Positions 1 through 64,000 of a stretch of 64,000 bases of DNA are shown piece by piece (positions within the stretch are counted from its first letter, which is position 1; every line of letters begins with the position of its first letter). The notes beneath the pieces were generated by a model that saw nothing but the letters and a program-made list of their open reading frames with translations, had not been told where the DNA came from and ran no database searches. The translations under genes were made by a program, and so were the position numbers. Origin of the DNA: Halorubrum sp. CSM-61 (GTDB lineage Archaea > Halobacteriota > Halobacteria > Halobacteriales > Haloferacaceae). The stretch covers positions 329,921 to 393,920 of the forward strand of contig NZ_RJJW01000001.1 of the NCBI RefSeq assembly GCF_003781945.1, given 5' to 3'.

Positions 1-161
1 ACCGGTCTTTCCGCCGCGATGAACGGCTCGTCGCGGTCGGCGGCCGCGAACGCGAGGTCGCCGTCGGCGCCGCGTTCGACCCGCCACGTCGGGAGGACCG
101 GCACGTCGTACTCCGTCGGGTCGCCGAAGGCGGCCGCGACCGTCCACTCGCGGGCGCGCAT
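1..161 (-). CDS. Hypothetical protein, N-terminal 53 codons only
   Basis: The reading frame starts with ATG at 161 and runs off the left edge. The N-terminus reads MRAREWTVAAAF and continues through a proline-rich stretch (YDVPVLPTWRV). It has no signal peptide or membrane segment. The ATG abuts the stop codon of the upstream binding-protein gene (162-164), so it is very probably the next gene of that iron-boxed transcription unit. I do not recognise the family; its position suggests a soluble protein linked to iron or siderophore handling. Confidence 0.6.
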   Translation of the reverse strand, partial: MRAREWTVAAAFGDPTEYDVPVLPTWRVERGADGDLAFAAADRDEPFIAAERP

Positions 162-1385
162 CTACGGGTCCCCGTTGATGATCTCCGCGACTCGTTGACG
201 ATCGAACAACTGCTCGTCACCGGTGACGGGGCCGAACTCCTCCGGATACAGCTGCTTCGCGGCCCGTTCGGTCAAGAAGAGGTTGTGGATCGGTCCCTGA
301 TAGAGGTAGCCGCCGCGGTACACGCGACCATCTTGAACCGCCGTGAGCTCGCTTCCGACGGAGTGATCCTGCATGTACGCGAGGACGGTGTCGCGGAACT
401 CTTCCGGCGATTTCCGCTCGTGTCCGCGGACGAGGATCACGTCCGGATCCACTTCGAGCAGGTTCTCGTAGTCGAGCTCCCCGCGGTTCGTGGTGCTGAG
501 GTTCTCGACGTCCGTTCCCGCGAGCGCGTCGGTCACGCCCAGATCGAGCCACTGCTTCTTGCTCGTCCCCTTGTCGACCAGTCGGTACGGCGAGAAGGTC
601 TCCGGCTCGTCGGTTCCCTCGAACGTCAGGAACACGCTCGGCCGATCGTCTGCGGACGGAAGGCGCGACTGCACGTCGGCGATGAACGACTCGTGGAGCT
701 CGGCGAACGCCTCGTAGCGCTCGCGTTCGTCGAACGCCGCCGCGACCCGCTCGAACGCCTCGTACAGCGTGTAGTACCGATAGTCGTGCCACCCGTCCGA
801 CCGCCGGAAGATCAGGTTGCCGAAGAAGGGAGCGACGTTATCCCGGATTTCCGCGACGTCGTCTTCTCCCCAATCGAACCAGTTGACGAGCATCTGCGGG
901 TCATAAAAGTGGATATCGGCGTCGAGCTCGTAGAACTGCTCTTTCGTCCTGACCTCCGGGTGCGCCTCGATCGGGCCCCGATCCATGTCGACTCCGGGGA
1001 GCTCGTCGTAGACGTACGTGTAGTACCGGTCGGCGTTGCCGACGCCGGCCAGCCCGTCGCCCTTCCCCAGCGCGACGGCCATGTCCGCGAAGCCGCCGTC
1101 GTACGCGACCCACCGCTCCGGGACCGACTCGAAGGTCACCTCACCGACCGGTTCCATGGAGGCGGTGTACGGGAGATCGTCGGACTCCTCGCTCTGGGCG
1201 TCCGATTCGGTCGGAGCCGTCGAGGCGGCCTCCGTGTCGTCGTCCCTGCCGGCGCTCTCCGCGCCGTCACCGCCGTCGCCGCCTCCGACGCAGCCGGCGA
1301 GTACGCCGCCGAGGGCGACGGTTCCGCCGTACTTCGCGAACGCCCTGCGGGTCGATTCTCCGTGTGCCGCGTCGTCTCTGACCAT
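162..1385 (-). CDS. Iron-siderophore ABC transporter substrate-binding lipoprotein (first copy)
   Basis: 407 aa. A twin-arginine signal near residue 13 (STRRAFAKYGG) leads into a lipobox (LAGC), followed by a low-complexity acidic linker typical of haloarchaeal lipoproteins. The rest matches the two-lobed periplasmic binding fold used for ferric siderophores, with characteristic phrases such as DPDVILVRGH in the C-lobe. It should capture ferric chelates at the outer face of the membrane and deliver them to the permease at 2379-3548. It follows the ATPase gene by 93 bp but has its own promoter with two iron operators, so it can be transcribed separately. It is a diverged paralogue of the binding protein at 4546-5820. 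The ligand is not deducible. Confidence 0.9.
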   Translation of the reverse strand: MVRDDAAHGESTRRAFAKYGGTVALGGVLAGCVGGGDGGDGAESAGRDDDTEAASTAPTESDAQSEESDDLPYTASMEPVGEVTFESVPERWVAYDGGFADMAVALGKGDGLAGVGNADRYYTYVYDELPGVDMDRGPIEAHPEVRTKEQFYELDADIHFYDPQMLVNWFDWGEDDVAEIRDNVAPFFGNLIFRRSDGWHDYRYYTLYEAFERVAAAFDERERYEAFAELHESFIADVQSRLPSADDRPSVFLTFEGTDEPETFSPYRLVDKGTSKKQWLDLGVTDALAGTDVENLSTTNRGELDYENLLEVDPDVILVRGHERKSPEEFRDTVLAYMQDHSVGSELTAVQDGRVYRGGYLYQGPIHNLFLTERAAKQLYPEEFGPVTGDEQLFDRQRVAEIINGDP

Positions 1386-1388
1386 GCT

Positions 1389-1404
1389 TTTAGGCCAGCC
1401 TAAA
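1389..1404. promoter_or_regulatory. Iron operator TTTAGG-N4-CCTAAA, start-proximal
   Basis: Perfect 16-bp palindrome (TTTAGGCCAGCCTAAA) beginning 4 bp upstream of the ATG at 1385, between that start and a TATA-like AT-rich stretch at 1406-1413. It matches the inner core of DtxR/IdeR operators. Binding here would cover the transcription start of a leaderless mRNA. Confidence 0.85.
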
Positions 1405-1405
1405 C

Positions 1406-1413
1406 AAATAAAA
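1406..1413 (-). promoter_or_regulatory. TATA-like box for the first binding-protein gene
   Basis: AT-rich TTTATTTG on the minus strand, 21-28 nt upstream of the ATG at 1385. This is the usual spacing for a leaderless haloarchaeal transcript. It lies between the two iron operators. Confidence 0.55.
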
Positions 1414-1424
1414 CCGTTCCGATC

Positions 1425-1440
1425 TTTAGGCCGACCTAAA
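1425..1440. promoter_or_regulatory. Iron operator TTTAGG-N4-CCTAAA, distal
   Basis: Second perfect palindrome (TTTAGGCCGACCTAAA), exactly 36 bp from the first, lying upstream of the TATA-like box. The same two-site layout and spacing occur in front of the gene at 4546-5820. Confidence 0.85.
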
Positions 1441-1478
1441 ACACAGCGGTCCCGGATCGCATCCTCCCCTTCGATCAG

Positions 1479-2378
1479 CTACTCGTGTCGCGCCCGGAGG
1501 GGGGTGACGCGCGGCCCGTTCTCGGTCTGGACCACGTCGGCGTCGACGCGGAACACGTCCGCGAGCAGCTCCTCGGTGACGATCTCCTCGGGGGCGCCGC
1601 GGGCGCGGATCTCGCCGTCCTTGAGCGCGACCATCCGGTCGGCGAGCCGGGCGGCCTGCTCGATGTCGTGGAGCACGACGACGACGGTCACGTCGCTCTC
1701 GTCGCGGAGGGTCTCGATGATCTCCATCACCTCCATCTGGTGGTGCATGTCGAGGAACGTCGTCGGCTCGTCGAGGAGGAGCACGTCGGTGTCCTGCGCG
1801 AGGACCATCGCGATCCACGCCAGCTGCTTCTGCCCGCCGCTGAGGCTCCCGACCTCGCGGTCGCGCAGGTGCCCGCAGCCGGCCAGCTCGATCGCCTCCT
1901 CGACCGCGACCGCGTCCGCCTCGGTCGTCCGCTCGAAGAACCCGCGGTGCGGGTAGCGACCGTGGTACACGAGGTCCTCGACGGTGATGCTGTTCGGCGA
2001 GGTGCTCTCCTGCGAGAGCAGCCCGAGCTTCCGGGCGAGCGCCTTCGCGTCCATCGCGTGCACGTCCTCCCCGTCGACGAGCACGGAGCCGTCTTCCGGC
2101 GCGATCTGCGTCGCCAGCCCCTTCAGCAGGGTGCTCTTGCCCGACCCGTTCGGGCCGACGAGCGCCGTGACCGCGCCGGGCTCGGCCGCGATCGACTCGC
2201 CGTCGATGACGGGCTCCGGAGCGTTCGGATACCCCAACACGAGGTCCTCTCCGTCGAGGTCGGTCGCGTCGGTCGCGGCGGACCCGTCTGCGGGCCCCGC
2301 CGAGGCGTCCGCGTCGTTCGAGCCGTCCGGTCCGTTCGTCGTCTCCGTCCGCGTCGTGTCCGCGTGTTCTGTCGACAT
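1479..2378 (-). CDS. Iron-siderophore ABC transporter ATP-binding protein (FecE/FepC-like)
   Basis: 299 aa. After an acidic 45-residue extension the nucleotide-binding domain shows Walker A (GPNGSGKST), the Q-loop region (LLSQES), the ABC signature (LSGGQKQ), Walker B (VLLLDEPT) and the H-loop (VVLHD). The size and the HHQMEVMEII region match siderophore/cobalamin-type ATPases. It powers ferric-chelate import with the permease gene immediately upstream, whose stop is directly adjacent to this ATG (2378/2379). It is the fourth gene of an operon starting at 5820. Confidence 0.93.
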   Translation of the reverse strand: MSTEHADTTRTETTNGPDGSNDADASAGPADGSAATDATDLDGEDLVLGYPNAPEPVIDGESIAAEPGAVTALVGPNGSGKSTLLKGLATQIAPEDGSVLVDGEDVHAMDAKALARKLGLLSQESTSPNSITVEDLVYHGRYPHRGFFERTTEADAVAVEEAIELAGCGHLRDREVGSLSGGQKQLAWIAMVLAQDTDVLLLDEPTTFLDMHHQMEVMEIIETLRDESDVTVVVVLHDIEQAARLADRMVALKDGEIRARGAPEEIVTEELLADVFRVDADVVQTENGPRVTPLRARHE

Positions 2379-3548
2379 TCAGAGTTCACCCATGTTCTGC
2401 TGGCGCCGCATCAGGTACAGGAAGTACGGGCCGCCGATCAGCCCGGTGACGATACCGACCGGGATCTGCGAGTCCGCGCCCGTTATGACGCCCATCCCGA
2501 GACGCGCGCCCACGTCGGCCGCGACCATCAGCGCCGGGCCGACGAACAGGCAGCCGACGATCACCCGCTTGTAGTCGCTGCCGACGAGGTTCCGGACCAT
2601 GTGGGGGACGATCAGTCCCACGAAGCTGACGATCCCCGCCACGGCGATGCTGGCGGCGGCCGCCAGCACGGCGACGCCGGAGAGCGCGAACCGGACCTTC
2701 TCGATCGACATCCCCAGCGACTTCGCCGTCTGCTCGCCGAGGAGGAGGAGGTTCAGCTGACGCGACCCCGCGAGCGACAGCGCCACCGCCACGACCGTCC
2801 ACGGCAGGGCCATCCGGACCTGGTCCCAGTCGGTGCCCGTCAGCGACCCCGTCGTCCACTGGATCGCCGACTGGACGACGCCGATGTCGTCCGCGAAGAA
2901 GAACAGCCCCGTCTGGAGGCTGTTGAAGACGGTCCCGACGATCACGCCCGCGAGCACGAGCCGGACCGGGCTCGTCCCGTTCTTCCACGCGATCGCGTAG
3001 ACGATCAGGAACGCGACCGCGCCGCCGAGCGCCGCGATCAGCGGGAGGAACGCCGAGAGCCCCCCGAACACCACGAGCGTCAGCAGGATCATCAGTCCCG
3101 CGCCCGAGGAGACGCCGAGGATGAACGGGCTCGCCAGCTCGTTCCTCGTGACCGCCTGGAAGATGGCCCCCGAGATCCCGAGGTTCATCCCGACGAGGGC
3201 GGCGACGAACACCCGCGGGAGCCGGATGTTCCAGACGATGAGCGTCCCGTGTGCCAGCTCGGGCAGCTCCCCCTGAAACCCGGTGAGCGAGCGCATCGCT
3301 CCCTCGCCGAGGAGGAAGCTCAACAGCCAGTGGACGTCGAGGAGCACCGCGGGGTCGAGGACGGCGCGCCACGCCTCTCCGACCGTCATGGAGTACGCGC
3401 CGAAGCTCACCTGCACGAGCCCGCCGGCGACGACGACCGCCACGCTCGCGAGCGCGACCGTGACCAGCTTGGGATCGAACAGCCAGCCGATCCGACCGTC
3501 CTCGCGCCGTCGCGCCGCGCCGGCGGCGATCGACCCCTCGCCGCTCAT
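2379..3548 (-). CDS. Iron-siderophore ABC transporter permease (FecCD/BtuC family)
   Basis: 389 aa, a multi-helix membrane protein of the FecCD type. Family hallmarks include WNIRLPRVFVAALVG near residue 115, RNELASPFILGVSSGAG, and the C-terminal IVSFVGLIVPHMVRNLVG loop that contacts the ATPase. I chose the ATG at 3548 because it overlaps the upstream stop (ATGA, 3545-3548). A longer in-frame extension exists, but it is arginine-rich antisense to the upstream gene. One gene can supply both halves of the transporter as a homodimer. Confidence 0.92.
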   Translation of the reverse strand: MSGEGSIAAGAARRREDGRIGWLFDPKLVTVALASVAVVVAGGLVQVSFGAYSMTVGEAWRAVLDPAVLLDVHWLLSFLLGEGAMRSLTGFQGELPELAHGTLIVWNIRLPRVFVAALVGMNLGISGAIFQAVTRNELASPFILGVSSGAGLMILLTLVVFGGLSAFLPLIAALGGAVAFLIVYAIAWKNGTSPVRLVLAGVIVGTVFNSLQTGLFFFADDIGVVQSAIQWTTGSLTGTDWDQVRMALPWTVVAVALSLAGSRQLNLLLLGEQTAKSLGMSIEKVRFALSGVAVLAAAASIAVAGIVSFVGLIVPHMVRNLVGSDYKRVIVGCLFVGPALMVAADVGARLGMGVITGADSQIPVGIVTGLIGGPYFLYLMRRQQNMGEL

Positions 3549-4549
3549 CGCGCCCCCTCGGCGTACGCGGCGATCGCCTCGTCGTCCATCGCGTCGAGCA
3601 GCGACTCGGCGCCGTGCGCGTCGACGACGGCGCCGGGGTCGAGGTGGCTGACGAGCGCGCGCCGCCCCTCGGCCGCTCGCGTCTCGGCCTCGTCGGCGTC
3701 GACGTACGCCGACAGCGCCTCGTCGATCGCCGCCTCGCGGACCCGGGCGAACCGCTCCGAGCACGGATCGACGGGGGCGTCGGCGTGGCGCTCGTCGAAC
3801 CGCTCGGCCCACCGCTCGCGGTCCGCCCACTCCTCGTCGCGCTCGGCCTCGCGCCGCACCCAGTCGACGCCCTCCGCCGCCGCGGGCCACCAGCCGTCCG
3901 CGACCCGCAGGTCCGTGATGACCCGCCGAGCGACGCGGGCCCCGCGCCCGGCCGCCGTGATCGCCTGCTGGGCGGCCTCGGAGGGCGAGGCGACGTAGAG
4001 CCCGTCGACCGGCGTCGTCCCGTCGGGGTCGGCGTACTCCCGGTCGAAGTGCTCGTGCGTCTCGCCGCCGCGGTCGTGGGTCTCGAACATCGCGTCGTCG
4101 TCGTCGAGCCCGCGGAGGTACTTGCCGTCGTACCGGGTCGCCGCCACCACGCGGCGGGCGGTGACCGGCTCGCCCTCCTGCGGAGTGACGCGGAAGCGCG
4201 GCTCCGTCGCGTCGCCGTCACGTCCCCCGACCGGTTCGACCGACTCGACGAGGTCGTCGACGAGGTCGGCGCCCGCGCGCTCGACGTGGTCGTGCAGGAG
4301 GTCGTAGAACGTCTCCACGTCGATCCCGGCGGGGAAGCCGAGGTAGTTCCCGAGGTGCGCGCAGCGCGCGATCGACGACCGACCGCGGTCGAAGACGGCG
4401 ACGTCGAGCCCTTCCCGGGCGAGGAAGACGGTGGCCGAGCAGCCGGCGGGACCGCCGCCGACCACGACCGCGTCGCAGTCGACCTCCTGGGCCGTCTCGG
4501 GGGTCCCGACTATCTCGGCGGTCTCGGCGCGGTCGCCCCCGCCGCTCAT
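3545..4549 (-). CDS. FAD/NAD(P)-dependent oxidoreductase inside the siderophore operon
   Basis: 334 aa. An N-terminal dinucleotide-binding motif (VVVGGGPAGCSA, around residue 29) and the HLGNYLGFP segment place it near the thioredoxin-reductase-like flavoproteins. The CxxC redox pair of true thioredoxin reductase is not visible. The C-terminal 120 residues are acidic/arginine-rich and look family-specific. It is fused into the operon by 4-bp ATGA overlaps on both sides, between the binding protein and the permease. Reductive release of iron from an imported ferric chelate is a reasonable inference from context, but it is not shown by sequence. Confidence 0.8.
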   Translation of the reverse strand: MSGGGDRAETAEIVGTPETAQEVDCDAVVVGGGPAGCSATVFLAREGLDVAVFDRGRSSIARCAHLGNYLGFPAGIDVETFYDLLHDHVERAGADLVDDLVESVEPVGGRDGDATEPRFRVTPQEGEPVTARRVVAATRYDGKYLRGLDDDDAMFETHDRGGETHEHFDREYADPDGTTPVDGLYVASPSEAAQQAITAAGRGARVARRVITDLRVADGWWPAAAEGVDWVRREAERDEEWADRERWAERFDERHADAPVDPCSERFARVREAAIDEALSAYVDADEAETRAAEGRRALVSHLDPGAVVDAHGAESLLDAMDDEAIAAYAEGAR

Positions 4550-5820
4550 TCCGCATCACCGGCGACGATCTCCGCCACGCGGTCGCGGTCGAAGAGCCGC
4601 TCGGACTCGGGAATGTCAGGGTAGCCGTCGCCGAGCTCGTAGGCCGGCCACTCGCCGAACCGCTCGGGGAACAGCTGCTTGGCGGTCATCTCGATCTGGA
4701 AGAGGTTCATGATCGGCCCCTGCACCGGGTCGCCCGAGGGGTAGAACCGGTCGTCCTCGATCGCGGAGAGCTCGCCGGCGACGGGGTGGTCGGCGAGCTC
4801 CTCGCGTGTCGCGGCCACGTCGTAGTAGGACTCGACCCCGTACTGATGGAGGACGACGTCGGGGTCGATCTCCAGCAGCTGCTCGTGGTCGTAGGCGGTC
4901 TCGTAGGTCACGTCGTCGGCGCCGAACGCGTCGGGCACGCCGAAGGGGCGCACGTGGGCGTTGGCGAACCCCGGCTCGTCGAGCCGCGAGGGGTAGTAGG
5001 TCCCGTCCATGTAGAGGAGCGTGCCGACCGTCGGGCGTTCCCCCTCCGGCGGGAGGTCGGCCCGCACCGTCTCGATCAGGTCGTCGCGGACCGACGAGAG
5101 CGCCTCGTAGCGCTCCTCCTCGCGGAACACGCCGGCGACGCGCTCGGTGATCTCCCAGAGGGTGTAGTACTCGTAGTCGCCGCGGTACGGCTCCGGGGGC
5201 TCGGCGTGCCGGCGGCTGTACACGTTGCCGAACCACGGTCCGACGTTGTCTCGGACCTCCGCCACGTCGTCCCGGTCCCACCCGTCGAAGGAGACGAACA
5301 GCGCGGGGTCCGCCAGGTGGAGGTCGGAGTCGAGCTCGTAGAGCAGCTCCCGGTCGACCGAGATCCCGCCGCCGGAGCCCGAGTTGAGCTGGGTGATTCC
5401 CTCTCGATCGAACTCGACGCCGTCGAGTTCGGCGTAGTAGGCGTCGAGCGTGCGTCCGCCGGCGTCCGCATCGAAGCCGAGCGAGTTCACCGCGTCGCCG
5501 TGGCCGAACGCGACCGCCATGTCCGCGTACAGGAGGCTGTAGACCATCACGTCCTCGGGGACCGAATCGAGGGTCACTTCGCCGACCGGCGCCATCTCGA
5601 CGGTGTACGAGTCCGCGGACCCGTCGTCCGCCTCTCCCTCGTCGGAACCGTCCGACCCTGCGGTATCGGTCGATCCGTCGGCACCGTCGGGGCCGTCCGA
5701 GACGGAGTCGCCCGAGCCGCCGCCGAGACATCCCGCGAGCAGTCCCGCCCCCGCGACCGCGCCGCCGTACCCGATCAGGTCTCGACGCGTCGGCGTGGTT
5801 CGGTCCGCGTGCTTTCCCAT
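4546..5820 (-). CDS. Iron-siderophore ABC transporter substrate-binding lipoprotein (second copy, operon leader)
   Basis: 424 aa. Tat signal (TRRDLIGYGG) and lipobox (LAGC), then an Asp/Ser/Gly linker and the ferric-siderophore binding fold (MAPVGEVTLDSVPEDVMVY, EIDPDVVLHQYGV). It is the first gene of the operon binding protein, oxidoreductase, permease, ATPase, all overlapping or abutting. It shares its architecture with the paralogue at 162-1385 but is clearly diverged, so the two may take different chelates into one permease. It is preceded by two iron operators and a TATA-like box. Confidence 0.92.
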   Translation of the reverse strand: MGKHADRTTPTRRDLIGYGGAVAGAGLLAGCLGGGSGDSVSDGPDGADGSTDTAGSDGSDEGEADDGSADSYTVEMAPVGEVTLDSVPEDVMVYSLLYADMAVAFGHGDAVNSLGFDADAGGRTLDAYYAELDGVEFDREGITQLNSGSGGGISVDRELLYELDSDLHLADPALFVSFDGWDRDDVAEVRDNVGPWFGNVYSRRHAEPPEPYRGDYEYYTLWEITERVAGVFREEERYEALSSVRDDLIETVRADLPPEGERPTVGTLLYMDGTYYPSRLDEPGFANAHVRPFGVPDAFGADDVTYETAYDHEQLLEIDPDVVLHQYGVESYYDVAATREELADHPVAGELSAIEDDRFYPSGDPVQGPIMNLFQIEMTAKQLFPERFGEWPAYELGDGYPDIPESERLFDRDRVAEIVAGDAE

Positions 5821-5824
5821 ATGG

Positions 5825-5840
5825 TTTAGGCCTCCCTAAA
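5825..5840. promoter_or_regulatory. Iron operator TTTAGG-N4-CCTAAA, start-proximal
   Basis: Perfect palindrome (TTTAGGCCTCCCTAAA), 4 bp upstream of the ATG at 5820, the same offset as at 1389. It lies between the start codon and a TATA-like ATTTAATG stretch near 5842-5850. Confidence 0.85.
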
Positions 5841-5860
5841 GCATTAAATCGCTTTCGAAT

Positions 5861-5876
5861 CTTAGGGGAACCTAAA
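5861..5876. promoter_or_regulatory. Iron operator, distal, one mismatch (CTTAGG-N4-CCTAAA)
   Basis: Sixteen-bp palindrome with a single outer mismatch, 36 bp from the proximal site. It repeats the spacing seen at 1389/1425. Confidence 0.8.
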
Positions 5877-6001
5877 TCGAGGAGATCGGCGGGCGCGCGT
5901 CTCCCCTGCTCCGATCCACGACCGATCGAATGAATATAAAATTAATGATAAGAGATCGGAATATCCGTTCTCTGGGGCACCTTCCTCCGTCACGTTGGAG
6001 T

Positions 6002-6017
6002 TTTAGGCCGTACGAAA
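6002..6017 (+). promoter_or_regulatory. Degenerate iron-box half site upstream of dpsA
   Basis: TTTAGG is intact, but the second half reads ACGAAA rather than CCTAAA. It lies about 22 bp upstream of the dpsA TATA box (TTATAAG, about 6039-6045), a place where a bound regulator would activate rather than block. Whether it functions is inference. Confidence 0.35.
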
Positions 6018-6038
6018 AAGTGTATACATATTGATAAC

Positions 6039-6045
6039 TTATAAG
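6039..6045 (+). promoter_or_regulatory. TATA box of dpsA
   Basis: TTATAAG lies 25-31 nt upstream of the ATG at 6070 in an AT-rich stretch, consistent with a leaderless or near-leaderless transcript. Confidence 0.6.
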
Positions 6046-6069
6046 TAGGTAGAGGGCGTACGGAGTAGT

Positions 6070-6615
6070 ATGAGCACGCAGAAGGAGACCCGACAGCGCG
6101 CCGGTACCGTCGAAGAGAACGCCCTCAGGCTCGATTCGGAGAAGGCGGAGCAGATCATCGAGGCGCTGAACGTCGACCTCGCGGACGCGTACGTCCTCTA
6201 CCACCAGCTCCACAAACACCACTGGAACGTCGAGGGCGCCGAGTTCCTCGACGTTCACGTGTTCCTCCAAGAGGTGTACGAGGACGTCGAGGCGGCCGCC
6301 GACGAGCTCGCCGAACGGCTGCAGGCGCTCGGCGGCGTGCCGCACGCCGGCATGACGACCCTCTCGGAGAACGCCACCGTCGAGCCGGAAGACGAGGACG
6401 TCTACGACATCCGCACGTCGCTCGAGAACGACCTGGAGATGATGGGCGACATCATCGAGAGCTACCGGCAGCACATCGAGCTCGCGGAGGGGCTCGGCGA
6501 CTACGCGACCGCGGAGATGCTCCGCGAGCAGCTGGAGGGCATCGAGGAGCACGCGCACCACATCGAACATTACCTCGAGGACGACACGCTCGTCGTCGAA
6601 TCCGCGACGAACTGA
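6070..6615 (+). CDS. dpsA: DNA-protecting ferritin-like protein DpsA
   Basis: 181 aa, the usual haloarchaeal DpsA length. The ferroxidase ligands at the dimer interface are visible: HKHHWNVEG near residues 46-54 and DVHVFLQEVYEDVE further on. The later histidine-rich EEHAHHIEHYLED fits DpsA. The protein forms a dodecameric shell that oxidises and stores iron and limits hydroxyl-radical damage. It lies between iron-boxed uptake genes and the DtxR regulator, which fits joint iron homeostasis. The upstream half-box (6002-6017) may link it to the same regulator. Confidence 0.95.
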   Translation: MSTQKETRQRAGTVEENALRLDSEKAEQIIEALNVDLADAYVLYHQLHKHHWNVEGAEFLDVHVFLQEVYEDVEAAADELAERLQALGGVPHAGMTTLSENATVEPEDEDVYDIRTSLENDLEMMGDIIESYRQHIELAEGLGDYATAEMLREQLEGIEEHAHHIEHYLEDDTLVVESATN

Positions 6616-6634
6616 CGGAGAAACTCCGAAACCG

Positions 6635-6958
6635 CTAGCGAACGTCCGGCGCGGTCTGGTCGGTCCGACCCGGCAGCGCCACTTCGATCTCTAACTCCGG
6701 TTCGCCGACGCCCTCGTAGTCAATTTCGAGTTTCACGGGTTCGCCGAACGCGAACGGGAGCGCCCACTCCTCCGTCTCGATCCGGAGGTCGTCGCCGTCG
6801 CGGAGCCCCTCGCCGAGCGCGATCAGGAACTCGCCGGCCTCGCTGGCGTCGACGCGGTACTCCCGCTCGAAGTTCCGACCGGCGATCACCGTCCGGTCGT
6901 CGTCGGTCGACGCCGACTCGTCAGAGTGAGATTCGTCCGAAGGGGATTCGTCCGTCAT
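6635..6958 (-). CDS. Amphi-Trp domain protein
   Basis: 107 aa. A Ser/Asp/Glu-rich N-terminal tail precedes an amphi-Trp type domain (FEREYRVDASEAGEFLIALGEGL, then EEWALPFAFGEPVKLEIDYEG). No signal peptide or membrane helix is seen. It starts one base after the stop codon of the 55-aa CxxC gene (6960-7127), so the two form an operon behind the iron operator at 7136-7151. The function of this domain in haloarchaea is unknown to me. Confidence 0.82.
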   Translation of the reverse strand: MTDESPSDESHSDESASTDDDRTVIAGRNFEREYRVDASEAGEFLIALGEGLRDGDDLRIETEEWALPFAFGEPVKLEIDYEGVGEPELEIEVALPGRTDQTAPDVR

Positions 6959-6959
6959 C

Positions 6960-7127
6960 TCACCGAGTCACGTCGACGACGTGGTCGCTCGCGATCCACC
7001 CGTCCGTGTTCTCGGACTCCATGAACACGGATCGGCCGGGACACCCCTCACAGACGGTGACGGAGGGAGTCTGTTCGGATTCCGATTCGCGACGAGAGTC
7101 GATACGAGACCGAGCGCCTGCGGACAT
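6960..7127 (-). CDS. Small CxxC protein, first gene of an iron-boxed operon
   Basis: 55 codons plus stop, starting with ATG at 7127 and ending at the TGA complementing 6960-6962. The N-terminal half is Arg/Ser-rich. The second half reads VTVCEGCPGRSVFMES and ends ENTDGWIASDHVVDVTR, with one CxxC pair and no other cysteines. It is supported by its coupling to the next gene and by the iron operator 9 bp upstream of its start. The single CxxC could bind one metal as a dimer. I do not know a function. Confidence 0.78.
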   Translation of the reverse strand: MSAGARSRIDSRRESESEQTPSVTVCEGCPGRSVFMESENTDGWIASDHVVDVTR

Positions 7128-7135
7128 TGCGAGTC

Positions 7136-7151
7136 TTTAGGCAAACCTAAA
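7136..7151. promoter_or_regulatory. Iron operator TTTAGG-N4-CCTAAA before the CxxC/amphi-Trp operon
   Basis: Perfect palindrome (TTTAGGCAAACCTAAA) ending 9 bp from the ATG at 7127. A TATA-like T-rich run follows at about 7148-7160 on the minus strand. Confidence 0.83.
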
Positions 7152-7229
7152 ACAAAAAGGATGCGGTCGACGGCGACGGTTGCGGAGGTCGCGGCCGGCG
7201 GCGTCGACTCCCACCGTCGCGGTCCCGGG

Positions 7230-7670
7230 TCACTCCGCGTGCGTCGGCGGGACGCCGAGGTCGTCGGGCGAGGCGTCGGTGTCGACGTCGAGGTCTTCGA
7301 ACAGCAGGCGGGCCAGCCGTTCGGCGACCGCGGGACTGACCAGTCCGGCCATCTCCATCGCCTCGCGCTCGTACGCGTCGAGGTCGAGCACGTCGCGGAA
7401 GAACCACGACAGCGCGACGTACGTCTCGTGGAGATCCCCCGCGCGCGCTCGGCCGGCCTCGGTGAGCGTCGCCCCCTCGTACGGCTCGCGATCGACGAGC
7501 CCGTCGGACGCGAGCCGCTGGAGCATCTCCGTCGTCGCCGCCGGGGAGCGGTCGAGCATCCCGGCGATCCGACCGGGCGAGATCGGCGGCGACGCCCGGT
7601 GCTCCGCGATGTACAGCGCGAGGAGGTACCGGGCCGTCCGCGTGGACCCCGGTTCGCCGACGTGCGCCAT
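7230..7670 (-). CDS. DtxR-family metal-dependent transcriptional regulator
   Basis: 146 aa, the length of DtxR/MntR-type repressors without the SH3 domain. An N-terminal winged helix (TARYLLALYIAE, then PGRIAGMLDRSPAATTEMLQRLASDGLVDREPYEGATLTEAG) precedes the metal-binding/dimerisation domain (HETYVALSWFFRDVLDLDAYEREAMEMAGLVSPAVAERLARLL). It should sense Fe(II) or Mn(II). A perfect operator sits 4 bp from its own ATG (7674-7689), so it is probably autoregulated and is the likeliest reader of all TTTAGG-N4-CCTAAA sites here. Confidence 0.9.
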   Translation of the reverse strand: MAHVGEPGSTRTARYLLALYIAEHRASPPISPGRIAGMLDRSPAATTEMLQRLASDGLVDREPYEGATLTEAGRARAGDLHETYVALSWFFRDVLDLDAYEREAMEMAGLVSPAVAERLARLLFEDLDVDTDASPDDLGVPPTHAE

Positions 7671-7673
7671 GGT

Positions 7674-7689
7674 TTTAGGCTACCCTAAA
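7674..7689. promoter_or_regulatory. Iron operator at the DtxR-family gene (autoregulation)
   Basis: Perfect palindrome (TTTAGGCTACCCTAAA), 4 bp upstream of the ATG at 7670. A TATA-like TTTATATTTTT lies just beyond at about 7688-7698. The offset is the same as at the two binding-protein genes. Confidence 0.85.
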
Positions 7690-8002
7690 AATATAAAGTG
7701 GTTACGGATCCAGAGCGCGTGTCAGTAACGCGACCGCTGTCGATATATAAAGAAACGAGATTGTACTAGAAACAGAAAGCTAACCAAACCGAACCGGAAC
7801 GGAAAGCCATCGACGACTGCGGTGGTCCGTCTCGCTTTTCAAATTCCGAGATGATATCGCGCGAATGACCACTATACCGACCGTTTCCAGGTATAGTACC
7901 CCGGAACACAACGCCACAGCTTCAGTGCTCGTCCGACCACTGCCCACGTGTCCGGCCGAATACTTATCAGCGTCTGGTTCGTAGTGTGAAACGATCCATT
8001 TT
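7690..8002. other. Intergenic region, no gene supported
   Basis: About 310 bp between divergent genes. It is AT-richer than the surroundings near 7740-7790 and contains a TATA-like ACTTATCA at about 7968-7975 suited to the gene at 8003. I see no conserved ORF, tRNA or repeat. Confidence 0.5.
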
Positions 8003-8278
8003 ATGTCAGATAAAAGGAACGAACCTGAGAAAACGCCTTCAACCACCGAAGCGGAGCAGCGGGAGGAAGGAGAAGTGGTGGCCAAGGGGTTCATCCGGGT
8101 GGCCGCGGTTTCGATCGTCGCGACCATTTTGGTCGTCGTCGGCCTCCTTCAGGCGACCGGCCTCGTCAGCCTCTTCCCGTTCGGGGAAGAGTGGACCGTC
8201 CAGTGGCTCGTCTTCGTTCTCCTCGGTGTGATACTCGTCTCGGTCGGGCTCTGGAGCTGGAAATCGGAGCCGAACTGA
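8003..8278 (+). CDS. Small two-helix membrane protein
   Basis: 91 aa. A charged N-terminal tail of about 25 residues is followed by two hydrophobic helices (roughly 30-55, VAAVSIVATILVVVGLLQ, and 65-85, WLVFVLLGVILVSVGLW) with a short polar C-end. It is preceded by a plausible TATA box at leaderless distance. I recognise no family; it is probably a real small haloarchaeal membrane protein. Confidence 0.65.
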   Translation: MSDKRNEPEKTPSTTEAEQREEGEVVAKGFIRVAAVSIVATILVVVGLLQATGLVSLFPFGEEWTVQWLVFVLLGVILVSVGLWSWKSEPN

Positions 8279-8384
8279 CTCGATCGCTCGACGTCTCCCT
8301 CTGTGAAGCCCCGTTGCGAACGTCTCGGCCGGTACTACGGTTTGTGACAGAGCTCTCCCGTAGCGCTAGGGCTTCGATGAGATG

Positions 8385-8412
8385 TCGATTCGATATCGCG
8401 GTATGAGATTTA
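8385..8412 (+). repeat. 28-bp inverted repeat, left copy, at the 3' end of rio2
   Basis: This segment and the one at 9380-9407 are inverted copies with 24 of 28 positions identical, sharing the GATATCGC and ATGAGATTTA blocks. They flank rio2. The left copy includes the rio2 stop codon (8410-8412). Confidence 0.6.
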
Positions 8413-9324
8413 TTCGACGCCGAACGCCCGAATCGTCTCGAACGAGCCGTCGGCGACGACGGCCGCGATGGCCTCCGTGTCGGCGTCGCGCGGCACTTCG
8501 TGGGGGTACTTCCGCCCGAAGTACCGGAGGAGATTCTCGACGTCACGTTCGAGGAACTCGCGGGCGTTCTCGTGGTCGACGGGGACCGCCTGCGGCCAGT
8601 CGAAGATCGTGATCCCGCTTTCCGCGACCGCGACGTTGTGCTCGGACATGTCCGCGTGGACCCATCCGAGGTCGTAGGCGGTGACCAGCTCGCGGAGGAC
8701 CAGATCGAGGACGCCGATCGCCTGCTCGGGTTCGAGTTTCGCGCGCGCGAGCTCGACGCCGTCGAACTTGTCCATCACGATGGCGTGGCGGTTGTGATCG
8801 ACCGGCCGCGGCACCGACACGTCGGGGTACAGCGCCTCCATCGCCTCGTACTCGCGCTCGGCCGCCTTGCGCGCGGTGTACAGCCACGAGACGTGGTCCC
8901 GGTCGGCGGTGTACTCGCGTTCGCGGTTCACCTCGCGGAAGTTGGTGTACCCCTCGCGGTGGTACTTCAAGGCGAGCGGCTTGAACGACTGGGCCTCGTA
9001 GACGTCTCCCTCCTTGCCGAACCCCAGGGGCGAGCCCACGCCGTCGATGGTCTCGCGCTCGGAGAAGGTGCGGAGCGCCAGGGCGTCGTACCCCTCGAAG
9101 GTGAGCTGGTACCCCTCGTACTGGATCGTCTTCCGTTCGATCAGCTCGCGGTCGAGACACCGGTCGATCCGGTAGTCGACCTCCTCGCGCGTCAGGTCGG
9201 CGTAGTCGGGGATCTTGTCCCGGCGGACCCACTCGGAGAAGCGCATCCCCTGCTCGACGCCCGAGAGGAGATAGAAGTCCTCGGGGTCGAGCTCGGCCAT
9301 GTCGCCGGCGACGTTTCGAACCAT
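8410..9324 (-). CDS. rio2: RIO-type serine/threonine protein kinase Rio2
   Basis: 304 aa from the ATG at 9324, which gives the usual archaeal Rio2 N-terminus (DPEDFYLLSGVEQGMRF). A winged-helix domain covers about residues 1-90. The RIO kinase domain follows, with a glycine-rich loop (GFGKEGDVYEA), the ATP-anchoring lysine (ALKYHREG), the catalytic loop (WVHADMSEHNVAV) and the metal-binding motif (IFDWPQA). In archaea and eukaryotes Rio2 acts in small-subunit ribosome maturation. An in-frame extension upstream reads through the promoter region and is unlikely to be translated. Confidence 0.93.
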   Translation of the reverse strand: MVRNVAGDMAELDPEDFYLLSGVEQGMRFSEWVRRDKIPDYADLTREEVDYRIDRCLDRELIERKTIQYEGYQLTFEGYDALALRTFSERETIDGVGSPLGFGKEGDVYEAQSFKPLALKYHREGYTNFREVNREREYTADRDHVSWLYTARKAAEREYEAMEALYPDVSVPRPVDHNRHAIVMDKFDGVELARAKLEPEQAIGVLDLVLRELVTAYDLGWVHADMSEHNVAVAESGITIFDWPQAVPVDHENAREFLERDVENLLRYFGRKYPHEVPRDADTEAIAAVVADGSFETIRAFGVE

Positions 9325-9379
9325 ACGCGCCCCTACTCCGGCGATTCCTAAAAGGGACGCGCGTTCGGTGAGCAGTAGA

Positions 9380-9407
9380 TAAATCTCATTATGCGATATC
9401 AAATCGA
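9380..9407 (-). repeat. 28-bp inverted repeat, right copy, upstream of rio2
   Basis: Partner of 8385-8412, with 24 of 28 bases matching as inverted copies. It lies about 55 bp upstream of the rio2 start, so it might be a promoter element. The second copy over the stop codon is not explained by that. Confidence 0.6.
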
Positions 9408-9542
9408 TCGAGAGGCGGTATCGGGCGGTCGCGACTCCCCGAACGCAACCGCTTTCGGCCGGGGCGTCGACGTGGGAGGTATGCACGCGGACGGAGCGCA
9501 GGCGGGAGGAGAGCGGCGAGCGCGGAGTACGGGTGGTCGGCG

Positions 9543-10481
9543 GTGACCGCGCCGGCGGGGGACTGGCGGCTGATCCGCGAGGAGTCGCGGCCGGGACCGA
9601 TGCAGATGGCGCTCGACGAGGTCGCGGCGGAGACGGCGGCCGCCGGCGGCCCGGCCACCGTGCGGACGTACCGGTGGGAGCCGAGCTGTCTCACCCTCGG
9701 GTACCGACAGGACCCGGAGACGGTCGACTGGGCGTTCTGCGAGCGCGAGGGGATCGACGTGACCCGGCGCCAGACCGGCGGCGGCGGGATCTACCACGAC
9801 GCGCGCGGCGACGTCGCATACTCGATCGCGGTCCCGGCCGCCGACGTGCCGGGCGAGCTGCTCGACTGCTATCACCTGCTTTGTGAGCCCGTCCTCGACG
9901 CGTTCGACCGGCTCGGGATCGACGCCGACTACGTCGAGGAGTCGATGCCGGAGCTGTACCACCCCGCCTGCTACCTGCGGGAACTGCATCCGGCACACGA
10001 CGTGGTGGCGGGCGACTCCGGGGATCGCGGCGACTCCGGCGACACCGGCAGCCGCGGCGATCGTCGGAAGATCGCCGGCAACGCCCAGTACCGAAAGCGG
10101 GACGCCGTGATCCAGCACGGTTCGCTGACGTTCTCGGTCGAAGCGGAACGCCATCTCGGAACGTTCGCGGACTCACCGGTGACGCCGACCCAGTTCCGCG
10201 ATCGGGTCGTCGGGATGGACGAGCTCGGCGATATCGATCGAGAGGACGCGGTGGCGGCGGTGGAGGCGGCGCTCGTCGCGTGGGTGGTGGGGGAGGGAAG
10301 CGGTCGCGGGGGCGACGGCGACCGCGAGGGGGGCGACGGAAGCGAGACGGTCGCCCTCGACCGCGACGGCTCGTGGACCGACGCGGAGCTTCGGCGGGCG
10401 AAGGAGCTCGTCGAGACCAAGTACCGGGACGAGGACTGGGTCCGAACGCGTCCCGGGAACGAGGGCGGGGGCGGAGACTGA
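9543..10481 (+). CDS. Lipoate-protein ligase A family protein
   Basis: 312 aa from a GTG start. The biotin/lipoate ligase fold is shown by [12 protein letters not shown], the substrate-loop motif [12 protein letters not shown] and the catalytic-lysine segment [19 protein letters not shown]. It should attach lipoate or octanoate to lipoyl domains or a related acyl carrier. A Gly/Asp/Ser/Arg-rich insertion (about residues 155-175) sits directly before the catalytic lysine and is encoded by short imperfect DNA repeats. A second Gly-rich insertion lies near residue 260. Substrate choice among lipoate, octanoate and biotin cannot be told. Confidence 0.88.
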
Positions 10482-10569
10482 GACGAGCGTCGTCGCGCGG
10501 AGCGATCGCGGACCGACGAGTCGCGACCGGTTTCGAAGGGGCTTTTTCCGGTGCTCGTGTGGAGAGGGT

Positions 10570-11406
10570 ATGAGCCTCAAGGTCGGCGCTCACGTCTCTA
10601 TCGCCGGCGGCGTGGACAACGCGGTCGCGAATCAGGTCGAAGTCGGCGGCAACTGCGGACAGATATTCACCCACTCCCCGCAGGTGTGGCAGGACCCGAA
10701 CATCGGCGACGAGGAGGCCGAGCGGTTCCGCGAGGGCACCGCACGCGACCTGGAGGGGCCGTGGGTGATCCACACTTCGTACCTCGTCAACCTCTGTACG
10801 CCCAAAGAGGGGCTCCGCGAGAAGTCGCTCGACTCGATGCAGAAGGAGGTCAACGCGGCCGATCAGCTCGGCATTCCGTACGTCAACGTCCACCTCGGCG
10901 CGCATACGGGGGCGGGCGTCGAGGGCGGGCTCGACAACGCGGCGTCGGTGATCGACGAGCTCGACGTGCCCGACGGGGTCACGATCCTGATCGAGAGCGA
11001 CGCGGGCGCGGGCACGAAGCTCGGCGGCGAGTTCGAACACCTCGCGGGCGTCATCGACCGCACGGAGACGGACATCGACGTCTGCGTCGACACCGCCCAC
11101 GCGTTCGCGGCCGGTTACGACCTCTCGACGCCCGAGGCGGTCGATCAGACGATCGCGGAGTTCGACGACGTGGTCGGGTTAGAGCACCTGAGGTACGTCC
11201 ACCTCAACGACTCGAAGCACGCCTGCGGCACCCACAAGGACGAGCACGCTCACATCGGCGAGGGCCTCATCGGCGAGGACGGGATGGAGCGGTTCCTCAA
11301 CCACCCGGATCTCTCGGACGTGCCGCTGGCGCTGGAGACGCCGACCGAGGACGGGAAGAGCTTCGCGTGGAACATCGACCGCGTCCGCGAGCTGCGGGCG
11401 GACTGA
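10570..11406 (+). CDS. nfo: Endonuclease IV (AP endonuclease)
   Basis: 278 aa, the usual Nfo length. It is a TIM-barrel AP endonuclease. Visible zinc-ligand segments are [10 protein letters not shown] at the N-terminus, [53 protein letters not shown] and LALETP. It nicks DNA 5' of abasic sites in base-excision repair. It stands alone with its own promoter region. Confidence 0.97.
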
Positions 11407-11521
11407 GGCTCGGGCGAGGCAGAGCGACGCGGGCCGTCACGGGGAGAATCGGCGCGAATCCGTCGCCTCGCTTAAAAGTGTCCGACGCGCCTTTATATAC
11501 TCGGAGCTTCGATCCACGGCT

Positions 11522-12004
11522 ATGACCACCACGAAAGCGCTGCTCATCGGGCAGCGACGCCGGTTGGCCCTCACGATGGTCGGGGGGTTCGCCGGCCTCG
11601 TGGCGCTGGCGCTGGCGGTCGCGGTCATCGCCGACCTCGCGGACATCCGGATCGCGGCGACGGTGACCGATCGACTCATTCCGCTACTGGTGTTCTACGC
11701 CCCGGCGCCGATCGCGGCGGCCGGCGCGTACGCCCGCTGCGGCGGCCCGGCGTGTCTGACGGTTGGGGTCGTTCCGGCCCTCGTGTTCGCCGGCCTCGTG
11801 GTCGTCGGCACCGTGTTCGGCGTTCCCGGCGTCGGGGGCGGCGACGCGCCGCTCGGCGGGGTGACGATGTCGTTTGCGCTCGTCGGGCTGAGCGGGGCGT
11901 TCGTCGGCTACTGCGCCGGGGTCACCGCCGCGCTCCTCGCGGACCTCGCGGGGATGGGTGGGGATGACGACGGCGACGGCGGCAAAACGGACGACGCGGA
12001 GTGA
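11522..12004 (+). CDS. Four-helix haloarchaeal membrane protein (DUF5518-like)
   Basis: 160 aa. Four hydrophobic segments lie at about 18-42, 50-70, 78-100 and 115-140, rich in Gly/Ala, followed by an Asp/Gly-rich cytosolic tail. The pattern resembles haloarchaeal DUF5518-type proteins, but the family assignment is weak. A TATA-like TTTATATAC sits about 30 nt upstream, supporting a leaderless start at 11522. Confidence 0.65.
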   Translation: MTTTKALLIGQRRRLALTMVGGFAGLVALALAVAVIADLADIRIAATVTDRLIPLLVFYAPAPIAAAGAYARCGGPACLTVGVVPALVFAGLVVVGTVFGVPGVGGGDAPLGGVTMSFALVGLSGAFVGYCAGVTAALLADLAGMGGDDDGDGGKTDDAE

Positions 12005-12070
12005 GGCGACGACCGCTCCCGGACGACTGAGTTCCGTACGTTTATTCTCCCCTGCACCGAACGCGGGGGC

Positions 12071-12877
12071 GTGCGACGCTTCTCCGCGGAGTACCTCGAA
12101 CACACCCGCCGCGGGATGTGGACCGACGGCCGGGCAGCCCTCGCTGACCTCGACCTGTCGAACCGCCGCCGCGTCCTCGACGTCGGCTGCGGCACCGGCG
12201 AGCTGACCCGCGTCCTCGACGCGGAGACGGGCCCCGACGCGACCGTGATCGGCGTCGACGCGGACCCGGACCTCCTGCGAGTCGCCCGCGAGGAGACCGG
12301 GCTGCCGTACGTCGTCGGCGACGCGACGCGGCTCCCTCTCCCCGACGACGCCGTCGATCTGGCGGTGTGTCAGGCCCTCCTCATCAACCTCCCCGACCCG
12401 GTCGTCGCGGTCCGGGAGTTCGCGCGGGTCTCCTCGGATCTGGTCGCCGCGATCGAGCCCGACAACGCCGACGTGACGGTCTCCTCGAGCGTCGCGAGCG
12501 AGGAGCGCTTAGAGCGGGAGGCGCGGGGGGCGTATCTCGAGGGGGTCGACACCGACGTGGCGCTCGGCGACCGCGTCCGCGAGGCGTTCGCGGCGGCGGG
12601 GATGGAAGACATTCGGACCCGTCGATACGTCCACGAGAAGCGGGTCGCGGCCCCGTACGCGGAACCGGCGCTGACCGCCGCGGCGCGGAAGGCCTCGGGC
12701 GCGGGGCTGGCCGACCACCGCGAGGAGCTTATCGCGGCGACCTCCGAACGGGAGTACGACGACCTGCGGCGGCGGTGGCGCGAGATGGGGAGAGAAGTGG
12801 TCGGCGAGATCGAGGCGGGCGAGTACGAGCGCGTCGAGCGCGTCCCCTTCGACGTGACCGTGGGACGGGTAATGTGA
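12071..12877 (+). CDS. Class I SAM-dependent methyltransferase
   Basis: 268 aa from a GTG start. Motif I (VLDVGCGTGELT) lies around residues 35-46, motif II around VIGVDADPDLL and the post-II loop at DDAVDLAVCQALLINLPDP, a standard Rossmann methyltransferase of the UbiE/DUF-type class. The C-terminal third has Arg/Glu-rich helices. The substrate is unknown. It ends just before dispersed repeat copy A. Confidence 0.88.
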   Translation: MRRFSAEYLEHTRRGMWTDGRAALADLDLSNRRRVLDVGCGTGELTRVLDAETGPDATVIGVDADPDLLRVAREETGLPYVVGDATRLPLPDDAVDLAVCQALLINLPDPVVAVREFARVSSDLVAAIEPDNADVTVSSSVASEERLEREARGAYLEGVDTDVALGDRVREAFAAAGMEDIRTRRYVHEKRVAAPYAEPALTAAARKASGAGLADHREELIAATSEREYDDLRRRWREMGREVVGEIEAGEYERVERVPFDVTVGRVM

Positions 12878-12895
12878 GTGATAAGCAAACGGCGA

Positions 12896-12950
12896 CGTTG
12901 CGGTGAAGGCCGACATAGCCCCAGTCGCTCGCTTATAAATCGGCGACTGC
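12896..12950 (-). repeat. Degenerate extra head unit of the dispersed repeat (copy A)
   Basis: Contains GCGGTGAAGG, a worn CCCCAGTCGCTCGC junction and TTATAA, repeating the first 60 bp of the main element at about a 60-bp offset. This is the same arrangement as the intact array at 43201-43357, in decayed form. Confidence 0.55.
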
Positions 12951-13236
12951 GGATCGACGGCGACCACCGCCAAAGCCCCAGCCGTGGAGCGGACGCACGC
13001 TCGCTGCGCTCCTCAGTCGCTCGTTTCACTCGCTCCCTGCGGTGCTTACGTCACCTGCGTCCGCTCCACGGCTGCCCCTTTGAGTCCCGCCCCGACCGCA
13101 ACCGTCCCGCGCCTCACGCCTCCCCAGCCTCGTCAGTCACCTCCGCTGCGCTCCGGCGACTGACTCCCTCGCGCGGTGCTCCTCGGCCGCGAAGCGGCCT
13201 CGGAGGCACGCGCCACTGCACCGCTCTTTATAAGCA
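12951..13236 (-). repeat. Dispersed structured repeat, copy A
   Basis: Conserved blocks are CAAAGCCCCAG (12971-12981), CTGCCCCTTTGAGTCCC (13072-13088), GCCTCCCCAGCCTCGTC (13118-13134) and GGAGGCACGCGCC near 13202-13214. Hairpin 1 pairs 12979-12997 with 13056-13074, 19 bp perfect. Hairpin 2 uses GTCAGTC/GACTGAC arms, and hairpin 3 has a GGCCGC-GAA-GCGGCC tip. TTTATAAG closes the right end. It sits between convergent genes. Strand is given as minus because stem mismatches become G/U pairs on that strand. Confidence 0.85.
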
Positions 13237-13311
13237 ATCATTGCTGTCGCCCGCGATCGGTTAAATACCGTATCTCCGCCACCGATCTGCGTTACGTACT
13301 CCCGCACCGAC

Positions 13312-13956
13312 TCACACCATATCGCCGCGCACCGACGCCCCCTCCTGCTCGGCTCGCTGCCGCTTGAGCACGTCCGCGGCCTCGCGGGCCACGTCCTCGT
13401 CGGCGCCGAGCATGCCGAGCGCGGCGGGGAGCGTCGGCATCGCGAGCGAGGCCTCGCGCAGCCGGTCGAACGCCTCCTCGTCGCGGGTGCCGTCGACCCA
13501 CAGACAGACCCCGCGGGGGTCGAGTACCTCCTCGTAGGCGTCGCGGGCGAGCGCGCCCTTCAGGCGCTGGCGCACGTTGTCCTCGAAGCTCGCGTTGCAC
13601 ACTTCGAGGTGGATCGGCTCCTCATCAGCAACGAGCTCGGCCGCGAGACACTTCTCGGGCGCGGCGTACCCGTTGTCGCTCGCGCGCACGCGGTCCGGGT
13701 GCGCCTCGGCCCACTCGGCGCGCACGGAGGTCCCGACCCCCTTGACGCCGTACTCGGACTCGAAGTCGGCGGCCGCCTCGCTGTCACCGCCCATGATCAC
13801 GTCCTTCGTGAGGTAGACGTCGAGCCGCTCGACCGGGTCGAGCCCGAGCGCCACGTCGCCGAAGGCCCACACCTCGCGGACGGGGACCGGCATGGTCTCG
13901 CGTTCGACGCGGTCGACGAGGGTCTCCAGCCGGGCGACGGCCTGCTCGCGGTCCAT
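13312..13956 (-). CDS. Conserved haloarchaeal protein (DUF7095-like)
   Basis: 214 aa, soluble and acidic. The N-terminal segment EVWAFGDVALGLDPVERLDVYLTKDV recalls a nucleotidyltransferase-like fold, though a full catalytic triad is not evident. The middle part carries PEKCLAAELVADEEPIHLEVCNASFEDNVRQRLKGAL. I recall such proteins as conserved across haloarchaea without known function. It is convergent with the methyltransferase, with repeat copy A between them. Confidence 0.7.
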   Translation of the reverse strand: MDREQAVARLETLVDRVERETMPVPVREVWAFGDVALGLDPVERLDVYLTKDVIMGGDSEAAADFESEYGVKGVGTSVRAEWAEAHPDRVRASDNGYAAPEKCLAAELVADEEPIHLEVCNASFEDNVRQRLKGALARDAYEEVLDPRGVCLWVDGTRDEEAFDRLREASLAMPTLPAALGMLGADEDVAREAADVLKRQRAEQEGASVRGDMV

Positions 13957-14059
13957 TGCGAGCCCGTAGGCGAGTCGCGGGCAAACCGGTTTCGCTCGGG
14001 GGCGGGCGGGGAGAGCGGGGCGACCGGAGAGGGTCAGTCGTCGAGGAACGCCCGGAGAG

Positions 14060-15817
14060 TCAGTCGTCGAGGAACGCCCGGATCTCCTCGGGCGATCGCG
14101 CGTTGAGCACGTCCGCCGTTTCGGCCCAGCCGCGTCGGGCGGTGTGGACCCCGTACCGGGCGTTATCGAGCTCGCGGGGCGCGTGCGCGTCGGTGTCGAC
14201 GGCGATCGTCGCGCCCGCGTCGATCGCGGCCCGGACCGTGTCGCCGTCGGCGTCGAGCCGGGCCGGGTTCGCGTTCACCTCGATCGCGGTGCCCGCGGCC
14301 GCGGCCGCCTCGACCACGGCCTCCACGTCGGGCGCGATACCGGGCCGGCTGTTGATGATCCGGCCGGTCGGGTGGCCGAGCACGTCGACGTGCGGGTGTT
14401 CGACCGCCCGGATCAGCCGCTCCGTGGCGGCGTCGGCGTCCTGCCCCAGCGCCGAGTGCGGCGAGGCGACGACGATGTCGAGGTCGGCGAGCGTCTCGTC
14501 GTCGGTGGTGATCGCTCCCTCGGCGTCGATGTTGGCCTCGACGCCGTGGAGGACGTCGACGCCGGCCGACGCCTCCGCAGCCGCCTCCGCGACCGCGTCG
14601 GCCTGCGCCGCGATCTCGGCCTCGTCGAGCCCGGTGTTACCGAAGATCCCCGGCCCGTCGGCGTGGTCGGTGACCGCGTGCACGTCGTACCCGCGCTCCG
14701 CGGCCGCCTCGATCATCTCGGCGATCGAGAACCCGCCGTCCGACCAGTCGGTGTGGGTGTGGAGATCGCCGCGGAGCTCCTCGGTCTCCACGAGGTCGGG
14801 GAGGTCGCCCGCCGCGGCAGCCGCGACCTCGCCGTTGTCCTCGCGGAGTTCGGGCGGTACGGGGTCCATGTCGAGCGCCTCGTAGACGCCGTCCTCGGTC
14901 TCGCCCGCGACGCGCTCGCCGACGCGCTGGCCCGCGTCGGGGTCGTCGACGCCGCTCACGTCGAACAGCCCGTACTCGTTGAGCTTCAGGTCCCGGTCGA
15001 TCGCTCGGTTGCGGACCGCCACGTTGTGCGCGCGCGAGCCGGTGAAGTACTGGAGCGCGGCGCCGAACTCCTCGCCGTCCACGATCCGGAGGTCCACCCG
15101 GGTGCCGCTCGCGCGGACGCTGGCCTTCCCGGTGCCGGCCTCGATCGTCGCGTCGGCCTCGGGCCACTCCGTGAACGCCTCCACGATCGGCTCGCGCGCC
15201 TCGCTGGCGACGAGCAGATCGATATCGCCGATGGTGTCCTTCCAGCGTCGGATCGAGCCGCAGACCTCGACCGACGCGACCGCGTCGAGGTCGTCGAGGT
15301 AGGCGAGCGCGGCGTCCGCCACCGGCCGGGCGTCGCCGAGGCGGGTGCGCTTCCGCGCCTCGCGCGCGAACGGGATGTTGTCGAGGATGTTCTCCTCGGT
15401 CTTGGCGCCGAACCCCGAGACCTCCCGGATCTCGCCGGCCTCGGCCGCCGCCTCCAGTTCGTCGAGGGTGGTGATCCCGAGCGCCTCGTAGAGGCTGCCG
15501 ACCGTCTTCGGGCCGACGCCCTCGACCGCGGTGAGCGCCTCGATTTCGGCGGGCAGCTCCGAGCGGAGTTCCTCCAGCTCCTCGATCTCGCCGGTCTCGA
15601 AGTACTCGACGATCTTCGCGGCGATCGCGTCGCCGACGCGGTCGATCTCGGCGACCGCGTCCTCTCCCTCCCCCGCGAGGTTCTCGATCGGCGCGGTGTG
15701 CTCGCGGACGTTCTCCGCGGCGCGGCGGTAGGCGGTCGGCTTGTACTCGACGCCGGTCGCTTCGAGCCGGTCGGCGAACTCCTCCAAGAGACCGGCGACC
15801 TCGTCGTTGCGGCTCAT
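14060..15817 (-). CDS. polX: DNA polymerase/3'-5' exonuclease PolX
   Basis: 585 aa from the ATG at 15817 (MSRNDEVAGLLEEFADRLE), the expected family length. The N-terminal helix-hairpin-helix regions (TAVEGVGPKTVGSLYEAL, REVSGFGAKTEENIL) are followed by the polymerase X palm with the catalytic pair IGDIDLLV and VDLRI. A C-terminal PHP nuclease domain begins GDLHTHTDWSDGGFSI and contains AVTDHADGPGIFGN and DTDAHAPRELDN. It is a gap-filling repair polymerase with exonuclease. A long in-frame upstream extension reads through repeat copy B and is spurious. Confidence 0.95.
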   Translation of the reverse strand: MSRNDEVAGLLEEFADRLEATGVEYKPTAYRRAAENVREHTAPIENLAGEGEDAVAEIDRVGDAIAAKIVEYFETGEIEELEELRSELPAEIEALTAVEGVGPKTVGSLYEALGITTLDELEAAAEAGEIREVSGFGAKTEENILDNIPFAREARKRTRLGDARPVADAALAYLDDLDAVASVEVCGSIRRWKDTIGDIDLLVASEAREPIVEAFTEWPEADATIEAGTGKASVRASGTRVDLRIVDGEEFGAALQYFTGSRAHNVAVRNRAIDRDLKLNEYGLFDVSGVDDPDAGQRVGERVAGETEDGVYEALDMDPVPPELREDNGEVAAAAAGDLPDLVETEELRGDLHTHTDWSDGGFSIAEMIEAAAERGYDVHAVTDHADGPGIFGNTGLDEAEIAAQADAVAEAAAEASAGVDVLHGVEANIDAEGAITTDDETLADLDIVVASPHSALGQDADAATERLIRAVEHPHVDVLGHPTGRIINSRPGIAPDVEAVVEAAAAAGTAIEVNANPARLDADGDTVRAAIDAGATIAVDTDAHAPRELDNARYGVHTARRGWAETADVLNARSPEEIRAFLDD

Positions 15818-15842
15818 TACGTGGGGGTTCGGCCGGACGGTA

Positions 15843-16140
15843 CTAATAAGCGGTTGACGACGGATCGATGGCGAACACCGCCAAAGCCCCAGCCGCGAGG
15901 ACTCGCGCGGCTCGCTGCGCGCTTCGGTCGCTCGCGTTGCTCGCTCCCTGCAGTGCTTCCGTCGCCGTGCTTCGTCCTCGCGACTGCCCCTTTGAGTCCC
16001 GCCCCGCACAGCACCGCACCTCACGCCTCCCCAGCCTCGTCGCTGGCGGCTGTCGCCGCCAGCGACTCCCTCGCGCGGTGCTCCTCGCGCCCTTATCAGG
16101 GCGCTCGGAGGCACGCGCCACCGCGGTAGTATTTATAAAT
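15843..16140 (-). repeat. Dispersed structured repeat, copy B
   Basis: Same block order as copy A: CAAAG at 15882, CTGCCCCTTTGAGTCCC at 15984-16000. Hairpin 2 (16039-16066) is a perfect 12-bp stem with a 4-nt TGTC loop. Hairpin 3 has a GCGCCC/GGGCGC tip around TTATCA. Hairpin 1 has one C/A mismatch on the + strand (G/U on the - strand). ATTTATAAAT bounds the right end. It lies between the divergent polX and Yip1-like genes. Confidence 0.85.
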
Positions 16141-16212
16141 AGACGCGGTCAGTCTCGGCCTCGAACCGTTCGATGGACAAGACACTTGTCGGATCTCGCG
16201 AATATCCCGCCA

Positions 16213-16962
16213 ATGCCCTCCCTGCTCGCCCCGCTCTCCAGACTCGTCGGTGGCCTCCTCGATCGCTCGCGCGCCGGCTTCCGCCGGCTCAAGCCGGGCG
16301 GTGGAGGCCTCGCAGTGGTCGTCGTCGTGTTGGTCACCCTCGCCACGGCCCTCGGGATCGTCGCGCTCGGCGCCGCCTTCGACGCGACGATCGACCGCGA
16401 GGTGACGGTCGACAACCCCGACCGCCCGCCGGAGACGACCTGCGAGACGTTCGGCGAAGAGGACGACTCGCTGTTCGCCGAGCGGTGCGACCGACCTGAG
16501 CGGATCGACGTGGACGTGGGCGAGGAGCTCCGGGACGCGTCGGGCGAGTACGTCGGCTACGCGGTGATCGGGGTGCCGATCTGGTGGGTGATATTCGCGC
16601 TCGCGCTCCACGGCGGGGCGCGCGTCGCGGGCGGCGCCGGCTCCCTCGGCGACTCGTTCGCGATCGCGGCGTGGGCGCTCGCGGCGGAGCTGGCACGGCT
16701 GGTCGCCGGGCTCGCCGCTATCTGGTACGCGCTCGCGACGACGACGGTCGACGGGACCACGATCGAGGCGATCGCGAACCAGATCGTCGCGGCGATCGCC
16801 GCGATGGAAGGGCCGCTCCTGGGCGCCTCGGCGGTCGTGATCGCGGTCCAGTGGGTCGTGGTCGTCGGCGGGCTGGAGGCGTATCACGACCTCGACCGAG
16901 CGGTCGCCGGCGCGGTCGCGGGCGTCCTCGCGCTGCTCGGGTTCCTGCTCGCGGCGGTGTGA
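16213..16962 (+). CDS. Yip1-domain-like integral membrane protein
   Basis: 249 aa. The start at 16213 gives MPSLLAPLSRLVGGLLDRSR, typical of haloarchaeal YIP1 proteins. A first helix at about 35-58 is followed by an extracellular-looking loop with two cysteines (TTCETFGEEDDSLFAERCD) and four more helices (roughly 118-140, 150-175, 195-215, 225-247). Role unknown. It stands alone, divergent from polX across repeat copy B. Confidence 0.75.
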   Translation: MPSLLAPLSRLVGGLLDRSRAGFRRLKPGGGGLAVVVVVLVTLATALGIVALGAAFDATIDREVTVDNPDRPPETTCETFGEEDDSLFAERCDRPERIDVDVGEELRDASGEYVGYAVIGVPIWWVIFALALHGGARVAGGAGSLGDSFAIAAWALAAELARLVAGLAAIWYALATTTVDGTTIEAIANQIVAAIAAMEGPLLGASAVVIAVQWVVVVGGLEAYHDLDRAVAGAVAGVLALLGFLLAAV

Positions 16963-17053
16963 GGGTCGGCGAGCGAAGGACCGGATTCGCTCCGACTTCG
17001 CGGGCGTCCGTCGATTCGGGAGTTTTTAACCCGGCCGGAGCCCCTCTCCCGAC

Positions 17054-17692
17054 ATGATCCTCTCGGACGCGGACATCCTCGACCGCCTCGCGGAGGGGGA
17101 CCTCGTGGTCGAGCCGCTCGACGACGTCGACCAGCAGGTCCAGCCCGCGAGCGTCGACCTCCGGCTCGGCGAGCGATTCTTAGAGTTCCAGCGCACGAAC
17201 ATCCCCTGTATCCACCCGACCGAGGCCGACGAGGTCGGCGAGTACGTCACGGAGACGCGGGTCCCCGAGGGCGAGGAGTTCATCCTCCATCCGGGCGACT
17301 TCGTGCTCGGAACCACCACGGAGCGCGTCGAGATCCCGCCGGACCTGCTCGCGACCGTCCAGGGCCGGTCCTCGCTCGGGCGGCTCGCGATCGTCATCCA
17401 CGCCACCGCGGGGATCGTCGATCCGGGGTACAAGGGACAGATCACGCTCGAACTGTCGAACCTCGGCACCGCTCCCGTCGCGCTCACCCCCGGGATGCGG
17501 GTCTCGCAGCTCATCTTCACGGAGCTCAAGTCGCCCGCGAACCGCCCGTACGGGACGGAACGCGGCTCGAAGTACCAGGACCAAGACGGCCCGCAGGCCT
17601 CCCGGATCGGCGCCGATCCGGAGTTCAAAGGCGACGGAGGCGAAGACGGCGGGGAGGGCGCCGAGTCCGGCGCCGCGGGGGGACGGCGATGA
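17054..17692 (+). CDS. dcd: dCTP deaminase
   Basis: 212 aa. It matches the dCTP deaminase/dUTPase fold: [32 protein letters not shown], the catalytic and nucleotide-contact segment [26 protein letters not shown] and [16 protein letters not shown]. It converts dCTP to dUTP (or dUMP if bifunctional) for dTMP synthesis. The Gly/Asp/Glu tail after residue 185 is a haloarchaeal extension. Its stop overlaps the thiR start by ATGA (17689-17692). Confidence 0.96.
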
Positions 17693-18597
17693 AGTTCGTC
17701 GAGGAGGTCGTCGTCGAGGAGTTCCTCCCGACGGTGCGCTCGATGCTGGCGGAGGACCTCCGCGACCGCGGCTTCACCCAGCGCGAGGTCGCCGACGCGC
17801 TCGGCATCTCCCAGTCGGCCGTCTCGAAGTACGCCCACGGCGACGTGGCCCGCCACGACCGGATCGTCGCCGACGAGCGCGTCCGCGAGCTCGTGGAACG
17901 CGTGGGCGAGGGGCTCGCGGCGGGGGAGATGACCCCGGTCGCGGCGCTCGTCGAGATCGAGGTGCTGATCCGCCGGCTGGAGGAGGGCGACCTGCTCGCG
18001 GACCTCCACGAGGAGGCGATGCCCGCGCTCGCCGACGCCGAGGTGGAGTTCTCGGTCCACGACCCGGACAGCGGGCTCCGCGAGCGCGAGCGCGTCCTCT
18101 CCTCTGTCCGTCGCGGGCTCCGCACCCTGACGAACGCCTCCGGCTTCGCCGGCCTCATCCCGGACGTCGGCGCCAATGTCGCCGAGTGCCTCGACAACGC
18201 GCGGACGATCGACGACGTGGCGGCCGTGCCCGGTCGCCTCGTCGACGTGAAGGGGCAGGCGATGGTGCCGGGCGAGCCCGAGTTCGGCGTGAGCGAGCAC
18301 GTCGCGACGGTCCTGCTCGCCGCGCGCGAGGCGGGCGCGACCGCCCGCGGCGCCGTGAACGTCCGGTACGCGCCCGAGACTGTCGAGGCGCTCGCAGAGT
18401 CGCATCCGACCGTGGAGTTCGACCCGGAGCGCCCGACCCGGGAAGCGGTCGCCGACGCGGTCGCGGGCGTCGAGCGCTCGGGCGGCGACGAGACCCTCGT
18501 GCTCTACCAGACGGGCGCGGTCGGCGTCGAGCCCATCGTCTACGTGCTCGCGCCGACCGCGGCGGACGCGGCGCGGATCGTCCGCGGACTGCTGTGA
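17689..18597 (+). CDS. thiR: ThiR-type thiamine regulator: HTH domain fused to ThiN domain
   Basis: 302 aa. The N-terminal XRE-like helix-turn-helix ([25 protein letters not shown], about residues 29-53) is followed by a C-terminal ThiN-type domain from about residue 125 ([25 protein letters not shown], then [31 protein letters not shown]). This HTH-ThiN architecture is the archaeal ThiR repressor, which senses thiamine phosphates and controls thiamine synthesis and uptake genes. It is translationally coupled to dcd, with which it has no obvious metabolic link. Confidence 0.9.
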
Positions 18598-18644
18598 TCC
18601 GATCACCCGACGCCTTTTAGTCCGAACTCCTCGAACCGGCGCGC

Positions 18645-18689
18645 ATGCCCAGGTGCGGGCGCTTCGATATGCGGATGCGCCTCTCCTAG
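18645..18689 (+). CDS. Possible 14-residue leader ORF upstream of metG
   Basis: ATG at 18645 to TAG at 18687-18689 encodes MPRCGRFDMRMRLS. A TATA-like TTTTAG at 18615-18620 is 25-30 nt upstream, the spacing of a leaderless start, so a transcript beginning here would open directly into this ORF. Three of 14 codons are Met and one is Cys, and the next gene (206 bp downstream) is methionyl-tRNA synthetase. Coding status is unproven. The rest of 18598-18894 holds GC-rich hairpins, including CGGGC-TTTAG-GCCCG at 18853-18867 over the metG promoter, and no other gene. Confidence 0.4.
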   Translation: MPRCGRFDMRMRLS

Positions 18690-18894
18690 CGGCGGGCGGA
18701 CCCGTCGCGTCGCCGAGGGCCGGTAGCGCGGCCGGCGCCGACGCCGCGGCGAACCCCGTCGCCTCTCCGTAGCGCCCGGTCCGTCTTCCCGGTAGTCGCG
18801 TGCAAGCGATCGACGCTCGCGACGGCGCCCTCCGGCGACGGCCCCGAACCAGCGGGCTTTAGGCCCGTATCCACGACACTTCGATACACACCAC

Positions 18895-21102
18895 ATGAGC
18901 CACGACGACTTCCCCACCGACGACCCGGCGGTGGTGACCTGTGGACTGCCGTACGCAAACGGCGACCTCCACATCGGCCACCTCCGCACCTACGTCGGCG
19001 GCGACGTGTACCGGCGCGCGCTCGAACGGCTCGGGCAGGAGACCGCGTTCGTCTCCGGCTCGGACATGCACGGCACCCCCGTCGCGGTCAACGCCGAGCA
19101 GGAGGGGGTCTCCCCCGAGGAGTTCGCGCTCGACTGGCACGAGCAGTACGCCGCGACGTTCCCGAAGTTCAACGTCGAGTTCGACAACTACGGCCACACC
19201 CACGACGAGACGAACACGGAGCTGACACGGGAGTTCGTCCGGTCGTGGATCGAGGAGGACCTCGTCTACGAGAAGGAGATCCCCGTCGCGTGGGACACCG
19301 CGGAGGAGATCCCGCTCCCGGACCGCTACGTCGAAGGGACCTGCCCGTACTGCGGCGAGCACGCCCGCGGCGACGAGTGCGACGAGGGGTGCGGCCGCCA
19401 CCTCGAGCCCGGCGAGATCGAGTCCCCCGTCTCCGCGATCACGGGTAACCCGGCGGAGTACCGCGACCGGACGCACAAGTTCCTCAACGTCTCGGAGTTC
19501 GCCGACTACCTCTCGGGGTTCCTCGACCGGCTCGAGGGGACGGCGAACGCCCAGAACCAGCCCCGCGAGTGGATCGAGGACGGCCTCCGAGACTGGTGTA
19601 TCACCCGCGACATGGACTGGGGCGTCGACTACCCGGACGACGAGCGTTCGGACCTGGTCCTCTACGTCTGGGTCGACGCGCCGGTCGAGTACGTCGCCTC
19701 GACGAAGCAGTACTCCGACCGCGTCGGCGCGGACGTCTTCGACTGGGAGGCCGCCTGGAAGGCGACCGAAACCCCCGACGACCCGTCCGAGCCCGCGGCG
19801 GGCGGCGGCGAGCTGGTTCACGTCATCGGCCGCGACATCATCCAGCACCACACGATCTTCTGGCCCGCGATGCTCCGCGGGGCGGGGTACGCCGAGCCGC
19901 GCGCCGTGATGGCGTCCGGCTTCGTCACCCTCGGCGGCAAGGGGTTCTCCACGAGCCGCGACCGCGCGGTCTGGGCCGACGAGTACCTCGACGAGGGGTT
20001 CCACCCCGACCCGCTGCGCTACTACCTCGCGACCAACGGCGGGTTCCAGCAGGACGTGGACTTCTCGTGGGAGAAGTTCCGCGATCGCGTCAACACCGAG
20101 CTCGTGGGGACCGTCGGCAACTTCCTCTACCGCTCGCTCCTCTTCGCCCACCGCAACTACGACGACGCGCCGATCGCGGACGCGACGAGCGACGAGGTCG
20201 AGGAGGCGATCGAGGAGGCGATCGAGGCGTTCGAGGCCGCCGTCAACGACTACTCCGTGCGCGCGGTCGGCGACGCGGTCACGGACCTCGCCCGGCTCGG
20301 CAACGAGTACATCCAGCGCAGCGAGCCGTGGAAGCTCGTGGACGACGAGCCCGACGAGGCCGCGCAGGTCATCCACGACTGCGTCGCGATCGCGAAGGCG
20401 ATCGCGGTCCTGTTCGAGCCGATCGCACCCGAGAAGACCGAGCGCCTCTGGGAGCAGCTCGGCGAGGACGGTTCCGTCCACGAGGTCACCGTCGAGGCGG
20501 CCCGCGAGGGGCCCGCCGGCGACCTCGCGGAGCCGACGGAGCTGTTCGCACAGATCGAAGACGAGCGCGTCGAGGCGTTAAACGAGAAGCTTGAGGCGCG
20601 CGTCGCGGAGGCAGAAGCGGAAGGCGACCACGCGGAGGACGGCGACGGAGAGAGCGGAGACGGCGAGAGCGACACCACCGACGAGAGCGACACCACCGAC
20701 GAGAGCGACACCACCGACGAGAGCGACACCACCGACGAGAGCGACACCACCGACGACATGACCGACATCGAACCCCTCAGCGACGACCGCATCGGCTTCG
20801 ACGACTTCCAGGAACTGGACATCCGGATCGGCCGGATCGAGGAGGCCGAGGGCATCGAGGGCGCCGACGACCTCCTGCGGCTCCGCGTCGACCTCGGCGC
20901 GGAGACCCGGACGATCGTCGCGGGGCTCAAGCGGCTCCACGACGTCGACGACCTGCCCGGAACGAAGGTCGTCGTGCTCGCGAACATGGAGAAGGCGGAG
21001 CTGTTCGGCGTCGAGTCGAACGGGATGGTGCTGGCCGCCGGCGAGGAGGCCGACCTCCTCACGACCTACGAGGACGCCGGGCCGGGGACGAAGGTGAAGT
21101 GA
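18895..21102 (+). CDS. metG: Methionine--tRNA ligase
   Basis: 735 aa. The class I synthetase core shows the HIGH-type motif (YANGDLHIGHLRTYVGGD, about residue 18-35), the zinc-binding cysteine cluster (CPYCGEHARGDECDEGCGRH, about 149-168) and the KMSKS-equivalent GKGFSTSRDRAVW near 345. An anticodon-binding helical domain follows. A C-terminal tRNA-binding EMAP/Trbp111-like domain (IGFDDFQELDIRIGRIEEAEG, from about 630) is joined through an acidic linker of five SDTTDE-type repeats. In many archaea this last domain is a separate polypeptide; here it is fused. A Met codon opens the tail domain (20758). Confidence 0.97.
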   Translation: MSHDDFPTDDPAVVTCGLPYANGDLHIGHLRTYVGGDVYRRALERLGQETAFVSGSDMHGTPVAVNAEQEGVSPEEFALDWHEQYAATFPKFNVEFDNYGHTHDETNTELTREFVRSWIEEDLVYEKEIPVAWDTAEEIPLPDRYVEGTCPYCGEHARGDECDEGCGRHLEPGEIESPVSAITGNPAEYRDRTHKFLNVSEFADYLSGFLDRLEGTANAQNQPREWIEDGLRDWCITRDMDWGVDYPDDERSDLVLYVWVDAPVEYVASTKQYSDRVGADVFDWEAAWKATETPDDPSEPAAGGGELVHVIGRDIIQHHTIFWPAMLRGAGYAEPRAVMASGFVTLGGKGFSTSRDRAVWADEYLDEGFHPDPLRYYLATNGGFQQDVDFSWEKFRDRVNTELVGTVGNFLYRSLLFAHRNYDDAPIADATSDEVEEAIEEAIEAFEAAVNDYSVRAVGDAVTDLARLGNEYIQRSEPWKLVDDEPDEAAQVIHDCVAIAKAIAVLFEPIAPEKTERLWEQLGEDGSVHEVTVEAAREGPAGDLAEPTELFAQIEDERVEALNEKLEARVAEAEAEGDHAEDGDGESGDGESDTTDESDTTDESDTTDESDTTDESDTTDDMTDIEPLSDDRIGFDDFQELDIRIGRIEEAEGIEGADDLLRLRVDLGAETRTIVAGLKRLHDVDDLPGTKVVVLANMEKAELFGVESNGMVLAAGEEADLLTTYEDAGPGTKVK
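20665..20754 (+). repeat. Minisatellite of five perfect 18-bp units in metG
   Basis: The unit GAGAGCGACACCACCGAC occurs five times with no mismatch. It encodes an acidic Ser/Asp/Thr linker between the synthetase body and the tRNA-binding tail. Perfect identity suggests recent slippage. Confidence 0.95.
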
Positions 21103-21173
21103 GGGCGTCGCGGTCCGCCGACCAGTCAGTTTCTCGGAGTTTTATAGTGTCGACCGGCCGATAGGCGCTCGCA

Positions 21174-21380
21174 ATGTCCCTGCTTCCCCGCTGGTTCGAG
21201 GCACAGCCCTTCGAGAGACAGATCTTCGTCTTCGCGCTCGTCTTCGACCCGATCGGGTTCGCGGCCGGCTACCTGCTCGGCCCCGAGTTCGGCGTCGAGC
21301 CGCTGATGGGCGGCCTGTACGGGCTCGTCGCCGCGAGCCTCCCGCTGTCGCTGCTCGTGATGCGCGAGGCGAATCGGTAG
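21174..21380 (+). CDS. Small two-helix membrane protein
   Basis: 68 aa: MSLLPRWFEAQPFERQIFVF leads into two hydrophobic segments (about 18-40 and 45-63) with GYLLGPEFGVEPLMGGLYG between them. A TATA-like TTTTATAG lies about 30 nt upstream. It looks like a genuine haloarchaeal small membrane protein of unknown role, on its own between metG and the VOC gene. Confidence 0.65.
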   Translation: MSLLPRWFEAQPFERQIFVFALVFDPIGFAAGYLLGPEFGVEPLMGGLYGLVAASLPLSLLVMREANR

Positions 21381-21414
21381 GAAGCGGACGGATCTGGCGG
21401 CGAGGTCGCGCCGT

Positions 21415-21834
21415 TCAGGCGTCGAGCACCTCGATCAGGTTCCCCTCCGGGTCCCTGACGAACAGGATCGTCGTCCCGCTCTCGGTCGTCCGCGGCGGGC
21501 TCAGCGTCTCCACGTCGTCGGCGAGGTCGGCGTAGAACTCGTCGACGTCGTCGACGGACAGCCCGAGGTGAGTCGCTCCCCGACGGTTCAGTTCGGGGTC
21601 GGCGGTCGACTCGGCGGCGGGGTCGTACGCGACGAGTTCGATGCGGACGCCGTCGGCGTCGAGGTGCGCGAACTCGGCCGACGCGCCCTCGACGGCGACC
21701 GCCTCTGCGAAGGCGTCGCCGCCGACCGAGAACTCCGAGAGGAGGTCGAGGCCGAACGTCTCGGTGTAGAAGTCGACGGCGCGGTCGAGGTCGTCGACGG
21801 TGATCCCGACGTGGTGCGCGGTTGGATCGGACAC
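21415..21834 (-). CDS. VOC (glyoxalase/bleomycin resistance) family protein
   Basis: 139 aa from a GTG at 21834. The paired beta-alpha-beta-beta-beta modules are seen as AHHVGITVDDLDRAVDFYTETFGLDLL and THLGLSVDDVDEFYADLADDVE, with metal-ligand-type His/Glu positions (HHVGI, EFAHL, HLGLS, GNLIEVLD). It is probably a metal-dependent lyase, isomerase or dioxygenase; substrate unknown. A longer in-frame upstream extension runs through repeat copy C and is spurious. Confidence 0.88.
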   Translation of the reverse strand: MSDPTAHHVGITVDDLDRAVDFYTETFGLDLLSEFSVGGDAFAEAVAVEGASAEFAHLDADGVRIELVAYDPAAESTADPELNRRGATHLGLSVDDVDEFYADLADDVETLSPPRTTESGTTILFVRDPEGNLIEVLDA

Positions 21835-21907
21835 GATCCGTGGATCGGCGGTCGGCGAGAAAACGGTGTCGGCCCCCGAATGTGAAGTGGACCGGTGTGG
21901 TTGACTC

Positions 21908-22198
21908 AGGATCGACGACGAACATCTCCAAAGCCCCAGCCGCGAGGCGGGCGTACACTCGTTGCGGTCCTCGTCGCTCGCGTTGCTCGCTCCTGCGGTC
22001 CTTACGTCGTCTACGCCCGCCTCGCGGCTGCCCCTTTGAGTCCCACCCGACCGCAACTGCACCGCAGCCTCACGCCTCCCCAGCCTCGTCGCTCGCTTGG
22101 GCTCCCTTCGGTCGCCCGGTCGCTCGCGACTCCCTCGCGCGTGCACCTCGCGCCCGGTGGGCGCTCGGAGGCACGCGCCACCGCATTCGTTTACGAAT
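21908..22198 (-). repeat. Dispersed structured repeat, copy C
   Basis: CAAAG at 21929 and CTGCCCCTTTGAGTCCC at 22028-22044. Hairpin 1 pairs 21937-21955 with 22012-22030, 19 bp perfect. Hairpin 3 has a GCGCCC-GGT-GGGCGC tip. Hairpin 2 is imperfect on both strands, and the terminal TATA-like boxes are worn (no TTATAA on the left, GTTTACG on the right), so this looks like the most degraded copy. It lies between divergent genes. Confidence 0.8.
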
Positions 22199-22288
22199 CG
22201 TCGCCGTCCTCGGAACCTCACCGATCGACGACGGCAGCATCCGGCCGCTTCCGTCCGTTTATACGCGTCACCGCGGAACTCACGGGCG

Positions 22289-23515
22289 ATGAACCTCGGC
22301 CGGGTCCGTGAGTACGACGTGCTCGTTCTCACGGCCCTGATCTGGTTCCTCGGGAAGTTCGTCCGGTACGCGTTCCCTCCGCTGTTCGAGCCCCTGCAGG
22401 CGAGCTACGGGGTGAGTAATTCGGCGGTCGGCGCGGCGTTCTCGGGTTTCATGGCCGTTTACGCCCTCCTGCAGTTCCCGAGCGGAGCGGTCGCCGACCG
22501 CGTCGGCGCGGTCCGGGTGATCGCGGCGGGCGCGGCCGTGGCGGGCGTCGGCGCCCTCTCACTTATCGTCGACACCCCCTTCGCGGTGCTCGCGGGGGTG
22601 ATGCTCGTGATCGGCGCTGGGACGGGCGCGCACAAGACGGTCGCGGTGCGGCTGCTCTCGCGGGTGTACCCGGTCCGGACCGGGCGCGCGCTCGGCGCTC
22701 ACGACACCTTCGGCGCGCTCGGGGGAGTGGCCGCGCCCGCGGCGGTCACGCTCTTCGTCGCCGCGCCGCCCGCGCTCGCCGCAGTCCTCTCGCGGCTCCC
22801 GGGAGCGACCTGGCGGGGCCTGTTCGTCGGCACGGGCCTCGTCGCGCTCGCGCTGGCGGCGGTCTTCTCCCTCCGCGTTCCGGGTCGGCTCCCGACCGAC
22901 GCCGACCGCGGCCCGGAGCGGACCGAGCCGGATCCGGGCGCGCGGGACTACCTCGCGCTGTTCGAGGACCGGCGGCTCGCGGGGTTCGCGCTCGCGACGA
23001 TCGCCTTCTCGTTCGCGTACAACGGGACCGTCGCCTTCCTCCCCCTGTACCTCTCGGAGGCGGGCGGGCTGTCGTCTACCACCGCGAACCTGCTGTACTC
23101 CGCGCTGTTCGCGGTCACCTTCGTTCAGCTCGTCTCCGGCGACCTCTCGGACCGGCTCGGCCGGTTCCCGGTGATGGTCGCGGCGCTCGGGCTCGCGGCG
23201 GCGGCCCTCGTCGGCGTCGTCGCCCTCGCGGAGGCGGGGCCGGTCGTCCTCGGCGCCCTCGTCGTCGCGTTCGGGCTCGGGACCCACGGGTTCCGTCCCG
23301 TCCGCGGGGCGTACCTGATCGAGTCCCTTCCGGACCGGCTCGCCGGCGGGGGGCTCGGCGCGGTTCGCACCCTGCTGATGGCGGCCGGCGCGCTCGCCCC
23401 CGCGACCGTGGGCGCCGTCGCCGACGCCTCGGGGTTCCGGCCCGCGTTCGGGCTGCTCGCCGGGGCGCTCGCGCTCGCGGCGGGCGTGGCGACGTGGCTG
23501 TGGGTCACCGAGTAG
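22289..23515 (+). CDS. Major facilitator superfamily transporter
   Basis: 408 aa with twelve predicted hydrophobic helices. The loop 2-3 motif is GAVADRVGAVRV and the equivalent in the second half is GDLSDRLGRFPV. The start at 22289 lies about 28 nt after a TATA-like TTTATACG, so it is leaderless. A central cytoplasmic loop (DADRGPERTEPDPGARD) separates the two six-helix halves. Substrate unknown; there is no neighbouring pathway gene to suggest one. Confidence 0.88.
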   Translation: MNLGRVREYDVLVLTALIWFLGKFVRYAFPPLFEPLQASYGVSNSAVGAAFSGFMAVYALLQFPSGAVADRVGAVRVIAAGAAVAGVGALSLIVDTPFAVLAGVMLVIGAGTGAHKTVAVRLLSRVYPVRTGRALGAHDTFGALGGVAAPAAVTLFVAAPPALAAVLSRLPGATWRGLFVGTGLVALALAAVFSLRVPGRLPTDADRGPERTEPDPGARDYLALFEDRRLAGFALATIAFSFAYNGTVAFLPLYLSEAGGLSSTTANLLYSALFAVTFVQLVSGDLSDRLGRFPVMVAALGLAAAALVGVVALAEAGPVVLGALVVAFGLGTHGFRPVRGAYLIESLPDRLAGGGLGAVRTLLMAAGALAPATVGAVADASGFRPAFGLLAGALALAAGVATWLWVTE

Positions 23516-23591
23516 CGGGGCGGGCCGAGTTGCGGCGGACGGACCCGACGGCGACCGAAACGACCATTCCCCGTCCGCGCGACCCTCGCGT

Positions 23592-24281
23592 ATGCACGTC
23601 GTCGTCAACGCGGCCCAGAGCGTCGACGGGAAGCTCGCGACGCGGCGCCGGGAACAGCTCCGGATCTCGGGGGCGGAGGACTTCGACCGCGTCGACCGCG
23701 TCAGGGCGGCCGCGGACGCGGTGTTGGTCGGGGTCGGGACCGTCCTCGCGGACGACCCGCACCTCACGCTCGACGAGGAGGACCGCCGCGTCGAGCGCCT
23801 CCGGAACGGGCGCCCCGGCAACCCCGCCCGCGTCGTCGTCGACTCGACCGGGCGGACGCCGACCGACGCCCGGATCCTCGACGACGCGGCGACGACCTAC
23901 CTGCTCGTCTCCCCGGCGACGCCCGACGACCGCCGCGAGGCCCTCCAGGCCGCCGGCGCCGAGGTCGTGGTCGTCGACAGCGAGGACGGGGACGACGACG
24001 GGGGCCACGTCGACGTCGCGGCGGGGCTCGACGCGCTGGCGGAGCGCGGGATCGACCGGCTGATGGTCGAGGGGGGCGGCGAGGTCATCTACTCGTGTTT
24101 CGACGCCGGGATCGTCGACGAGCTCCACGTCTACGTGGGATCGATGGTGATCGGCGGTCGGGACGCGCCGACGCTCGCCGACGGCGATGGGCTCACCGAG
24201 TCGTTCCCGCGGCTCGATCTGGTCGGCACCGAGCGGCTCGACGACGGGATCGTGCTCTCCTACGAGGTCGAGACGGGCTGA
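23592..24281 (+). CDS. arfC: 2,5-diamino-6-ribosylamino-pyrimidinone 5'-phosphate reductase (RibD C-terminal family)
   Basis: 229 aa, the size of the free-standing archaeal reductase. Family features are NAAQSVDGKLATRRREQLRISG at the N-terminus, AVLVGVGTVLADDPHLT, PARVVVDSTGRTPTDARIL and the NADPH/substrate motif RLMVEGGGEVIYSCFDAGIVDELHVYV. It reduces the ribosyl side chain in archaeal riboflavin/F420 precursor synthesis. A short acidic insertion (DSEDGDDDGGHVD) is lineage-specific. It is monocistronic. Confidence 0.92.
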   Translation: MHVVVNAAQSVDGKLATRRREQLRISGAEDFDRVDRVRAAADAVLVGVGTVLADDPHLTLDEEDRRVERLRNGRPGNPARVVVDSTGRTPTDARILDDAATTYLLVSPATPDDRREALQAAGAEVVVVDSEDGDDDGGHVDVAAGLDALAERGIDRLMVEGGGEVIYSCFDAGIVDELHVYVGSMVIGGRDAPTLADGDGLTESFPRLDLVGTERLDDGIVLSYEVETG

Positions 24282-24365
24282 TCCGTAGCGATCAGTGTGT
24301 GATCGATAATCACGGATCCGGGAGTATACGGCCCGTGCTACCGGGTTACACCCGAATCACCGAAG

Positions 24366-24373
24366 TCTTTATA
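24366..24373 (+). promoter_or_regulatory. TATA-like box of the coiled-coil gene transcript
   Basis: CTTTATATG at about 24365-24373 would start a transcript near 24395. That leaves a leader of about 125 nt before the ATG at 24519, unusual here where most genes are leaderless. The leader contains the short ORF at 24437-24514. Confidence 0.5.
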
Positions 24374-24436
24374 TGTCGGCCGGTGGTAGGATCCGGTACC
24401 AGAACGCCTCCGGCGCTGGTGGGATCGCACGCTGAA

Positions 24437-24514
24437 ATGAACGGGAGCTCTTGTGAACGGCTCGACGCACGACGGCGAGCGCTCGCCATCCCCGGAGCGG
24501 TGATGGAGAGATAA
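24437..24514 (+). CDS. Possible upstream ORF (25 aa) ahead of the coiled-coil gene
   Basis: ATG at 24437 to TAA at 24512-24514 encodes an Arg-rich 25-residue peptide (MNGSSCERLDARRR...). It ends 4 nt before the ATG of the main gene. The main gene's Shine-Dalgarno-like GGAG (24505-24508) lies inside the ORF, so terminating ribosomes could reinitiate. Coding status is unproven. Confidence 0.35.
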   Translation: MNGSSCERLDARRRALAIPGAVMER

Positions 24515-24518
24515 AAAA

Positions 24519-25442
24519 ATGGTAACGAAAGAAGAAGTCATCGAACAGTACGAGATCGAGGCGATGGACGAGGCGGACAACGTGGACCTTTCTGAGGACG
24601 ACCTCGACAACGGGTCGAAGGGTCAGCTCATCAAACGCGCCGGGCAGCTGCGAGACCGACGCAACGAGCTGAACCAGATGGCCTCCGAGCGCGCCTCCAA
24701 GCGCGACGACCTCAACGCGAAGACGCGCGAGAAGGTCGACGAGGCCCAGGAACACCGCGAGAAGCGCGACGAGCTCAACGAGCAGGTCCAGGAGCACAAG
24801 GACAAGCGCAACGAGCTCAACGCCGAGGCCAACGAGCTGTTCGACGAGGTCGAGGAGCTCAAATCGGACATGGAGCTCGGCTCCGGCAAGTCCATCGAGG
24901 AGCTCAAAGAGGAGATCGAGGACCTGGAGTTCCGTCAGCAGACGGAGGTCCTCGACGCCGAGGACGAGCGCGAGCTCATCGAGAAGATCGACGAGAAGCG
25001 CGAGAAGCTCGCCGAGAAGAAGGAGAAGGTCGACGACACCAGCGAGCTCGACGACCTCGTCGAGGAGGCCGAGGAGGTCCGATCCGAGGCGTCCCAGCAC
25101 CACCAGAAGGTGACGGAGCTCGCCGACAAGGCCCAGGAGCACCACAACCAGATGATCGAGGCCTACCGCGAGGCCGACGACATCCGTGACGAGGCCGACG
25201 AGATGCACGAGCTGTTCGTCGAGGCCCAGGAGGCCGCCGACCAGCACCACGAGGACTTCGTGCGCGTCCAGAAGCGCCTGCGCGAGCTCGACAAGGAAGA
25301 GGAGGAGGAGCGCAAGGACGAGCGCGCCGAGAAGCGCGAGGAGGAGAAGGAGGAGGCCGAGGAGATCTACCAGAAGTTCAAGGAGGGCGAGACGCTCGAC
25401 ACCGAGGACCTGATGAAGCTCCAGAAGACCGGCCTGCTGTAG
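24519..25442 (+). CDS. Archaeal coiled-coil protein (DUF7121-like)
   Basis: 307 aa, almost entirely heptad-patterned and extremely charged (for example RDRRNELNQMASERASKRDDLNAKTREKVDEAQEHREKRDELNEQ). Uninterrupted coiled coil is likely from about residue 35 to 285, with breaks near GSGKSIEELKEE and DTSELDD. It has no membrane segment. Related long coiled-coil proteins are conserved across archaea; a structural or ribosome/chromosome-associated role has been guessed but I cannot support one. GGAG 10 nt upstream suggests leadered translation. Confidence 0.85.
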   Translation: MVTKEEVIEQYEIEAMDEADNVDLSEDDLDNGSKGQLIKRAGQLRDRRNELNQMASERASKRDDLNAKTREKVDEAQEHREKRDELNEQVQEHKDKRNELNAEANELFDEVEELKSDMELGSGKSIEELKEEIEDLEFRQQTEVLDAEDERELIEKIDEKREKLAEKKEKVDDTSELDDLVEEAEEVRSEASQHHQKVTELADKAQEHHNQMIEAYREADDIRDEADEMHELFVEAQEAADQHHEDFVRVQKRLRELDKEEEEERKDERAEKREEEKEEAEEIYQKFKEGETLDTEDLMKLQKTGLL

Positions 25443-25637
25443 TTCGGTCCGATCGACGTTTCTGCGGTTCTTTCGCGAGAGATCCAGCCGTCGGCTTCGC
25501 GATCGCGCGGGGGCGGTCGAAGCGAGTCCGCGGGGTCGCCTCGGCGTCCCGGAGCCGCCGCCCGAGTTCGTCGCGACCGGCCGGCGATCCACCGAGTGGG
25601 TCCGCTTCGGCGATCTCGGCCCCTGCGGACCGGTCCC

Positions 25638-27143
25638 TCACCCGAAGAACCGCTCGTAAGCGGAATCGAAGTCGGCGTCCGCTTCGGTCGCGTCCTCCCA
25701 CGCGGTGAGCCCGCGTTCCGTGGCCGTCCCGTCGATGGAGTTGTCGAGGAAGAACGCGACGAGCCCCCCGACGGCCATTCCCGTCGATCCGATGACGTAG
25801 ACGGTGTTCGCGACGACGTCGGGACCCAGGAGGGGTCCGACGAGGAAGCTGTCGGCCAGCCCCTGTTGAAGGGCGCTCGCGCTTCCGACGCTCCGCATGT
25901 ACTCCGGGACGGCCAGCCCGGAGAACAGCGAGATGCCGATGATGAAGACGTTTCGCGACGAGTCGAGGTCGACGTATTTGAGATTCGAGAGGCCGACGCC
26001 GATGATCTGGCCGAACATCGCGACGTAGAGGCCGCCGATGATCGGACCGGGGATCGTGGCGACGAGCTGGCCGAAGTAGCCGACGAAGCCGACGAGGATC
26101 ATGAGCGCGGCGCCGAGCTGGACGACGTAGCGCGAGGCCACGCCGGTGAGGCCGATGGCGCCGATGTTCTCGGAGTAGGAGGTCGATCCGCCGGTACCCA
26201 TCACCCCCGAGAAGACGTTCATGAGTCCCTCCATGCCGATGCCGTGGCTCATGCGCTCGCTGCTGGGCGCCCCCATCCCGGAGAGGCGGGCGACGGCGTG
26301 GTAATCGCCGATGGACTCGACGATCGAGGCGGCGACGCCGGCGAGCATCCCGATGGCGAACGCCGGCGTCACGCTCGGGACGCCCCACTGGAGCGGATAG
26401 ATGGGATAGACCGGGTCGGCCGCGGCGACGCTCGCCAGGTCGACGTAGCCGGGGGCGCCCGGTCCGAAGACCCCGAGCACCGAGAGGGCCGCGGCGATCA
26501 CCCACGCGACGACGATGCCGAGCAGGACCGGGAACAGTCGGAAGATCGCGTGCGCGTCTCCGAGGTACTGCGAGAACCAAACGATGGCGACCAGCGTCAC
26601 ACCGAGGAGCCACCAGTTCTGATCGGCCGTCGCGATGTCGGGGGAGTTGAACAGCGACAGGCCGATGAGCGCGATGACAGGTGCGATGACGACCGGTGAG
26701 AGGTATCTTCGCAGCCGACCGACGAGTCCCAGATAGCCGATCGAGACCTCGGCGAGCGCGGCGACGATGATCGCGCCTTGAAGCTGTAGGAGCGCCGCCC
26801 GCCAGGCGACGATACCCTCCGGCGGATTCGCCGTGACGACGCCGATGACCGCCAGCGCGGGCGCGAGCATCGAGAACGGCGCTCCCTGCACGATCGGATA
26901 TCGGTTTCCGAACGTCGTCTGCGCGAGGGTCGCGATTCCCGACACGACGAAGAACGTGCCGACGAAGCGGGGAATGACCGCGTCGGGCATTCCCATCGCG
27001 CCGGCGAGGAGGAGGGGGACGGCGATGTTCGCGCCCACCATCGTGAGGTAGTGCTGGGCGCCGAGCAGGAGCGACTTCCCGAGCGGGGGTTTATCATTGA
27101 TACCGTACTCGACGAACGCGTTTTCATCCTCGCTCTCTGCCAT
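25638..27143 (-). CDS. NCS2-family uracil/xanthine permease
   Basis: 501 aa with about 14 hydrophobic helices. NCS2 hallmarks are GAQHYLTMVGANIAVPLLLAGA near the N-terminus, the QGAPFSMLAPALAV loop, substrate-site helices around VESIGDYHAVARLSG, and GMEGLMNVFSGVMGTGGSTSYSENIGAIGLTGVASR. It imports nucleobases with a cation. The acidic C-terminus is cytosolic. The specificity (uracil, xanthine or urate) cannot be told. About 195 bp downstream (25443-25637) holds no gene. Confidence 0.93.
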   Translation of the reverse strand: MAESEDENAFVEYGINDKPPLGKSLLLGAQHYLTMVGANIAVPLLLAGAMGMPDAVIPRFVGTFFVVSGIATLAQTTFGNRYPIVQGAPFSMLAPALAVIGVVTANPPEGIVAWRAALLQLQGAIIVAALAEVSIGYLGLVGRLRRYLSPVVIAPVIALIGLSLFNSPDIATADQNWWLLGVTLVAIVWFSQYLGDAHAIFRLFPVLLGIVVAWVIAAALSVLGVFGPGAPGYVDLASVAAADPVYPIYPLQWGVPSVTPAFAIGMLAGVAASIVESIGDYHAVARLSGMGAPSSERMSHGIGMEGLMNVFSGVMGTGGSTSYSENIGAIGLTGVASRYVVQLGAALMILVGFVGYFGQLVATIPGPIIGGLYVAMFGQIIGVGLSNLKYVDLDSSRNVFIIGISLFSGLAVPEYMRSVGSASALQQGLADSFLVGPLLGPDVVANTVYVIGSTGMAVGGLVAFFLDNSIDGTATERGLTAWEDATEADADFDSAYERFFG

Positions 27144-27309
27144 CCTTGTGACCCCGTCAGTACAAGGCTACAAAAATTCCGCTATGGAGCGCGGAGGGCC
27201 ACCGTCCGCGACGCGCTGACGGCGTCGCGAAAGCGGGCCTGCGACGGCGCCTGCGACAGGGTGCGCGCCGCGACAGCACTTATAAACGGCCACACGCGTA
27301 ATCGGAGGC

Positions 27310-28245
27310 ATGGAAGGTAACCCTCGCTCGAACGGGAAGAATCTCCTCGCGGCCGCCGTACTCGGCGCGACGGCGACGATGGCTGGCAAGCGGCTCGCCG
27401 CCAGGCTCACCCGCGGCCGGTTCGGGGACACGGACGAGTACAACGCGGCGAAGGTGACGGTCTCGGGGCCGATTACCCGCGACACCGGCCGTCCCTCCCC
27501 GCTCAGGGGACCGGGCGGGACGACCGCCGACGACGTGGTCGAGCAGATCGAGGCGGCCGACGAGGACGAGGACGTGGAGGCGCTCGTCGTCGAGCTCAAC
27601 ACTCCCGGCGGCGAGGTGCTCCCGAGCGACGACATCCGGCGCGCGGCGGCGGAGTTCGACGGCCCCACGCTGGCGTACGCCACCGACACCTGCGCGTCGG
27701 GCGGCTACTGGATCGCGAGCGGCTGCGACGAGCTGTGGGCGCGCGACGCGAGCCTCGTCGGCTCGATCGGCGTCGTCGGCTCCCGGCCGAACGCGGCCGG
27801 GCTCGCCGACAAGCTCGGCATCTCCTACGAGCAGTTCACCGCCGGCGAGTACAAGGACGCGGGCGTTCCCCTCCGAGAGATCGAGGAGGACGAACGCGAG
27901 TACCTCCAGGGGATCATCGACGGCTACTACGAGCAGTTCGTCGAGACGGTCAGCGAGGGCCGGGACATGGACCCGGAGGCGATCCGGGAGACCGAGGCGC
28001 GGGTCTATCTCGGCAGCGACGCCGCGGAGATCGGGCTCGTCGACGAGCTCGGCACCGAAGACGACGTGAAGGACCGGCTCGAAGCGCTGATCGACGCCGA
28101 GCCGGAAATCCGCGATTTCAAGCCCGAGCGCGGGATCGCGGAGCGGCTCGGCATCGGCGCGGAGCGCGTCGCGTTCGCGGCCGGGAACGGCGTCGCGAGC
28201 ATGTTCGCGAGCGAGGGCGGCGAGGTCGACGTCGAGCTTCGGTAG
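27310..28245 (+). CDS. sppA: Signal peptide peptidase SppA-type serine protease (S49)
   Basis: 311 aa. A short N-terminal hydrophobic segment (LLAAAVLGATATMAGKRLAA) anchors the protein. The ClpP/crotonase-like S49 domain carries VVELNTPGGEVLPSDDI, the nucleophile serine in TCASGGYWIASGCDEL and the general-base lysine in FTAGEYKDAGVPLRE. It should degrade released signal peptides or membrane fragments. It is monocistronic and divergent from the NCS2 permease. Confidence 0.92.
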   Translation: MEGNPRSNGKNLLAAAVLGATATMAGKRLAARLTRGRFGDTDEYNAAKVTVSGPITRDTGRPSPLRGPGGTTADDVVEQIEAADEDEDVEALVVELNTPGGEVLPSDDIRRAAAEFDGPTLAYATDTCASGGYWIASGCDELWARDASLVGSIGVVGSRPNAAGLADKLGISYEQFTAGEYKDAGVPLREIEEDEREYLQGIIDGYYEQFVETVSEGRDMDPEAIRETEARVYLGSDAAEIGLVDELGTEDDVKDRLEALIDAEPEIRDFKPERGIAERLGIGAERVAFAAGNGVASMFASEGGEVDVELR

Positions 28246-28332
28246 GCCGTCGCGGTCGGCGGTCCCCGTCCGGGGCGCGCCGATCCCCCGGCGACGGGGA
28301 GCTTTTTATCCGGGCGGATCGAGAGTCGGAAC

Positions 28333-29460
28333 GTGACGACGCTGGTCATCTGCATCGACCGCTCGGGGGCGATCGGGCGGGCCACCAACGTCCCGATGCC
28401 GGTCGCCGGCTGGGAGGCGGTCCGCTCGCTCGTCACGGACGCCGGGCTGAGCGACCCGGAGGACGCCAGCGTCAACTGCCTGCTCGAGTCGCTGCGGGTC
28501 GCCCGCGACCTCCGCGACGAGCGCGAGGAGGCGGTCGTCGCGGTCGTGTCGGCCGAGAGCGACAGCGCGGTCGGCGCCGACCGCTCGATCGCCGCCCAGC
28601 TGGACGACCTCGTGGACCGGTACGACCCCCGGGCCGCGATCGTGGTCGTCGACTCCGCGGAAGACGAGCAGGTGCTCCCGATCGTCGAGTCGCGGATTCC
28701 GGTCGACTCCGTCGACCGCGTGGTGGTCCGGCAGGCCCGCGACATCGAGTCGACCTACTACCTGCTGAAGCAGTTCCTCGCCGACGAGCAGCTCCGGTCG
28801 ACGATCCTCGTCCCGTTCGGCGTTTCGCTGCTTTTGTTGCCCGCGCTGTTCTACTGGTTCTCTCCCGCGGAGGCGGTCGCGGGCGTCGCCGGGCTGCTCG
28901 GCGCCGCACTCTTATACAAGGGACTCGCGATCGACCGATTCGTCGCGGGGATGCCGGAGCGGGTCCGCGAGGCGCTGTACGCCGGGCAGGTGTCGATCGT
29001 GACCTACGTCGTCGCCGGGGGGCTCGCGCTGGTCGGCGGCTTCTTCGGGGTGCTCTCCGCGTCGGAGCTGGGCGAGACCCCGGCGCTCGTGGGAGCTGTC
29101 GAGTTCGTCTACGCCGCGGTCCCGTGGTTCGCGGTCGCGGGCGTGACCGCGGCGGTCGGGCGGCTGCTCGACGAGCTGATCCGCGACGAGGGGATCCGGA
29201 CGCCGTACCTCAACCTCCCCTTCGTCATCGCCGCGGTCGCCCTCGTCGTCCGCGGGTTCGCCGGCTACTTCCTCGCGCAGGAGGCGATCATCGACCCGTT
29301 CGAGCTGGGCGGCGTCGCCGTCGGCCCGGTCCAGCAGCTCGCGGCGTTCATCGTCGGCGGCATCGTGGTCTCGCTCGTCGGCGTCAAGCTCGCGAGCGAC
29401 GTGGGCACGGAGACGCTGGAAGACGTGATCGACGCGGACCGGGAGACGGACGGGAAGTGA
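28333..29460 (+). CDS. DUF373 family membrane protein
   Basis: 375 aa from a GTG start. A cytosolic N-terminal domain of about 155 residues (TTLVICIDRSGAIGRATNVPMPVAGWEAVRSL, RQARDIESTYYLLKQFLADE) is followed by six or seven hydrophobic helices (from about 160 to 360). This layout defines DUF373 proteins, widespread in archaea. No biochemical role is established that I know of. It sits between sppA and aroE in the same direction, each with its own spacing of over 60 bp. Confidence 0.85.
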   Translation: MTTLVICIDRSGAIGRATNVPMPVAGWEAVRSLVTDAGLSDPEDASVNCLLESLRVARDLRDEREEAVVAVVSAESDSAVGADRSIAAQLDDLVDRYDPRAAIVVVDSAEDEQVLPIVESRIPVDSVDRVVVRQARDIESTYYLLKQFLADEQLRSTILVPFGVSLLLLPALFYWFSPAEAVAGVAGLLGAALLYKGLAIDRFVAGMPERVREALYAGQVSIVTYVVAGGLALVGGFFGVLSASELGETPALVGAVEFVYAAVPWFAVAGVTAAVGRLLDELIRDEGIRTPYLNLPFVIAAVALVVRGFAGYFLAQEAIIDPFELGGVAVGPVQQLAAFIVGGIVVSLVGVKLASDVGTETLEDVIDADRETDGK

Positions 29461-29525
29461 GGGCAGGACGGTCCGTTCCCGAACCGACCGCACCCCTTTT
29501 GTCGGTCGCGGTCAGGTGACTCGCC

Positions 29526-30350
29526 ATGCAGGTTTACGGACTGATCGGGAACCCGGTCGGGCACTCGCTGTCGCCGCCGATGCACGAGGCCGGCTACGGG
29601 TCGCTCGGCATCGACGCGCGCTACGTGACGTTCGAGCCGGCCCCCGACGACGCCGCCGAAGCGATCGAAGGGGCCGGCGCGCTCGGAGTCGCCGGGCTCA
29701 ACGTCACGGTCCCTTTTAAACAGGACGCGCTGGAGGCGGTCGACCCCGCGCCCCTCGCCGAGCGGATCGGCGCGGTCAACACGGTCGACTTCGCTCCCGT
29801 TCGGGAGGGCGACGCCGATCGGCCTCGGGGACACAACACCGACGCCGCGGGCGTGAAACGCGCGTTTTCCCATCACGATGTCGAGATCGACGGCCGCGAC
29901 GCGGTCGTCGTCGGGGCGGGCGGCGCGGGGCGGGCGGCCGCGTTCGCGCTGGCCGACGCGGGCGCGGCGGTCCACGTCGCGAACCGCACAGCGGAGCGCG
30001 CGGTCGAACTCGCCGAGGCGGTCCCCGGCGCGACCGGCGCGGGGCTCGACGACCTCGGCGACCGCGTCGCCGCCGCGGACGTGCTGGTCAACGCGACCAG
30101 CGTGGGGATGGACGACCCCGACGCGACGCCCGTTCCGGCGGAGCACCTCCACGGCGACCTCGCCGTGCTCGACGCGGTGTACGCGCCGATCGAGACGCGG
30201 CTCCTGCGGGAGGCGGCCGACGCGGGCGCGACGACGGTCGACGGGGCGTGGATGCTGCTGTTCCAGGGCGTCGAGGCGTTCGAGATCTGGACCGGCGCCG
30301 ACGCGCCGGTGGAGGCGATGAACGCGGCGCTGCGGGCGGAGCTGGAGTAG
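29526..30350 (+). CDS. aroE: Shikimate dehydrogenase
   Basis: 274 aa, the normal length. The substrate domain shows [18 protein letters not shown], the catalytic lysine in NVTVPFKQ and the aspartate in [11 protein letters not shown]. The NADP-binding Rossmann motif is [16 protein letters not shown], with [10 protein letters not shown] setting NADP preference and [16 protein letters not shown] at the C-end. It reduces 3-dehydroshikimate in the chorismate pathway that also feeds the pab operon 1.6 kb away. Confidence 0.96.
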
Positions 30351-30401
30351 GCGGCGAAAAGGGGCGAGAACGGGCGAGAAACGTCCGGAGCCGCGAGCGC
30401 C

Positions 30402-30860
30402 TCAGAACAGGGTCGGACTCGCGAGCAGACCGGCCGCGACGACGAGCGCAACGGAGAGCCCGGCGGCGCCGTAGAAGAAGGGCTTCGCGTCGCGGGCCGG
30501 CTCCCGGAGCTTCCCGGCGTCGACGCCGTCGAGGATCTTCCCGCTGCCGACCTCGACGAGGCCGGTGATCAGGAACCACAGGGCGATCATCGCCAGCACG
30601 AGGTATCCCCGTGCGCTGCCGGTGAGCGACTCGAACGTGTAGAGCGTGCCCGCCATGTGGCCGCCGGTGGCGACGAACGCGAGCGCGGCGATCCGGCTGA
30701 TCCACCGGAGGCGGCCGACGATCGAGCCGAGGGCGCCGCCGTCGATCTCGCCGCGGAGCGCCGGCGGAAGCACCGCCAGCGCGACGAACAGTACGCCGCC
30801 GGTCCACAGCACCGCGAAGGCGACGTGGACCGACCACATGACCGGGTTGAGAGCGTCCAT
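30402..30860 (-). CDS. CopD-like four-helix membrane protein
   Basis: 152 aa with four hydrophobic segments (about 8-30, 48-70, 82-105, 125-147). Conserved-looking histidines appear in the first (SVHVAFAVLWTGG) and second (ATGGHMAGTLY) segments, as in CopD/DUF2269-type membrane proteins that may bind haem or copper. It is convergent with aroE. The assignment rests on pattern, and the ligand is unknown. Confidence 0.7.
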   Translation of the reverse strand: MDALNPVMWSVHVAFAVLWTGGVLFVALAVLPPALRGEIDGGALGSIVGRLRWISRIAALAFVATGGHMAGTLYTFESLTGSARGYLVLAMIALWFLITGLVEVGSGKILDGVDAGKLREPARDAKPFFYGAAGLSVALVVAAGLLASPTLF

Positions 30861-31070
30861 ACTTCCTGTACGCGCCGGTGATCCTTATAAACCGGCGGGA
30901 CGCGATCGAGGGGAACCGGCGGGGCGCGGTCGGGCAAAACTGATGGGATGGATCCGAGGAGGACGGCGGGGTGCGGTCGGCGGGTGCGAGCGACTATCGG
31001 CGTCGGCGAGGGGGGCGAGACGCTCCGTCGGCGACGGCTTTTAAATATCCGACGTTCGTACCTGCCGACG

Positions 31071-31856
31071 ATGGCCCTACTGCAGAAGCTCAAAGAGAAG
31101 CTCGGGTTCGGGAGCGGTCGCGCCGAACGCGAGGAGACGGACCCGGAAGTGACCGTCGAGCACGAACCAGAGGCGGAATCGGACGCGGAATCGACGGACG
31201 GCGCCGACGACGTGTCGCCGGACGAGGGATCGAACGACGACGAACCGGCCGCCGCGGAGACGGAGGCGGCCGCCTCGACCGAGACGCTGGTCGACGAGGA
31301 GGAGGCCGCCGACGAGCCCGCCGAGGCGGCCGAGCCGGCGGAGGCCGTGGGGAAGGCCCACGAGGCGATGGCGGACGACGGCGATGACGTCGTCGAGCCG
31401 GGCACGGGGGTCGAGTCCGCCGAAGGCGTCGAGTCCGCCGAAGGCGTCGAGTCCGCCGCGAGCGAGGAGTCGGACGACGACGAGGCGGCCGCCGCGGACA
31501 CGGAGGCGGCGGCCTCGACCGAGACGCTGGTCGACGAGGAGGGCGCCGCCGAGGACCCGGCCGAGGCGGCCGAGCCGGCGGAGGCCGCGGGAGTCGCCGA
31601 CGAGGAGATCGAGGTCGACGCGGACGAAGACGCCGACGAGACGGGCGGAGGCGACGAGACGGGCGGAGGCGACGAGACGGGCGCCGACGTCGAGGAGCTG
31701 AAGGGGATCGGACCGGCCTACGCGGACCGGCTCGCCGAGATCGGGATCGACACCGTCGCGGACCTCGCCGACGCCGACGCCGAAGCGGTCGCCGAGGGCG
31801 CGAGCGTCGGCGAGAAGCGGGCGACGAGGTGGATCGACCGCGCCGAGGAGTTCTGA
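31071..31856 (+). CDS. Acidic repeat protein with C-terminal helix-hairpin-helix domain
   Basis: 261 aa. A short basic N-terminus ([15 protein letters not shown]) is followed by about 180 residues of Glu/Asp/Ala-rich low complexity. It contains an internal duplication of about 35 residues built around [13 protein letters not shown] (about residues 63 and 144) plus three GVESAE units and two DETGGG units. The C-terminus is a clear HhH DNA-binding module ([29 protein letters not shown]). TTTAAATAT lies about 28 nt upstream. DNA binding is likely; the role is unknown. Confidence 0.8.
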
Positions 31857-31927
31857 CGCCGCCGACCCCGACCGACTCCGAGATCGCCGACCGCAACTGT
31901 TTCGTCGGCCCCGCCGAACCGGGAGGC

Positions 31928-33637
31928 ATGCAGCGATCGGTACACACCGACCGAGACCGGTTCCGCGAGGTCGCCGCCGCGGCGCCCGCCGGAGCCCGGG
32001 TCCCGGTCGAGCGCCGCGTCGCCGTCGACGACCCCTTCGCGGCCTACCGCCGCGCCCGCGACGGGCCGGGCGGGTTCTTCTACGAGACCACCGGCGGCCA
32101 GTCCGGCTGGGGCTACTTCGGCGTCGACCCGGTCGAGCGGCTCACCGTTTCCGGGGACGCGGCGATCGCGTCGTCGAAATCGGACTCGACCGGCGACTAC
32201 CGACGCCCGAGCCCGACGCTCGCGGCGCTGGAGGGGCTGATCGACGGCGAGGCCCTCGCGCGCGGCGACTGCGACGTTCCCTATCCCTGCGGCGCGTTCG
32301 GCTGGCTCTCGTACGACGCCGCCCGCGAGCTGGAGTCGTTCCCGGAGCCGGCGCCGGCGGGTCCCGGCGCGGTCGACGACCGGGGGCTCCCGCGGCTCCG
32401 GGTCGGCGTCTTCGAGCGGGTGGCGGCGTGGGAGTGCCCGGTGTCCGCGGACGGTGGCGACTCGACCGACGACACCGCCCTCACCCTCCGCGTGACCGCC
32501 TGCCCGCGCGTTCCCGAGGGGCTCGACGACCCGGACGGCGACAGCGAGGCGCTCGACGCGCTGTTCGACGAGGGGGCGTCGCGTGCGGCCGACCTGATCG
32601 ACCGGATCGAGTCGGGCGACCCCGCGGTCGGGCCGGCCCCCGACCCGGACGCGTCGACGGCGACCTTCGAGAGCGACGCGGGGCGCGAGGGGTACGCCGA
32701 GGCGGTCCGCCGGGTGAAGGAGTACGTCCGCGACGGCGACACCTTTCAGGCGAACGTCTCCCAGCGGCTGCGCGCCCCGGCCGCGGTCCACCCCGTCGAG
32801 GCGTACGACGCGCTCCGGCGGGTGAACCCGGCGCCGTACTCCGGGCTGATCGAGTTCTCGCGGGGAGATGGGGGAGTGGGGGACGCCGCGGGCGGAGACG
32901 ACGACCGCGACGCGGCCCCCCCCGGCGTCGACCTCGTGAGCGCGAGCCCAGAGCTCCTCTTAGAGCGGATTCCGGCCGGAGACGGGGACGGGGCCGCCGA
33001 CGACCGCGACGAAGACGACGCCGGCGACCGCCTCGTCACGGAGCCCATCGCCGGGACCCGGCCGCGCGGGGAGACCCCCGAGGCGGACGCGGAGATGGAG
33101 GCGGAGCTGACCGGCGACGCGAAGGAGCGCGCGGAACACGCCATGCTCGTCGACTTGGAGCGCAACGACCTCGGGAAGGTCTCCCGGTTCGGCACCGTCG
33201 ACGTGGCGGAGTACCGCCGCGTCGACCGATACAGCGAGGTGATGCACCTCGTGAGCCTGATCGAGGGGGAGGCGCGGCCGGGCGTGGGGCTCGCGGACGC
33301 GATCGCGGCGTGTTTCCCCGGCGGGACCATCACGGGCGCGCCCAAGCCGCGGACGATGGAGATAATCGACGAGCTGGAGGCGACGCGGCGCGGCCCCTAC
33401 ACCGGCTCGATGCTCGCGGCCGGCTTCGACGGGCGGGCGACGCTCAACATCGTCATCCGAACGCTGGTGCGCCGGGCGGCCGAGTACCACCTCCGCGTCG
33501 GCGCGGGGATCGTCCACGACTCCGAGCCGGACGCGGAGTACGAGGAGACGCTCGCGAAGGCCCGCGCGCTCGTGACCGCGGTCGACGAGGCGCTCGCCGC
33601 GGGCGGGATGGCGGTCGAGGAGGGGGACGAGCGATGA
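31928..33637 (+). CDS. pabB: Aminodeoxychorismate synthase component I (anthranilate synthase I family)
   Basis: 569 aa from the ATG at 31928. The chorismate-binding domain carries [22 protein letters not shown], the PIAGTRPRG loop, [42 protein letters not shown] and [18 protein letters not shown]. Together with the glutaminase it aminates chorismate. The loop reads PIAGT, the anthranilate-synthase form, rather than PIKGT, but the adjacent pabC-type lyase argues for p-aminobenzoate and thus the folate/methanopterin branch. Two Asp/Gly-rich insertions are haloarchaeal. ATGA overlap with the next gene. Confidence 0.85.
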
Positions 33638-34290
33638 CGGGGGGCGAGACGGTGCGCGAGGTCGGCGAGGGGCGCGCCACCGACGGCTGGCGCCCCGGCG
33701 CGGGCGACTCGGACGCGCGAGTCCTCGTCGTCGACAACTACGACTCGTTCGCGTACAACCTCGTCCAGTACGTCGGCGAGGTCGCCGGCGCGGTCGCGGT
33801 GCGGCGCAACGACGCGGTCGATCTGGCCGGGATCCGCGCCCTCGACCCGGACGGCGTCGTCGTCTCTCCGGGGCCGGGCACCCCCGCGGAGGCGGGCGTC
33901 TCGATCGACGCGTTCGAACTGGACCGCCCCGTGTTCGGCGTCTGTCTCGGCCATCAGGCGCTGTGCGCGAGCGCCGGGAGCAGGGTCGGCCACGCGCCCG
34001 ACGTCGTCCACGGGAAGCCGTCGACGATCACGCACGACGGCGCGGGCGTGTTCGCGGGACTCCCCGACCGATTGCGGGTCGGGCGGTACCACTCGCTGTG
34101 CGTCGAGCGCGCGGACCTCCCCGACGAGCTGATCGAGACCGCGCAGACGGACGAGGAGCGCGAGGTCGTGATGGGCGTGCGCCACCGGGAGAAACCGCAC
34201 ATCGGCGTGCAGTTCCACCCCGAGAGCATCCTGACGCCGCGGGGGAAGGCGTTGGTGACGAACTTCGTGGAGGTGTGCGAGGATGGGTGA
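33634..34290 (+). CDS. pabA: Glutamine amidotransferase subunit (PabA/TrpG type)
   Basis: 218 aa. After a 25-residue extension comes the class I glutaminase: [19 protein letters not shown], the oxyanion motif SPGPGTP, the nucleophile cysteine in [10 protein letters not shown], and the His-Glu pair in [11 protein letters not shown]. It supplies ammonia to the chorismate-using subunit upstream. It overlaps pabB by 4 bp and pabC by 8 bp, so the three are translationally coupled. Confidence 0.92.
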
Positions 34291-35200
34291 CGATTCTCGA
34301 GAGGAGCTCCGCTACCACGTCGACGGTGAGATCGTGCCCGCCTCGGCGGCGACCGTCTCCGTCGAGGACCGCGGGTTCGCCTACGGCGACGCCGCCTTCG
34401 AGACGCTGCGCGCGTACGGCGGCGAGGTGTTCCGGTGGGGCGACCACGCCGCGCGGCTCGCGGACACCTGCGAGACGCTCGGGCTCGATCACGGCCTCGC
34501 GGACGCGGACCTGAAAGCCCGGATCGACGAGACGCTCGCCGCGAACGACCTGGCTGACGCGTACGTGAAGTGCTCTATCACCCGCGGGGTCCAGCCCGGC
34601 ACGCTCGACCCGCGGCCCGAGGTCGACCCCACCGTCGTCGTGATCGCGAAGCCGCTCCCCCGCGGCGGCGTCGACTCCGAGCCCGTCTACGACGGCCCCG
34701 CCGCGCTCCAGACGACGAAGACCCGAAAGCCCTCCCCGCGGGCGCTCCCGGCCGACGCGAAGACGCACAACTACCTCAACGGCATCCTCGCGCGGCTGGA
34801 GCTGCGCGTGACCGGCGCCGACGAGGCGCTGATGCTCGATCAGGAGGGCAACGTCGCCGAGGGGGCGACCTCGAACCTCTTTTTCGTCGACGGCACCGCC
34901 CTCAAGACGCCCTCGCTCGACGGGCCGATCCTCCCCGGCGTGACGCGTCGCGCCGTGATCGAGATCGCCGAGGCGGAGGAGATCCCGGTCGAGGAGGGGA
35001 CGTACGCCCCGGACGCGGTGCGCGAGGCCGACGAGGTGTTTCTGACTAACTCGACGTGGGAGATCCGCCCCGTCGAGACGGTGGACGGGCTGGACGTGAG
35101 CGGGGACGGCGAGGGGGCCGAGGGGCCGCTGACCGCGTTGCTCTCGCGGGTGTTCGATCGACGCGTGGAAGAGGGGTACTACGACGGCGAGCGGTTATAA
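34283..35200 (+). CDS. pabC: Aminodeoxychorismate lyase / class IV aminotransferase
   Basis: 305 aa. Class IV PLP fold: VEDRGFAYGDAAFETLRAYGG, the Schiff-base lysine in AKTHNYLNGILARLEL, DEALMLDQEGNVAEGATSNLFFV and EVFLTNSTWEIRPVET. In this operon it most likely cleaves aminodeoxychorismate to p-aminobenzoate and pyruvate; a branched-chain aminotransferase is the alternative in this superfamily. It starts inside the pabA stop region. Confidence 0.87.
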   Translation: MGDDSREELRYHVDGEIVPASAATVSVEDRGFAYGDAAFETLRAYGGEVFRWGDHAARLADTCETLGLDHGLADADLKARIDETLAANDLADAYVKCSITRGVQPGTLDPRPEVDPTVVVIAKPLPRGGVDSEPVYDGPAALQTTKTRKPSPRALPADAKTHNYLNGILARLELRVTGADEALMLDQEGNVAEGATSNLFFVDGTALKTPSLDGPILPGVTRRAVIEIAEAEEIPVEEGTYAPDAVREADEVFLTNSTWEIRPVETVDGLDVSGDGEGAEGPLTALLSRVFDRRVEEGYYDGERL

Positions 35201-35275
35201 GCGGATTATGAATGTGGGTTCGGAGCGGGACATGAGCGTCCAAAGGCCTACGTATCGGTACTACGTGGGTCGGCC

Positions 35276-35377
35276 ATGTCCCTGAAGCGCCGAGCCGTCC
35301 TCCTCGGCGGTGCGACAGCGGTCGGGGTCGGAGCGGCCGGCGAATCGGGGAGAGTTCTGGCGAGTGTTCGTTTATAA
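35276..35377 (+). pseudogene. Stump of a Tat-signal protein cut off at repeat copy D
   Basis: ATG at 35276 opens MSLKRRAVLLGGATAVGVGAAG, a textbook Tat-like signal start. The frame runs into the TTTATAAG end of repeat copy D, where TAA stops it (35375-35377), 33 residues in all. No mature domain follows. The simplest reading is a gene truncated by, or deleted together with the arrival of, the repeat. Confidence 0.6.
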
Positions 35378-35685
35378 GCGGCCGTCGCTATCGACGGATC
35401 GGCGGTGAACACCGCCAAAGCCCCAGTCGGTGAGGCGGGCGCACGCTCGTTGCGCGCTTCAGTCGCTCACTTCGTTCGCTCCCTCCAGTGCTTACGTCCC
35501 CTGCGCCCGCCCCACCGACTGCCCCTTTGAGTCCCACCCACTCGCAACCGCAACCGCACCTCACACCTCCCCAGCCTCGTCGGTGGTCCTCCGCTTCGCT
35601 CCGGACCACCGACTCCCTCGCGCGGTGCCGTTCGCGGGCCGAAGGCCCGCTCACGGGCACGCGCCACCGCAGTTCGATTTATAAA
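35370..35685 (-). repeat. Dispersed structured repeat, copy D
   Basis: CAAAG at 35416 and CTGCCCCTTTGAGTCCC at 35519-35535. Hairpin 1 is 20 bp with one A/C (+ strand) mismatch, and hairpin 2 is a perfect 11-bp GTCGGTGGTCC stem. In hairpin 3, GCCGT pairs with ACGGGC, a coordinated change from the CTCC/GGAG of the other copies. TTTATAAG bounds the left end and TTTATAAAG the right. It lies between convergent pabC and the sugar kinase. Confidence 0.87.
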
Positions 35686-35690
35686 GAGCG

Positions 35691-36647
35691 CTACCGGTCG
35701 ATCCCGCCCGCGCCGTCGACGACGCTCTCGACGTCGCCGGGCGTGATCACCGCGAGGTCGCCGTCGACGGTGCGCTTCAGGGCGGCGGCCGCGGCGGCCC
35801 ACTCCAGCGCGTCGCCGACCTCGCCCCCGTCGATCCGCTTCGCGAGGTAACCGGCGACGAACGCGTCGCCGGTGCCGATCGCGTCGTAGGTGTCCGCCTC
35901 GAAGACGCCCTGCTCGTACACCTCGCCGTTCCGGAGCGCGACCGCGCCCTCCGTGCCCCGCGTGACGACCACCGTCTCGACGTCGAACGCGGACGCGAGC
36001 CCGTGGGCGATCTCGACCGCGTCGCCCTCGCGGTCCAGCACCTCGCGGGCGTCTCGCCGGGGGACGAACAGGGTGTCGACGTGCTCGAAGAGCTCCTCGT
36101 AGGCGGCGCGGGCGGTCTCGGGGTCCCAGAGCTTCGCCCGGTAGTTGAGGTCGAACGAGCGCGTCGCGCCGGCCTCGCCCGCGGCGCGGAGCAGGGCCGT
36201 CGTCGTCTCCGCGGCCCGGTCGGAGAGCGCCGGCGTGATCCCGGTCGTGTGGAAGCGCTCGGCCGACTCCAGCGCCCCGGTCGGCAGCTCCGCGGGTGTG
36301 ACCGTCGTGATCGCGGCCTCGGCGCGGTCGTAGATCACGTTCGTCCCGCGCGGCTCCCCGCCGTGTTCGAGGTAGTACGTACCCAGTCGGCTCGTCTCGG
36401 GGTCGGCCCACGACACGCCCGTCCGGACGCCGTGGCTCCGGAGCTCGCCGATGACCCGACGTCCGAGCGGCGACTCCGGGAGCTTCGAGAGCCAGACCGC
36501 GTCGGCCCCGAGTCGGGCGGCGCCGACGGCGACGTTGCTCTCCGCCCCGCCCGCCTGCACGTCCAGGTCCTCGGTGGTCTCCAAGCGCTCGCCGCGGGGC
36601 GGCGAGAGCCGGAGCATCGTCTCGCCGAACGTCACCAGGTCCGTCAC
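35691..36647 (-). CDS. kdgK: PfkB-family sugar kinase, probable 2-keto-3-deoxygluconate kinase
   Basis: 318 aa from a GTG at 36647 ([23 protein letters not shown]). Ribokinase-fold signatures are [21 protein letters not shown] and the second PfkB motif [15 protein letters not shown] with its catalytic aspartate. The length and [13 protein letters not shown] match haloarchaeal KDG kinases of the semi-phosphorylative Entner-Doudoroff pathway. Fructokinase is an alternative. Short 9-bp GC repeats precede the start at about 36700-36750. Confidence 0.82.
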
Positions 36648-36870
36648 GCCGACCACCCCGTCGGGGCGGTGGGCGCGGTCGGTCCCGCCGCCGCGGTGGC
36701 TGCGGTTCCCGCGGTCGCTGCGGTCGCTGCGGTCGCCGCGATCGCTTCGGTGTGCATACCGAAGCGTCGGCGAGGGAGTACAAAAGGACCCGCGATCGGC
36801 GGCGGGGCGGTCGGGAGTCGGTGTGGCGGTCCCGGCTGTGAACCGCCGACGCCAGCGCCCTCGCCGACGC

Positions 36871-37437
36871 TCACCGCACCGCCGACGCCAGCGCCACCGC
36901 CCCGAAAAGCAGCAGCGCGAGCGCGGCGACCGGCTGGTTCCCGGCGGCCGCCAGATAGGCCCCGTAGACGACCGCGACCGAGATCCCGCCAGCGAGCAGG
37001 TTCGCCCCGACGTGGACCGCGACGTTCCGACGGGTTCGGGCCTCTCGCCCGACCTGCTCGCCGAGGGAGATCCCGTGGTCAGCGGTGTCCCACGCGATCG
37101 CGAGCGCGACCCCGGCCGCGAGCAGCGGCTCGACCGCGCCGCCGAGGTACCCGGCCGCCGCGATCCCGACGACGCCGACAGCCGCCGCCCACGAGAGGAC
37201 CCGGTGAGAGCGCCGGAGCGACCCGGCGAGGAAACCGACCGCCGCGAGCCCCACGAGCGCCCCGCCGGTCGGCGCGGCGAGGAACGCGGACAGCGCCGCG
37301 ACCGCGCCGGCGACGAGGCCGGCGACGACCGCTGACGTCGGCGGGCGGTCGTCGCGCTCGCGCTTGTCTCGCTCGGGGGCGTCGCGCTCTCCGTCTCCCG
37401 CTCCCCCCTCACCGGCGGCCGCCCCGCGCCGGCTCAC
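36871..37437 (-). CDS. DUF7519-like membrane protein
   Basis: 188 aa from a GTG at 37437 overlapping the DUF58 stop (GTGA). A charged cytosolic start of about 35 residues is followed by five hydrophobic helices. It is the last gene of the DUF4129-DUF7269-DUF58 operon, the place where haloarchaea usually carry this DUF. The function is unknown; it is probably a membrane component of the same complex. Confidence 0.68.
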
Positions 37438-38771
37438 CGCGACCACCTCGCCGCGGCCCCCGCGACCGCGACGGGGAACGACCGGTCGCCCCACTCGACC
37501 GCGCGGATCCCCGCCCCCCGCAGGGCGCGGAGCCGCTCGCGGCGCTCGAACGCGACCAGTCCGGTCCCGGGGGTGTCGCCGGCGGTCACGTCGGGCGAGA
37601 GGACGGTGACGAGGTGGCCGTGCGCGTCGATCCGCCGCGCGAGCGACGCCGCGGAGTCGTCCAGTAGGGGGGTGAAAAACAGTACCTGCGCGTCCGCCGG
37701 GAGCCGCCGGCGGAACCGCCGGAGCCACAGCGACCGGTAGAAGCGGCCCTCGCTCGGCGTCGGCGCTAAGGCGGGATCGGTGGCCAGCGCCTCGCGACCG
37801 CGGGCGGCGTGGGCCGTGCCCGCGCCCGGCGGGAGCCAGCAGTCGCGCGGGCTCAGCGCCGCGATCCCGACCCGGTCCCCGCCGTCGAGCAGCGCGGTGA
37901 ACGCCTGTCCGGCGGCCTCGACGCTCGCCTCCACGGCGGTGTCGGCGTCGGGCTCGGGCGCGGCGTACGCCGCCTCGCGGGCGTCGATCAGGAGGACGAC
38001 GGTCGCGGCGCGCTCCTCGCGGAGTTCGAGCGTCGCCAGCTCCCCCGTCCGCGCCCGTCGATTCCAGTCGATCCGCTTGATCGGGTCGCCGCGGTGGTAC
38101 TCGCGGGTGGCGTGGAACTCGACGCCCGCGCCGCCGACGTCGGTGGGGACCCGGCCGTGGTAGACCGTCGTCAGCCCCCGCAGGGGGAGGTCGCCGCCGG
38201 CCGCGAGCTCCGGGGTACAGACGATCCGGGTCGGCGTCGCGAGCTCGGTCGTGCGCTCACGGGAGCCGGCCGCGTTCCGCGTGATCGCCCGGGCGGGCTC
38301 CCACTCGTGCTCGCCGCGGCTCGCCCGGACGGCGTACTCGAAGGCCGCCGTCGCGCTCGGGCTGAGCGCGGTCGCGGTCCGCGCCGGCCCGTCGATCACC
38401 TCCAGCCCGGGCGGCACGCCGTCGACGAGCCGGAGGTCCGGCAGGGGCGCGTCGCCGACGTTGCGCGCGCGGACCGTGACGACCACCTCGTCGCCCGGAT
38501 CGGGGGCGTCGCCGCTCACGGTTCGAGAGAGCTCGACCGTCGCCTCCGGCGCCTCGCCGATCCGGGCGTAGACGGCGTATCCCACGCCGACGGCGCCGAC
38601 CAGCACGAGCCCGGGCTGCCGGGCGACGACGCCGACCCCGACGAGCGCGAGCGCGACCCCGGCGACCCCGTCCCACCGCGCCGTCTCGGACCGCCTGAGA
38701 GGCGTGCGCTCGGTCGTTCGGTCCGCGGCCGTCGGGTCGTCGGCCGCGCCGTCGTCGGTTCCGTCGCTCAT
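37434..38771 (-). CDS. DUF58 domain-containing membrane protein (von Willebrand A-like)
   Basis: 445 aa. Two N-terminal helices (about 30-75) precede a beta-rich CARDB-like stretch (VTVRARNVGDAPLPDLRLVDGVPPGLEV). The DUF58 hallmark follows: YHRGDPIKRIDWNRRARTGELATLELREERAATVVLLIDARE, entering a VWA-like fold. DUF58 proteins usually act with a MoxR AAA+ ATPase in assembling or activating surface or redox enzymes; no MoxR gene is seen in this window. ATGA overlap upstream. Confidence 0.9.
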   Translation of the reverse strand: MSDGTDDGAADDPTAADRTTERTPLRRSETARWDGVAGVALALVGVGVVARQPGLVLVGAVGVGYAVYARIGEAPEATVELSRTVSGDAPDPGDEVVVTVRARNVGDAPLPDLRLVDGVPPGLEVIDGPARTATALSPSATAAFEYAVRASRGEHEWEPARAITRNAAGSRERTTELATPTRIVCTPELAAGGDLPLRGLTTVYHGRVPTDVGGAGVEFHATREYHRGDPIKRIDWNRRARTGELATLELREERAATVVLLIDAREAAYAAPEPDADTAVEASVEAAGQAFTALLDGGDRVGIAALSPRDCWLPPGAGTAHAARGREALATDPALAPTPSEGRFYRSLWLRRFRRRLPADAQVLFFTPLLDDSAASLARRIDAHGHLVTVLSPDVTAGDTPGTGLVAFERRERLRALRGAGIRAVEWGDRSFPVAVAGAAARWSR

Positions 38772-39343
38772 TGCGTCGCCTCCGGCGGGTCGGCTCCCGC
38801 GTCGGCGTCGAGTCGCCCGATCGCGTCGATCGCGGCGCTGAGTCCGTACCCGTACCGCGGGCGCCCCCGGACCGCGGCTCGGAGCCGGACCCGGACCGGA
38901 TACGACGCGTCGCCGTCGAGGAACGCGGCCGCGGTCGGGTCGTCAGTCCAGTCCCCCGCGTCCACCGCCCGTTCGGCCGCCGCCGTCGAGCAGTTCCGGT
39001 CGCGGGCGACCGCCGCGACCGCGACGGTCCGGACCCGCTCGCGCAGCTCGCGGCGGGTGGCGTACCCGCCCCGGGAGGCGCCGATCACCCGGGCGATCCG
39101 CTCGTCGAGGTCCTCGCCGGGCACGGTCGCGAGCTCCCGGCGCTCCGGCTCGCCGGGGACGGCCGTCCGCCGGTCCCGACCCCGGCGCTCGTTCGCGTAC
39201 CGGATCCCCTGTGCGACCGCGAGCACCCCTATCAGGGTGACGACGACGGCGGAGGGGTCGAGCGCGGCCGCGACGCCGCGGTTCGCGACCGCGACGAACC
39301 CGACCGCGACCGCCGCGATCCCGACGACCGCGAGGGGGCGCAC
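38768..39343 (-). CDS. DUF7269-like protein of the DUF58 operon
   Basis: 191 aa from a GTG at 39343. Two N-terminal hydrophobic helices (about 3-25 and 30-48) precede an Arg-rich cytosolic domain containing ASRGGYATRRELRERVRTVAVAAVARDRNCSTAAAERAVDAGDWTDDPTAAAFL. This layout is typical of the haloarchaeal DUF that sits between DUF4129 and DUF58 genes. It overlaps both neighbours (4 bp and 1 bp). Confidence 0.7.
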   Translation of the reverse strand: MRPLAVVGIAAVAVGFVAVANRGVAAALDPSAVVVTLIGVLAVAQGIRYANERRGRDRRTAVPGEPERRELATVPGEDLDERIARVIGASRGGYATRRELRERVRTVAVAAVARDRNCSTAAAERAVDAGDWTDDPTAAAFLDGDASYPVRVRLRAAVRGRPRYGYGLSAAIDAIGRLDADAGADPPEATQ

Positions 39344-40329
39344 TACCGGTCACCTCCGGGGCTCGCCGGGTCGACGGGACCGTCATCGGCACCGTGACGC
39401 TCCTCGATCCGGCGCAGCGCCTCGACGGCCCTGCGCTCGCGGTCCTCGGTCGCGTCCGCGCCGCCGTACCGGACCCGCTCGAAGACCTCGGTGAGCGTCG
39501 CGACCGGCTCCTCGTCGACCCCGGCGTCGACCGCCGCGGCCGCGAACTCCGCGGGCGTCGACGAGGCTGGACGGTCCACGTCGAGCGCCGCGGTCATGTC
39601 GCGCCACGCCCGGTACACCTCGTTGTCGGCGTCCGACTCCTCGATCCGGTCTGCGGCTTCGCCGGCGGTCCGACCGACCGCGGCGAGGTCGGGCGCCGGT
39701 TCCTCGGGGTCGTCCTCGGCCGCGGCTCCGTCGCCCGGCCCCGCCTCGTCGTCGCCGCCGGCGAGGAGGAGGACCCCGACGCTGGCGACGAGCGCGACGA
39801 TCACGAGGAGCGCGAACAGGAGCTCCGGGGCCGAGGCCGCTCCCTCGCTCCCGCCGACGCCCGCGCCGCCGGCCGCGCCCTCGGGGAGGACGCCGTCGTC
39901 GGGGCCGGCGATACCGAACGAGAACTCGGTCTCGGTCGACGCCGACCCGCAGGCGGTCAGGACGGCCCACACCAGCCAGATCGGGACGCCGACGGCGGCG
40001 GCGACCGCGAGGGCGGCGAGCGACGAGCGCGTGTCGCGGTAGGCGACCGCCGCGACCGCGACGACCAGCCCGGAGAGCAGCAGCACGGCCGGCGGCTCGC
40101 GGAGGGACTCGTAGCACAGCGGCTGGGTCGAGAGGGACGGTTCGCCGCCGGGCGACGGGGAGAGCCCCGGGTCGCCCGCGCCGTCGCCCGCGCTCGGCGC
40201 GTCGCCTTGGGCCCCGCCGAGCCCGCCGCCGTCGAGACTGACGGCCGAGTCGAGCGTCGCGGCGGCGACGCCGAGCGCGACGACCGCGAGGAGGGCGAGG
40301 GCGACCGCGAGGAGGGCGTCCCGCTTCAC
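39343..40329 (-). CDS. DUF4129 domain-containing membrane protein
   Basis: 328 aa and first gene of the operon. A signal-anchor helix lies at 5-30, three more hydrophobic segments at about 80-100, 105-125 and 165-188, then a cytosolic DUF4129 domain (NEVYRAWRDMTAALDVDRPASSTPAEFAAAAVDAGVDEEPVATLTEVFERVRYGG). In bacteria this domain often ends transglutaminase-like proteins in MoxR/DUF58 clusters. Here it heads DUF4129, DUF7269, DUF58 and DUF7519 genes, all overlapping. Confidence 0.88.
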   Translation of the reverse strand: MKRDALLAVALALLAVVALGVAAATLDSAVSLDGGGLGGAQGDAPSAGDGAGDPGLSPSPGGEPSLSTQPLCYESLREPPAVLLLSGLVVAVAAVAYRDTRSSLAALAVAAAVGVPIWLVWAVLTACGSASTETEFSFGIAGPDDGVLPEGAAGGAGVGGSEGAASAPELLFALLVIVALVASVGVLLLAGGDDEAGPGDGAAAEDDPEEPAPDLAAVGRTAGEAADRIEESDADNEVYRAWRDMTAALDVDRPASSTPAEFAAAAVDAGVDEEPVATLTEVFERVRYGGADATEDRERRAVEALRRIEERHGADDGPVDPASPGGDR

Positions 40330-40413
40330 GTCCGTGGATACGCGGTCCCGGAGGAATAGCTTTCGGCGGGAGCGCGGGAGTTAGGGGCGGAGGAGCGACG
40401 AGCGCGCCGCCGC

Positions 40414-41472
40414 CTACCCCTCCGAGCCGTCGACCGCGTCGTCGAGAGGCGTGGTCGGGAACAGCGCGTCGACGTCGGGCTCCGGCTCGACCAGTCGGTA
40501 GGCGGTCCCGTCGGGCTCGACGACCCCGGCGTCCGCGAGGTGATCGAGGTGCGCGAACGCCTCGCCCGGCCCGTGGAGGACGTGGATCTCCGAGAGCTCG
40601 CCGAACAGCGCGGCCGCGACCTCCCACGCGGTCGCCGGTCCCTCGTCGGCGAGGACGCCGAGCACCCGCCGCGTGCGGTGCCGGTGGTGGTCGAGGATCG
40701 TCGCGGCCCGCAGCCCCGGCTCGTCGATCCGCTCGCGGTGGCCGGGGTGGGCCGCGTCGAAGTCGCGGTCGACGATCCGCGCGAGGCTCTCGGCGTAGGC
40801 GGCGAGCGCGCCGTCGACCCGCACGTCGGCGCCGCCGACGTTCGGGGTGTACCGCGGGAGGAGCGCGTCGCCGGCGAACAGCTCCTCGCCGGAGGTGTCG
40901 CGACCGCGAGCGCTCCCGACCGGCTCGTGACCGGGGACCTCGCGCGGGTCGAACGCGAACCCGGTGAGCCCGGCGGTGTGGCCCGGCAGGTGGACCGCTT
41001 CGAGGGCGACGCCGCCGGCGTCGATCGCGTCGCCCTCGCCGAACGCCGTCACGTCGGCGGGGCGACCGCTGAGGTCGGCGCTCACGGAATCGAAGAAGGC
41101 GGTCAGCCGCTCTCGGTCGGACTCGGGCATCCCCCACCGATCGAACGTCTCGTGCTGGAGGTCGCGATCGAGGAACAGCGGCGTCTCGGTGCCGTCGACG
41201 AGCGACGCGTCCGCCTCGTGAACGTACACGTCGGCGTCGCCTTCGGCCTGGATCTCGCCGGCCAGCCCCGCGTGGTCGGGGTGCCAGTGGGTGAGCGCGA
41301 CGGCGTCCACGTCGGCGAAGGAGTGCCCGTGCTCGGCGAGTCCGGCCTCCAACTCCTCGCGCACGTCCGGGAGCGCGACGCCCGTGTCCACGAGCGCGGT
41401 CGTCTCTCCGTCGAGCAGGTACGCGTCGTTCTCGCCCTCGAAGACGGTGTTGCCGAGCTGGATCCGTTTCAC
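40414..41472 (-). CDS. MBL-fold metallo-hydrolase with C-terminal winged helix
   Basis: 352 aa. The metallo-beta-lactamase metal site is clear: VALTHWHPDHAGL near residue 60, HLPGHTAGL, GDALLPRY and HPGHRERIDEPG. A C-terminal helical/winged domain (VLGVLADEGPATAWEVAAALFGEL) matches the LACTB2-like group. It probably hydrolyses a thioester or phosphodiester, perhaps RNA; the substrate is unknown. An insertion with PVGSARGRDTSGEE is lineage-specific. Confidence 0.9.
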   Translation of the reverse strand: MKRIQLGNTVFEGENDAYLLDGETTALVDTGVALPDVREELEAGLAEHGHSFADVDAVALTHWHPDHAGLAGEIQAEGDADVYVHEADASLVDGTETPLFLDRDLQHETFDRWGMPESDRERLTAFFDSVSADLSGRPADVTAFGEGDAIDAGGVALEAVHLPGHTAGLTGFAFDPREVPGHEPVGSARGRDTSGEELFAGDALLPRYTPNVGGADVRVDGALAAYAESLARIVDRDFDAAHPGHRERIDEPGLRAATILDHHRHRTRRVLGVLADEGPATAWEVAAALFGELSEIHVLHGPGEAFAHLDHLADAGVVEPDGTAYRLVEPEPDVDALFPTTPLDDAVDGSEG

Positions 41473-41557
41473 ACGGACCCGTCGGCGGGAGCCCTTTTGA
41501 GGGTTGCCACCGCGGAAGTCGAGGGGAGAGACGACGGAGAGATCGACTCGGGAACGC

Positions 41558-42604
41558 TCAGCCGAGCACGCCGACCCCGGTGAACTCGAAGCGGGCGCCG
41601 CCGTCTTTACTCTCCGTCAGCACTACCTCCCAGCCGTGGGCGTCCGCGACGGCCTCGACGATTTCGAGGCCGAATCCGGTCCCGTCGTCGATCGTGGTGT
41701 ATCCCGGCTGAAAAACCGTCTCGCGGTCGTTCGCCGGGATTCCCGGCCCGTCGTCGGCGACGTAGAAGCCGCCGTCGCAGTCGCCGACGGTCACCGTCAC
41801 GTCGTCGCCCGCGTGCTCGACCGAGTTTCGCAGGAGGTTCTCGAAGAGCTGTCTCAGCCGGCTCCGGTCCGCGCGGACCGCGCGGTCGGTCTCGATCCGG
41901 AGCGTCGCGTCGGCGGTCTCGACGCCCGCCCAGCACTCCTCGACCAGCTCCCGGAGCGGGACTCGCTCCGGCCCGTCGACGCCCTCACCGCCTCGGGCGA
42001 GCGTCAGGAGGTCGTCGATGAGGGCGCTCATACGCTCGTGGCTTCGGGCGACGTGGTCGAGGTGCTCGGAGTCGCACTTTTCGCGAGCGAGCACCAGCTG
42101 CCCCTGCGCGACGCTGAGGGGATTCCGGAGGTCGTGCGAGACGATGCTCGCGAACTCCTCTAGCCGTTCGTTCTGTTCCCTGAGCGCCTCCTCACGTCGC
42201 TTCCGATCGCTCACGTCCCGGATGACGCCGACGCGGTCGAGTTCGGACGCGTCGTCGCCCTGTTCGTCCCCGATCCGTCCCTCCACGAGACGATTGAACC
42301 GCATCTCCACCGGGAATCGGTCGCCGTCCGCGGTGAGGAACTCGTACTCGACCGCGCCGGTCTCCCGATCTCCGGCTTCGATCTCGCGGCGCACCCGCTT
42401 CGCCTTCTCCGCGGCCTCCTCGGTCACCCAGTCGTAGATGTGCGTTCCGATCAGCTCCTCCCGGCTCACGCCCTTCATCTCGGCGTAGCGGTCGTTGACG
42501 TACGCGATGGTCCCGTCTGGACGGACGGCGTAAACGGCGTCGTCGAGCGACTCGAGGATCGTCTCGTAGCGGCGTATCTCTCGTTCCCGCCGTGACTCGT
42601 CCAT
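41558..42604 (-). CDS. PAS-domain sensor histidine kinase
   Basis: 348 aa with no membrane helix. A PAS domain (about 12-130: LDDAVYAVRPDGTIAYVNDRYAEMKGVSREELIGTHIYDWV) is followed by HisKA with the phospho-acceptor histidine in FASIVSHDLRNPLSVAQG. HATPase_c then carries N-box LLRNSVEHAGDD, G1 YVADDGPGIP and G2 GTGFGLEIVEAVADAHGW. It is a cytosolic sensor, and no response regulator is adjacent, as is common in haloarchaea. Confidence 0.94.
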   Translation of the reverse strand: MDESRREREIRRYETILESLDDAVYAVRPDGTIAYVNDRYAEMKGVSREELIGTHIYDWVTEEAAEKAKRVRREIEAGDRETGAVEYEFLTADGDRFPVEMRFNRLVEGRIGDEQGDDASELDRVGVIRDVSDRKRREEALREQNERLEEFASIVSHDLRNPLSVAQGQLVLAREKCDSEHLDHVARSHERMSALIDDLLTLARGGEGVDGPERVPLRELVEECWAGVETADATLRIETDRAVRADRSRLRQLFENLLRNSVEHAGDDVTVTVGDCDGGFYVADDGPGIPANDRETVFQPGYTTIDDGTGFGLEIVEAVADAHGWEVVLTESKDGGARFEFTGVGVLG

Positions 42605-42759
42605 CGTGGTCCTCTCGTCCCTTCGTTTCAGCCGGTTAGTAATAAATAGGCCGCCACCGCCGTCCGAACGCTCGGTCCTCGTCTCGACCCTTCTCCCGGA
42701 ACGGGCGCACCCCCGTGCGGATCCGGACCCTTTTCGAGCGCGGCCCCCGTTCGATCGGT

Positions 42760-43137
42760 ATGGAGTACCAACCGGGCGTGTGCAACATCGGACCGGCTCA
42801 ACAGCGGCGGCGACTCCTCCTCGGCGTCGGCTCGCTGCTGCTCGCCGCGGTCACCGTCGGCGCGATTTTCGTGATGGCGTGGCCGCGCTGGACGCTCATC
42901 CTCTCGCTGTTCCCGCTATACGGCGCCGCGATGGGGTACTTCCAGTACCGCGAGCGGTTCTGCGTCGGCTTCGCCGGGATCGGCGTCTTCGACGTCGGCG
43001 AGGGGACCCAACAGGTGCGCGACGAGGAAGCGCTCGAAGCCGACCGGCGGCGCGCGGTGCGGCTGAACACGAAGTCGCTGGCCGTCGGCGCGATCGGATC
43101 GCTCGTGATCTACGGCGTCTCGCTGGTACTGTTGTAG
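42760..43137 (+). CDS. Three-helix membrane protein, unknown function
   Basis: 125 aa from the ATG at 42760 (MEYQPGVCNIGPAQQRRRLLLG). Hydrophobic helices lie at about 22-45, 50-65 and 105-123. An amphipathic YRERFCVGFAGIGVFDVGEG segment and two cysteines stand out. A GTG 45 bp upstream would extend it, but it lies before the TATA-distance start. The family is recurrent in haloarchaea as far as I recall, without an assigned role. Confidence 0.65.
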   Translation: MEYQPGVCNIGPAQQRRRLLLGVGSLLLAAVTVGAIFVMAWPRWTLILSLFPLYGAAMGYFQYRERFCVGFAGIGVFDVGEGTQQVRDEEALEADRRRAVRLNTKSLAVGAIGSLVIYGVSLVLL

Positions 43138-43200
43138 AGATCGGTTCGGCGGTGTCGTGACTTTCGCGATGTATCCAGTCGATTAGTTATAAACAACTGC

Positions 43201-43357
43201 TGGCAGATCGGCGGTGAACACCTCCAAATCCCCAGCCGCTCGCTTATAAGTGGTTGCTGACGACGGATCGACGGTGAACACCTCCAAATCCCCAGCCGCT
43301 CGCTTATAAGTGGTTGCTGACGACGGATCGACGGTGAACACCTCCAAAGCCCCAGCC
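43201..43357 (-). repeat. Tandem array of the repeat's head, 60-bp period (copy E)
   Basis: 43201-43260 and 43261-43320 are near-identical 60-bp units in register with the start of the main element (43321). Each unit carries GATCG, CGGTGAACACCTCC, a CCCCAGCCGCTCGC junction and TTATAAG. The array multiplies the promoter-like left end without the rest of the element. Confidence 0.92.
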
Positions 43358-43686
43358 GGGAGGGCGGCGCACGCTCGCTGCGCTCCTCACTCGGTCGCTC
43401 ACGCTCCCTCGTTGCGGTGCTTACGTCGTCATCAGAACGCGAAGCGTTCTGATTGGCTCACGAGAGCTCCGCTCTCGTGAACGCCTGCGCCGCCCTCCCG
43501 GCTGCCCCTTTGAGTCCCACCCGCCCGCAACCGCACCGCAGCCTCACGCCTCCCCAGCCTCGTCGGTGGCCCTCCGCTTCGCTCCGGACCACCGACTCCC
43601 TCGCACGCGCTCCTCGCGCCCTCCGGGCGCTCGGAGGCACGCGCCACCGCACAGCACCGCGAGTCGTATCGTCGTCGACCGTATTT
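43321..43686 (-). repeat. Dispersed structured repeat, copy E
   Basis: CAAAG at 43345, CTGCCCCTTTGAGTCCC at 43502-43518, and a perfect 19-bp hairpin 1 (CAGCCGGGAGGGCGGCGCA and complement). Hairpin 2 has one C/A (+ strand) mismatch. Unlike the other copies, the hairpin-1 loop contains two further perfect 10-bp hairpins with 3-nt loops at 43431-43453 and 43458-43480. It lies between the tandem head array and purL; all of 43138-43745 is this element plus short flanks. Confidence 0.88.
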
Positions 43687-43745
43687 AACCACACGAACGT
43701 GCACATAGAAAAGCATTAGAACGGGCTCGATAACCACGTAAGTGA

Positions 43746-46025
43746 ATGAGTCTGTCCGAGCCGGACCACGAGCTCGTCGTCGCGGAGCTCGGCCGGGAGC
43801 CGACGGCGGCCGAGGCCGCGCTGTTCGAGAACCTCTGGAGCGAGCACTGCGCGTACCGCTCCTCGCGGCCCCTGCTGTCGGCGTTCGAGAGCGAGGGCGA
43901 TCAGGTCGTCGTCGGTCCCGGCGACGACGCGGCGGTCCTCGCGCTGCCCGATCCGGACGCCGCCGACGTGCCGGCCGCCGACCGCGACGCCGACGACTAC
44001 GGCGACCAGTACGTCACTTTCGGCGTCGAGAGCCACAACCACCCCTCCTTCGTCGACCCGTTCGACGGGGCGGCGACGGGCGTCGGCGGCATCGTCCGCG
44101 ACACCATGTCGATGGGCGCGTACCCCATCGCCCTGCTCGACTCGCTGTACTTCGGCGGCTTCGACCGCGAGCGCTCCCGCTACCTCTTCGAGGGCGTCGT
44201 CGAGGGGATCTCCCACTACGGCAACTGCATCGGCGTCCCCACGGTCGGCGGCAGCGTCGCCTTCCACGGCGGCTACGAGGGGAACCCCCTCGTCAACGTC
44301 GCCTGCGTCGGCCTCACGAACGAGGACCGGCTGGTCACGGCCACGGCCCAAGAGCCGGGCAACAAGCTGGTCCTCGTCGGCAACGGCACCGGCCGCGACG
44401 GGCTCGGCGGCGCCTCCTTCGCGAGCGAGGACCTCGCCGAGGACGCCGAGACCGAGGACCGCCCCGCGGTGCAGGTGGGCGACCCCTACGCCGAAAAGCG
44501 GCTGATCGAGTGCAACGAGGCCCTCGTGGACGAGGATCTCGTCCTGTCGGCCCGCGACCTGGGCGCGGCGGGCCTCGGCGGCGCCTCCTCCGAACTGGTC
44601 GCGAAGGGCGGGCTCGGCGCCCGGATCGACCTCGATTCCGTCCACCAGCGCGAGCCGAACATGAACGCGATGGAGATCCTGCTCGCGGAGAGCCAGGAGC
44701 GGATGTGCTACGAGGTCGCGCCCGAGGACGTCGAGCGCGTCGAAGCGCTCGCCGAGCGGTTCGACCTCGGCTGCTCCGTCATCGGCGAGGTGACCGACGG
44801 GAACTACGTCTGCGAGTTCGCGGGCGCCGGGGAGGGTGACGCGGACGGCTCCGGCGACGCCGAGTCCGAGGTCGTCGTCGACGTCGACGCCGAGTACCTC
44901 GCCGACGGCGCCCCGATGAACGACCTCCCGAGCGAGACCCCGGCCCAGCCGGAGCGCAATCTCCCCGACCCCGAGCCCTCGCTCGACGAGGCGGTCGAGG
45001 CGGTCGTCTCGGCCCCCTCGACCGCGAGCAAGCGCTGGGTGTACCGCCAGTACGACCACGAGGTCGGCGTCCGCACCGCGATGAAGCCCGGCGACGACGC
45101 CGCGATCATGGCGATCCGTGAGACGGAGCCGACGGGCGAGTCCGCGTCCGAATCCGACGGCGTCGGCCTCGCGCTCTCCTCCGGCGCGAACCCGAACTGG
45201 ACCGAGACCGCCCCCTACGAGGGCGCCCGCGCCGTCGCCCTCGAGAACGCGACCAACCTCGCCGCGAAGGGCGCGGTCCCCCTCGCCGCGGTCGACTGCC
45301 TCAACGGCGGCAACCCGGAGAAGCCCGACGTGTACGGCGGGTTCAAGGGGATCGTCGACGGGCTCGCCGACGCCTGTGCCGACCTCGACGCCCCCGTCGT
45401 CGGCGGCAACGTCTCGCTGTACAACGACAGCGTCGAGGGCCCGATCCCGCCGACGCCGACGCTCGCGCTGATCGGCACGCGGAAGGGCTACGACGCGCCG
45501 CCCGCCGCCCTCGACGCCGACCGCGCCGACGACTCCGAGCTGCTGTTGGTCGGCTCCGGCGGCGCCGACGGCGGCGCGCTCGGCGGCTCCGAGTACCTCG
45601 CGCAGGCGGGCGGAACCGACCGGTTCCCGACGCTGCCGGGCGGAGCGTCCGCAGGGGACGGCGACCTCGCCGACTTCGTCGCGTCGCTCGCGGCGGTCGC
45701 CCGCCACGAGTCGACCCTCGCCACCCACGACGTGAGCGACGGCGGGCTCGCGGTCGCGCTCGCGGAGCTCGTGACCGACGAGGCGGGCGCCGACGTGACC
45801 CTCCCCGACCGCGTCGCGGCCTTCGAGGAGGCGCCCGGCCGCCTCGTCGTCCAGACGACCGATCCCGAGGCGGTCGCGAAGCTGGCCGGCGAGCTGCCCG
45901 TCCTCCGGCTCGGCGACGTGACGACAGACGGGACGCTCTCGCTCGCGGTCGGCGACGACGCGGTCGCGATCGACGCGGACGCGATCCGGGACCTCCGGGG
46001 CGTCATCGAGCGCGAGCTGGCCTGA
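43746..46025 (+). CDS. purL: Phosphoribosylformylglycinamidine synthase subunit PurL
   Basis: 759 aa, slightly long for the small-type PurL. The N-terminal motif [17 protein letters not shown], the ATP/metal segment [39 protein letters not shown] and [22 protein letters not shown] belong to the first AIRS-like half. [44 protein letters not shown] and [15 protein letters not shown] belong to the second. It makes FGAM in purine synthesis with separate PurQ and PurS, not seen here. An acidic insertion ([13 protein letters not shown]) near residue 365 is lineage-specific. Confidence 0.96.
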
Positions 46026-46084
46026 CGGCTCGCCGAGACGCGTTCTCCGCTCGGTTTCCGTCGCGCGAAAGCGAGCGATACGCT

Positions 46085-46100
46085 TTTAGGTTTTCCTAAA
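46085..46100. promoter_or_regulatory. Iron operator TTTAGG-N4-CCTAAA before the lone ABC ATPase
   Basis: Perfect palindrome (TTTAGGTTTTCCTAAA), 51 bp upstream of the ATG at 46152 and 38 kb from the other sites. It overlaps the best TATA-like stretch, so binding should block transcription. The resulting leader of about 40 nt is longer than in the other iron-boxed genes. Confidence 0.8.
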
Positions 46101-46151
46101 ATACGTAGTCTCAGTTACGGGACGCCGATCGGCCCGGCGCCCGACACACCG

Positions 46152-47321
46152 ATGTCTCACACGCAATCAGTCGAACGGACGGAGTCGGCCACGGACGCGA
46201 GCGAGTCGTCCGCGGACGCGACGGGATCGCGCGCCGACGCGACCGAGTCGCCCGCCGCGGCGTCGGCGGACCCCGTGTTGTCGCTGTCTGGCGTGACGAA
46301 GGAGTTCGGTCCGGAGACCGCCGTCGACGGCGTCTCTCTCGACGTCAAGCCGGGAGAGCTGCTCACCTTCCTCGGCCCGTCCGGCTGCGGGAAGACGACG
46401 ACGCTGCGGACCATCGCGGGGTTAGAGGAGCCGACGGAGGGGCAGATCGCCCTCGGCGGCGAGACCGTCGCCGGCGACGGCGCGTTCGTGCCGCCCGAGC
46501 GGCGCGACGTCGGGATCGTCTTCCAGAACTTCGCGCTGTTCCCCCACCTCACCGTCCGAGAGAACATCGCGTTCGGGCTCGGCGACGACGCGGACGCGAG
46601 CGCGGAGCGCGTCGACGAGATGCTCGACCTCGTCGACCTGCCCGAACACGGCGAGAAGACGCCCGACCAGCTCTCGGGCGGGCAGAAGCAGCGCGTCGCG
46701 CTCGCGCGCTCGCTGGCGCCGGAACCCGAGGTGCTCCTCCTCGACGAGCCGTTCTCGAACCTCGACGTGCGGCTCCGCGTCGAGATGCGCGAGGAGGTCC
46801 GCCAGATCCTGAAGGAGGCCGGCGTCACCGCCGTCTCCGTCACCCACGACCAGGAGGAGGCGCTCTCCATCTCCGACCGCGTCGCCGTGATGAACGACGG
46901 GAAGATCGAGCAGGTCGGCCGCCCCGAGTCGGTGTTCGAGCGCCCCGAGTCGAAGTTCGTCGCCTCCTTCCTCGGGCGGGCGTCGTTCCTCGAAGGCCAC
47001 CTCCGCGACGGGAAGGTCGAGACGGGAATCGGCCGGTTCGACGCCGTCACGCTGGAGGGGTACGACACCGTCTACGACGGCGCGCCCGTCGACGTGTTGG
47101 TTCGCCCCGACGACCTCCGGGCGAGCCCCGCGAGCGCCGACCTGGCCGACGGGACCATCGTCTCGCGGCAGTACGTGGGCCCCTCGTTCATCTACCGGGT
47201 CGAGCTCGACTCCGGCGAGGTCGTCCACTGCCTCCACAACCACGTCGAGGAGTTCGATCTCGACGAACCGGTGAGCCTTGAGCTCACCGCCGCGCATCCG
47301 CTGGCCTGGTACCCGCGGTAG
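46152..47321 (+). CDS. Iron-regulated ABC transporter ATP-binding protein (FbpC/PotA-like)
   Basis: 389 aa. A 40-residue Ser/Asp/Ala tail is followed by the ATPase domain with Walker A (GPSGCGKTT), VGIVFQNFALFPHLTV Q-loop, signature LSGGQKQR, Walker B VLLLDEPF and H-loop SVTHDQEEA. A C-terminal TOBE region follows (VDVLVRPDDLRASPAS, ISRQYVGPSFIYRVEL). This is the ferric-iron/polyamine/sulfate importer class, not the siderophore class of 1479-2378. The iron operator upstream favours ferric iron. No permease or binding protein adjoins it. Confidence 0.88.
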   Translation: MSHTQSVERTESATDASESSADATGSRADATESPAAASADPVLSLSGVTKEFGPETAVDGVSLDVKPGELLTFLGPSGCGKTTTLRTIAGLEEPTEGQIALGGETVAGDGAFVPPERRDVGIVFQNFALFPHLTVRENIAFGLGDDADASAERVDEMLDLVDLPEHGEKTPDQLSGGQKQRVALARSLAPEPEVLLLDEPFSNLDVRLRVEMREEVRQILKEAGVTAVSVTHDQEEALSISDRVAVMNDGKIEQVGRPESVFERPESKFVASFLGRASFLEGHLRDGKVETGIGRFDAVTLEGYDTVYDGAPVDVLVRPDDLRASPASADLADGTIVSRQYVGPSFIYRVELDSGEVVHCLHNHVEEFDLDEPVSLELTAAHPLAWYPR

Positions 47322-47360
47322 GCGGGAGAGTTTTATCCGGGTCCGTGAAGACGATCCGCT

Positions 47361-47963
47361 ATGGGCGGCATCGAACTCACCGATCGCGGGCTCGTCGTCG
47401 ATCGCGCGCCGAATCGACTCGACGAGCTCGCGGCGGGGTTCTCTGCGGTCCTTTCCCGGCTCGATATCGATCACGTCTTCGTGGCCGGCTACGTCGCGAT
47501 CCTCGCCGGCCGATCACGGTCGACGGAGGATATCGACGTGTTCATCGAGCGATGCCCGGCAGATCGGATCGACGACCTCGTCACCGAGTTGGAACGCGAG
47601 GGGTACTGGGGTCCCGCGATGCCGCTCTCCGAGATGTACGGCAACCTCGCGAACGACACGAACATCTGGGTGGCACTCGACGGCGAGATGACGCCGCACG
47701 TCGAGGTGAAGTTTCCGAACGACGAGTTCGACGAGGCGTCCCTCCGGAACGCGATCGACGCACACGTCGGCGACCGCACGGTCCCCATCGGTCCGCTCGA
47801 GCTACAGATCGCGTACAAGCTCTCGCTCGGCGGTCGAACCGACATCGAGGACGCCGCGCACCTCTACACGCTTTTCGGAGAAAGCCTTTCCACCGGTCGC
47901 CTCGAATCGTGGGTCGAACGACTCGACGTCGAAGATCGGTATGAACGACTCAGAACCCTCTGA
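47361..47963 (+). CDS. Nucleotidyltransferase-fold protein (AbiEii/DUF6036-like)
   Basis: 200 aa. Minimal nucleotidyltransferase pattern: VAGYVAILAGRSRSTEDIDVFIE carries the GS-like and DxD elements around residues 42-64, and HVEVKFPNDEF supplies a later acidic strand. Its C-terminal IAYKLSLGGRTDIEDAAHLY resembles proteins of toxin-antitoxin or abortive-infection nucleotidyltransferases. TTTTATCC about 28 nt upstream gives a leaderless start. It overlaps the 86-aa partner by 23 bp. A degenerate copy of its C-terminal coding region lies at 48473-48545. Confidence 0.72.
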   Translation: MGGIELTDRGLVVDRAPNRLDELAAGFSAVLSRLDIDHVFVAGYVAILAGRSRSTEDIDVFIERCPADRIDDLVTELEREGYWGPAMPLSEMYGNLANDTNIWVALDGEMTPHVEVKFPNDEFDEASLRNAIDAHVGDRTVPIGPLELQIAYKLSLGGRTDIEDAAHLYTLFGESLSTGRLESWVERLDVEDRYERLRTL

Positions 47964-48201
47964 CGCGGACCCGACCGTCACAGGCGGCGACTCCGCGCGA
48001 GCGCCGCGCTACGAACAGGTCGTCCGCTGGGCCGAGTACGTCAGGGACACGCCGGTCACGGTGTGGGGGCCACAGCAGAACGCGGTCGTGAACGGACAGA
48101 TCGACAGCGCGCGCGCCGTCGACGTGTCGGCCGAAGAACGGAAGCGGATCCGCGCGTTCGCGGACGCGGAGCTACGAGAGTCCGACGGGAACGACGCCTG
48201 A
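47941..48201 (+). CDS. Small acidic partner of the nucleotidyltransferase
   Basis: 86 aa, soluble: MNDSEPSDADPTVTGGDSARAPRYEQVVRWAEYVRDTPVTVWGPQQNAVVNGQIDSARAVDVSAEERKRIRAFADAELRE in outline. It starts 23 bp inside the upstream gene in another frame, implying translational coupling. Pairing of a small protein with a nucleotidyltransferase recalls two-gene toxin-antitoxin units. I recognise no antitoxin fold, so the role is inference. Confidence 0.65.
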   Translation: MNDSEPSDADPTVTGGDSARAPRYEQVVRWAEYVRDTPVTVWGPQQNAVVNGQIDSARAVDVSAEERKRIRAFADAELRESDGNDA

Positions 48202-48259
48202 TCGGATCGTTTCGAGCGGGACAGCGCCCGCGACGTCGAAATCCGAGCCGCAACGCCGC

Positions 48260-48409
48260 TTAAAAGGTAAACAGGAACGGGATGACGTACGCGACGAGCA
48301 GGCCGACGAGGGTAACGGCCGCGCCGATACCGACCTCGCGGCTGCCGAACGTCTGCATGGGGGATGTCACGCGCTTGTCCGGGTCGGGCTCGTGAGAGTG
48401 GTCGTCCAT
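48260..48409 (-). CDS. 49-residue single-helix membrane protein (DUF7550-like)
   Basis: ATG at 48409 gives a His/Asp/Glu-rich cytosolic start (MDDHSHEPDPDKRVTSPMQTFGSREV) and one helix (GIGAAVTLVGLLVAYVIPFLFTF) ending at the C-terminus. This matches a small haloarchaeal family (DUF7550). The function is unknown. Confidence 0.75.
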   Translation of the reverse strand: MDDHSHEPDPDKRVTSPMQTFGSREVGIGAAVTLVGLLVAYVIPFLFTF

Positions 48410-48472
48410 GTGCGGGAGTGAGGACGGGGGACACATAAGGGCACCTGAACGGGACGGCGGACGGCTCGCTGC

Positions 48473-48545
48473 GATCCCCATCCGTCCGGCAGGGTTCCAG
48501 ATCGCGTACAAGCTCGCGCGACGACCGGTCGGATCTCGAAGTCAT
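48473..48545 (+). pseudogene. Decayed duplicate of the nucleotidyltransferase 3' coding region
   Basis: TCCCCATC and CAGATCGCGTACAAGCTC (18 bp identical) recur in the same order and near-equal spacing as at 47781-47850 of the nucleotidyltransferase gene, followed by a weaker match to its GGTCGAACCGACATCGAG. The flanking frame is broken and no start exists. It is a remnant of a second copy. The rest of 48410-48681 shows no gene. Confidence 0.6.
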
Positions 48546-48681
48546 TGTGGACGTGTCGGGTAGCAAAATCACGCACCTCAGACCAACCCAACGAGACCCG
48601 ATCTGCGACCGTTCGGGAAATACGCAGACGGAAAGACCGCGCGGTTTAGACCAGAGTCGATAACCGTCACGTCGGCCCCCT

Positions 48682-49341
48682 TCAGTCGTTTTGGCCGTTG
48701 CCGTCCCGCTTGTAGACGGTTTCACCGATCTTCACGCGGTTGATTTGTTCCCCCTTGGGAGGAATGACGCCTTTCCCGCTCTTGTTGGCTGTGATCGTTT
48801 CGGTACGGGGTCCGCCGTTCACGGTCACGACCAACTCGGTGAACTCACCGTGGACGTGAACGCTACCGTTTCCGTTGAATTCCACCTGGCTCACGGGAGC
48901 AACGGGAATTCCGTCGAATGTCCTGGTTTTCTCGACAGACGTCCCGCCGGCGTCCCCGCTGAACTGGAGGGAGAATGCGGCCTCGCCGATCTGTTCGCAG
49001 GTGACAGCGACCCATTCGTCTCCACCGGGCGCGAGCGTGAGCTCCGCCGGCGGCTCCTCACCCGCCACGGTGATATCCTCAACTACTTCGTTGGGTTCCG
49101 CAACCGATACGGTGAGCGTGAGATCGGCGGCGAAAGAGTTCCGGATCTCCACGACATCGGCCGATCGGCCGAAAGCCGTGATCTCGCGTTCCGCTTCCAG
49201 CCCCAGATACGCCTCGTCGTCCTCGACGACGTTCACTTCGACGCCGCGCTCGGCCTCGGCGCTACTGAACGCGCCGGTGCCGATGCTCATCGTACCGGAA
49301 CTCGCGCCGCCGAGCAGCAGGATGACGTGTCGTCGTTTCAT
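48682..49341 (-). CDS. Secreted GTGAFS-signal protein (DUF1102-like), divergent copy
   Basis: 219 aa. The signal region (MKRRHVILLLGGASSGTMSIGTGAFSS) has KRR, a hydrophobic core and the GTGAFS box shared by two proteins at 50494-51721. The mature part starts with ERGVEVNVVEDDEAYLGLEAE, the conserved first strand of this family, then beta-rich sequence and a basic Lys/Gly tail. I read it as a cell-surface subunit handled by the signal peptidase at 54430-55593. It is transcribed away from the main cluster. Confidence 0.72.
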   Translation of the reverse strand: MKRRHVILLLGGASSGTMSIGTGAFSSAEAERGVEVNVVEDDEAYLGLEAEREITAFGRSADVVEIRNSFAADLTLTVSVAEPNEVVEDITVAGEEPPAELTLAPGGDEWVAVTCEQIGEAAFSLQFSGDAGGTSVEKTRTFDGIPVAPVSQVEFNGNGSVHVHGEFTELVVTVNGGPRTETITANKSGKGVIPPKGEQINRVKIGETVYKRDGNGQND

Positions 49342-49443
49342 GTCGAAGGTGGCCTCACGCTTCGTTCATCGTTTGTGACGTGTCCCGACCGTAAGGTTAT
49401 GCACTCCCGGAACCCCGGAAAGGGCCGCTTGAAACACCTCGCC

Positions 49444-50025
49444 TTACGTCAGTTCCGGCGGCTCGTCGGGTTCGCCGACCTTCATCTCGGCGGTGTAGTA
49501 CTTGTGCGTGATCGCCGAGAACGCGAAGGCGACGACGATCGCGATCGTCCACGCCATGTCGGGCAACAGGAGGAACGGCCACGCGTCGAGTCCCACCGCG
49601 GCGGTGAGCGCGACGGCGACGCCCGAGAGGCCGAGGTAGTAGTCGCTCCACGGGATCTCCCGCCCCTCGACCACGTCCATGTACAGGTCCACGTCGGTCA
49701 GCGCGGGCGTCGGCTCGACGACGCCGCGGTCCTTGTTGAACTCCACGACGCCCGCGTCGTCCATCTTCGGCAGGTGCGACTGCTGGAGCGCGGTGTACAC
49801 GCGCTTGCGCTCGTTGCCGGTGATCTCCGCCGTCTCGATCCCGTTTTCCCACGCCGCGATCTGCTCGGCCATGTCGCCGATCGCGACCTGGTCGTTCTCT
49901 TCTCCCTTCAACAGATGCACCGCGAACCGCCGACGCTGGTTCGCCAGTACGTCGAAGAGCTCGTCTTCCGAGATGTCTGTCGCCGGTTCGACCCCTCCCC
50001 CGTCAACCTGTTGCACCGACGCCAT
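49444..50025 (-). CDS. HTH regulator with two membrane helices (DUF7344-like)
   Basis: 193 aa from the ATG at 50025. A winged-helix domain (ISEDELFDVLANQRRRFAVHLLK, then NERKRVYTALQQSHLPKMDDAGVVEFNKDRGVVEPT) is followed by two C-terminal helices (about 130-150, 155-175). Such membrane-tethered ArsR-like regulators are common beside haloarchaeal surface-protein genes. It is divergent from the secreted-protein operon, with a 470-bp AT-richer intergenic region between. Confidence 0.8.
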   Translation of the reverse strand: MASVQQVDGGGVEPATDISEDELFDVLANQRRRFAVHLLKGEENDQVAIGDMAEQIAAWENGIETAEITGNERKRVYTALQQSHLPKMDDAGVVEFNKDRGVVEPTPALTDVDLYMDVVEGREIPWSDYYLGLSGVAVALTAAVGLDAWPFLLLPDMAWTIAIVVAFAFSAITHKYYTAEMKVGEPDEPPELT

Positions 50026-50493
50026 TTCTGTCAGACACATATGAGAGAGCCAACATAAATCCCGTGGTTATGATAAACGGGTAAACTTTCTCCTCGTCAA
50101 AATGGTCTCTGATAGAGACACCATATAATCTCGTATTTCGGCCTGTAACCCGAAATATCGGTATTATTCGAGCTGTCCGAAGAGATCGTATGTGGATAAT
50201 TACCAGATTGTATCAATTTTGAAAATTCGTTTCGATGGCGCTGATCAACGCTTCAAGAGACACCCGAACCCGTCGCGAGTTCGTCTCAGGCTCGGCCTGA
50301 ACCGATCCGATCGGGGTTCAGGCGAAGGCCGAACCCGACGGACGGATCTTCAGCCCCGCCCGGAACTGTTTCTGGAAATTCATAACGATATGGGATAGGG
50401 CCCATGGGTGTAGTAGAGCGACCCCGGGTGACGCGGGACGTCCCGTCGTCGACGGCCCGCGGGTCGTGTGCGGACACAACGAGGTCAACAACA
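50026..50493. other. AT-rich intergenic region with an inverted repeat
   Basis: The first 230 bp are much AT-richer than the rest of the window. An 8-bp perfect inverted repeat (TATTTCGG-N8-CCGAAATA, 50134-50157) is a candidate operator for the divergent HTH gene or the secreted-protein operon. A TATA-like TCATAACGATA near 50379 and the Shine-Dalgarno-like GAGGT at 50481-50485 fit a leadered mRNA for the gene at 50494. I see no ORF. Confidence 0.5.
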
Positions 50494-51183
50494 ATGACAA
50501 ACCGACGCAAGTTCATCGCCGGTCTGGGCGCATTGGCTACGGGTAGTGCGGCTGCAATGGGTACGGGCGCGTTCAGTAGCGTGCAGGCTGATCGCGGAAT
50601 TACGGTCGAGGTCGCCGGGGATTCCGCAGCCCTCCTCTCCCTCGAACCCACTGACAGTCCGAACGCGGACTACGTGAACAGGGACGGAGACGCTCTTTCA
50701 CTCCAGTTCGACGGGTCGCACGCGGAGCAATCCGCCGACGTCTACTCCGGAGATGTTAACGGGCTTAATGCGGATTCCTTCACGACGATCAACAACCTAT
50801 TCGACATTACGAACCGGGGGACTCAGGACATCTTCGTGTACATGCTCCAGGACCCGGACGGAGACGGGACCAATGAGTTGGGCACAGACACAGGGCTCTC
50901 TTTCGCGGCCGGTTCGGCAAACGATTACTACCAAGAGGAAGTCGGTGGAACTGGCCTCCTGAACACCCAAACCAAGAGTGGACTCCCGGATCACCCGATT
51001 CCGGCGGCCATCCGTGTTGACGTCGGGAACACGATGCCTGGCGTCGGTGCCATCTTTGGCGGGTACCTCGGTGACATTACGGAACTCGATCAGGATATTA
51101 CGATCGTTGCAGAGGCTGTGAGCGAGTACGAGCGCGGGGATGAGGTCGCAGCCAACGACGAGGAGTTCGAGCTCCCGTACTGA
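50494..51183 (+). CDS. Secreted GTGAFS-signal protein (DUF1102/TasA-like), first of operon
   Basis: 229 aa from the ATG at 50494, with GAGGT 8 nt upstream. The signal TNRRKFIAGLGALATGSAAAMGTGAFSSVQADRG ends in the family's GTGAFS box. The mature chain begins ITVEVAGDSAALLSLEP and continues as a beta-rich domain with FDITNRGTQDIFVYM and a final DQDITIVAEAVSEYERGD strand. It resembles archaeal DUF1102 proteins, which I recall as relatives of TasA/camelysin and bundling-pilus subunits. GC content and third-position bias are lower than in its neighbours. Confidence 0.75.
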   Translation: MTNRRKFIAGLGALATGSAAAMGTGAFSSVQADRGITVEVAGDSAALLSLEPTDSPNADYVNRDGDALSLQFDGSHAEQSADVYSGDVNGLNADSFTTINNLFDITNRGTQDIFVYMLQDPDGDGTNELGTDTGLSFAAGSANDYYQEEVGGTGLLNTQTKSGLPDHPIPAAIRVDVGNTMPGVGAIFGGYLGDITELDQDITIVAEAVSEYERGDEVAANDEEFELPY

Positions 51184-51187
51184 ACCA

Positions 51188-51721
51188 ATGTTCCACCGCC
51201 GCAAACTGTTGGCTGGAGTCGCAGGCATTACTTCCTCGTCCCTCGCACTCGGAACGGGGGCGTTCAGCCGCGTCTCCGCGCAGCGTGCGGTACACGTTGA
51301 CATCGGCGACGACGACAGTGCATTCCTGCGGTTGGAACCCCTCGTCGACGAAGGAATCGACGGAGAACCGACGAGACGGTCGTTCTCGAATGGTCAGACT
51401 GTCGGCTTCGAAATACCTGGAAACGGAAACGGTGAGAACCCAGATTCCGAAGGCCTTGGGGTTGGTTCCGTCTACGAATTCCGCCGACTCCTGGAGATCT
51501 CCAATCAGGGCACACAGCCCGTAGAGCTCTACAGCACCTACGACGGAGACAACCTCGACGATCTCGCGCTTGTCAGTGACGACCGTGTCCTCAGAGATGA
51601 CCCACCGACACTCGCTGTCGGTGGAAGCATCGACGTCGGACTCTCCATCGATACAGGGGATTCCGAAATCGGAGAGTTTGACGAAACGCTCACAATTGTC
51701 GCAGAAAAGACAGGAAATTGA
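51188..51721 (+). CDS. Secreted GTGAFS-signal protein (DUF1102/TasA-like), second of operon
   Basis: 177 aa from the ATG at 51188, 4 nt after the previous stop. Signal MFHRRKLLAGVAGITSSSLALGTGAFSRVSAQR, then AVHVDIGDDDSAFLRLEP, the same first strand as the upstream protein, and VYEFRRLLEISNQGTQPVELYS matching FDITNRGTQ. It ends EIGEFDETLTIVAEKTGN without an anchor. Tandem, diverged paralogues suggest major and minor subunits of one surface structure. Confidence 0.75.
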   Translation: MFHRRKLLAGVAGITSSSLALGTGAFSRVSAQRAVHVDIGDDDSAFLRLEPLVDEGIDGEPTRRSFSNGQTVGFEIPGNGNGENPDSEGLGVGSVYEFRRLLEISNQGTQPVELYSTYDGDNLDDLALVSDDRVLRDDPPTLAVGGSIDVGLSIDTGDSEIGEFDETLTIVAEKTGN

Positions 51722-51778
51722 GCGGCTCTCGATAGAAAAGGTTCGACTCCGCGGGTGGGTTTCCGGAGAACGGAAGAA

Positions 51779-53332
51779 GTGAAACGATACATCACGGCGT
51801 TCGTGCTGCTCGCCCTCGTGGGAGCGTTTATGCTCCCATCAGCTGCGGCAGCGTTCACTATCTCTCAATCAGACACCCTCGCGAACGACGACCTCGCGGT
51901 CCAGCCGGCCGACGGCCCGAACGGGCAGTACGCCTACTTAAATGACGACGACGAGATCGCGATCGACGTGTCGGCGTCGAACCCGAACATCCGCGACCCC
52001 TCCTTCGAGGGCGTCAGCGTCGGGACGACCGGGACGGTCGACGACGTGTTCACGATCACGTACACGGGCGACGAGTACGCGCACGCGTGGATCGACCATT
52101 CCGGCGAGAACGTCACCTTCGTCACCGAGGGCGACTCGATCGAGGGCGAGGCCAACAACGTCACGCTCGCTCCGGACGAGACGGTCGCGGTCGGGCTCGC
52201 ACTCGACGCGCGCGGCACGGCGGCAGGCACCACGCTCGGCGCCGACGAGTTCTCGATCCGCGCGGAGATCGCGGAGCCCGAGTCGGTCCCGTCGACCTCG
52301 TCCTCCTCGACGGGGGACGGCGACCCGATCACGACGGTCACGTCTCCGAGCGACGACCGGCGGGAGTTCACCGCGAGCGACATCGACCGCGGCGAGACGG
52401 TTCGGTTCGAGGCGGACGGGATGCACCTCGACGGCGGGAACGTCACCCTCGATCGGCTCGACGTGGAGGGCGTCCGAGCCGATAGCGTCGAGGTGAACGC
52501 CGACGGAAGTCGCGATCCCTTCGCGAACGAGAGCGCGCTGGACGCGCCGACGACTCCTCGGTCGATCGCGTACCTCGGCGTGGAACACGACTTCGGCGCC
52601 GACGAGGTCGACGCGATGACGGTCCGCTTCAGCGCCTCGCGCGAGCGGCTCGACGACGCCGGGATCGACCCGGAGAACGTGACGTTCTACCGTCAGACCG
52701 ACGGGGGCGAGTGGACCGAGAAGGGCGCGAGCGTCGTCGGTGAGGAGACGATCGAGAGCCGCGGACTCCCCGAGGACCGCGTGCACTTCCGGGCGACGAC
52801 CGACGAGTTCTCGACGTTCGCGGTCGCGGAGCGCGTCCCCCGGTTCGACGCGACCGAGGCGACTCTCGACACCCCGGCGATCGATCCCGGCGAGGAGGCG
52901 ACCGTCCGGGCGACGGTGGAGAACGGCGGCGGCGTGGCCGGCGAGCGGACGGTGACGCTGACGGTCGACGATGATCCGGTCGCGAACGAGACCGTCGCGC
53001 TGGCGCCGAACGAGACGGCGACCCTCGCGCTCTCGGCCGCGTTCGAGACCGCGGGCGAGTACGACCTCGCGGTCTCCGGGACGGACGCCGGGACCCTGCT
53101 CGTGGGAGATCCGGCGGGCACCGACGGGGATTCGGTCGGTGACGGAGACGCGAGCGGCGGTGGCGACGGAGACGCGCGCTCCGCGACCGGGGGCGAGGGT
53201 ACCGACGGGTCCGGCGGAGGACCGATCGAGGAGCCTGCCGGCATCGATCTCACCGATCTTGGGAGGCTGCTCGCACTCTCCGTGCTTGCCGTTGCCGGAG
53301 TCGAGCTCCTCCGCCGGATATCGCGGCCGTGA
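51779..53332 (+). CDS. Anchored surface protein with DUF1102-like, PGF-pre-PGF-like and CARDB-like parts
   Basis: 517 aa from the GTG at 51779 (VKRYITAFVLLALVGAFMLPSAAAA signal, with GGAG upstream); a GTG at 51755 is the alternative. The first 150 mature residues resemble the two preceding proteins (FTISQSDTLANDDLAVQPAD, ADEFSIRAEIAE). A central domain (SDIDRGETVRFEADGMHLDGGNVTLDRLDVEG...VTFYRQTDGGEW) looks PGF-pre-PGF-like. A CARDB-type domain (IDPGEEATVRATVENGGGVAGERTVTLTV) leads to a Gly/Asp stalk and a C-terminal helix with RRISRP. It could anchor or cap the fibre subunits. Confidence 0.72.
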   Translation: MKRYITAFVLLALVGAFMLPSAAAAFTISQSDTLANDDLAVQPADGPNGQYAYLNDDDEIAIDVSASNPNIRDPSFEGVSVGTTGTVDDVFTITYTGDEYAHAWIDHSGENVTFVTEGDSIEGEANNVTLAPDETVAVGLALDARGTAAGTTLGADEFSIRAEIAEPESVPSTSSSSTGDGDPITTVTSPSDDRREFTASDIDRGETVRFEADGMHLDGGNVTLDRLDVEGVRADSVEVNADGSRDPFANESALDAPTTPRSIAYLGVEHDFGADEVDAMTVRFSASRERLDDAGIDPENVTFYRQTDGGEWTEKGASVVGEETIESRGLPEDRVHFRATTDEFSTFAVAERVPRFDATEATLDTPAIDPGEEATVRATVENGGGVAGERTVTLTVDDDPVANETVALAPNETATLALSAAFETAGEYDLAVSGTDAGTLLVGDPAGTDGDSVGDGDASGGGDGDARSATGGEGTDGSGGGPIEEPAGIDLTDLGRLLALSVLAVAGVELLRRISRP

Positions 53333-53381
53333 ACGCGGCGCCGGCGACAGGCCTTAGCGGCTGGTCCGCGAGGCTCGGAGC

Positions 53382-54320
53382 GTGACGGGCCGCCCGAACG
53401 CACGGAACGACGAGAGCGACGGGAGCGCGGGGGAACGGGACGCCGGCGGTGGCGACCCCAGCGACGCCGGGTTCCGCCGCGAGCTGCTCGCGCGGGTCCG
53501 ACTCGCGGACCTGCTCGCGCTCGCGGTGGTGCCCGCGACCCTCGTCGCCGTCTTCGCGCTCCCGGAGTCCACGCGTCGGTCGCTGGCGTTCGCGTACGCC
53601 GAGCCGACGGTGCGGACCGCCTTCACCGCCCACTACGTCCACCTCGACGCGAGCCACCTCGCCGGCAACGCGGCGGGGTACGCCCTCCTCGCCGGCGTCG
53701 GATACGCGCTCGCGGTGCTGGCCGGCTACCGGCGGTTCTTCCTGGTCGCGCTCGCGACGTTCCTCGCCGCCTTCCCGTTCGTCCTGTCGGCGCTGAACCT
53801 CGCGGTCCCCCGCAACGCGATCGGCTTCGGGTTCTCCGGAGTCAACATGGCGCTCGCGGGGCTGCTCCCGCTCCTGCTCGGCGTGTACGCCCGCGATCGG
53901 TTCTTTCCGGAGGCGTCGGTCCGAACGCTCCCGGCGGCCTTCTTCCCGCTCGTCGGGTGGATGACGCTTCTGGCGGTGCCGGTCTCGTCGGGAGCCCTCG
54001 ACGCTCCCGAACTCGCCGGACTCGCGGGGCCCGCGGCCGCGGTCGCGGGACTCCTGCTCGGTCTGCTGTACGCGTCGAGCGCCGGGGTTCGAATCCGGCA
54101 GGCGATCCGAGAGGCGGTCCGGGCCGTGGTCTCGAACCCCGGATACGGCGACCTGTTCGCGGTCGGAGTCGCCCTGACCGTCGGGTACCAGATCGTCGGG
54201 TTTCCCGGCAATCCGACGAGCGCGGACGGCGTGGTGAACCTGTACGTCCATCTGCTCGGCTTCTGTCTCGGGTTCATCGGGCCGTTCGCCCTGCTCGCGG
54301 CCGGGGCGTTCGAGGAGTGA
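53382..54320 (+). CDS. Rhomboid-like intramembrane serine protease
   Basis: 312 aa from a GTG. The acidic N-tail of about 35 residues precedes six to eight helices. Rhomboid marks are HLAGNAAGYALLAG (HxxxN), the nucleophile in GFGFSGVNMALAG (GxSG) and the catalytic histidine in YVHLLGFCLGFIG. Its place between the anchored surface protein and the signal peptidase suggests that it trims or releases a membrane-anchored substrate of this cluster; this is inference. Confidence 0.82.
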   Translation: MTGRPNARNDESDGSAGERDAGGGDPSDAGFRRELLARVRLADLLALAVVPATLVAVFALPESTRRSLAFAYAEPTVRTAFTAHYVHLDASHLAGNAAGYALLAGVGYALAVLAGYRRFFLVALATFLAAFPFVLSALNLAVPRNAIGFGFSGVNMALAGLLPLLLGVYARDRFFPEASVRTLPAAFFPLVGWMTLLAVPVSSGALDAPELAGLAGPAAAVAGLLLGLLYASSAGVRIRQAIREAVRAVVSNPGYGDLFAVGVALTVGYQIVGFPGNPTSADGVVNLYVHLLGFCLGFIGPFALLAAGAFEE

Positions 54321-54429
54321 CCGGATCTCACTGCGCTGTCACGAACCACGAGTTTATAACGTATGAATGACATTCCATGATCGACGAGAGAGCGACCGAC
54401 CGCGTCGCCAGATCGCCGAGACACGATCC

Positions 54430-55593
54430 ATGTCCCTCAAGCGCACCCTCTCGATAACGTTACAGGTCGCTGCCGCGCTCGTCGTCGTCTCGCTGATCGT
54501 GGGGCAGTTCCTCGGGCAGCCGGTGCTCCTGAGCTACGTCGAGACGGGGAGCATGCAGCCCGTGCTCGACCCGGGCGACGGCTTCGTCGCGATCCCCGCG
54601 CCGCTCGCCGGCGGGATCGGCGTCGGCGACGTGGTGACCTTCGACGCCCAGGAGATCGAGGGCGGCGGGCTGACGACCCACCGCGTCGTCGAGGAGACGG
54701 AACGCGGGTACGTCACGCGCGGGGACAACAATCCGTTCACCGACCAGGACGGCGGCGAGCCCGTCGTGCAGGAGGCCGACGTCGTCGCGAAGGCGCTCAC
54801 GGTGGGAGGAAACGTGGTCGTCATCCCGCACCTCGGCACCGTCGCGATGGGGTTCCAGTCGGCGCTCGACGCCGTCCAGACCCGGCTGGCGGTCACCTTC
54901 GGAGTCCGGTCGCTACAGGGCACGCAGGGGCTCGCGTACGTCCTGTTCGGGCTCTCGGCGGTCGCGTACGCGGTCGACTGGTATCTCGACAGCGGGAGCC
55001 GCGAGACGCGGGAGCGCGACCGCTCCCGCGACGACGGCACCTCGGTGTTCGCGATCGTCGGCGTGCTCGCGCTGGTGTTGATGGCGACCGCGACCGCGGC
55101 GATGGTCGCTCCCGGCGGGACCCAGGAGTACGGCGTCGTGAGCGCCGAGTTCGAGTCCGAGAATCCGACCGTCATCGAGCGCGGTACGAGCCAGGAGTTA
55201 GAGTACGTCGTCCCCAACGCCGGGCTGGTCCCGGTGTACGCGTACGTCGCCCCGCAGAGCCCGGGCGTCGACGTCGAGCCCGAGCGCGTCGACGTCGGCG
55301 GGCGGAGCGAGGCGTCGACGACGGTGACGCTCACCGCGCCCGACGAGACCGGGTACTACCGGCTGTTCGTCGTCGAACACCGGTATCTCGCCGTCTTGCC
55401 GCCGGGCGTGATCGACGAGCTGTACGGGGTCCACCCGTGGGCCCCGCTGGTCGCGATAAACGGGCTCCTCGGCGGCGGCATCGTCGGACTCGGACTGCTG
55501 TTGCTCCGGGGGGAGCCCGCGCGGATACGCTCCCGGGAATCGCGCGCCAAGCCCCCGCTGTACCGCCGCGTCCTCCGCGAGATCTACAGGTGA
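54430..55593 (+). CDS. ER/SipW-type signal peptidase I with fused extracellular domain
   Basis: 387 aa from the ATG at 54430. A signal-anchor helix (about 12-35) is followed by the S26B catalytic region: serine in YVETGSMQPVLDPGD, histidine in GLTTHRVVEETERGYVTRGDNN (His replaces bacterial Lys) and the Asp in the same segment. Another helix at about 165-185 leads to a second helix at about 210-235, then a beta-rich ectodomain (EFESENPTVIERGTSQELEYVVPNAGLVPVYAYV) and a final helix. SipW-type enzymes process TasA-like fibre subunits. The ectodomain fusion makes it nearly twice the usual length. Confidence 0.85.
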   Translation: MSLKRTLSITLQVAAALVVVSLIVGQFLGQPVLLSYVETGSMQPVLDPGDGFVAIPAPLAGGIGVGDVVTFDAQEIEGGGLTTHRVVEETERGYVTRGDNNPFTDQDGGEPVVQEADVVAKALTVGGNVVVIPHLGTVAMGFQSALDAVQTRLAVTFGVRSLQGTQGLAYVLFGLSAVAYAVDWYLDSGSRETRERDRSRDDGTSVFAIVGVLALVLMATATAAMVAPGGTQEYGVVSAEFESENPTVIERGTSQELEYVVPNAGLVPVYAYVAPQSPGVDVEPERVDVGGRSEASTTVTLTAPDETGYYRLFVVEHRYLAVLPPGVIDELYGVHPWAPLVAINGLLGGGIVGLGLLLLRGEPARIRSRESRAKPPLYRRVLREIYR

Positions 55594-55597
55594 CCGA

Positions 55598-56896
55598 ATG
55601 AGCCAGACTCCCCCCAGCGAAACCCGGCTCCGCCTTCGGGCGGTACTGAACGCACAGTTCACCGCGATCCTCGTCGTGTGTCTCGTCGCCGCGGCGGTCG
55701 GGGGCGCGCTCGTCTACACGACCCACGTCGACCCGGGGACCGAGACCGAGACGCGGACCGTCTCGTCGTTGACCGTCGAGACGGAGTACGTCCACTCCGC
55801 CGAGGTGACGGAGCCGAACCCCGTGTTCGACACCGGGACGGTGCTCGAGGACCGGGACACCTACTTCACGCGGGTCGCGCCCGTACTCGACGTCGACGTG
55901 CGGACGAGCTACGCGGCCGACGCCGCGAGCGACGTCGACGTCTCCTTCGAGTCGGCGCTCGTCGTCCGGAACGTCGACGACGGGAGCGGCGAGGGAGGCG
56001 AGGGCGGGACCGTCTACTGGGACGAGCGGGAGCCGCTGGCGACGGAGACGGTCTCGGGCGTCGACCCCGGCGAGACGGCGACCGCGTCGTTCGCGCTCAA
56101 CAGCTCCGAGGTCGCCGCGACGGCCGACGAGATCGAGTCGGAGCTCGGCGCCTCGCCCGGCGAGACGGAGGCGTTCGTCGCGACCGACGTGACCGTGGAG
56201 GGGACGATCGACGGCGAGCCGACCTCGTACGCGCGGACGGTCGAGATGACGATCGACCCCGGCGACGACACGTACACCGTCTCGGAGCCGGGAGTCCAGT
56301 CGGACACGACGGAGCGGACCGAGCCCGTCGCCGTCGAGCGGAGCTACGGGGCCCTCCGCTCCGCGGGCGGACCGCTGCTGTTCCTCGCGGGGCTCGCCGG
56401 GGCCGGCGGGCTGGCGTACGCCCGCCGCGAGGTCGACCTCGCGCTCTCGCCGGCCGAGCGCGAGTACCTGTCGTACCGAGACGACCGCGCCGAGTTCGCG
56501 GAGTGGATCACGGCGATCCGGCTCCCCGAGTCGGTCCACGAGCGCCCCGAGGCCGAGGCGTCGACGCTCCGCGACCTGGTCGACTTCGCGATCGACAGCG
56601 ACACCGGGGTCGTCGAGGACCCGGCGACCGGCGCGTACCACGCCGTGACCGACGAGTTCGTGTACACGTACGCGCCGCCGACGCTCGCGGCCGAGGGCGG
56701 TGACGGGAACGAGGCGACCGACGGAGAAGCGGCTGCCGGCGCGGTCGGCGCCAAGGGGGCGCCCGGCGGCTCCGCGGCGATCGACGACGACGTGGCACTC
56801 GCCGGGCCGTGGACGCGGGCCGGACACGACCCGGGGACCGTCCCCGACGACCGGCCGTCGGCCGCGGAGGGGGCGGCCCTCGACGAAGGGAGGTGA
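55598..56896 (+). CDS. DUF5305 domain membrane protein
   Basis: 432 aa, starting 4 nt after the signal peptidase stop. The N-terminal helix (about 20-42) is followed by a large extracellular beta-rich domain (TETETRTVSSLTVETEYVHSAEVTEPNPVFDTGTVLEDRDTYFTRVAPVLDVDV), a second helix near 265-285, and a cytosolic tail of about 150 residues with a small ordered part (LSPAEREYLSYRDDRAEFAEWITAIRLPES) and disorder after it. DUF5305 proteins accompany SipW-type peptidases in archaea. A partnering or assembly role is inferred. Confidence 0.82.
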   Translation: MSQTPPSETRLRLRAVLNAQFTAILVVCLVAAAVGGALVYTTHVDPGTETETRTVSSLTVETEYVHSAEVTEPNPVFDTGTVLEDRDTYFTRVAPVLDVDVRTSYAADAASDVDVSFESALVVRNVDDGSGEGGEGGTVYWDEREPLATETVSGVDPGETATASFALNSSEVAATADEIESELGASPGETEAFVATDVTVEGTIDGEPTSYARTVEMTIDPGDDTYTVSEPGVQSDTTERTEPVAVERSYGALRSAGGPLLFLAGLAGAGGLAYARREVDLALSPAEREYLSYRDDRAEFAEWITAIRLPESVHERPEAEASTLRDLVDFAIDSDTGVVEDPATGAYHAVTDEFVYTYAPPTLAAEGGDGNEATDGEAAAGAVGAKGAPGGSAAIDDDVALAGPWTRAGHDPGTVPDDRPSAAEGAALDEGR

Positions 56897-56962
56897 GTCG
56901 GTGCCGACGTGCGCTCGGCGACGACGCCCGACGGAGAGAACTGACCTCTATACCGCCTCCGG

Positions 56963-57865
56963 CTACAGGAACGCCGGTTCCGCGACCGCCTCGCCTTCCG
57001 CCTCGCGCCAGGAGCGCGCCGGCTCCCAGCCGAGCAGCCGCGTCGCCTTCGAGCAGTCGAAGACGGACGCGTCGCCCTCGACGTCGCAGTCGTCCGGGAG
57101 GTCGCCGTGGACCGCCTCGATCGTCGCGGCGGTGTCGCGCCCGAGGAAGTTCTCCGCCGCGGCGACGAGCACCGCCTCGTGGCCCTCGATCGGCGGCTCC
57201 GTGTCGTCCGGCGCGATCGCGGCCTCGGCCGCGGCGATCAGATCGCGGACGTCGACGTACGACCAGCAGTTCCCGCTCAGGTCGGCGGTCTCCGGGTCGA
57301 ACTCCGTCCGCGCGGTTCGGGTCTCCTCGGACCCGGGGTAGGTCACCCACGACGACCGCAGCGAGACGGCGGAGACGCCGTACCGGCGGGCGACCCGCGC
57401 CGCGACCTCCTCGCCGACGACCTTCGAGAGCCCGTAGGGGTCCTCCGGCTCCGTCGGGGTCTCCTCGTCGATCGGGAGGGCGTCGGGGAGCCACTCGTCG
57501 TCCGAGAAGACCGTGCCGTAGAGGCTCTCGCTCGACGCCCACGCGATCCGCGCGCCGACCGCACCCGCGGCGTCGAGGACGTTGTAGGTGCTGACGACGT
57601 TGTTCTCGAAGACCCGCGACCCGGCGTGGCTCTCCGGGTCCGGGATCGCCGCGAGGTGGACTACCGCGTCCGGGTCGGCGGCCTCGATCAGCTGTCTCGT
57701 CTCGCCGTAGTCGGTCAGGTCCGCGGCCTTGAACCCGGCGTTCTCGCGGGTTCCCGGCGGCGTTCGCAGGTCGACGCCGACGACGTCGTGACCGGCGTCC
57801 GCGAAGTGGTCGACGGTCCGGCTGCCGACGCCGCCGCGACTGCCCGTAACGAGGATGGTCGCCAT
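56963..57865 (-). CDS. NAD-dependent epimerase/dehydratase family protein
   Basis: 300 aa from the ATG at 57865. Extended SDR: TILVTGSRGGVGSRTVDHF nucleotide motif, DADAVVHLAAIPDP-type segment, catalytic SSESLYG serine and the YGLSKVVGE YxxxK pair near residue 150. A single cysteine lies in DDCDVEGD. It probably acts on a nucleotide sugar or sugar lactone; the exact reaction is not deducible. It is convergent with the surface cluster. Confidence 0.88.
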   Translation of the reverse strand: MATILVTGSRGGVGSRTVDHFADAGHDVVGVDLRTPPGTRENAGFKAADLTDYGETRQLIEAADPDAVVHLAAIPDPESHAGSRVFENNVVSTYNVLDAAGAVGARIAWASSESLYGTVFSDDEWLPDALPIDEETPTEPEDPYGLSKVVGEEVAARVARRYGVSAVSLRSSWVTYPGSEETRTARTEFDPETADLSGNCWSYVDVRDLIAAAEAAIAPDDTEPPIEGHEAVLVAAAENFLGRDTAATIEAVHGDLPDDCDVEGDASVFDCSKATRLLGWEPARSWREAEGEAVAEPAFL

Positions 57866-57980
57866 ACAGAGGGGTCGCGGAGCGTCGCACCTTACTCCGG
57901 CGATCCGGCCGCGGCGCGGACCGTCGGCGAAGGCTCGGGAAAGTAACCTACTTGAGTGCGGGCGGGCAAGCGTCGAGTGC

Positions 57981-58130
57981 AGTCCCGTGGTGTAGTGGCC
58001 AATCATAATGGCCTTTGGAGGGAATCCGTCGATTTCCGCGGCTAAGACGCGATCACAGTCCGTCTTTGCGGGGACAGTCGTCGGGTGCCCGGAGTCAGCC
58101 ATTGACGGCGGTTCGAATCCGCCCGGGACT
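57981..58130 (+). tRNA. tRNA-Gln (TTG) with a 78-nt intron
   Basis: Acceptor AGTCCCG (57981-57987) pairs with CGGGACT (58124-58130). The anticodon stem ATGGC/GCCAT encloses the loop CTTTGGA with anticodon TTG at 58015-58017. The T arm is GGCGG-TTCGAAT-CCGCC. The canonical intron after position 37 runs about 58019-58096, leaving a 72-nt mature tRNA without encoded CCA. I did not verify the bulge-helix-bulge fold at the splice sites. Confidence 0.93.
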
Positions 58131-58231
58131 ATTCTCCGAGCGAAGTGAGGACGAATAGTCGCACTGCGGATTCGAATCTGGGAACGGAGCGAAGCGGAGT
58201 GACCGCGGTTCGAATCCGCCCGGGACTATTC
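58108..58231 (+). repeat. 27-bp direct repeat of the tRNA-Gln 3' end (att-like)
   Basis: 58108-58134 (T arm to just beyond the tRNA end) is repeated perfectly at 58205-58231, 97 bp downstream. Duplication of a tRNA 3' end is the usual footprint of a tRNA-targeting integrase. Only 70 bp lie between the copies, so any element is gone. A third partial echo (GCGGATTCGAATC) lies near 58166. Confidence 0.8.
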
Positions 58232-58350
58232 GCCGGACGAAGAAGACAGTTCGATTCCGACAACGTACAAGCTCGCTTTCCAGTCGGATCAGAACGGTTT
58301 CACCCCGTTAAGGCACAGAAGTTTTAGAGGTGGCAGCAGATGGTGAGACA

Positions 58351-58404
58351 GTGACCGAGACGACGGACGGCGGCAGCGACGTGTCGGACGAAAGAGACGA
58401 GTAG
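58351..58404 (+). CDS. Possible 17-residue leader ORF before the antiporter operon
   Basis: GTG at 58351 to TAG at 58402-58404 encodes an acidic peptide (VTETTDGGSDVSDERDE). TTTTAGAG about 25 nt upstream could be its TATA box, and its stop is 2 nt before the ATG of the next gene. It may simply be a leader. Coding status is unproven. Confidence 0.35.
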   Translation: MTETTDGGSDVSDERDE

Positions 58405-58406
58405 TG

Positions 58407-60812
58407 ATGGCCCCAGACCTGACGATCGTTACGACCGCCGTCGCGCTCCCCTTCGTCGCCGCAGCGCTCGCTCCGCTTCTGTATCGGGTCCTCGGCGAGC
58501 GGACCGGCTATGCGGGCGCCGTCGTCGCGGCGGCCAGCTTCGGACTGCTGGCGACGAGCGTCGGGGAGTACGGCACCGTCCGGGCCTCGTGGATCCCCGC
58601 GCTCGACGTTGGGGTCCAGTTCACCGTCGACGGGTGGGGGCTCCTCTTCGCGCTCCTCGCGAGCGGGATCGGCGTCCTCGTGTTCGTGTACTCGGCCGCG
58701 TACATGCACGACGAAGAGGGGTTGGCGCGCTACTACGCGGCGCTTCTGGCGTTCATGGGCTCGGTACTCGGCGTCGCGCTCGCCTCCGATCTCGTGTTGA
58801 TCTTCCTGTTTTGGGAACTCACCAGCCTCTGTTCGTTCGTGCTCATCGGCCACTACACGGCCGACGAGGAGTCCCGATACTCGGCCCGGATGGCCATGGT
58901 CGTGACCGTGGGCGGCGGGCTGTGTCTGCTCGCGGGCGCGCTCATGCTCGCGGCGGCGGCGCGGGGCGCCCTCGGCGGCGCGACCTTCGACCTGACGGCG
59001 ATGATCGCGAACGACGAGGCGATGCGGGCCTCCCTCCGCGAGTCGGGACTGTTCGTCCCGGCGCTGGGCCTGATCGTCGTCGCCGCGGCCGCCAAGTCCG
59101 CGCAGGTGCCGCTCCACTTCTGGCTGCCGAACGCCATGGTCGCGCCGACGCCCGTCTCCGCGTTCCTCCACTCCGCGACGATGGTGAAGGTCGGCGTCTA
59201 CTTCCTCGGCCGCGTGCGCCCGCTCCTGATGAGCCCCGAGTGGGTGGCGGTCGTCGCGACCCTCGGACTCCTGACGATGACCGTCGGGGCGCTGTTGGCG
59301 GTGGCCGCGACCGACACTAAGGAGCTGCTCGCCTACTCGACGGCGAGCCACCTCGGACTGATGGTGGCCGGCTTCGGCTTCGACGTCGTCTACGGCGGCG
59401 AGGCCGGCGCGTTCCACCTGCTCAACCACGCGCTGTTCAAGGCGCCGCTGTTCCTCGTCGCGGGGATCGTTGCCCACGAGGCCGGCAGCCGCAGCCTCGA
59501 CGAGCTCGGGGGGCTCTGGCGGGAGCTCCCGGTGACGGCCGCGATCACGGCGGTCGCCGCGCTGAGCATGGCCGGGATACCCCCGTTCAACGGTTTCTAC
59601 TCCAAGGAGCTGCTGTTCGAGGCGGCGTACGAGGTCGCCCACGAGGCCGGCGGCCTCGCCTGGCTGTATCCCGCGGCGGCGACGTTCGCGAGCGTATTGA
59701 CCGTCGTCTACTCGCTGAAGTTCCTCGCGGTGTTCTTCGGCGAGCGGCGGACCCCGGTCGCGGAGGTCCATCGCCCGCCGATCGCGCTTGTCGGCCCCCC
59801 CGCGGTGCTGGCGATCGCGGCGGCCGTCGTCAGCGCCGCGCCGCAGGTGGCCGTCGACGCCGTCGTTCAGGGCGCCGTCGAGGCCACCGCCACCGGCGAG
59901 GCGGAGCTGTCCGTCGGACTGCCGACCCACTTCACGCCCCCGGTCGCGATGTCCGCCGTCGCCGTCCTCGGTGGGATCGCCGCGTACCCGCTCCGGGGGC
60001 GTCTCGCGGCAGGCATTCGGCGAGGGGTCGAGGCGCCGGTCCCCGTTCGGCCCAGCGGGTGGTACGACTGGGTCGTCTCGACCGCGGCGGCGACCAGCGC
60101 CCGGTTCGGTCCGGCGGTCCACGACGGCCTCCTCCGGAGGTACGTGGGATGGGTGGCGGCGGCGGGGAGCCTGTTCGCGCTCGCCGGCTTCGCCGCGGCG
60201 GAAGGGTCACTCGGAATCGGCGGTCTCGGCGGTCTCGGCGTGCCGCTACCGGTTGCGGTGGTGTTGGGGGTGGCGACCCTCGCCGGCGTGGCCGTGGCGA
60301 TCGCCACGTCGCACGTGTCCGGCGTGCTCACGCTGTCGATCCTCGGGTTCATGCTCGCCATCTTCTTCATCCTCGCGAGCGCGCCGGACCTGGCGCTCAC
60401 GCAGCTGGTCGTCGAGACGCTCCTTCTCCTCATGTTCCTCCTGGTCCTCCAGCGGTTACCGTCGTACTACTCGGAGGTCCGACCGCTCGCGATCGCCCGC
60501 GACGCGGGCGTCTCGCTTCTGGTGGGCGCGACCGCTTTCGTCGCGGTCCTCCTGACGATACCCGGTCCCGACGCCGACCCGACGGGCGTCGCCACCTACT
60601 ACACGGAGCAGGCGGTTCCGGGCGGGGGCGGCACCAACGTCGTCAACGTCATCCTCGTGGACTTCCGGGCGTTCGACACGTTCGGCGAGCTGCTGGTCGT
60701 CACGATCGCCGCGATCGCCATCCTCGTGCTCGTGACGATGCGGACCCGCGGCGAGGCGTCCGAGGCCGAGGTCGAGGAGAACCCGCTTCCCGACGGGGGT
60801 GACTCGCCGTGA
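58407..60812 (+). CDS. mnhA: Mrp-type Na+/H+ antiporter subunit A
   Basis: 801 aa with about 20 helices. The complex I-like proton-channel part carries VYSAAYMHDEEGLARYYAALLAFMGSVLGVALASDLVLIFLFWELTSLCSFVLIGHY, the channel glutamate in FWELTSLCSF and AAKSAQVPLHFWLPNAMVAPTPVSAFLHSATMVKVGVYFLGR. The C-terminal DUF4040/MbhE-like part (LALTQLVVETLLLLMFLLVLQRLPSYY, VDFRAFDTFGELLVVTIAAIAILVLV) completes MrpA. It is first gene of a coupled operon for Na+ extrusion and pH control in the cell membrane. Confidence 0.94.
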   Translation: MAPDLTIVTTAVALPFVAAALAPLLYRVLGERTGYAGAVVAAASFGLLATSVGEYGTVRASWIPALDVGVQFTVDGWGLLFALLASGIGVLVFVYSAAYMHDEEGLARYYAALLAFMGSVLGVALASDLVLIFLFWELTSLCSFVLIGHYTADEESRYSARMAMVVTVGGGLCLLAGALMLAAAARGALGGATFDLTAMIANDEAMRASLRESGLFVPALGLIVVAAAAKSAQVPLHFWLPNAMVAPTPVSAFLHSATMVKVGVYFLGRVRPLLMSPEWVAVVATLGLLTMTVGALLAVAATDTKELLAYSTASHLGLMVAGFGFDVVYGGEAGAFHLLNHALFKAPLFLVAGIVAHEAGSRSLDELGGLWRELPVTAAITAVAALSMAGIPPFNGFYSKELLFEAAYEVAHEAGGLAWLYPAAATFASVLTVVYSLKFLAVFFGERRTPVAEVHRPPIALVGPPAVLAIAAAVVSAAPQVAVDAVVQGAVEATATGEAELSVGLPTHFTPPVAMSAVAVLGGIAAYPLRGRLAAGIRRGVEAPVPVRPSGWYDWVVSTAAATSARFGPAVHDGLLRRYVGWVAAAGSLFALAGFAAAEGSLGIGGLGGLGVPLPVAVVLGVATLAGVAVAIATSHVSGVLTLSILGFMLAIFFILASAPDLALTQLVVETLLLLMFLLVLQRLPSYYSEVRPLAIARDAGVSLLVGATAFVAVLLTIPGPDADPTGVATYYTEQAVPGGGGTNVVNVILVDFRAFDTFGELLVVTIAAIAILVLVTMRTRGEASEAEVEENPLPDGGDSP

Positions 60813-61273
60813 CGACGACGATCATGCAGACGACGACCCGGGTGACCGTGCCCATCGTCCTCGTCGTCGCGATCTCGCTGTTCTTACAGGGTCACAACCT
60901 GCCCGGCGGGGGGTTCATCGGCGGCGTCCTCACCGCGGCGGCGTTCGTGCTGATATACGTCGCCTACGACCTCGACTACTTGGAGTCCGGGGTGCTGGGC
61001 CGAGAGATCGAGCCCGGGACCAGCGTCTTCGAACACCGGACGGTCACCGCCTACCGCCGCACGTTGCTCGCGGGGCTCGTGATCGTCCTCGGCAGCGGCG
61101 TCGCGGGCATCCTCGTCGGCGACCCCTTCCTGACGCAGGGGTACGTCCACCTCGAGGGGATCCCCGTCTACCACGAGGTCGAGCTCGCGAGCGCGCTCCT
61201 CTTCGATCTGGGCGTGTACCTCGTCGTCGTCGGCAGCCTCCTGACTATCGTCTCGGTGGTGAGCGGCGAATGA
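60809..61273 (+). CDS. mnhB: Mrp-type Na+/H+ antiporter subunit B
   Basis: 154 aa from a GTG overlapping the mnhA stop (GTGA). The MnhB domain is shown by LFLQGHNLPGGGFIGGVLTAAAFVLIYVAYD and the final ASALLFDLGVYLVVVGSLLTIVSVV. Four helices are predicted. A 46-bp gap precedes mnhC. Confidence 0.94.
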   Translation: MTTTIMQTTTRVTVPIVLVVAISLFLQGHNLPGGGFIGGVLTAAAFVLIYVAYDLDYLESGVLGREIEPGTSVFEHRTVTAYRRTLLAGLVIVLGSGVAGILVGDPFLTQGYVHLEGIPVYHEVELASALLFDLGVYLVVVGSLLTIVSVVSGE

Positions 61274-61319
61274 CCCGGAACGGGGCGGCGCCGTCCGCCG
61301 GACGCGGAGGTGACGACCG

Positions 61320-61664
61320 ATGAGCGTCGCCCTCGCGATCGCGGTCGGCGGGCTGTTCGCGGTCGGGACGTTCCTCCTCCTCCAGCGGGACCTGATACGG
61401 GTCGTGTTGGGGGTCGCCGTCGTCTCCCAGGCGACGTTCGTCTACCTGATCGCGATGGGGGGCATCGACGAGGGGGCCCGGGACCTCGTGCCCGTGCTCG
61501 ATACTCACGGCGGCGGCGTCCCCGAGATCGCCGATCCGGTGGTACAGGCGCTCGTCCTGACGGCGATCGTGATCAGCTTCGGGACGACCGCGCTGGCGCT
61601 CGTGCTGTCGTACCGCGCCTACGAGGAGAACGAGACCATGGACGTCACGGAGTGGGCGAGATGA
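61320..61664 (+). CDS. mnhC: Mrp-type Na+/H+ antiporter subunit C
   Basis: 114 aa and three helices, homologous to NuoK: VGGLFAVGTFLLLQRDLIRVVLGVAVVSQATFVYLIAMGG and DPVVQALVLTAIVISFGTTALALVLSYRAYEE, the typical MnhC/NuoK signature. Its stop overlaps the mnhD ATG (61661-61664). Confidence 0.94.
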   Translation: MSVALAIAVGGLFAVGTFLLLQRDLIRVVLGVAVVSQATFVYLIAMGGIDEGARDLVPVLDTHGGGVPEIADPVVQALVLTAIVISFGTTALALVLSYRAYEENETMDVTEWAR

Positions 61665-63268
61665 GTCTGCTCGTGATCGCGCCGCTTTTGGTCGCGGTGA
61701 CGACCGCCGTGCTGACGCTCGCGCTCGGTCGGCGGCCGGGGATCCAACGCGCGACGAGCGTGGTCGGCGTCCTCGGCTACGTCGGAACCGTGTCCGCCGC
61801 CGTCTGGACGCTCGTCCTCGGTCCGGCGGCCCCCGGCGCGGCGGTGTATCAGGTGGGCGGCTGGCCCGCCCCCTTCGGGATCACGCTCGTGTTGGACGGG
61901 CTGTCGGCGTTCATGCTGACGATCGCCGCGGGCGTGGGGATCGCTTCGATACTGTTCTCGATCCGGTACGTTACCCCCGAGAACCAGCGCGTGTACTACC
62001 ACCCGCTGTTCCACATGCTCCTCGTGGGCGTGACCGGGGCGTTCCTCACCGGCGACCTGTTCAACCTGTTCGTCTGGTTCGAGGTGATGTTGATCGCCAG
62101 CTACGTGTTCGTCGCCTTCTACGGCACCGATCGCGCCACCGCGGCGTCGTTCCGGTACCTGGTGATGAACGTGTTCGGAAGCGCGCTGATGCTCATCGCC
62201 GTCGGCGGCCTGTACGCCACGACGGGGACGCTCAACATGGCCGACATGGCGCGGCGGCTGGCGGCCCCCGACGCGTACGGCATCGATCCCGCGCCCGTCG
62301 TCGGGCTGTCGGCGCTGCTGCTCGCGGTGTTCGCGCTGAAGGCCGGGCTCGTCCCCTTCCAGTTCTGGGTGCCCGGCGCCTACACCGCCGCCCCGACCCC
62401 GATAACCGCGATGTTCGCGGGCGTCACGAAGAAGGTCGGCATGTACGCGATCGTCCGCCTCTACTTCACGGTGTTCGCGGCCGCGGCGGTTCCCGTCGAC
62501 CTGTTCGGGATGACCGCCGCGTCGCCGCTGGCCTTCCTCGCCCCGGTGCTGGGGGCGATGGGAGCGGCGAGCATCGTCGTCGGCGGGTTCGGTGCCGTCG
62601 GTCAGGACCGGCTCGAGGGAGTGTTCGCGTACTCGAGCGTCGGGCAGGTCGGCTTCATCGCGGTTCCCGTCGCTATCGCCGCGGCGGCGGACCCGGCGGG
62701 AACGCTCCGCGGGGCCGCCGTCGCCGCCGCGCTCGTGTTCGCGCTCCACCACGCGCTCGCGAAGGGGCTGCTCTTCCTCTCGGTGGGCGCGATCGAGGAC
62801 GCGACCGACACGGATCGGCTGCGGGAGCTCGGCGGCCTCGCCGACCGCTCGCCGGTGCTCTCGGGAGCCGTCTTCGTCGGGCTCCTCTCGCTGATGGGTC
62901 TCCCGCCGCTGGCCGGGTTCTTCGGGAAGCTCCTCGCCTTCGACGCGGCGGTTCGGGGGCTCGCGTCGGACCCGGGCGTGGCTCCGGCGCTCGCGCTGGT
63001 CGCGCTACTCCTCGGCGCCGTGCTCACGATCCTGTACGCGACGCGGGTGTGGATAGTCGGCTTCTGGGGACGCGAGACGCCGGCGGTCGAGGCCGCGTCC
63101 GTCGATTCGGGACAGGTCGCGGTCCTCGTCGCGCTCGCGGCGGCCGTCGTGCTCGTCGGCGTGGGGTTCGACCCGGTCTACCGGTTCGCCGAGACGGCCG
63201 CGACCGCCGCGCTCGACGGGGAGGCCTACGTCGAGGTCGTGGGTCTAGAGGGGGGTGACGGCGCGTGA
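61661..63268 (+). CDS. mnhD: Mrp-type Na+/H+ antiporter subunit D
   Basis: 535 aa and about 14 helices of the NuoM/NuoN type. Channel motifs are GDLFNLFVWFEVMLIASYVFVAFYG with the key glutamate, FALKAGLVPFQFWVPGAYTAAPTPITAMFAGVTKKVGMYAIVRLY with the key lysines, and LFALHHALAKGLLFLSVGAIE. It is a proton- or sodium-translocating subunit, coupled to mnhC and mnhE by overlaps. Confidence 0.95.
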   Translation: MSLLVIAPLLVAVTTAVLTLALGRRPGIQRATSVVGVLGYVGTVSAAVWTLVLGPAAPGAAVYQVGGWPAPFGITLVLDGLSAFMLTIAAGVGIASILFSIRYVTPENQRVYYHPLFHMLLVGVTGAFLTGDLFNLFVWFEVMLIASYVFVAFYGTDRATAASFRYLVMNVFGSALMLIAVGGLYATTGTLNMADMARRLAAPDAYGIDPAPVVGLSALLLAVFALKAGLVPFQFWVPGAYTAAPTPITAMFAGVTKKVGMYAIVRLYFTVFAAAAVPVDLFGMTAASPLAFLAPVLGAMGAASIVVGGFGAVGQDRLEGVFAYSSVGQVGFIAVPVAIAAAADPAGTLRGAAVAAALVFALHHALAKGLLFLSVGAIEDATDTDRLRELGGLADRSPVLSGAVFVGLLSLMGLPPLAGFFGKLLAFDAAVRGLASDPGVAPALALVALLLGAVLTILYATRVWIVGFWGRETPAVEAASVDSGQVAVLVALAAAVVLVGVGFDPVYRFAETAATAALDGEAYVEVVGLEGGDGA

Positions 63269-63978
63269 CCCGCACCTGGCCGGTCGCCGGATTCCTCTTC
63301 GGCGTCCTCTGGGTGTTCGTGCAGGGACCGCCGCTCGCGCCCGAACCGCTCGTCGGGTCCCTCTTGATCGGGCTCGCGGTCGGCTTCCCCACGGCGTTCG
63401 TCTTCCGGCGCCTGTACGAGGACAACATGGAGCTCCGCCGGTCGGTCCGCGGAGTCCCGTACGCCCTGTTGTACGTGCTGACGTTCGTTCGGGAGGCGAT
63501 CGTCGCCAGCCTCGACGTCACGTACCGCGTGCTCGCGCCCTCCGTGCCGATCGAGTCCGAGGTGATCCTCATCCCGCTGCGCGTGCGGACCGATCTCGGC
63601 GTGACCACCATCGCCAACAGCATCACGATGACCCCCGGGTCGCTCACGCTCGACGTCGACCCCGAAGAGAACGCGCTGTACGTCCACGTCATCGACGGGA
63701 GCGACCCGGACGACATCGTCAGGCCGATCCGCAAGTGGGAGAACTACGCGCTCGTCATCTTCGACGAGGAGCTGTCGCCGAGCGATCCCGTGCCGGATTT
63801 CGCGGTCTACCCGCCCGACCAGACGCATCCCGCGCTCAAGCAGGCCGCTCCGGAGATAGGGAAGGAGACGGAGAGCGAATCACCCGCGGAGGAGACGGAG
63901 AGCGAATCACCCGCGGAGGAGACGGAGAGCGAATCACCCGCGGAGGAGCCAACGGGAGGTGACGGCGATGGCCGCTGA
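63265..63978 (+). CDS. mnhE: Mrp-type Na+/H+ antiporter subunit E with a repeat-bearing tail
   Basis: 237 aa from a GTG overlapping mnhD. The MnhE domain spans about residues 5-170 (RTWPVAGFLFGVLWVFVQG, YALLYVLTFVREAIVASLDVTYRVLAP, VILIPLRVRTDLGVTTIANSITMTPGSLTLDVDPEENALYVHVID). The C-terminal 40 residues are three ETESESPAE repeats and a Gly/Asp end, absent from typical MnhE. Its end overlaps the mnhF start. Confidence 0.92.
   Translation: MTRTWPVAGFLFGVLWVFVQGPPLAPEPLVGSLLIGLAVGFPTAFVFRRLYEDNMELRRSVRGVPYALLYVLTFVREAIVASLDVTYRVLAPSVPIESEVILIPLRVRTDLGVTTIANSITMTPGSLTLDVDPEENALYVHVIDGSDPDDIVRPIRKWENYALVIFDEELSPSDPVPDFAVYPPDQTHPALKQAAPEIGKETESESPAEETESESPAEETESESPAEEPTGGDGDGR
63865..63945 (+). 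repeat. Three perfect 27-bp units in the mnhE tail
   Basis: The 27-bp unit starting GAGACGGAGAGCGAATCACC repeats three times without mismatch, encoding ETESESPAE. Perfect identity suggests recent expansion by slippage. Confidence 0.93.
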
Positions 63979-64000
63979 AGGGCTCCTGGTACCGGTCATC
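63968..64000 (+). CDS. mnhF: Start of Mrp antiporter subunit F (cut by the window edge)
   Basis: The ATG at 63968 overlaps the mnhE stop by 11 bp and reads MAAEGLLVPVI before the sequence ends. Position in the A-B-C-D-E order and the hydrophobic start make MnhF (cation efflux) the expected product, but only 11 codons are visible. Confidence 0.6.
   Translation, partial: MAAEGLLVPVI

Follow-up and report, generated by a model that had tools for sequence, protein, structure and literature searches.

Dedicated partners of ferritins are best known for bacterioferritin. To our knowledge, how iron is recovered from mini-ferritins of the Dps type is a largely open question. In the bacterioferritin system, as set out in parts of one account (PMC7762939), the small ferredoxin Bfd is encoded next to bfr and expressed differently from it, and without Bfd iron stays trapped in the bacterioferritin core. 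Iron regulons under DtxR-type regulators are described for haloarchaea, with Idr, SirR and TroR named as the regulators in passages of PMC11349517. Here we describe a small haloarchaeal gene that resembles the gene for Bfd in lying beside a ferritin gene, dpsA, and in an expression that, judging by the boxes at the promoters, would differ from that of the ferritin gene. Bfd is, however, a [2Fe-2S] ferredoxin, whereas the small family has no conserved cysteine pattern or cofactor site, and Bfd acts on bacterioferritin, whereas the putative partner of the small protein is a Dps-type mini-ferritin. With the Idr, SirR and TroR regulons the locus shares an operator-like box, an adjacent DtxR-type gene and boxed transporter genes nearby. 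We propose that the small gene encodes an iron-starvation-induced microprotein dedicated to DpsA, which would shift DpsA to iron release or stop its storage of iron, a reading whose chances we judge to be evenly balanced.

In the window (the whole stretch of DNA analysed, 64,000 nucleotides from Halorubrum sp. CSM-61), the small ORF lies on the reverse strand (6960-7127) and encodes 55 amino acids, with cysteines at positions 26 and 29; its sequence places it in the microprotein family described below. A perfect iron box, TTAGGTTTGCCTAA (TTAGG-N4-CCTAA; 7137-7150, reverse strand), ends 9 nt before the ATG and is preceded by a TATA-like element recognized by eye, CCTTTTTG (7153-7160, reverse strand), the T-run of which starts 31 nt before the ATG. 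A single base (6959) separates the TGA of the small ORF (6962-6960) from the ATG (6958) of the second gene of this local operon, an ORF of 107 amino acids with an amphi-Trp domain (6635-6958, reverse strand; 46.5 bits against TIGR04354, cut-off 31; 17.1 bits against Pfam PF20068, below the cut-off of 27). Convergent with the small gene is dpsA (6070-6615, forward strand), the product of which is assigned to the ferritin-like DpsA proteins with 292.3 bits against NF041388 (cut-off 170). On the other side lies a DtxR-type regulator gene (7230-7670, reverse strand), which scores 42.1 bits for the DNA-binding domain PF01325 (cut-off 26) and 21 bits for the C-terminal domain PF02742 (below the cut-off of 27), and which has an iron box of its own upstream (7675-7688, reverse strand). 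The original prediction, made for the interval 6635-7151 that spans both ORFs and the box and excludes dpsA, had drawn this layout correctly: the perfect operator 9 bp before the ATG, the stop codon one base from the amphi-Trp start, and the position between dpsA and the DtxR-type gene.

The small protein and DpsA are a class-wide unit. DpsA (NF041388) was found in 136 of 145 Halobacteria genomes, and a genome-wide search with an alignment of 58 members of the small family (threshold E<=1e-7) found the family in exactly the same 136 of 145, with a profile that derives from dpsA-adjacent members and to which many of the counted genomes contributed. Both genes are missing in the same nine genomes (G117, G045, G059, G060, G062, G063, G044, G054 and G132). 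A second sample, 26 genomes from the family of G059, divides into 17 with both genes, 9 with neither and none mixed. The union of the samples, 158 genomes, thus holds 146 with both, 12 with neither and no discordant case, where the count of genomes with neither includes one that is 72% complete (G316) and one with 6% contamination (G317). The weak match in G044, which lacks DpsA, has an E-value of 3e-5, a box score of just 7/12 and a sequence that reads like DUF7331 proper (see below), and was therefore counted as absent at E<=1e-7. Since joint absence is also seen inside genera that otherwise have both genes (g28, g44, g20 and g45), DpsA and the small gene were likely lost together several times independently. 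Superoxide dismutase was present in all 21 genomes of a subset, the first nine double-negative ones among them, and at least this oxygen-defence gene was therefore not lost with the pair; an explanation of the joint losses as mere loss of oxygen defence was rejected on this one gene. Distances between DpsA proteins and between small proteins correlate (Mantel r 0.59, permutation maximum 0.16), as shared descent alone would predict. In a sample of the phylum, the small family occurred in 7 of 60 genomes and in 0 of 50 outside the order to which the window belongs.

The small gene is also, for the most part, physically linked to dpsA. Its closest named relative is in Halorubrum halophilum (98% identity), and a single-protein search with the window ORF found relatives in 53 of 59 related genomes (E<=0.01). 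We assembled 80 dpsA regions of ~6.5 kb each from 67 genomes of 54 genera, hand-picked among the matches listed (roughly one genome for each genus, with additional copies and, in some cases, a second genome), which together with the window locus (L010) makes 81. In 59 of these, a profile search revealed a relative of the small ORF; a match in L129 (E 0.0046) was dropped from this linked set. Fifty-four of the 59 linked genes are convergent with dpsA and five are on the same strand, and the gap between the two genes never exceeds 1156 bp and stays within 500 bp in 54 of the 59. Counted by genome, in 53 of 67 at least one fetched dpsA has a small gene no more than 3 kb away, and in the other 14 it lies farther off or elsewhere in the genome. 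Seven genomes (G018, G085, G100, G102, G150, G152 and G081) carry a separate small gene at both dpsA copies examined, eight have one fetched dpsA copy without a small gene, and in G066, one of those 14, the small gene follows ~2 kb past a row of three dpsA genes. In L086, L090, L122 and L204, too, dpsA-like genes stand three in a row; the last three of these loci have the small gene facing the row's end. The short ORF is thereby conserved well beyond Halorubrum, one of the points on which the original prediction had been staked in advance.

Individual replicons illustrate the arrangement. In Halobellus limi (NZ_CP031312.1), the order is a metal-dependent regulator, the small gene (annotated as hypothetical), the amphi-Trp gene and dpsA; this species belongs to the Haloferacaceae, the same family as the laboratory model Haloferax volcanii. 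Halarchaeum sp. CBA1220 (NZ_CP054708.1) has three dpsA genes in a row, faced by the small gene, and for Halorussus salilacus (NZ_CP099994.1) the stretch around the small gene has no listed dpsA. The small gene of each of these three is preceded by a perfect box, 9 nt from its ATG. In Haladaptatus salinisoli (NZ_CP085333.1), a relative lies near an iron ABC transporter and not near dpsA, with no listed gene at that place and no ATG placed. The expectation that automatic annotation would skip so short an ORF was borne out in part: among four annotated plasmid records, out of five matches, the ORF has no listed gene in one, whose gene table is incomplete, and is entered as a 'hypothetical protein' in three.

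An iron box scoring at least 10/12 stands upstream of 59 of the 59 linked small genes. Such a box lies near the ATG in 55 of them and a box lies 30-39 nt before the ATG in 33; both positions are filled in 29 and neither in none. The distance from box to ATG is 9 nt in seven of eight Halorubrum loci and 8 nt in the remaining one (L009), and many relatives beside dpsA, in Halorubrum and in other families, have the box 8-9 nt before the ATG. In loci L002-L039, 38 of 38 have a box of at least 10/12 upstream; L029, L031, L035, L036 and L038 have no perfect box, but an 11/12 box 34-35 nt upstream of the ATG. Copies without dpsA in the fetched stretch (20 hand-picked among the matches listed plus L176, L177 and L179, from which L201 was removed, as it adjoins a second dpsA) have an iron box in 22 of 22 cases, at 7-9 nt from the ATG in 14 and solely at 34-35 nt in 8; a plasmid copy in which no ATG was found (L202) was left out of the box count. 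Start codons of the small genes were picked partly by their box, and the background was therefore repeated with the same freedom of start codon, which gave a box in 6 of 491 ORFs; simpler backgrounds gave 6 of 380 ORFs (first ATG) and 4 of 2950 shuffles. Conservation of the operator, a check suggested along with the original prediction, is thus seen in linked and unlinked copies alike.

By eye, aligned upstream regions of many relatives have the same promoter layout: an upstream box, a TATA-like run, the main box, 7-14 nt and the ATG. The upstream box has the form TTAGG-N4-CCAAAA and, again by eye, overlaps the apparent BRE. The window promoter has the main box only, lying between the TATA-like element and the ATG. 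The start of its T-run, 31 nt before the ATG, suggests that the transcript may be leaderless. A regulator bound at the box of the small gene would block the promoter, a layout that would be expected for metal-dependent repression. The small gene thus carries the marks of an iron-box regulon member, namely a palindromic operator, a repressor-like position and conservation across species. A role in iron metabolism, which had been implied from control and position, is well founded, because the short ORF and its iron box recur together across Halobacteria.

The dpsA gene itself seems to be controlled differently. No box site scoring at least 9 was found within 60 nt of 87 dpsA starts. A degenerate box (TTTAGG-N4-ACGAAA and similar), however, was found in 33 of 81 cases with its end 50-58 nt upstream of the dpsA start codon. 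Shuffles gave a mean of 0.02, and ten further intervals of equal width along these sequences gave 0-3. In the analysed Halorubrum stretch it is TTTAGGCCGTACGAAA (10/12; 6002-6017, forward strand), which ends 52 nt before the dpsA ATG and is possibly an activator site; the position of the degenerate box in general would suit an activator. MntR is a regulator that we take to be related to DtxR. According to the abstract of PMC11275975, MntR has a dual role and, from sites lying upstream, can act as an activator as well. In Halobacterium, according to a passage of PMC3600143, DpsA is lower under iron deficiency. A single system may repress the small gene and activate dpsA.

The linked small proteins are 46-62 amino acids long (n=59). 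In an alignment of 58 rows, in which the window protein represents L010 and from which L159 is omitted, E37 and W44 are invariant (M1 is so by construction), and V34, F35, N40, I45, D48 and V51 are conserved in at least 90%. The cysteines are not conserved in this way. Position 26 holds H in 28 of 58 rows and C in 21, and 12 rows have C at position 29; the two cysteines occur together in 9, and 22 of the 58 relatives have no cysteine at all; C26 and C29 are found in the window protein and close Halorubrum. The idea of a CxxC protein with possible metal content, part of the original prediction, therefore fails as a common feature, and a CxxC metal or redox site was rejected as the core of the family on these counts.

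An AlphaFold model of the small protein (mean pLDDT 70, pTM 0.48) has three short strands and a low-confidence N-terminus. A fold search with this model found nothing at E<=0.001 (best E 2.2), a PDB sequence search gave 0 matches, and an NCBIfam search with the 58 members also gave 0 matches, there being no NCBIfam model for the family. In Pfam, no family other than DUF7331 (PF24018) matched. The window protein scores 24.2 bits against DUF7331, below the curated cut-off of 27, and appears from its sequence to be a distant relative only; 48 of the 58 members match DUF7331 weakly (E up to 0.01, best 3.6e-7). Proteins of DUF7331, which is haloarchaeal and of unknown function, are similar in length to the small family and share by eye the core VVF..E.N..AW. 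Because the two are related, yet all 292 Halobacteria genomes searched, DpsA-less ones included, have PF24018 matches, the small family may be described as the DpsA-tracking branch of a haloarchaeal small-protein family. No dpsA was found within 1.5 kb of the 30 best-matching PF24018 loci. In six of seven DUF7331 loci that were read (L040, L045, L049, L055, L066 and L067), a neighbour resembles DNA polymerase B by eye. Halorubrum also has a second subtype of the small protein away from dpsA (L176, L177 and L179), which has retained the upstream box alone, at 34 nt from the ATG, and by eye has a conserved context beside an old-yellow-enzyme-like gene. We found no literature on DUF7331 and, in the titles, abstract starts and passages searched, no description of the small gene; the regulon lists of Leyn and Rodionov 2015 and Martinez Pastor et al. 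2024 might include it, and the passages of PMC2880973 on VNG2442H give no link to it. With the present results, a small protein family without an NCBIfam model gains a likely context.

In the scheme that we favour, a metal-loaded DtxR-type regulator would, when iron is plentiful, occupy the one or two boxes that flank or overlap the TATA element and keep the small gene off. When iron is short, the repressor would leave the boxes and the microprotein would be made, bind DpsA, and shift it from storing iron to returning it, or halt further storage. The identity of the regulator, the iron response, the physical binding to DpsA and the outcome for iron mobilisation are the parts of this scheme that we infer. 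A partnership of the small protein with DpsA is nevertheless well supported by comparative evidence, and the small protein is probably an overlooked helper of DpsA in iron shortage, since it has an iron switch at its promoter, is present with DpsA and is missing where DpsA is missing. Iron release, for its part, would follow from analogy with Bfd, to which the small protein may be comparable in role but is unrelated. The [2Fe-2S] cysteines that are conserved in the Bfd family are not conserved here (both cysteines in 9/58, none in 22/58). With no conserved redox or metal site, Bfd-like reductive release cannot be the small protein's own chemistry, and the chemistry of any release would therefore have to be supplied in another way, by recruitment of a reductase, opening of a pore or destabilisation of the cage. 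More tentatively, haloarchaea may possess a dedicated, cofactor-free protein switch for a Dps mini-ferritin. When iron is plentiful, repression of the microprotein and activation of dpsA would both come from a single metal-sensing system; in starvation, the induced microprotein would dock on DpsA and either open a path by which iron can leave or recruit one. With agreement between the small gene and DpsA in 158 of 158 genomes and a box in every copy with a placeable start, the gene is a concrete and genetically tractable candidate.

Co-occurrence and linkage give no direction to the effect on DpsA, be it release, a block of storage or turnover. The small protein might thus act on DpsA otherwise, by blocking its ferroxidase activity or its DNA binding or by tagging it for degradation, with iron freed only indirectly. 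The same co-occurrence, linkage and boxes speak for it, and invariant E37 and W44 together with the low-confidence N-terminal stretch of the predicted model could suit a docking peptide. Only the Bfd analogy sets this possibility, which we regard as real if rather doubtful, apart from the release that we prefer. Some observations go against a dedicated partner: in 14 of 67 genomes, none of the fetched dpsA genes has a small gene within 3 kb; a further 8 genomes carry a second dpsA copy without one; and 4 of the 22 unlinked copies have amphi-Trp, not dpsA, as their neighbour. The small protein could instead be a general iron-sparing regulator, a member of the iron regulon with RNA, DNA or a metabolic enzyme as target and no contact with DpsA. 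All 22 copies without a nearby dpsA keep the box, four of them beside amphi-Trp, and the fold can serve other partners, as related DUF7331 proteins are present in all 292 genomes. An independent regulator, however, would not be expected to be absent (E<=1e-7) from every one of the 12 DpsA-less genomes among 158, and we consider this unlikely.

Convergent transcription could mean that dpsA is silenced by an antisense extension of the iron-boxed transcript, with the protein in a secondary part. The orientation of 54 of the 59 linked genes would allow this, but five are on the same strand, the 22 boxed copies without a nearby dpsA retain the coding sequence, and E37, W44, N40 and D48 are invariant or nearly so. 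Antisense transcription as the sole function was rejected on the same-strand and the boxed unlinked copies, and it is in any form very improbable. We give equally little credence to a CxxC metal or redox protein that works with the amphi-Trp protein. Such a protein would fit the C26/C29 pair of the window and close Halorubrum, as well as an amphi-Trp neighbour that recurs in a subset (8/59 linked and 4/22 unlinked small genes), but with both cysteines in 9 of 58 relatives, none in 22 and amphi-Trp mostly absent, it is largely refuted for the family.

The operon of the small gene with amphi-Trp, predicted as a pair, does recur, in a subset of the family. An amphi-Trp ORF is found in 8 of the 59 dpsA regions that hold the small gene, and it adjoins 4 of the 22 unlinked copies. 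The pairing is not a conserved unit, as BLAST found amphi-Trp in 10 of 81 dpsA regions, against tracking of DpsA by the small gene in 158 of 158 genomes. Since most small genes have no amphi-Trp neighbour, a class-wide unit of small protein and amphi-Trp was rejected. In the four unlinked cases (L191, L197, L198 and L200), the two genes stand side by side with no dpsA within 1.5 kb, and the pair can move together. In L096 (2619-2962), the neighbour of dpsA is an amphi-Trp ORF that is itself preceded by an iron box, 9 nt from its ATG; no small gene is present at this place. Given its place beside 8/59 linked and 4/22 unlinked copies and its own box in L096, amphi-Trp probably belongs to the same response in a secondary position. 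We found no literature on amphi-Trp.

Perfect iron boxes number 12 in the whole 3.7-Mb Halorubrum genome, against 1 for the reversed control pattern, and are therefore not due to chance; 7 of the 12 fall inside the window. Two pairs of boxes, at 1390-1439 and 5826-5875, each with a spacing of 36 bp, precede two substrate-binding-protein-like genes on the reverse strand (1385-162 and 5820-4546), both apparently part of an iron or siderophore ABC transporter cluster. The pair upstream of 5820-4546 consists of boxes at 5826-5839 and, 36 bp away, 5862-5875, neither of them assigned to a strand. The same 36-bp spacing was found again in Halorubrum loci L002-L008. A lone perfect box (46086-46099) lies 52 nt before an ABC transporter ATPase ORF (46152-47321, forward strand), which by eye looks like a subunit of a ferric-type importer. 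Outside the window, five further perfect boxes within 10 kb (G000 C23:233585-243009) probably mark a second iron-uptake cluster.

Follow-up and report, generated by a model that had tools for sequence, protein, structure and literature searches.

A predicted divergent Tat-fimbria-type locus with a putative base protein and a rhomboid-like protease in Halorubrum sp. CSM-61

We analysed a window of 64,000 nucleotides from contig NZ_RJJW01000001.1 of Halorubrum sp. CSM-61, in which the original prediction had placed a TasA/bundling-pilus-like system of donor-strand fibres at positions 48682-56896. All eight open reading frames of the proposed set are present at or near these positions. The features of the locus are as follows.

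48682-49341, minus strand: A48, secreted protein whose tafi-type Tat/SipW signal (cleavage predicted after A24) precedes an N-terminal strand
49444-50040, minus strand: DUF7344 winged-helix-like putative regulator with two C-terminal transmembrane (TM) segments (PF24035, 1e-30, and TM scan), divergent from the subunit genes
50041-50493, no strand: AT-rich (52% GC) divergent intergenic region, presumed from its placement to be the promoter/operator region
50494-51183, plus strand: B50, pilin-like subunit (signal 50494-50571, predicted cleavage after A26)
51188-51721, plus strand: C51, second pilin-like subunit (signal 51188-51262, predicted cleavage after A25)
51755-53332, plus strand: D51, putative base/anchor protein with a pilin-like N domain, PGF-pre-PGF, CARDB, a disordered linker and a C-terminal EEPxG-TM-RR tail
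53222-53332, plus strand: sorting-like tail of D51, GPIEEPAGIDL...TM...LLRRISRP, kept in orthologues
53382-54320, plus strand: rhomboid-like intramembrane serine protease with HxxxN, GxSG and H...G motifs
54430-55593, plus strand: SipW-class archaeal signal peptidase I (TGSMxP Ser, THR His, GDNN Asp)
55598-56896, plus strand: DUF5305 membrane protein (TM, ectodomain, C-terminal part; PF17231, 4e-55)

In a synteny comparison, Halorubrum and related genera repeatedly showed the gene order HTH, subunits, base protein, rhomboid, signal peptidase, DUF5305. Among 60 genomes of the family, the peptidase is present in 46 and DUF5305 in 44; outside the window's own genome, both are found together in 42 family genomes, and for 43 of 55 DUF5305 genes a peptidase gene is found no more than 2.5 kb away. 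The gene set is therefore a non-chance grouping, and the co-occurrence of its families, as originally proposed, is confirmed. Related loci differ in the number and position of subunits and several lack the rhomboid; the bodies of the subunits are hypervariable and the machinery proteins are conserved. A phage match pointing to a viral origin was looked for and none was found. A plasmid origin was also rejected, only distant pilins being present on two Haloarcula plasmid records.

The three secreted proteins A48, B50 and C51 had been said to share a signal ending in GTGAFS and a first strand, and the sequences bear out both features: an MxRR...GTGAF(S) signal is followed by the strand xADRxVxVxVxxDxxAxLxL. 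The Tat-like character of this signal, with its twin-arginine motifs RRKF, RRKL and RRHV, had been missed. Arginine at position -22, alanine at -1 and phenylalanine at 0 are each conserved in 86-87 of 88 related proteins. Since twin-arginine motifs are combined with a conserved GTGA↓F site, export by Tat followed by SipW-type cleavage is the most likely route for the subunits.

Tat-fimbriae (tafi) of haloarchaea have been described (Galeva et al. 2025, iScience 28:111793, as cited in PMC12687288), and NCBIfam already holds TafA, TafC, TafE and TafF models, which four proteins of the locus match. When the PDB was searched with the subunit profile, the best match was 9P0A (2025), entitled “Natrinema sp. 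J7-2 Tafi pilus” (E = 5e-36), followed by carbohydrate-binding modules (E 0.006-0.015). With Tat-fimbriae described and one structure solved, the original view that such a system is unstudied in haloarchaea was wrong. The 9P0A model covers 188 of 215 residues, and the 27 left out would match the length up to GTGA↓F. Judged by sequence, B50 comes nearest to the Tafi pilin among these proteins (1.4e-11 to 9P0A by phmmer; 8e-18 to TafE), and C51 (1.1e-4 and 6e-10, respectively) belongs to one family with it by profile. The AF2 model of B50 is a beta-sandwich of pTM 0.65 and moderate pLDDT (70), for which Foldseek retrieved self-complemented FimA, 9P0A and, weakly, 7UEG, with TM-scores to known pilins of only 0.3-0.5. 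A48 matches TafA (8e-11), TafE (7e-10) and TafC (4e-8), each under the cut-off, and is covered by the pilin profile at residues 1-53 only, its body being unmatched. Thus, of the three subunits proposed, B50 and C51 are pilin-like, but A48 is not their equal. Its gene adjoins the HTH gene, the place that TafC takes in a congener's tafi locus, and extra domains occur among its homologues: TafC bears LamG and a distant homologue VWA. A48 is a candidate minor/tip or adhesive subunit.

D51 contains a pilin-like N domain (about 40-172; hhalign to the pilin profile, 99.3%) and matches DUF1102 (24.6 bits, cut-off 22.2), CARDB (2e-6), PGF_pre_PGF (30 bits) and TafF (2e-9). Its AF2 model has a pLDDT of 80, and a whole-chain fold search returned generic beta-domain matches only.

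The original assignment of a SipW-class Ser/His peptidase holds: the protein exceeds the cut-off of TIGR02228 (54.6 vs 51.9 bits), and its motifs are conserved among homologues (SM.P in 98, THR in 105 and GD[NA]N in 103 of 105). The strict SipW model was matched weakly and missed (1e-6, 28 vs 190 bits). The gene is the only one of its type in the genome, and the protein carries an extra C-terminal TM-ectodomain-TM part. The ORF could begin at 54367, but alignments to most orthologues begin only near residue 18-22, which makes the internal Met at 54430 the probable true start. The DUF5305 partner and the divergent, membrane-linked HTH proposed earlier were also recovered, the latter with two hydrophobic segments. 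By gene adjacency, DUF5305 is a putative partner of the signal peptidase. The DUF7344 gene is also found in most related loci, and its product is likely a membrane-linked regulator.

All equivalog cut-offs of the Taf models are missed by the present locus (65 vs 155 bits for TafE, 42 vs 190 for TafA, 33 vs 410 for TafC and 37 vs 420 for TafF). The congener (G013) has a tafi locus scoring 209/190 (bits/cut-off) for TafA, 232/155 for TafE, 462/410 for TafC and 299/420 for TafF. This locus holds the DUF7344 HTH and SipW-type peptidase families beside its structural genes, as does ours, and further likenesses lie in subunit homology, the RR signal with its GTGAF site and the TafF-like base protein. 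Since the same congener also carries an orthologue of the present locus, the latter is, by sequence comparison, a divergent tafi-type locus paralogous to tafi. No bona fide tafi locus was found elsewhere in the CSM-61 genome, in which the TafE model matches only the A48, B50 and C51 genes. Unlike tafi, the present locus has no TafC/LamG protein, its D51 bears PGF-pre-PGF, CARDB and the EEPxG-TM-RR tail, and its operon includes the rhomboid and DUF5305 genes.

In Bacillus TasA, cleavage occurs after a GTxA site and before an aromatic residue, as is predicted for the present subunits. The peptidase is likewise of the SipW class of the Bacillus TasA/TapA/SipW system, but the present subunits bear Tat rather than Sec signals, and no TapA homologue was seen in the locus. 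Direct homology to TasA was rejected: the TasA/camelysin family gave no Pfam match at E<=1 to the locus proteins, and TasA is absent among the 50 fold matches listed for the B50 model. The AbpA bundling pili of Pyrobaculum calidifontis (7UEG) share the SipW/TasA-type logic and gave a weak fold match (E 0.053, probability 0.69), but they belong to a different phylum, and the PDB search gave no match to AbpA at the sequence level. The kind of system originally proposed was correct, given the 9P0A match, but its TasA membership was not supported. Bacillus TasA itself forms donor-strand fibres (PMC9674648). Also related are non-haloarchaeal DUF1102 loci of the same phylum (L155, L156, L161, L163), which combine a DUF7344 HTH, several subunits, a SipW-type peptidase and DUF5305. 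Their DUF1102 proteins are homologous to the subunits over the full length (hhalign, 99.1%), but their signals are Sec-like, without RR and ending in ...GADF. No rhomboid was detected in these four loci.

The rhomboid carries the GxSG serine and the last-TM histidine of rhomboid proteases, and its homologues retain GxSG (64 of 64) and H..G...G (44 of 64). The earlier description as rhomboid-like thus stands on its catalytic motifs; a curated rhomboid family match was not obtained, the only hit being rhombosortase TIGR03902 (E 0.013, 15.4 bits against a cut-off of 84). Sixteen of 24 strong homologues are encoded within 2.5 kb of a peptidase or DUF5305 gene and eight elsewhere. The D51 tail tracks with an adjacent rhomboid, 48/51 vs 2/9 (relatedness not corrected for). 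A motif-TM-Arg tail beside an intramembrane protease resembles the rhombosortase/GlyGly-CTERM and archaeosortase/PGF-CTERM pairs, from which the present pair differs in the sub-cut-off rhombosortase score and in D51 having no PGF_CTERM match in the NCBIfam profile search. A related base protein (L157) ends in a true PGF-CTERM (TIGR04126, 5e-11); its 19-kb locus yielded no rhomboid.

It is highly probable that the locus encodes a divergent tafi-type pilus, presumably a donor-strand fibre anchored by D51. B50, C51 and A48, the last as a minor or tip protein, would fold in the cytoplasm and, if this strain uses Tat as the signals suggest, be exported by it. The SipW-type peptidase would cleave them at GTGA↓F, and the conserved N-terminal strand so freed may complete the beta-sandwich left open in an adjacent subunit by donor-strand exchange, yielding the fibre. 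D51 would cap the fibre with its pilin-like N domain and anchor it at the cell surface through its membrane tail, which the co-encoded rhomboid most likely processes. DUF5305 and the peptidase ectodomain likely act as a membrane platform, and the DUF7344 protein likely as a regulator.

Instead of fibre subunits, the secreted proteins might be soluble or cell-wall-associated, or parts of a cellulosome-like/CBM surface complex, having no more in common than the SipW-type signal and a DUF1102-like beta-sandwich. The carbohydrate-binding modules among the PDB matches and the missing pilin body of A48 fit this alternative, but a solved pilus subunit outscores every other match by 30 orders of magnitude, and the base-type protein, peptidase and HTH all parallel the tafi locus; we consider it very improbable. 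It is also improbable, if slightly less so, that subunits, peptidase and HTH alone make up the system, with the rhomboid and DUF5305 as passengers that have no part in it. The rhomboid's absence from several loci and the homologues encoded elsewhere would agree with this; the linkage of DUF5305 to the peptidase gene and that of the rhomboid to the D51 tail argue against it.

The original prediction put the rhomboid in a release pathway, and its conserved catalytic motifs, with the C-terminal TM of D51, would allow it to release fibres or subunits from the cell instead of maturing the anchor. We regard this as unlikely, though it deserves more weight than the two preceding alternatives: the conserved motif-TM-RR tail resembles known sorting signals, and in the 19-kb locus of the PGF-CTERM base protein no rhomboid was detected. 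Sorting or anchoring of D51 fits the tail better.

Systems of this kind have been described before; the present version contributes a base protein and a membrane protease, which together suggest a new and testable idea of anchoring. Tentatively, and as a possibility rather than an expectation, the rhomboid may be an archaeal counterpart of rhombosortase that recognises the D51 tail and fastens the fibre to the envelope, while DUF1102 (pilin), DUF5305 (platform), DUF7344 (regulator) and the SipW-type peptidase would make up one old, phylum-wide fibre system that moved from Sec to Tat in haloarchaea, its subunits diversifying as interchangeable cassettes while the machinery stays conserved. DUF1102, DUF5305, DUF7344 and the ectodomain-bearing signal peptidase, four families whose function was vague or unknown, are now tied to an archaeal pilus class with a solved structure, each with a testable role, and the EEPxG tail is a concrete suggested substrate for a haloarchaeal rhomboid. 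The family would offer a natural case of a pilus with a lineage-dependent export route, and of surface subunits that change fast although the machinery they depend on changes slowly.

We examined the gene set between 48682 and 56896 in the window and found the eight open reading frames of the original prediction to be real and in the predicted order:

48682-49341 (-), secreted protein A48
49444-50040 (-), DUF7344 HTH regulator
50494-51183 (+), pilin-like subunit B50
51188-51721 (+), pilin-like subunit C51
51755-53332 (+), putative base or anchor protein D51
53382-54320 (+), rhomboid
54430-55593 (+), SipW-class signal peptidase
55598-56896 (+), DUF5305 protein

A48 and the HTH gene are read leftward and all others rightward; since gaps are ca. 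4-49 bases at most junctions, the layout is consistent with one transcription unit. An intron-containing tRNA that ARAGORN missed was detected at 57981-58131 (+) (Rfam RF00005, 47 bits); it is probably tRNA-Gln(TTG), judging by its anticodon loop, CTTTGGA. It overlaps the upstream end of a long opposite-strand ORF (56963-58102), whose true start is likely internal.

The NCBIfam models TafA, TafE, TafC and TafF, which we take to belong to Tat-fimbriae (tafi; Galeva et al. 2025, as cited in PMC12687288), match B50, C51, A48 and D51 with per-protein best E-values of 8e-18 to 2e-9, none of the four proteins reaching the NCBIfam cut-offs. A search of PDB sequences with a profile built from 70 relatives placed 9P0A far ahead of all others (E 5e-36); its title, as given by Foldseek, is “Structure of Natrinema sp. 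J7-2 Tafi pilus” (released July 2025). In 9P0A, 188 of 215 residues are modelled, and since the missing 27 match the length up to GTGA|F, the mature chain appears to begin at F. The window locus is a variant of the known tafi system. The original prediction of a TasA/bundling-pilus-like surface fibre was right in kind, but its suggestion that such a pathway was unstudied in haloarchaea does not hold, tafi being already known there.

A48, B50 and C51 share a signal with a twin-arginine motif followed by GTGAF. Across 88 relatives, RR hardly ever varies, nor do the residues on either side of the presumed cut (A before, F after); the strand that comes next, ADRxVxVxVADDxxAYLxL, is strongly conserved. 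For B50, AF2 predicts a beta-sandwich with moderate confidence (pLDDT 70, pTM 0.65). Among solved structures, Foldseek matches it best to FimA, self-complemented forms among them (best E 1e-4), then to 9P0A (E 1.6e-3) and only weakly to the Pyrobaculum bundling pilus (E 0.05). D51 is predicted to combine a pilin-like N-domain, PGF-pre-PGF and CARDB domains and, after a disordered linker, a TM helix (names from family matches, layout from the AF2 model); profile comparison relates its N-domain to the pilins at 99.3%. The pilin profile covers only residues 1-53 of A48. Because homologues or positional counterparts of A48 bear LamG or VWA domains, our best guess is that it may be a tip or adhesive subunit.

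The rhomboid retains its GxSG serine and histidine motifs. In D51 orthologues the C-terminus runs from an acidic linker through EEPxG and a TM helix to RR. Base proteins carry this EEPxG-TM-RR motif in 48 of 51 cases where a rhomboid is present and in 2 of 9 where it is absent, counts that come from related, hence not independent, sequences. A TafF-like base protein (L157:15994-18228 (+)) ends in a true PGF-CTERM signal in place of the EEPxG tail, and no rhomboid was detected in its locus. We infer that the D51 tail would act as a sorting signal, with the rhomboid as the protease that processes it. In one related genome the rhomboid gene (L053:8294-8947 (+)) is apparently in two frames, through a frameshift or sequencing error.

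Co-occurrence, proposed as a check on the original prediction, was borne out: the order A48, HTH, one to three subunits, D51, rhomboid, peptidase, DUF5305 recurs throughout Halorubrum and also in Haloparvum and Halobellus records. Of 42 long loci retrieved via the peptidase, 38 have DUF5305, 38 the HTH, 36 a subunit and 32 the rhomboid. The family survey, with the genome of the window excluded, gives 42 genomes that have both the peptidase and DUF5305; of 55 DUF5305 genes, 43 are no more than 2.5 kb away from the peptidase gene. Going by the peptidase (93%), Halorubrum amylolyticum and H. salipaludis come closest among named genomes. A congeneric genome, G013, has two loci. One (L033) encodes proteins scoring above cut-off for TafA, TafE and TafC and below it for TafF, alongside an HTH of the DUF7344 family and a SipW-type peptidase; the other (L034) is orthologous to the window locus, with 82-85% identity in the peptidase. 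L033 and L034 are paralogous. A search of the window's genome found the window locus and no second tafi-type locus.

Identity to orthologous loci is 63-96% in the signal of B50, 30-61% in its N-strand and 20-27% in the remainder, compared with 71-89% for the peptidase and 54-79% for the rhomboid. GC3 is 0.62-0.70 for A48, HTH, B50 and C51 versus 0.89-0.96 from D51 onward, and the placement of subunit genes around the HTH differs from genome to genome. Together, these contrasts and shifts suggest exchangeable, exposed subunits mounted on a conserved machine. The sharp drop in GC and GC3 relative to the flanking machinery genes spans 48682-51721, intergenic region 50041-50493 included. Distant tafi-type pilins were also seen on Haloarcula plasmid records (CP119786.1 and NZ_CP073370.1).

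DUF5305 is also found in non-haloarchaeal members of the same phylum. Four loci (L155, L156, L161 and L163), in genomes of ca. 2 Mb, contain a DUF7344 HTH, several subunits, the peptidase and DUF5305. Subunits in these loci are full-length homologues (99.1% for one of them, which has a DUF1102 score of 149 bits), but RR is absent from their signals, which look Sec-dependent. One subunit among these loci bears an integrin-type VWA domain. Since the same gene set, with homologous subunits lacking RR, exists outside haloarchaea, tafi appears to be an offshoot, adapted to Tat, of a more ancient fibre system. The pairing of rhomboid and tail and the Sec/Tat split are the aspects of the window locus worth following.
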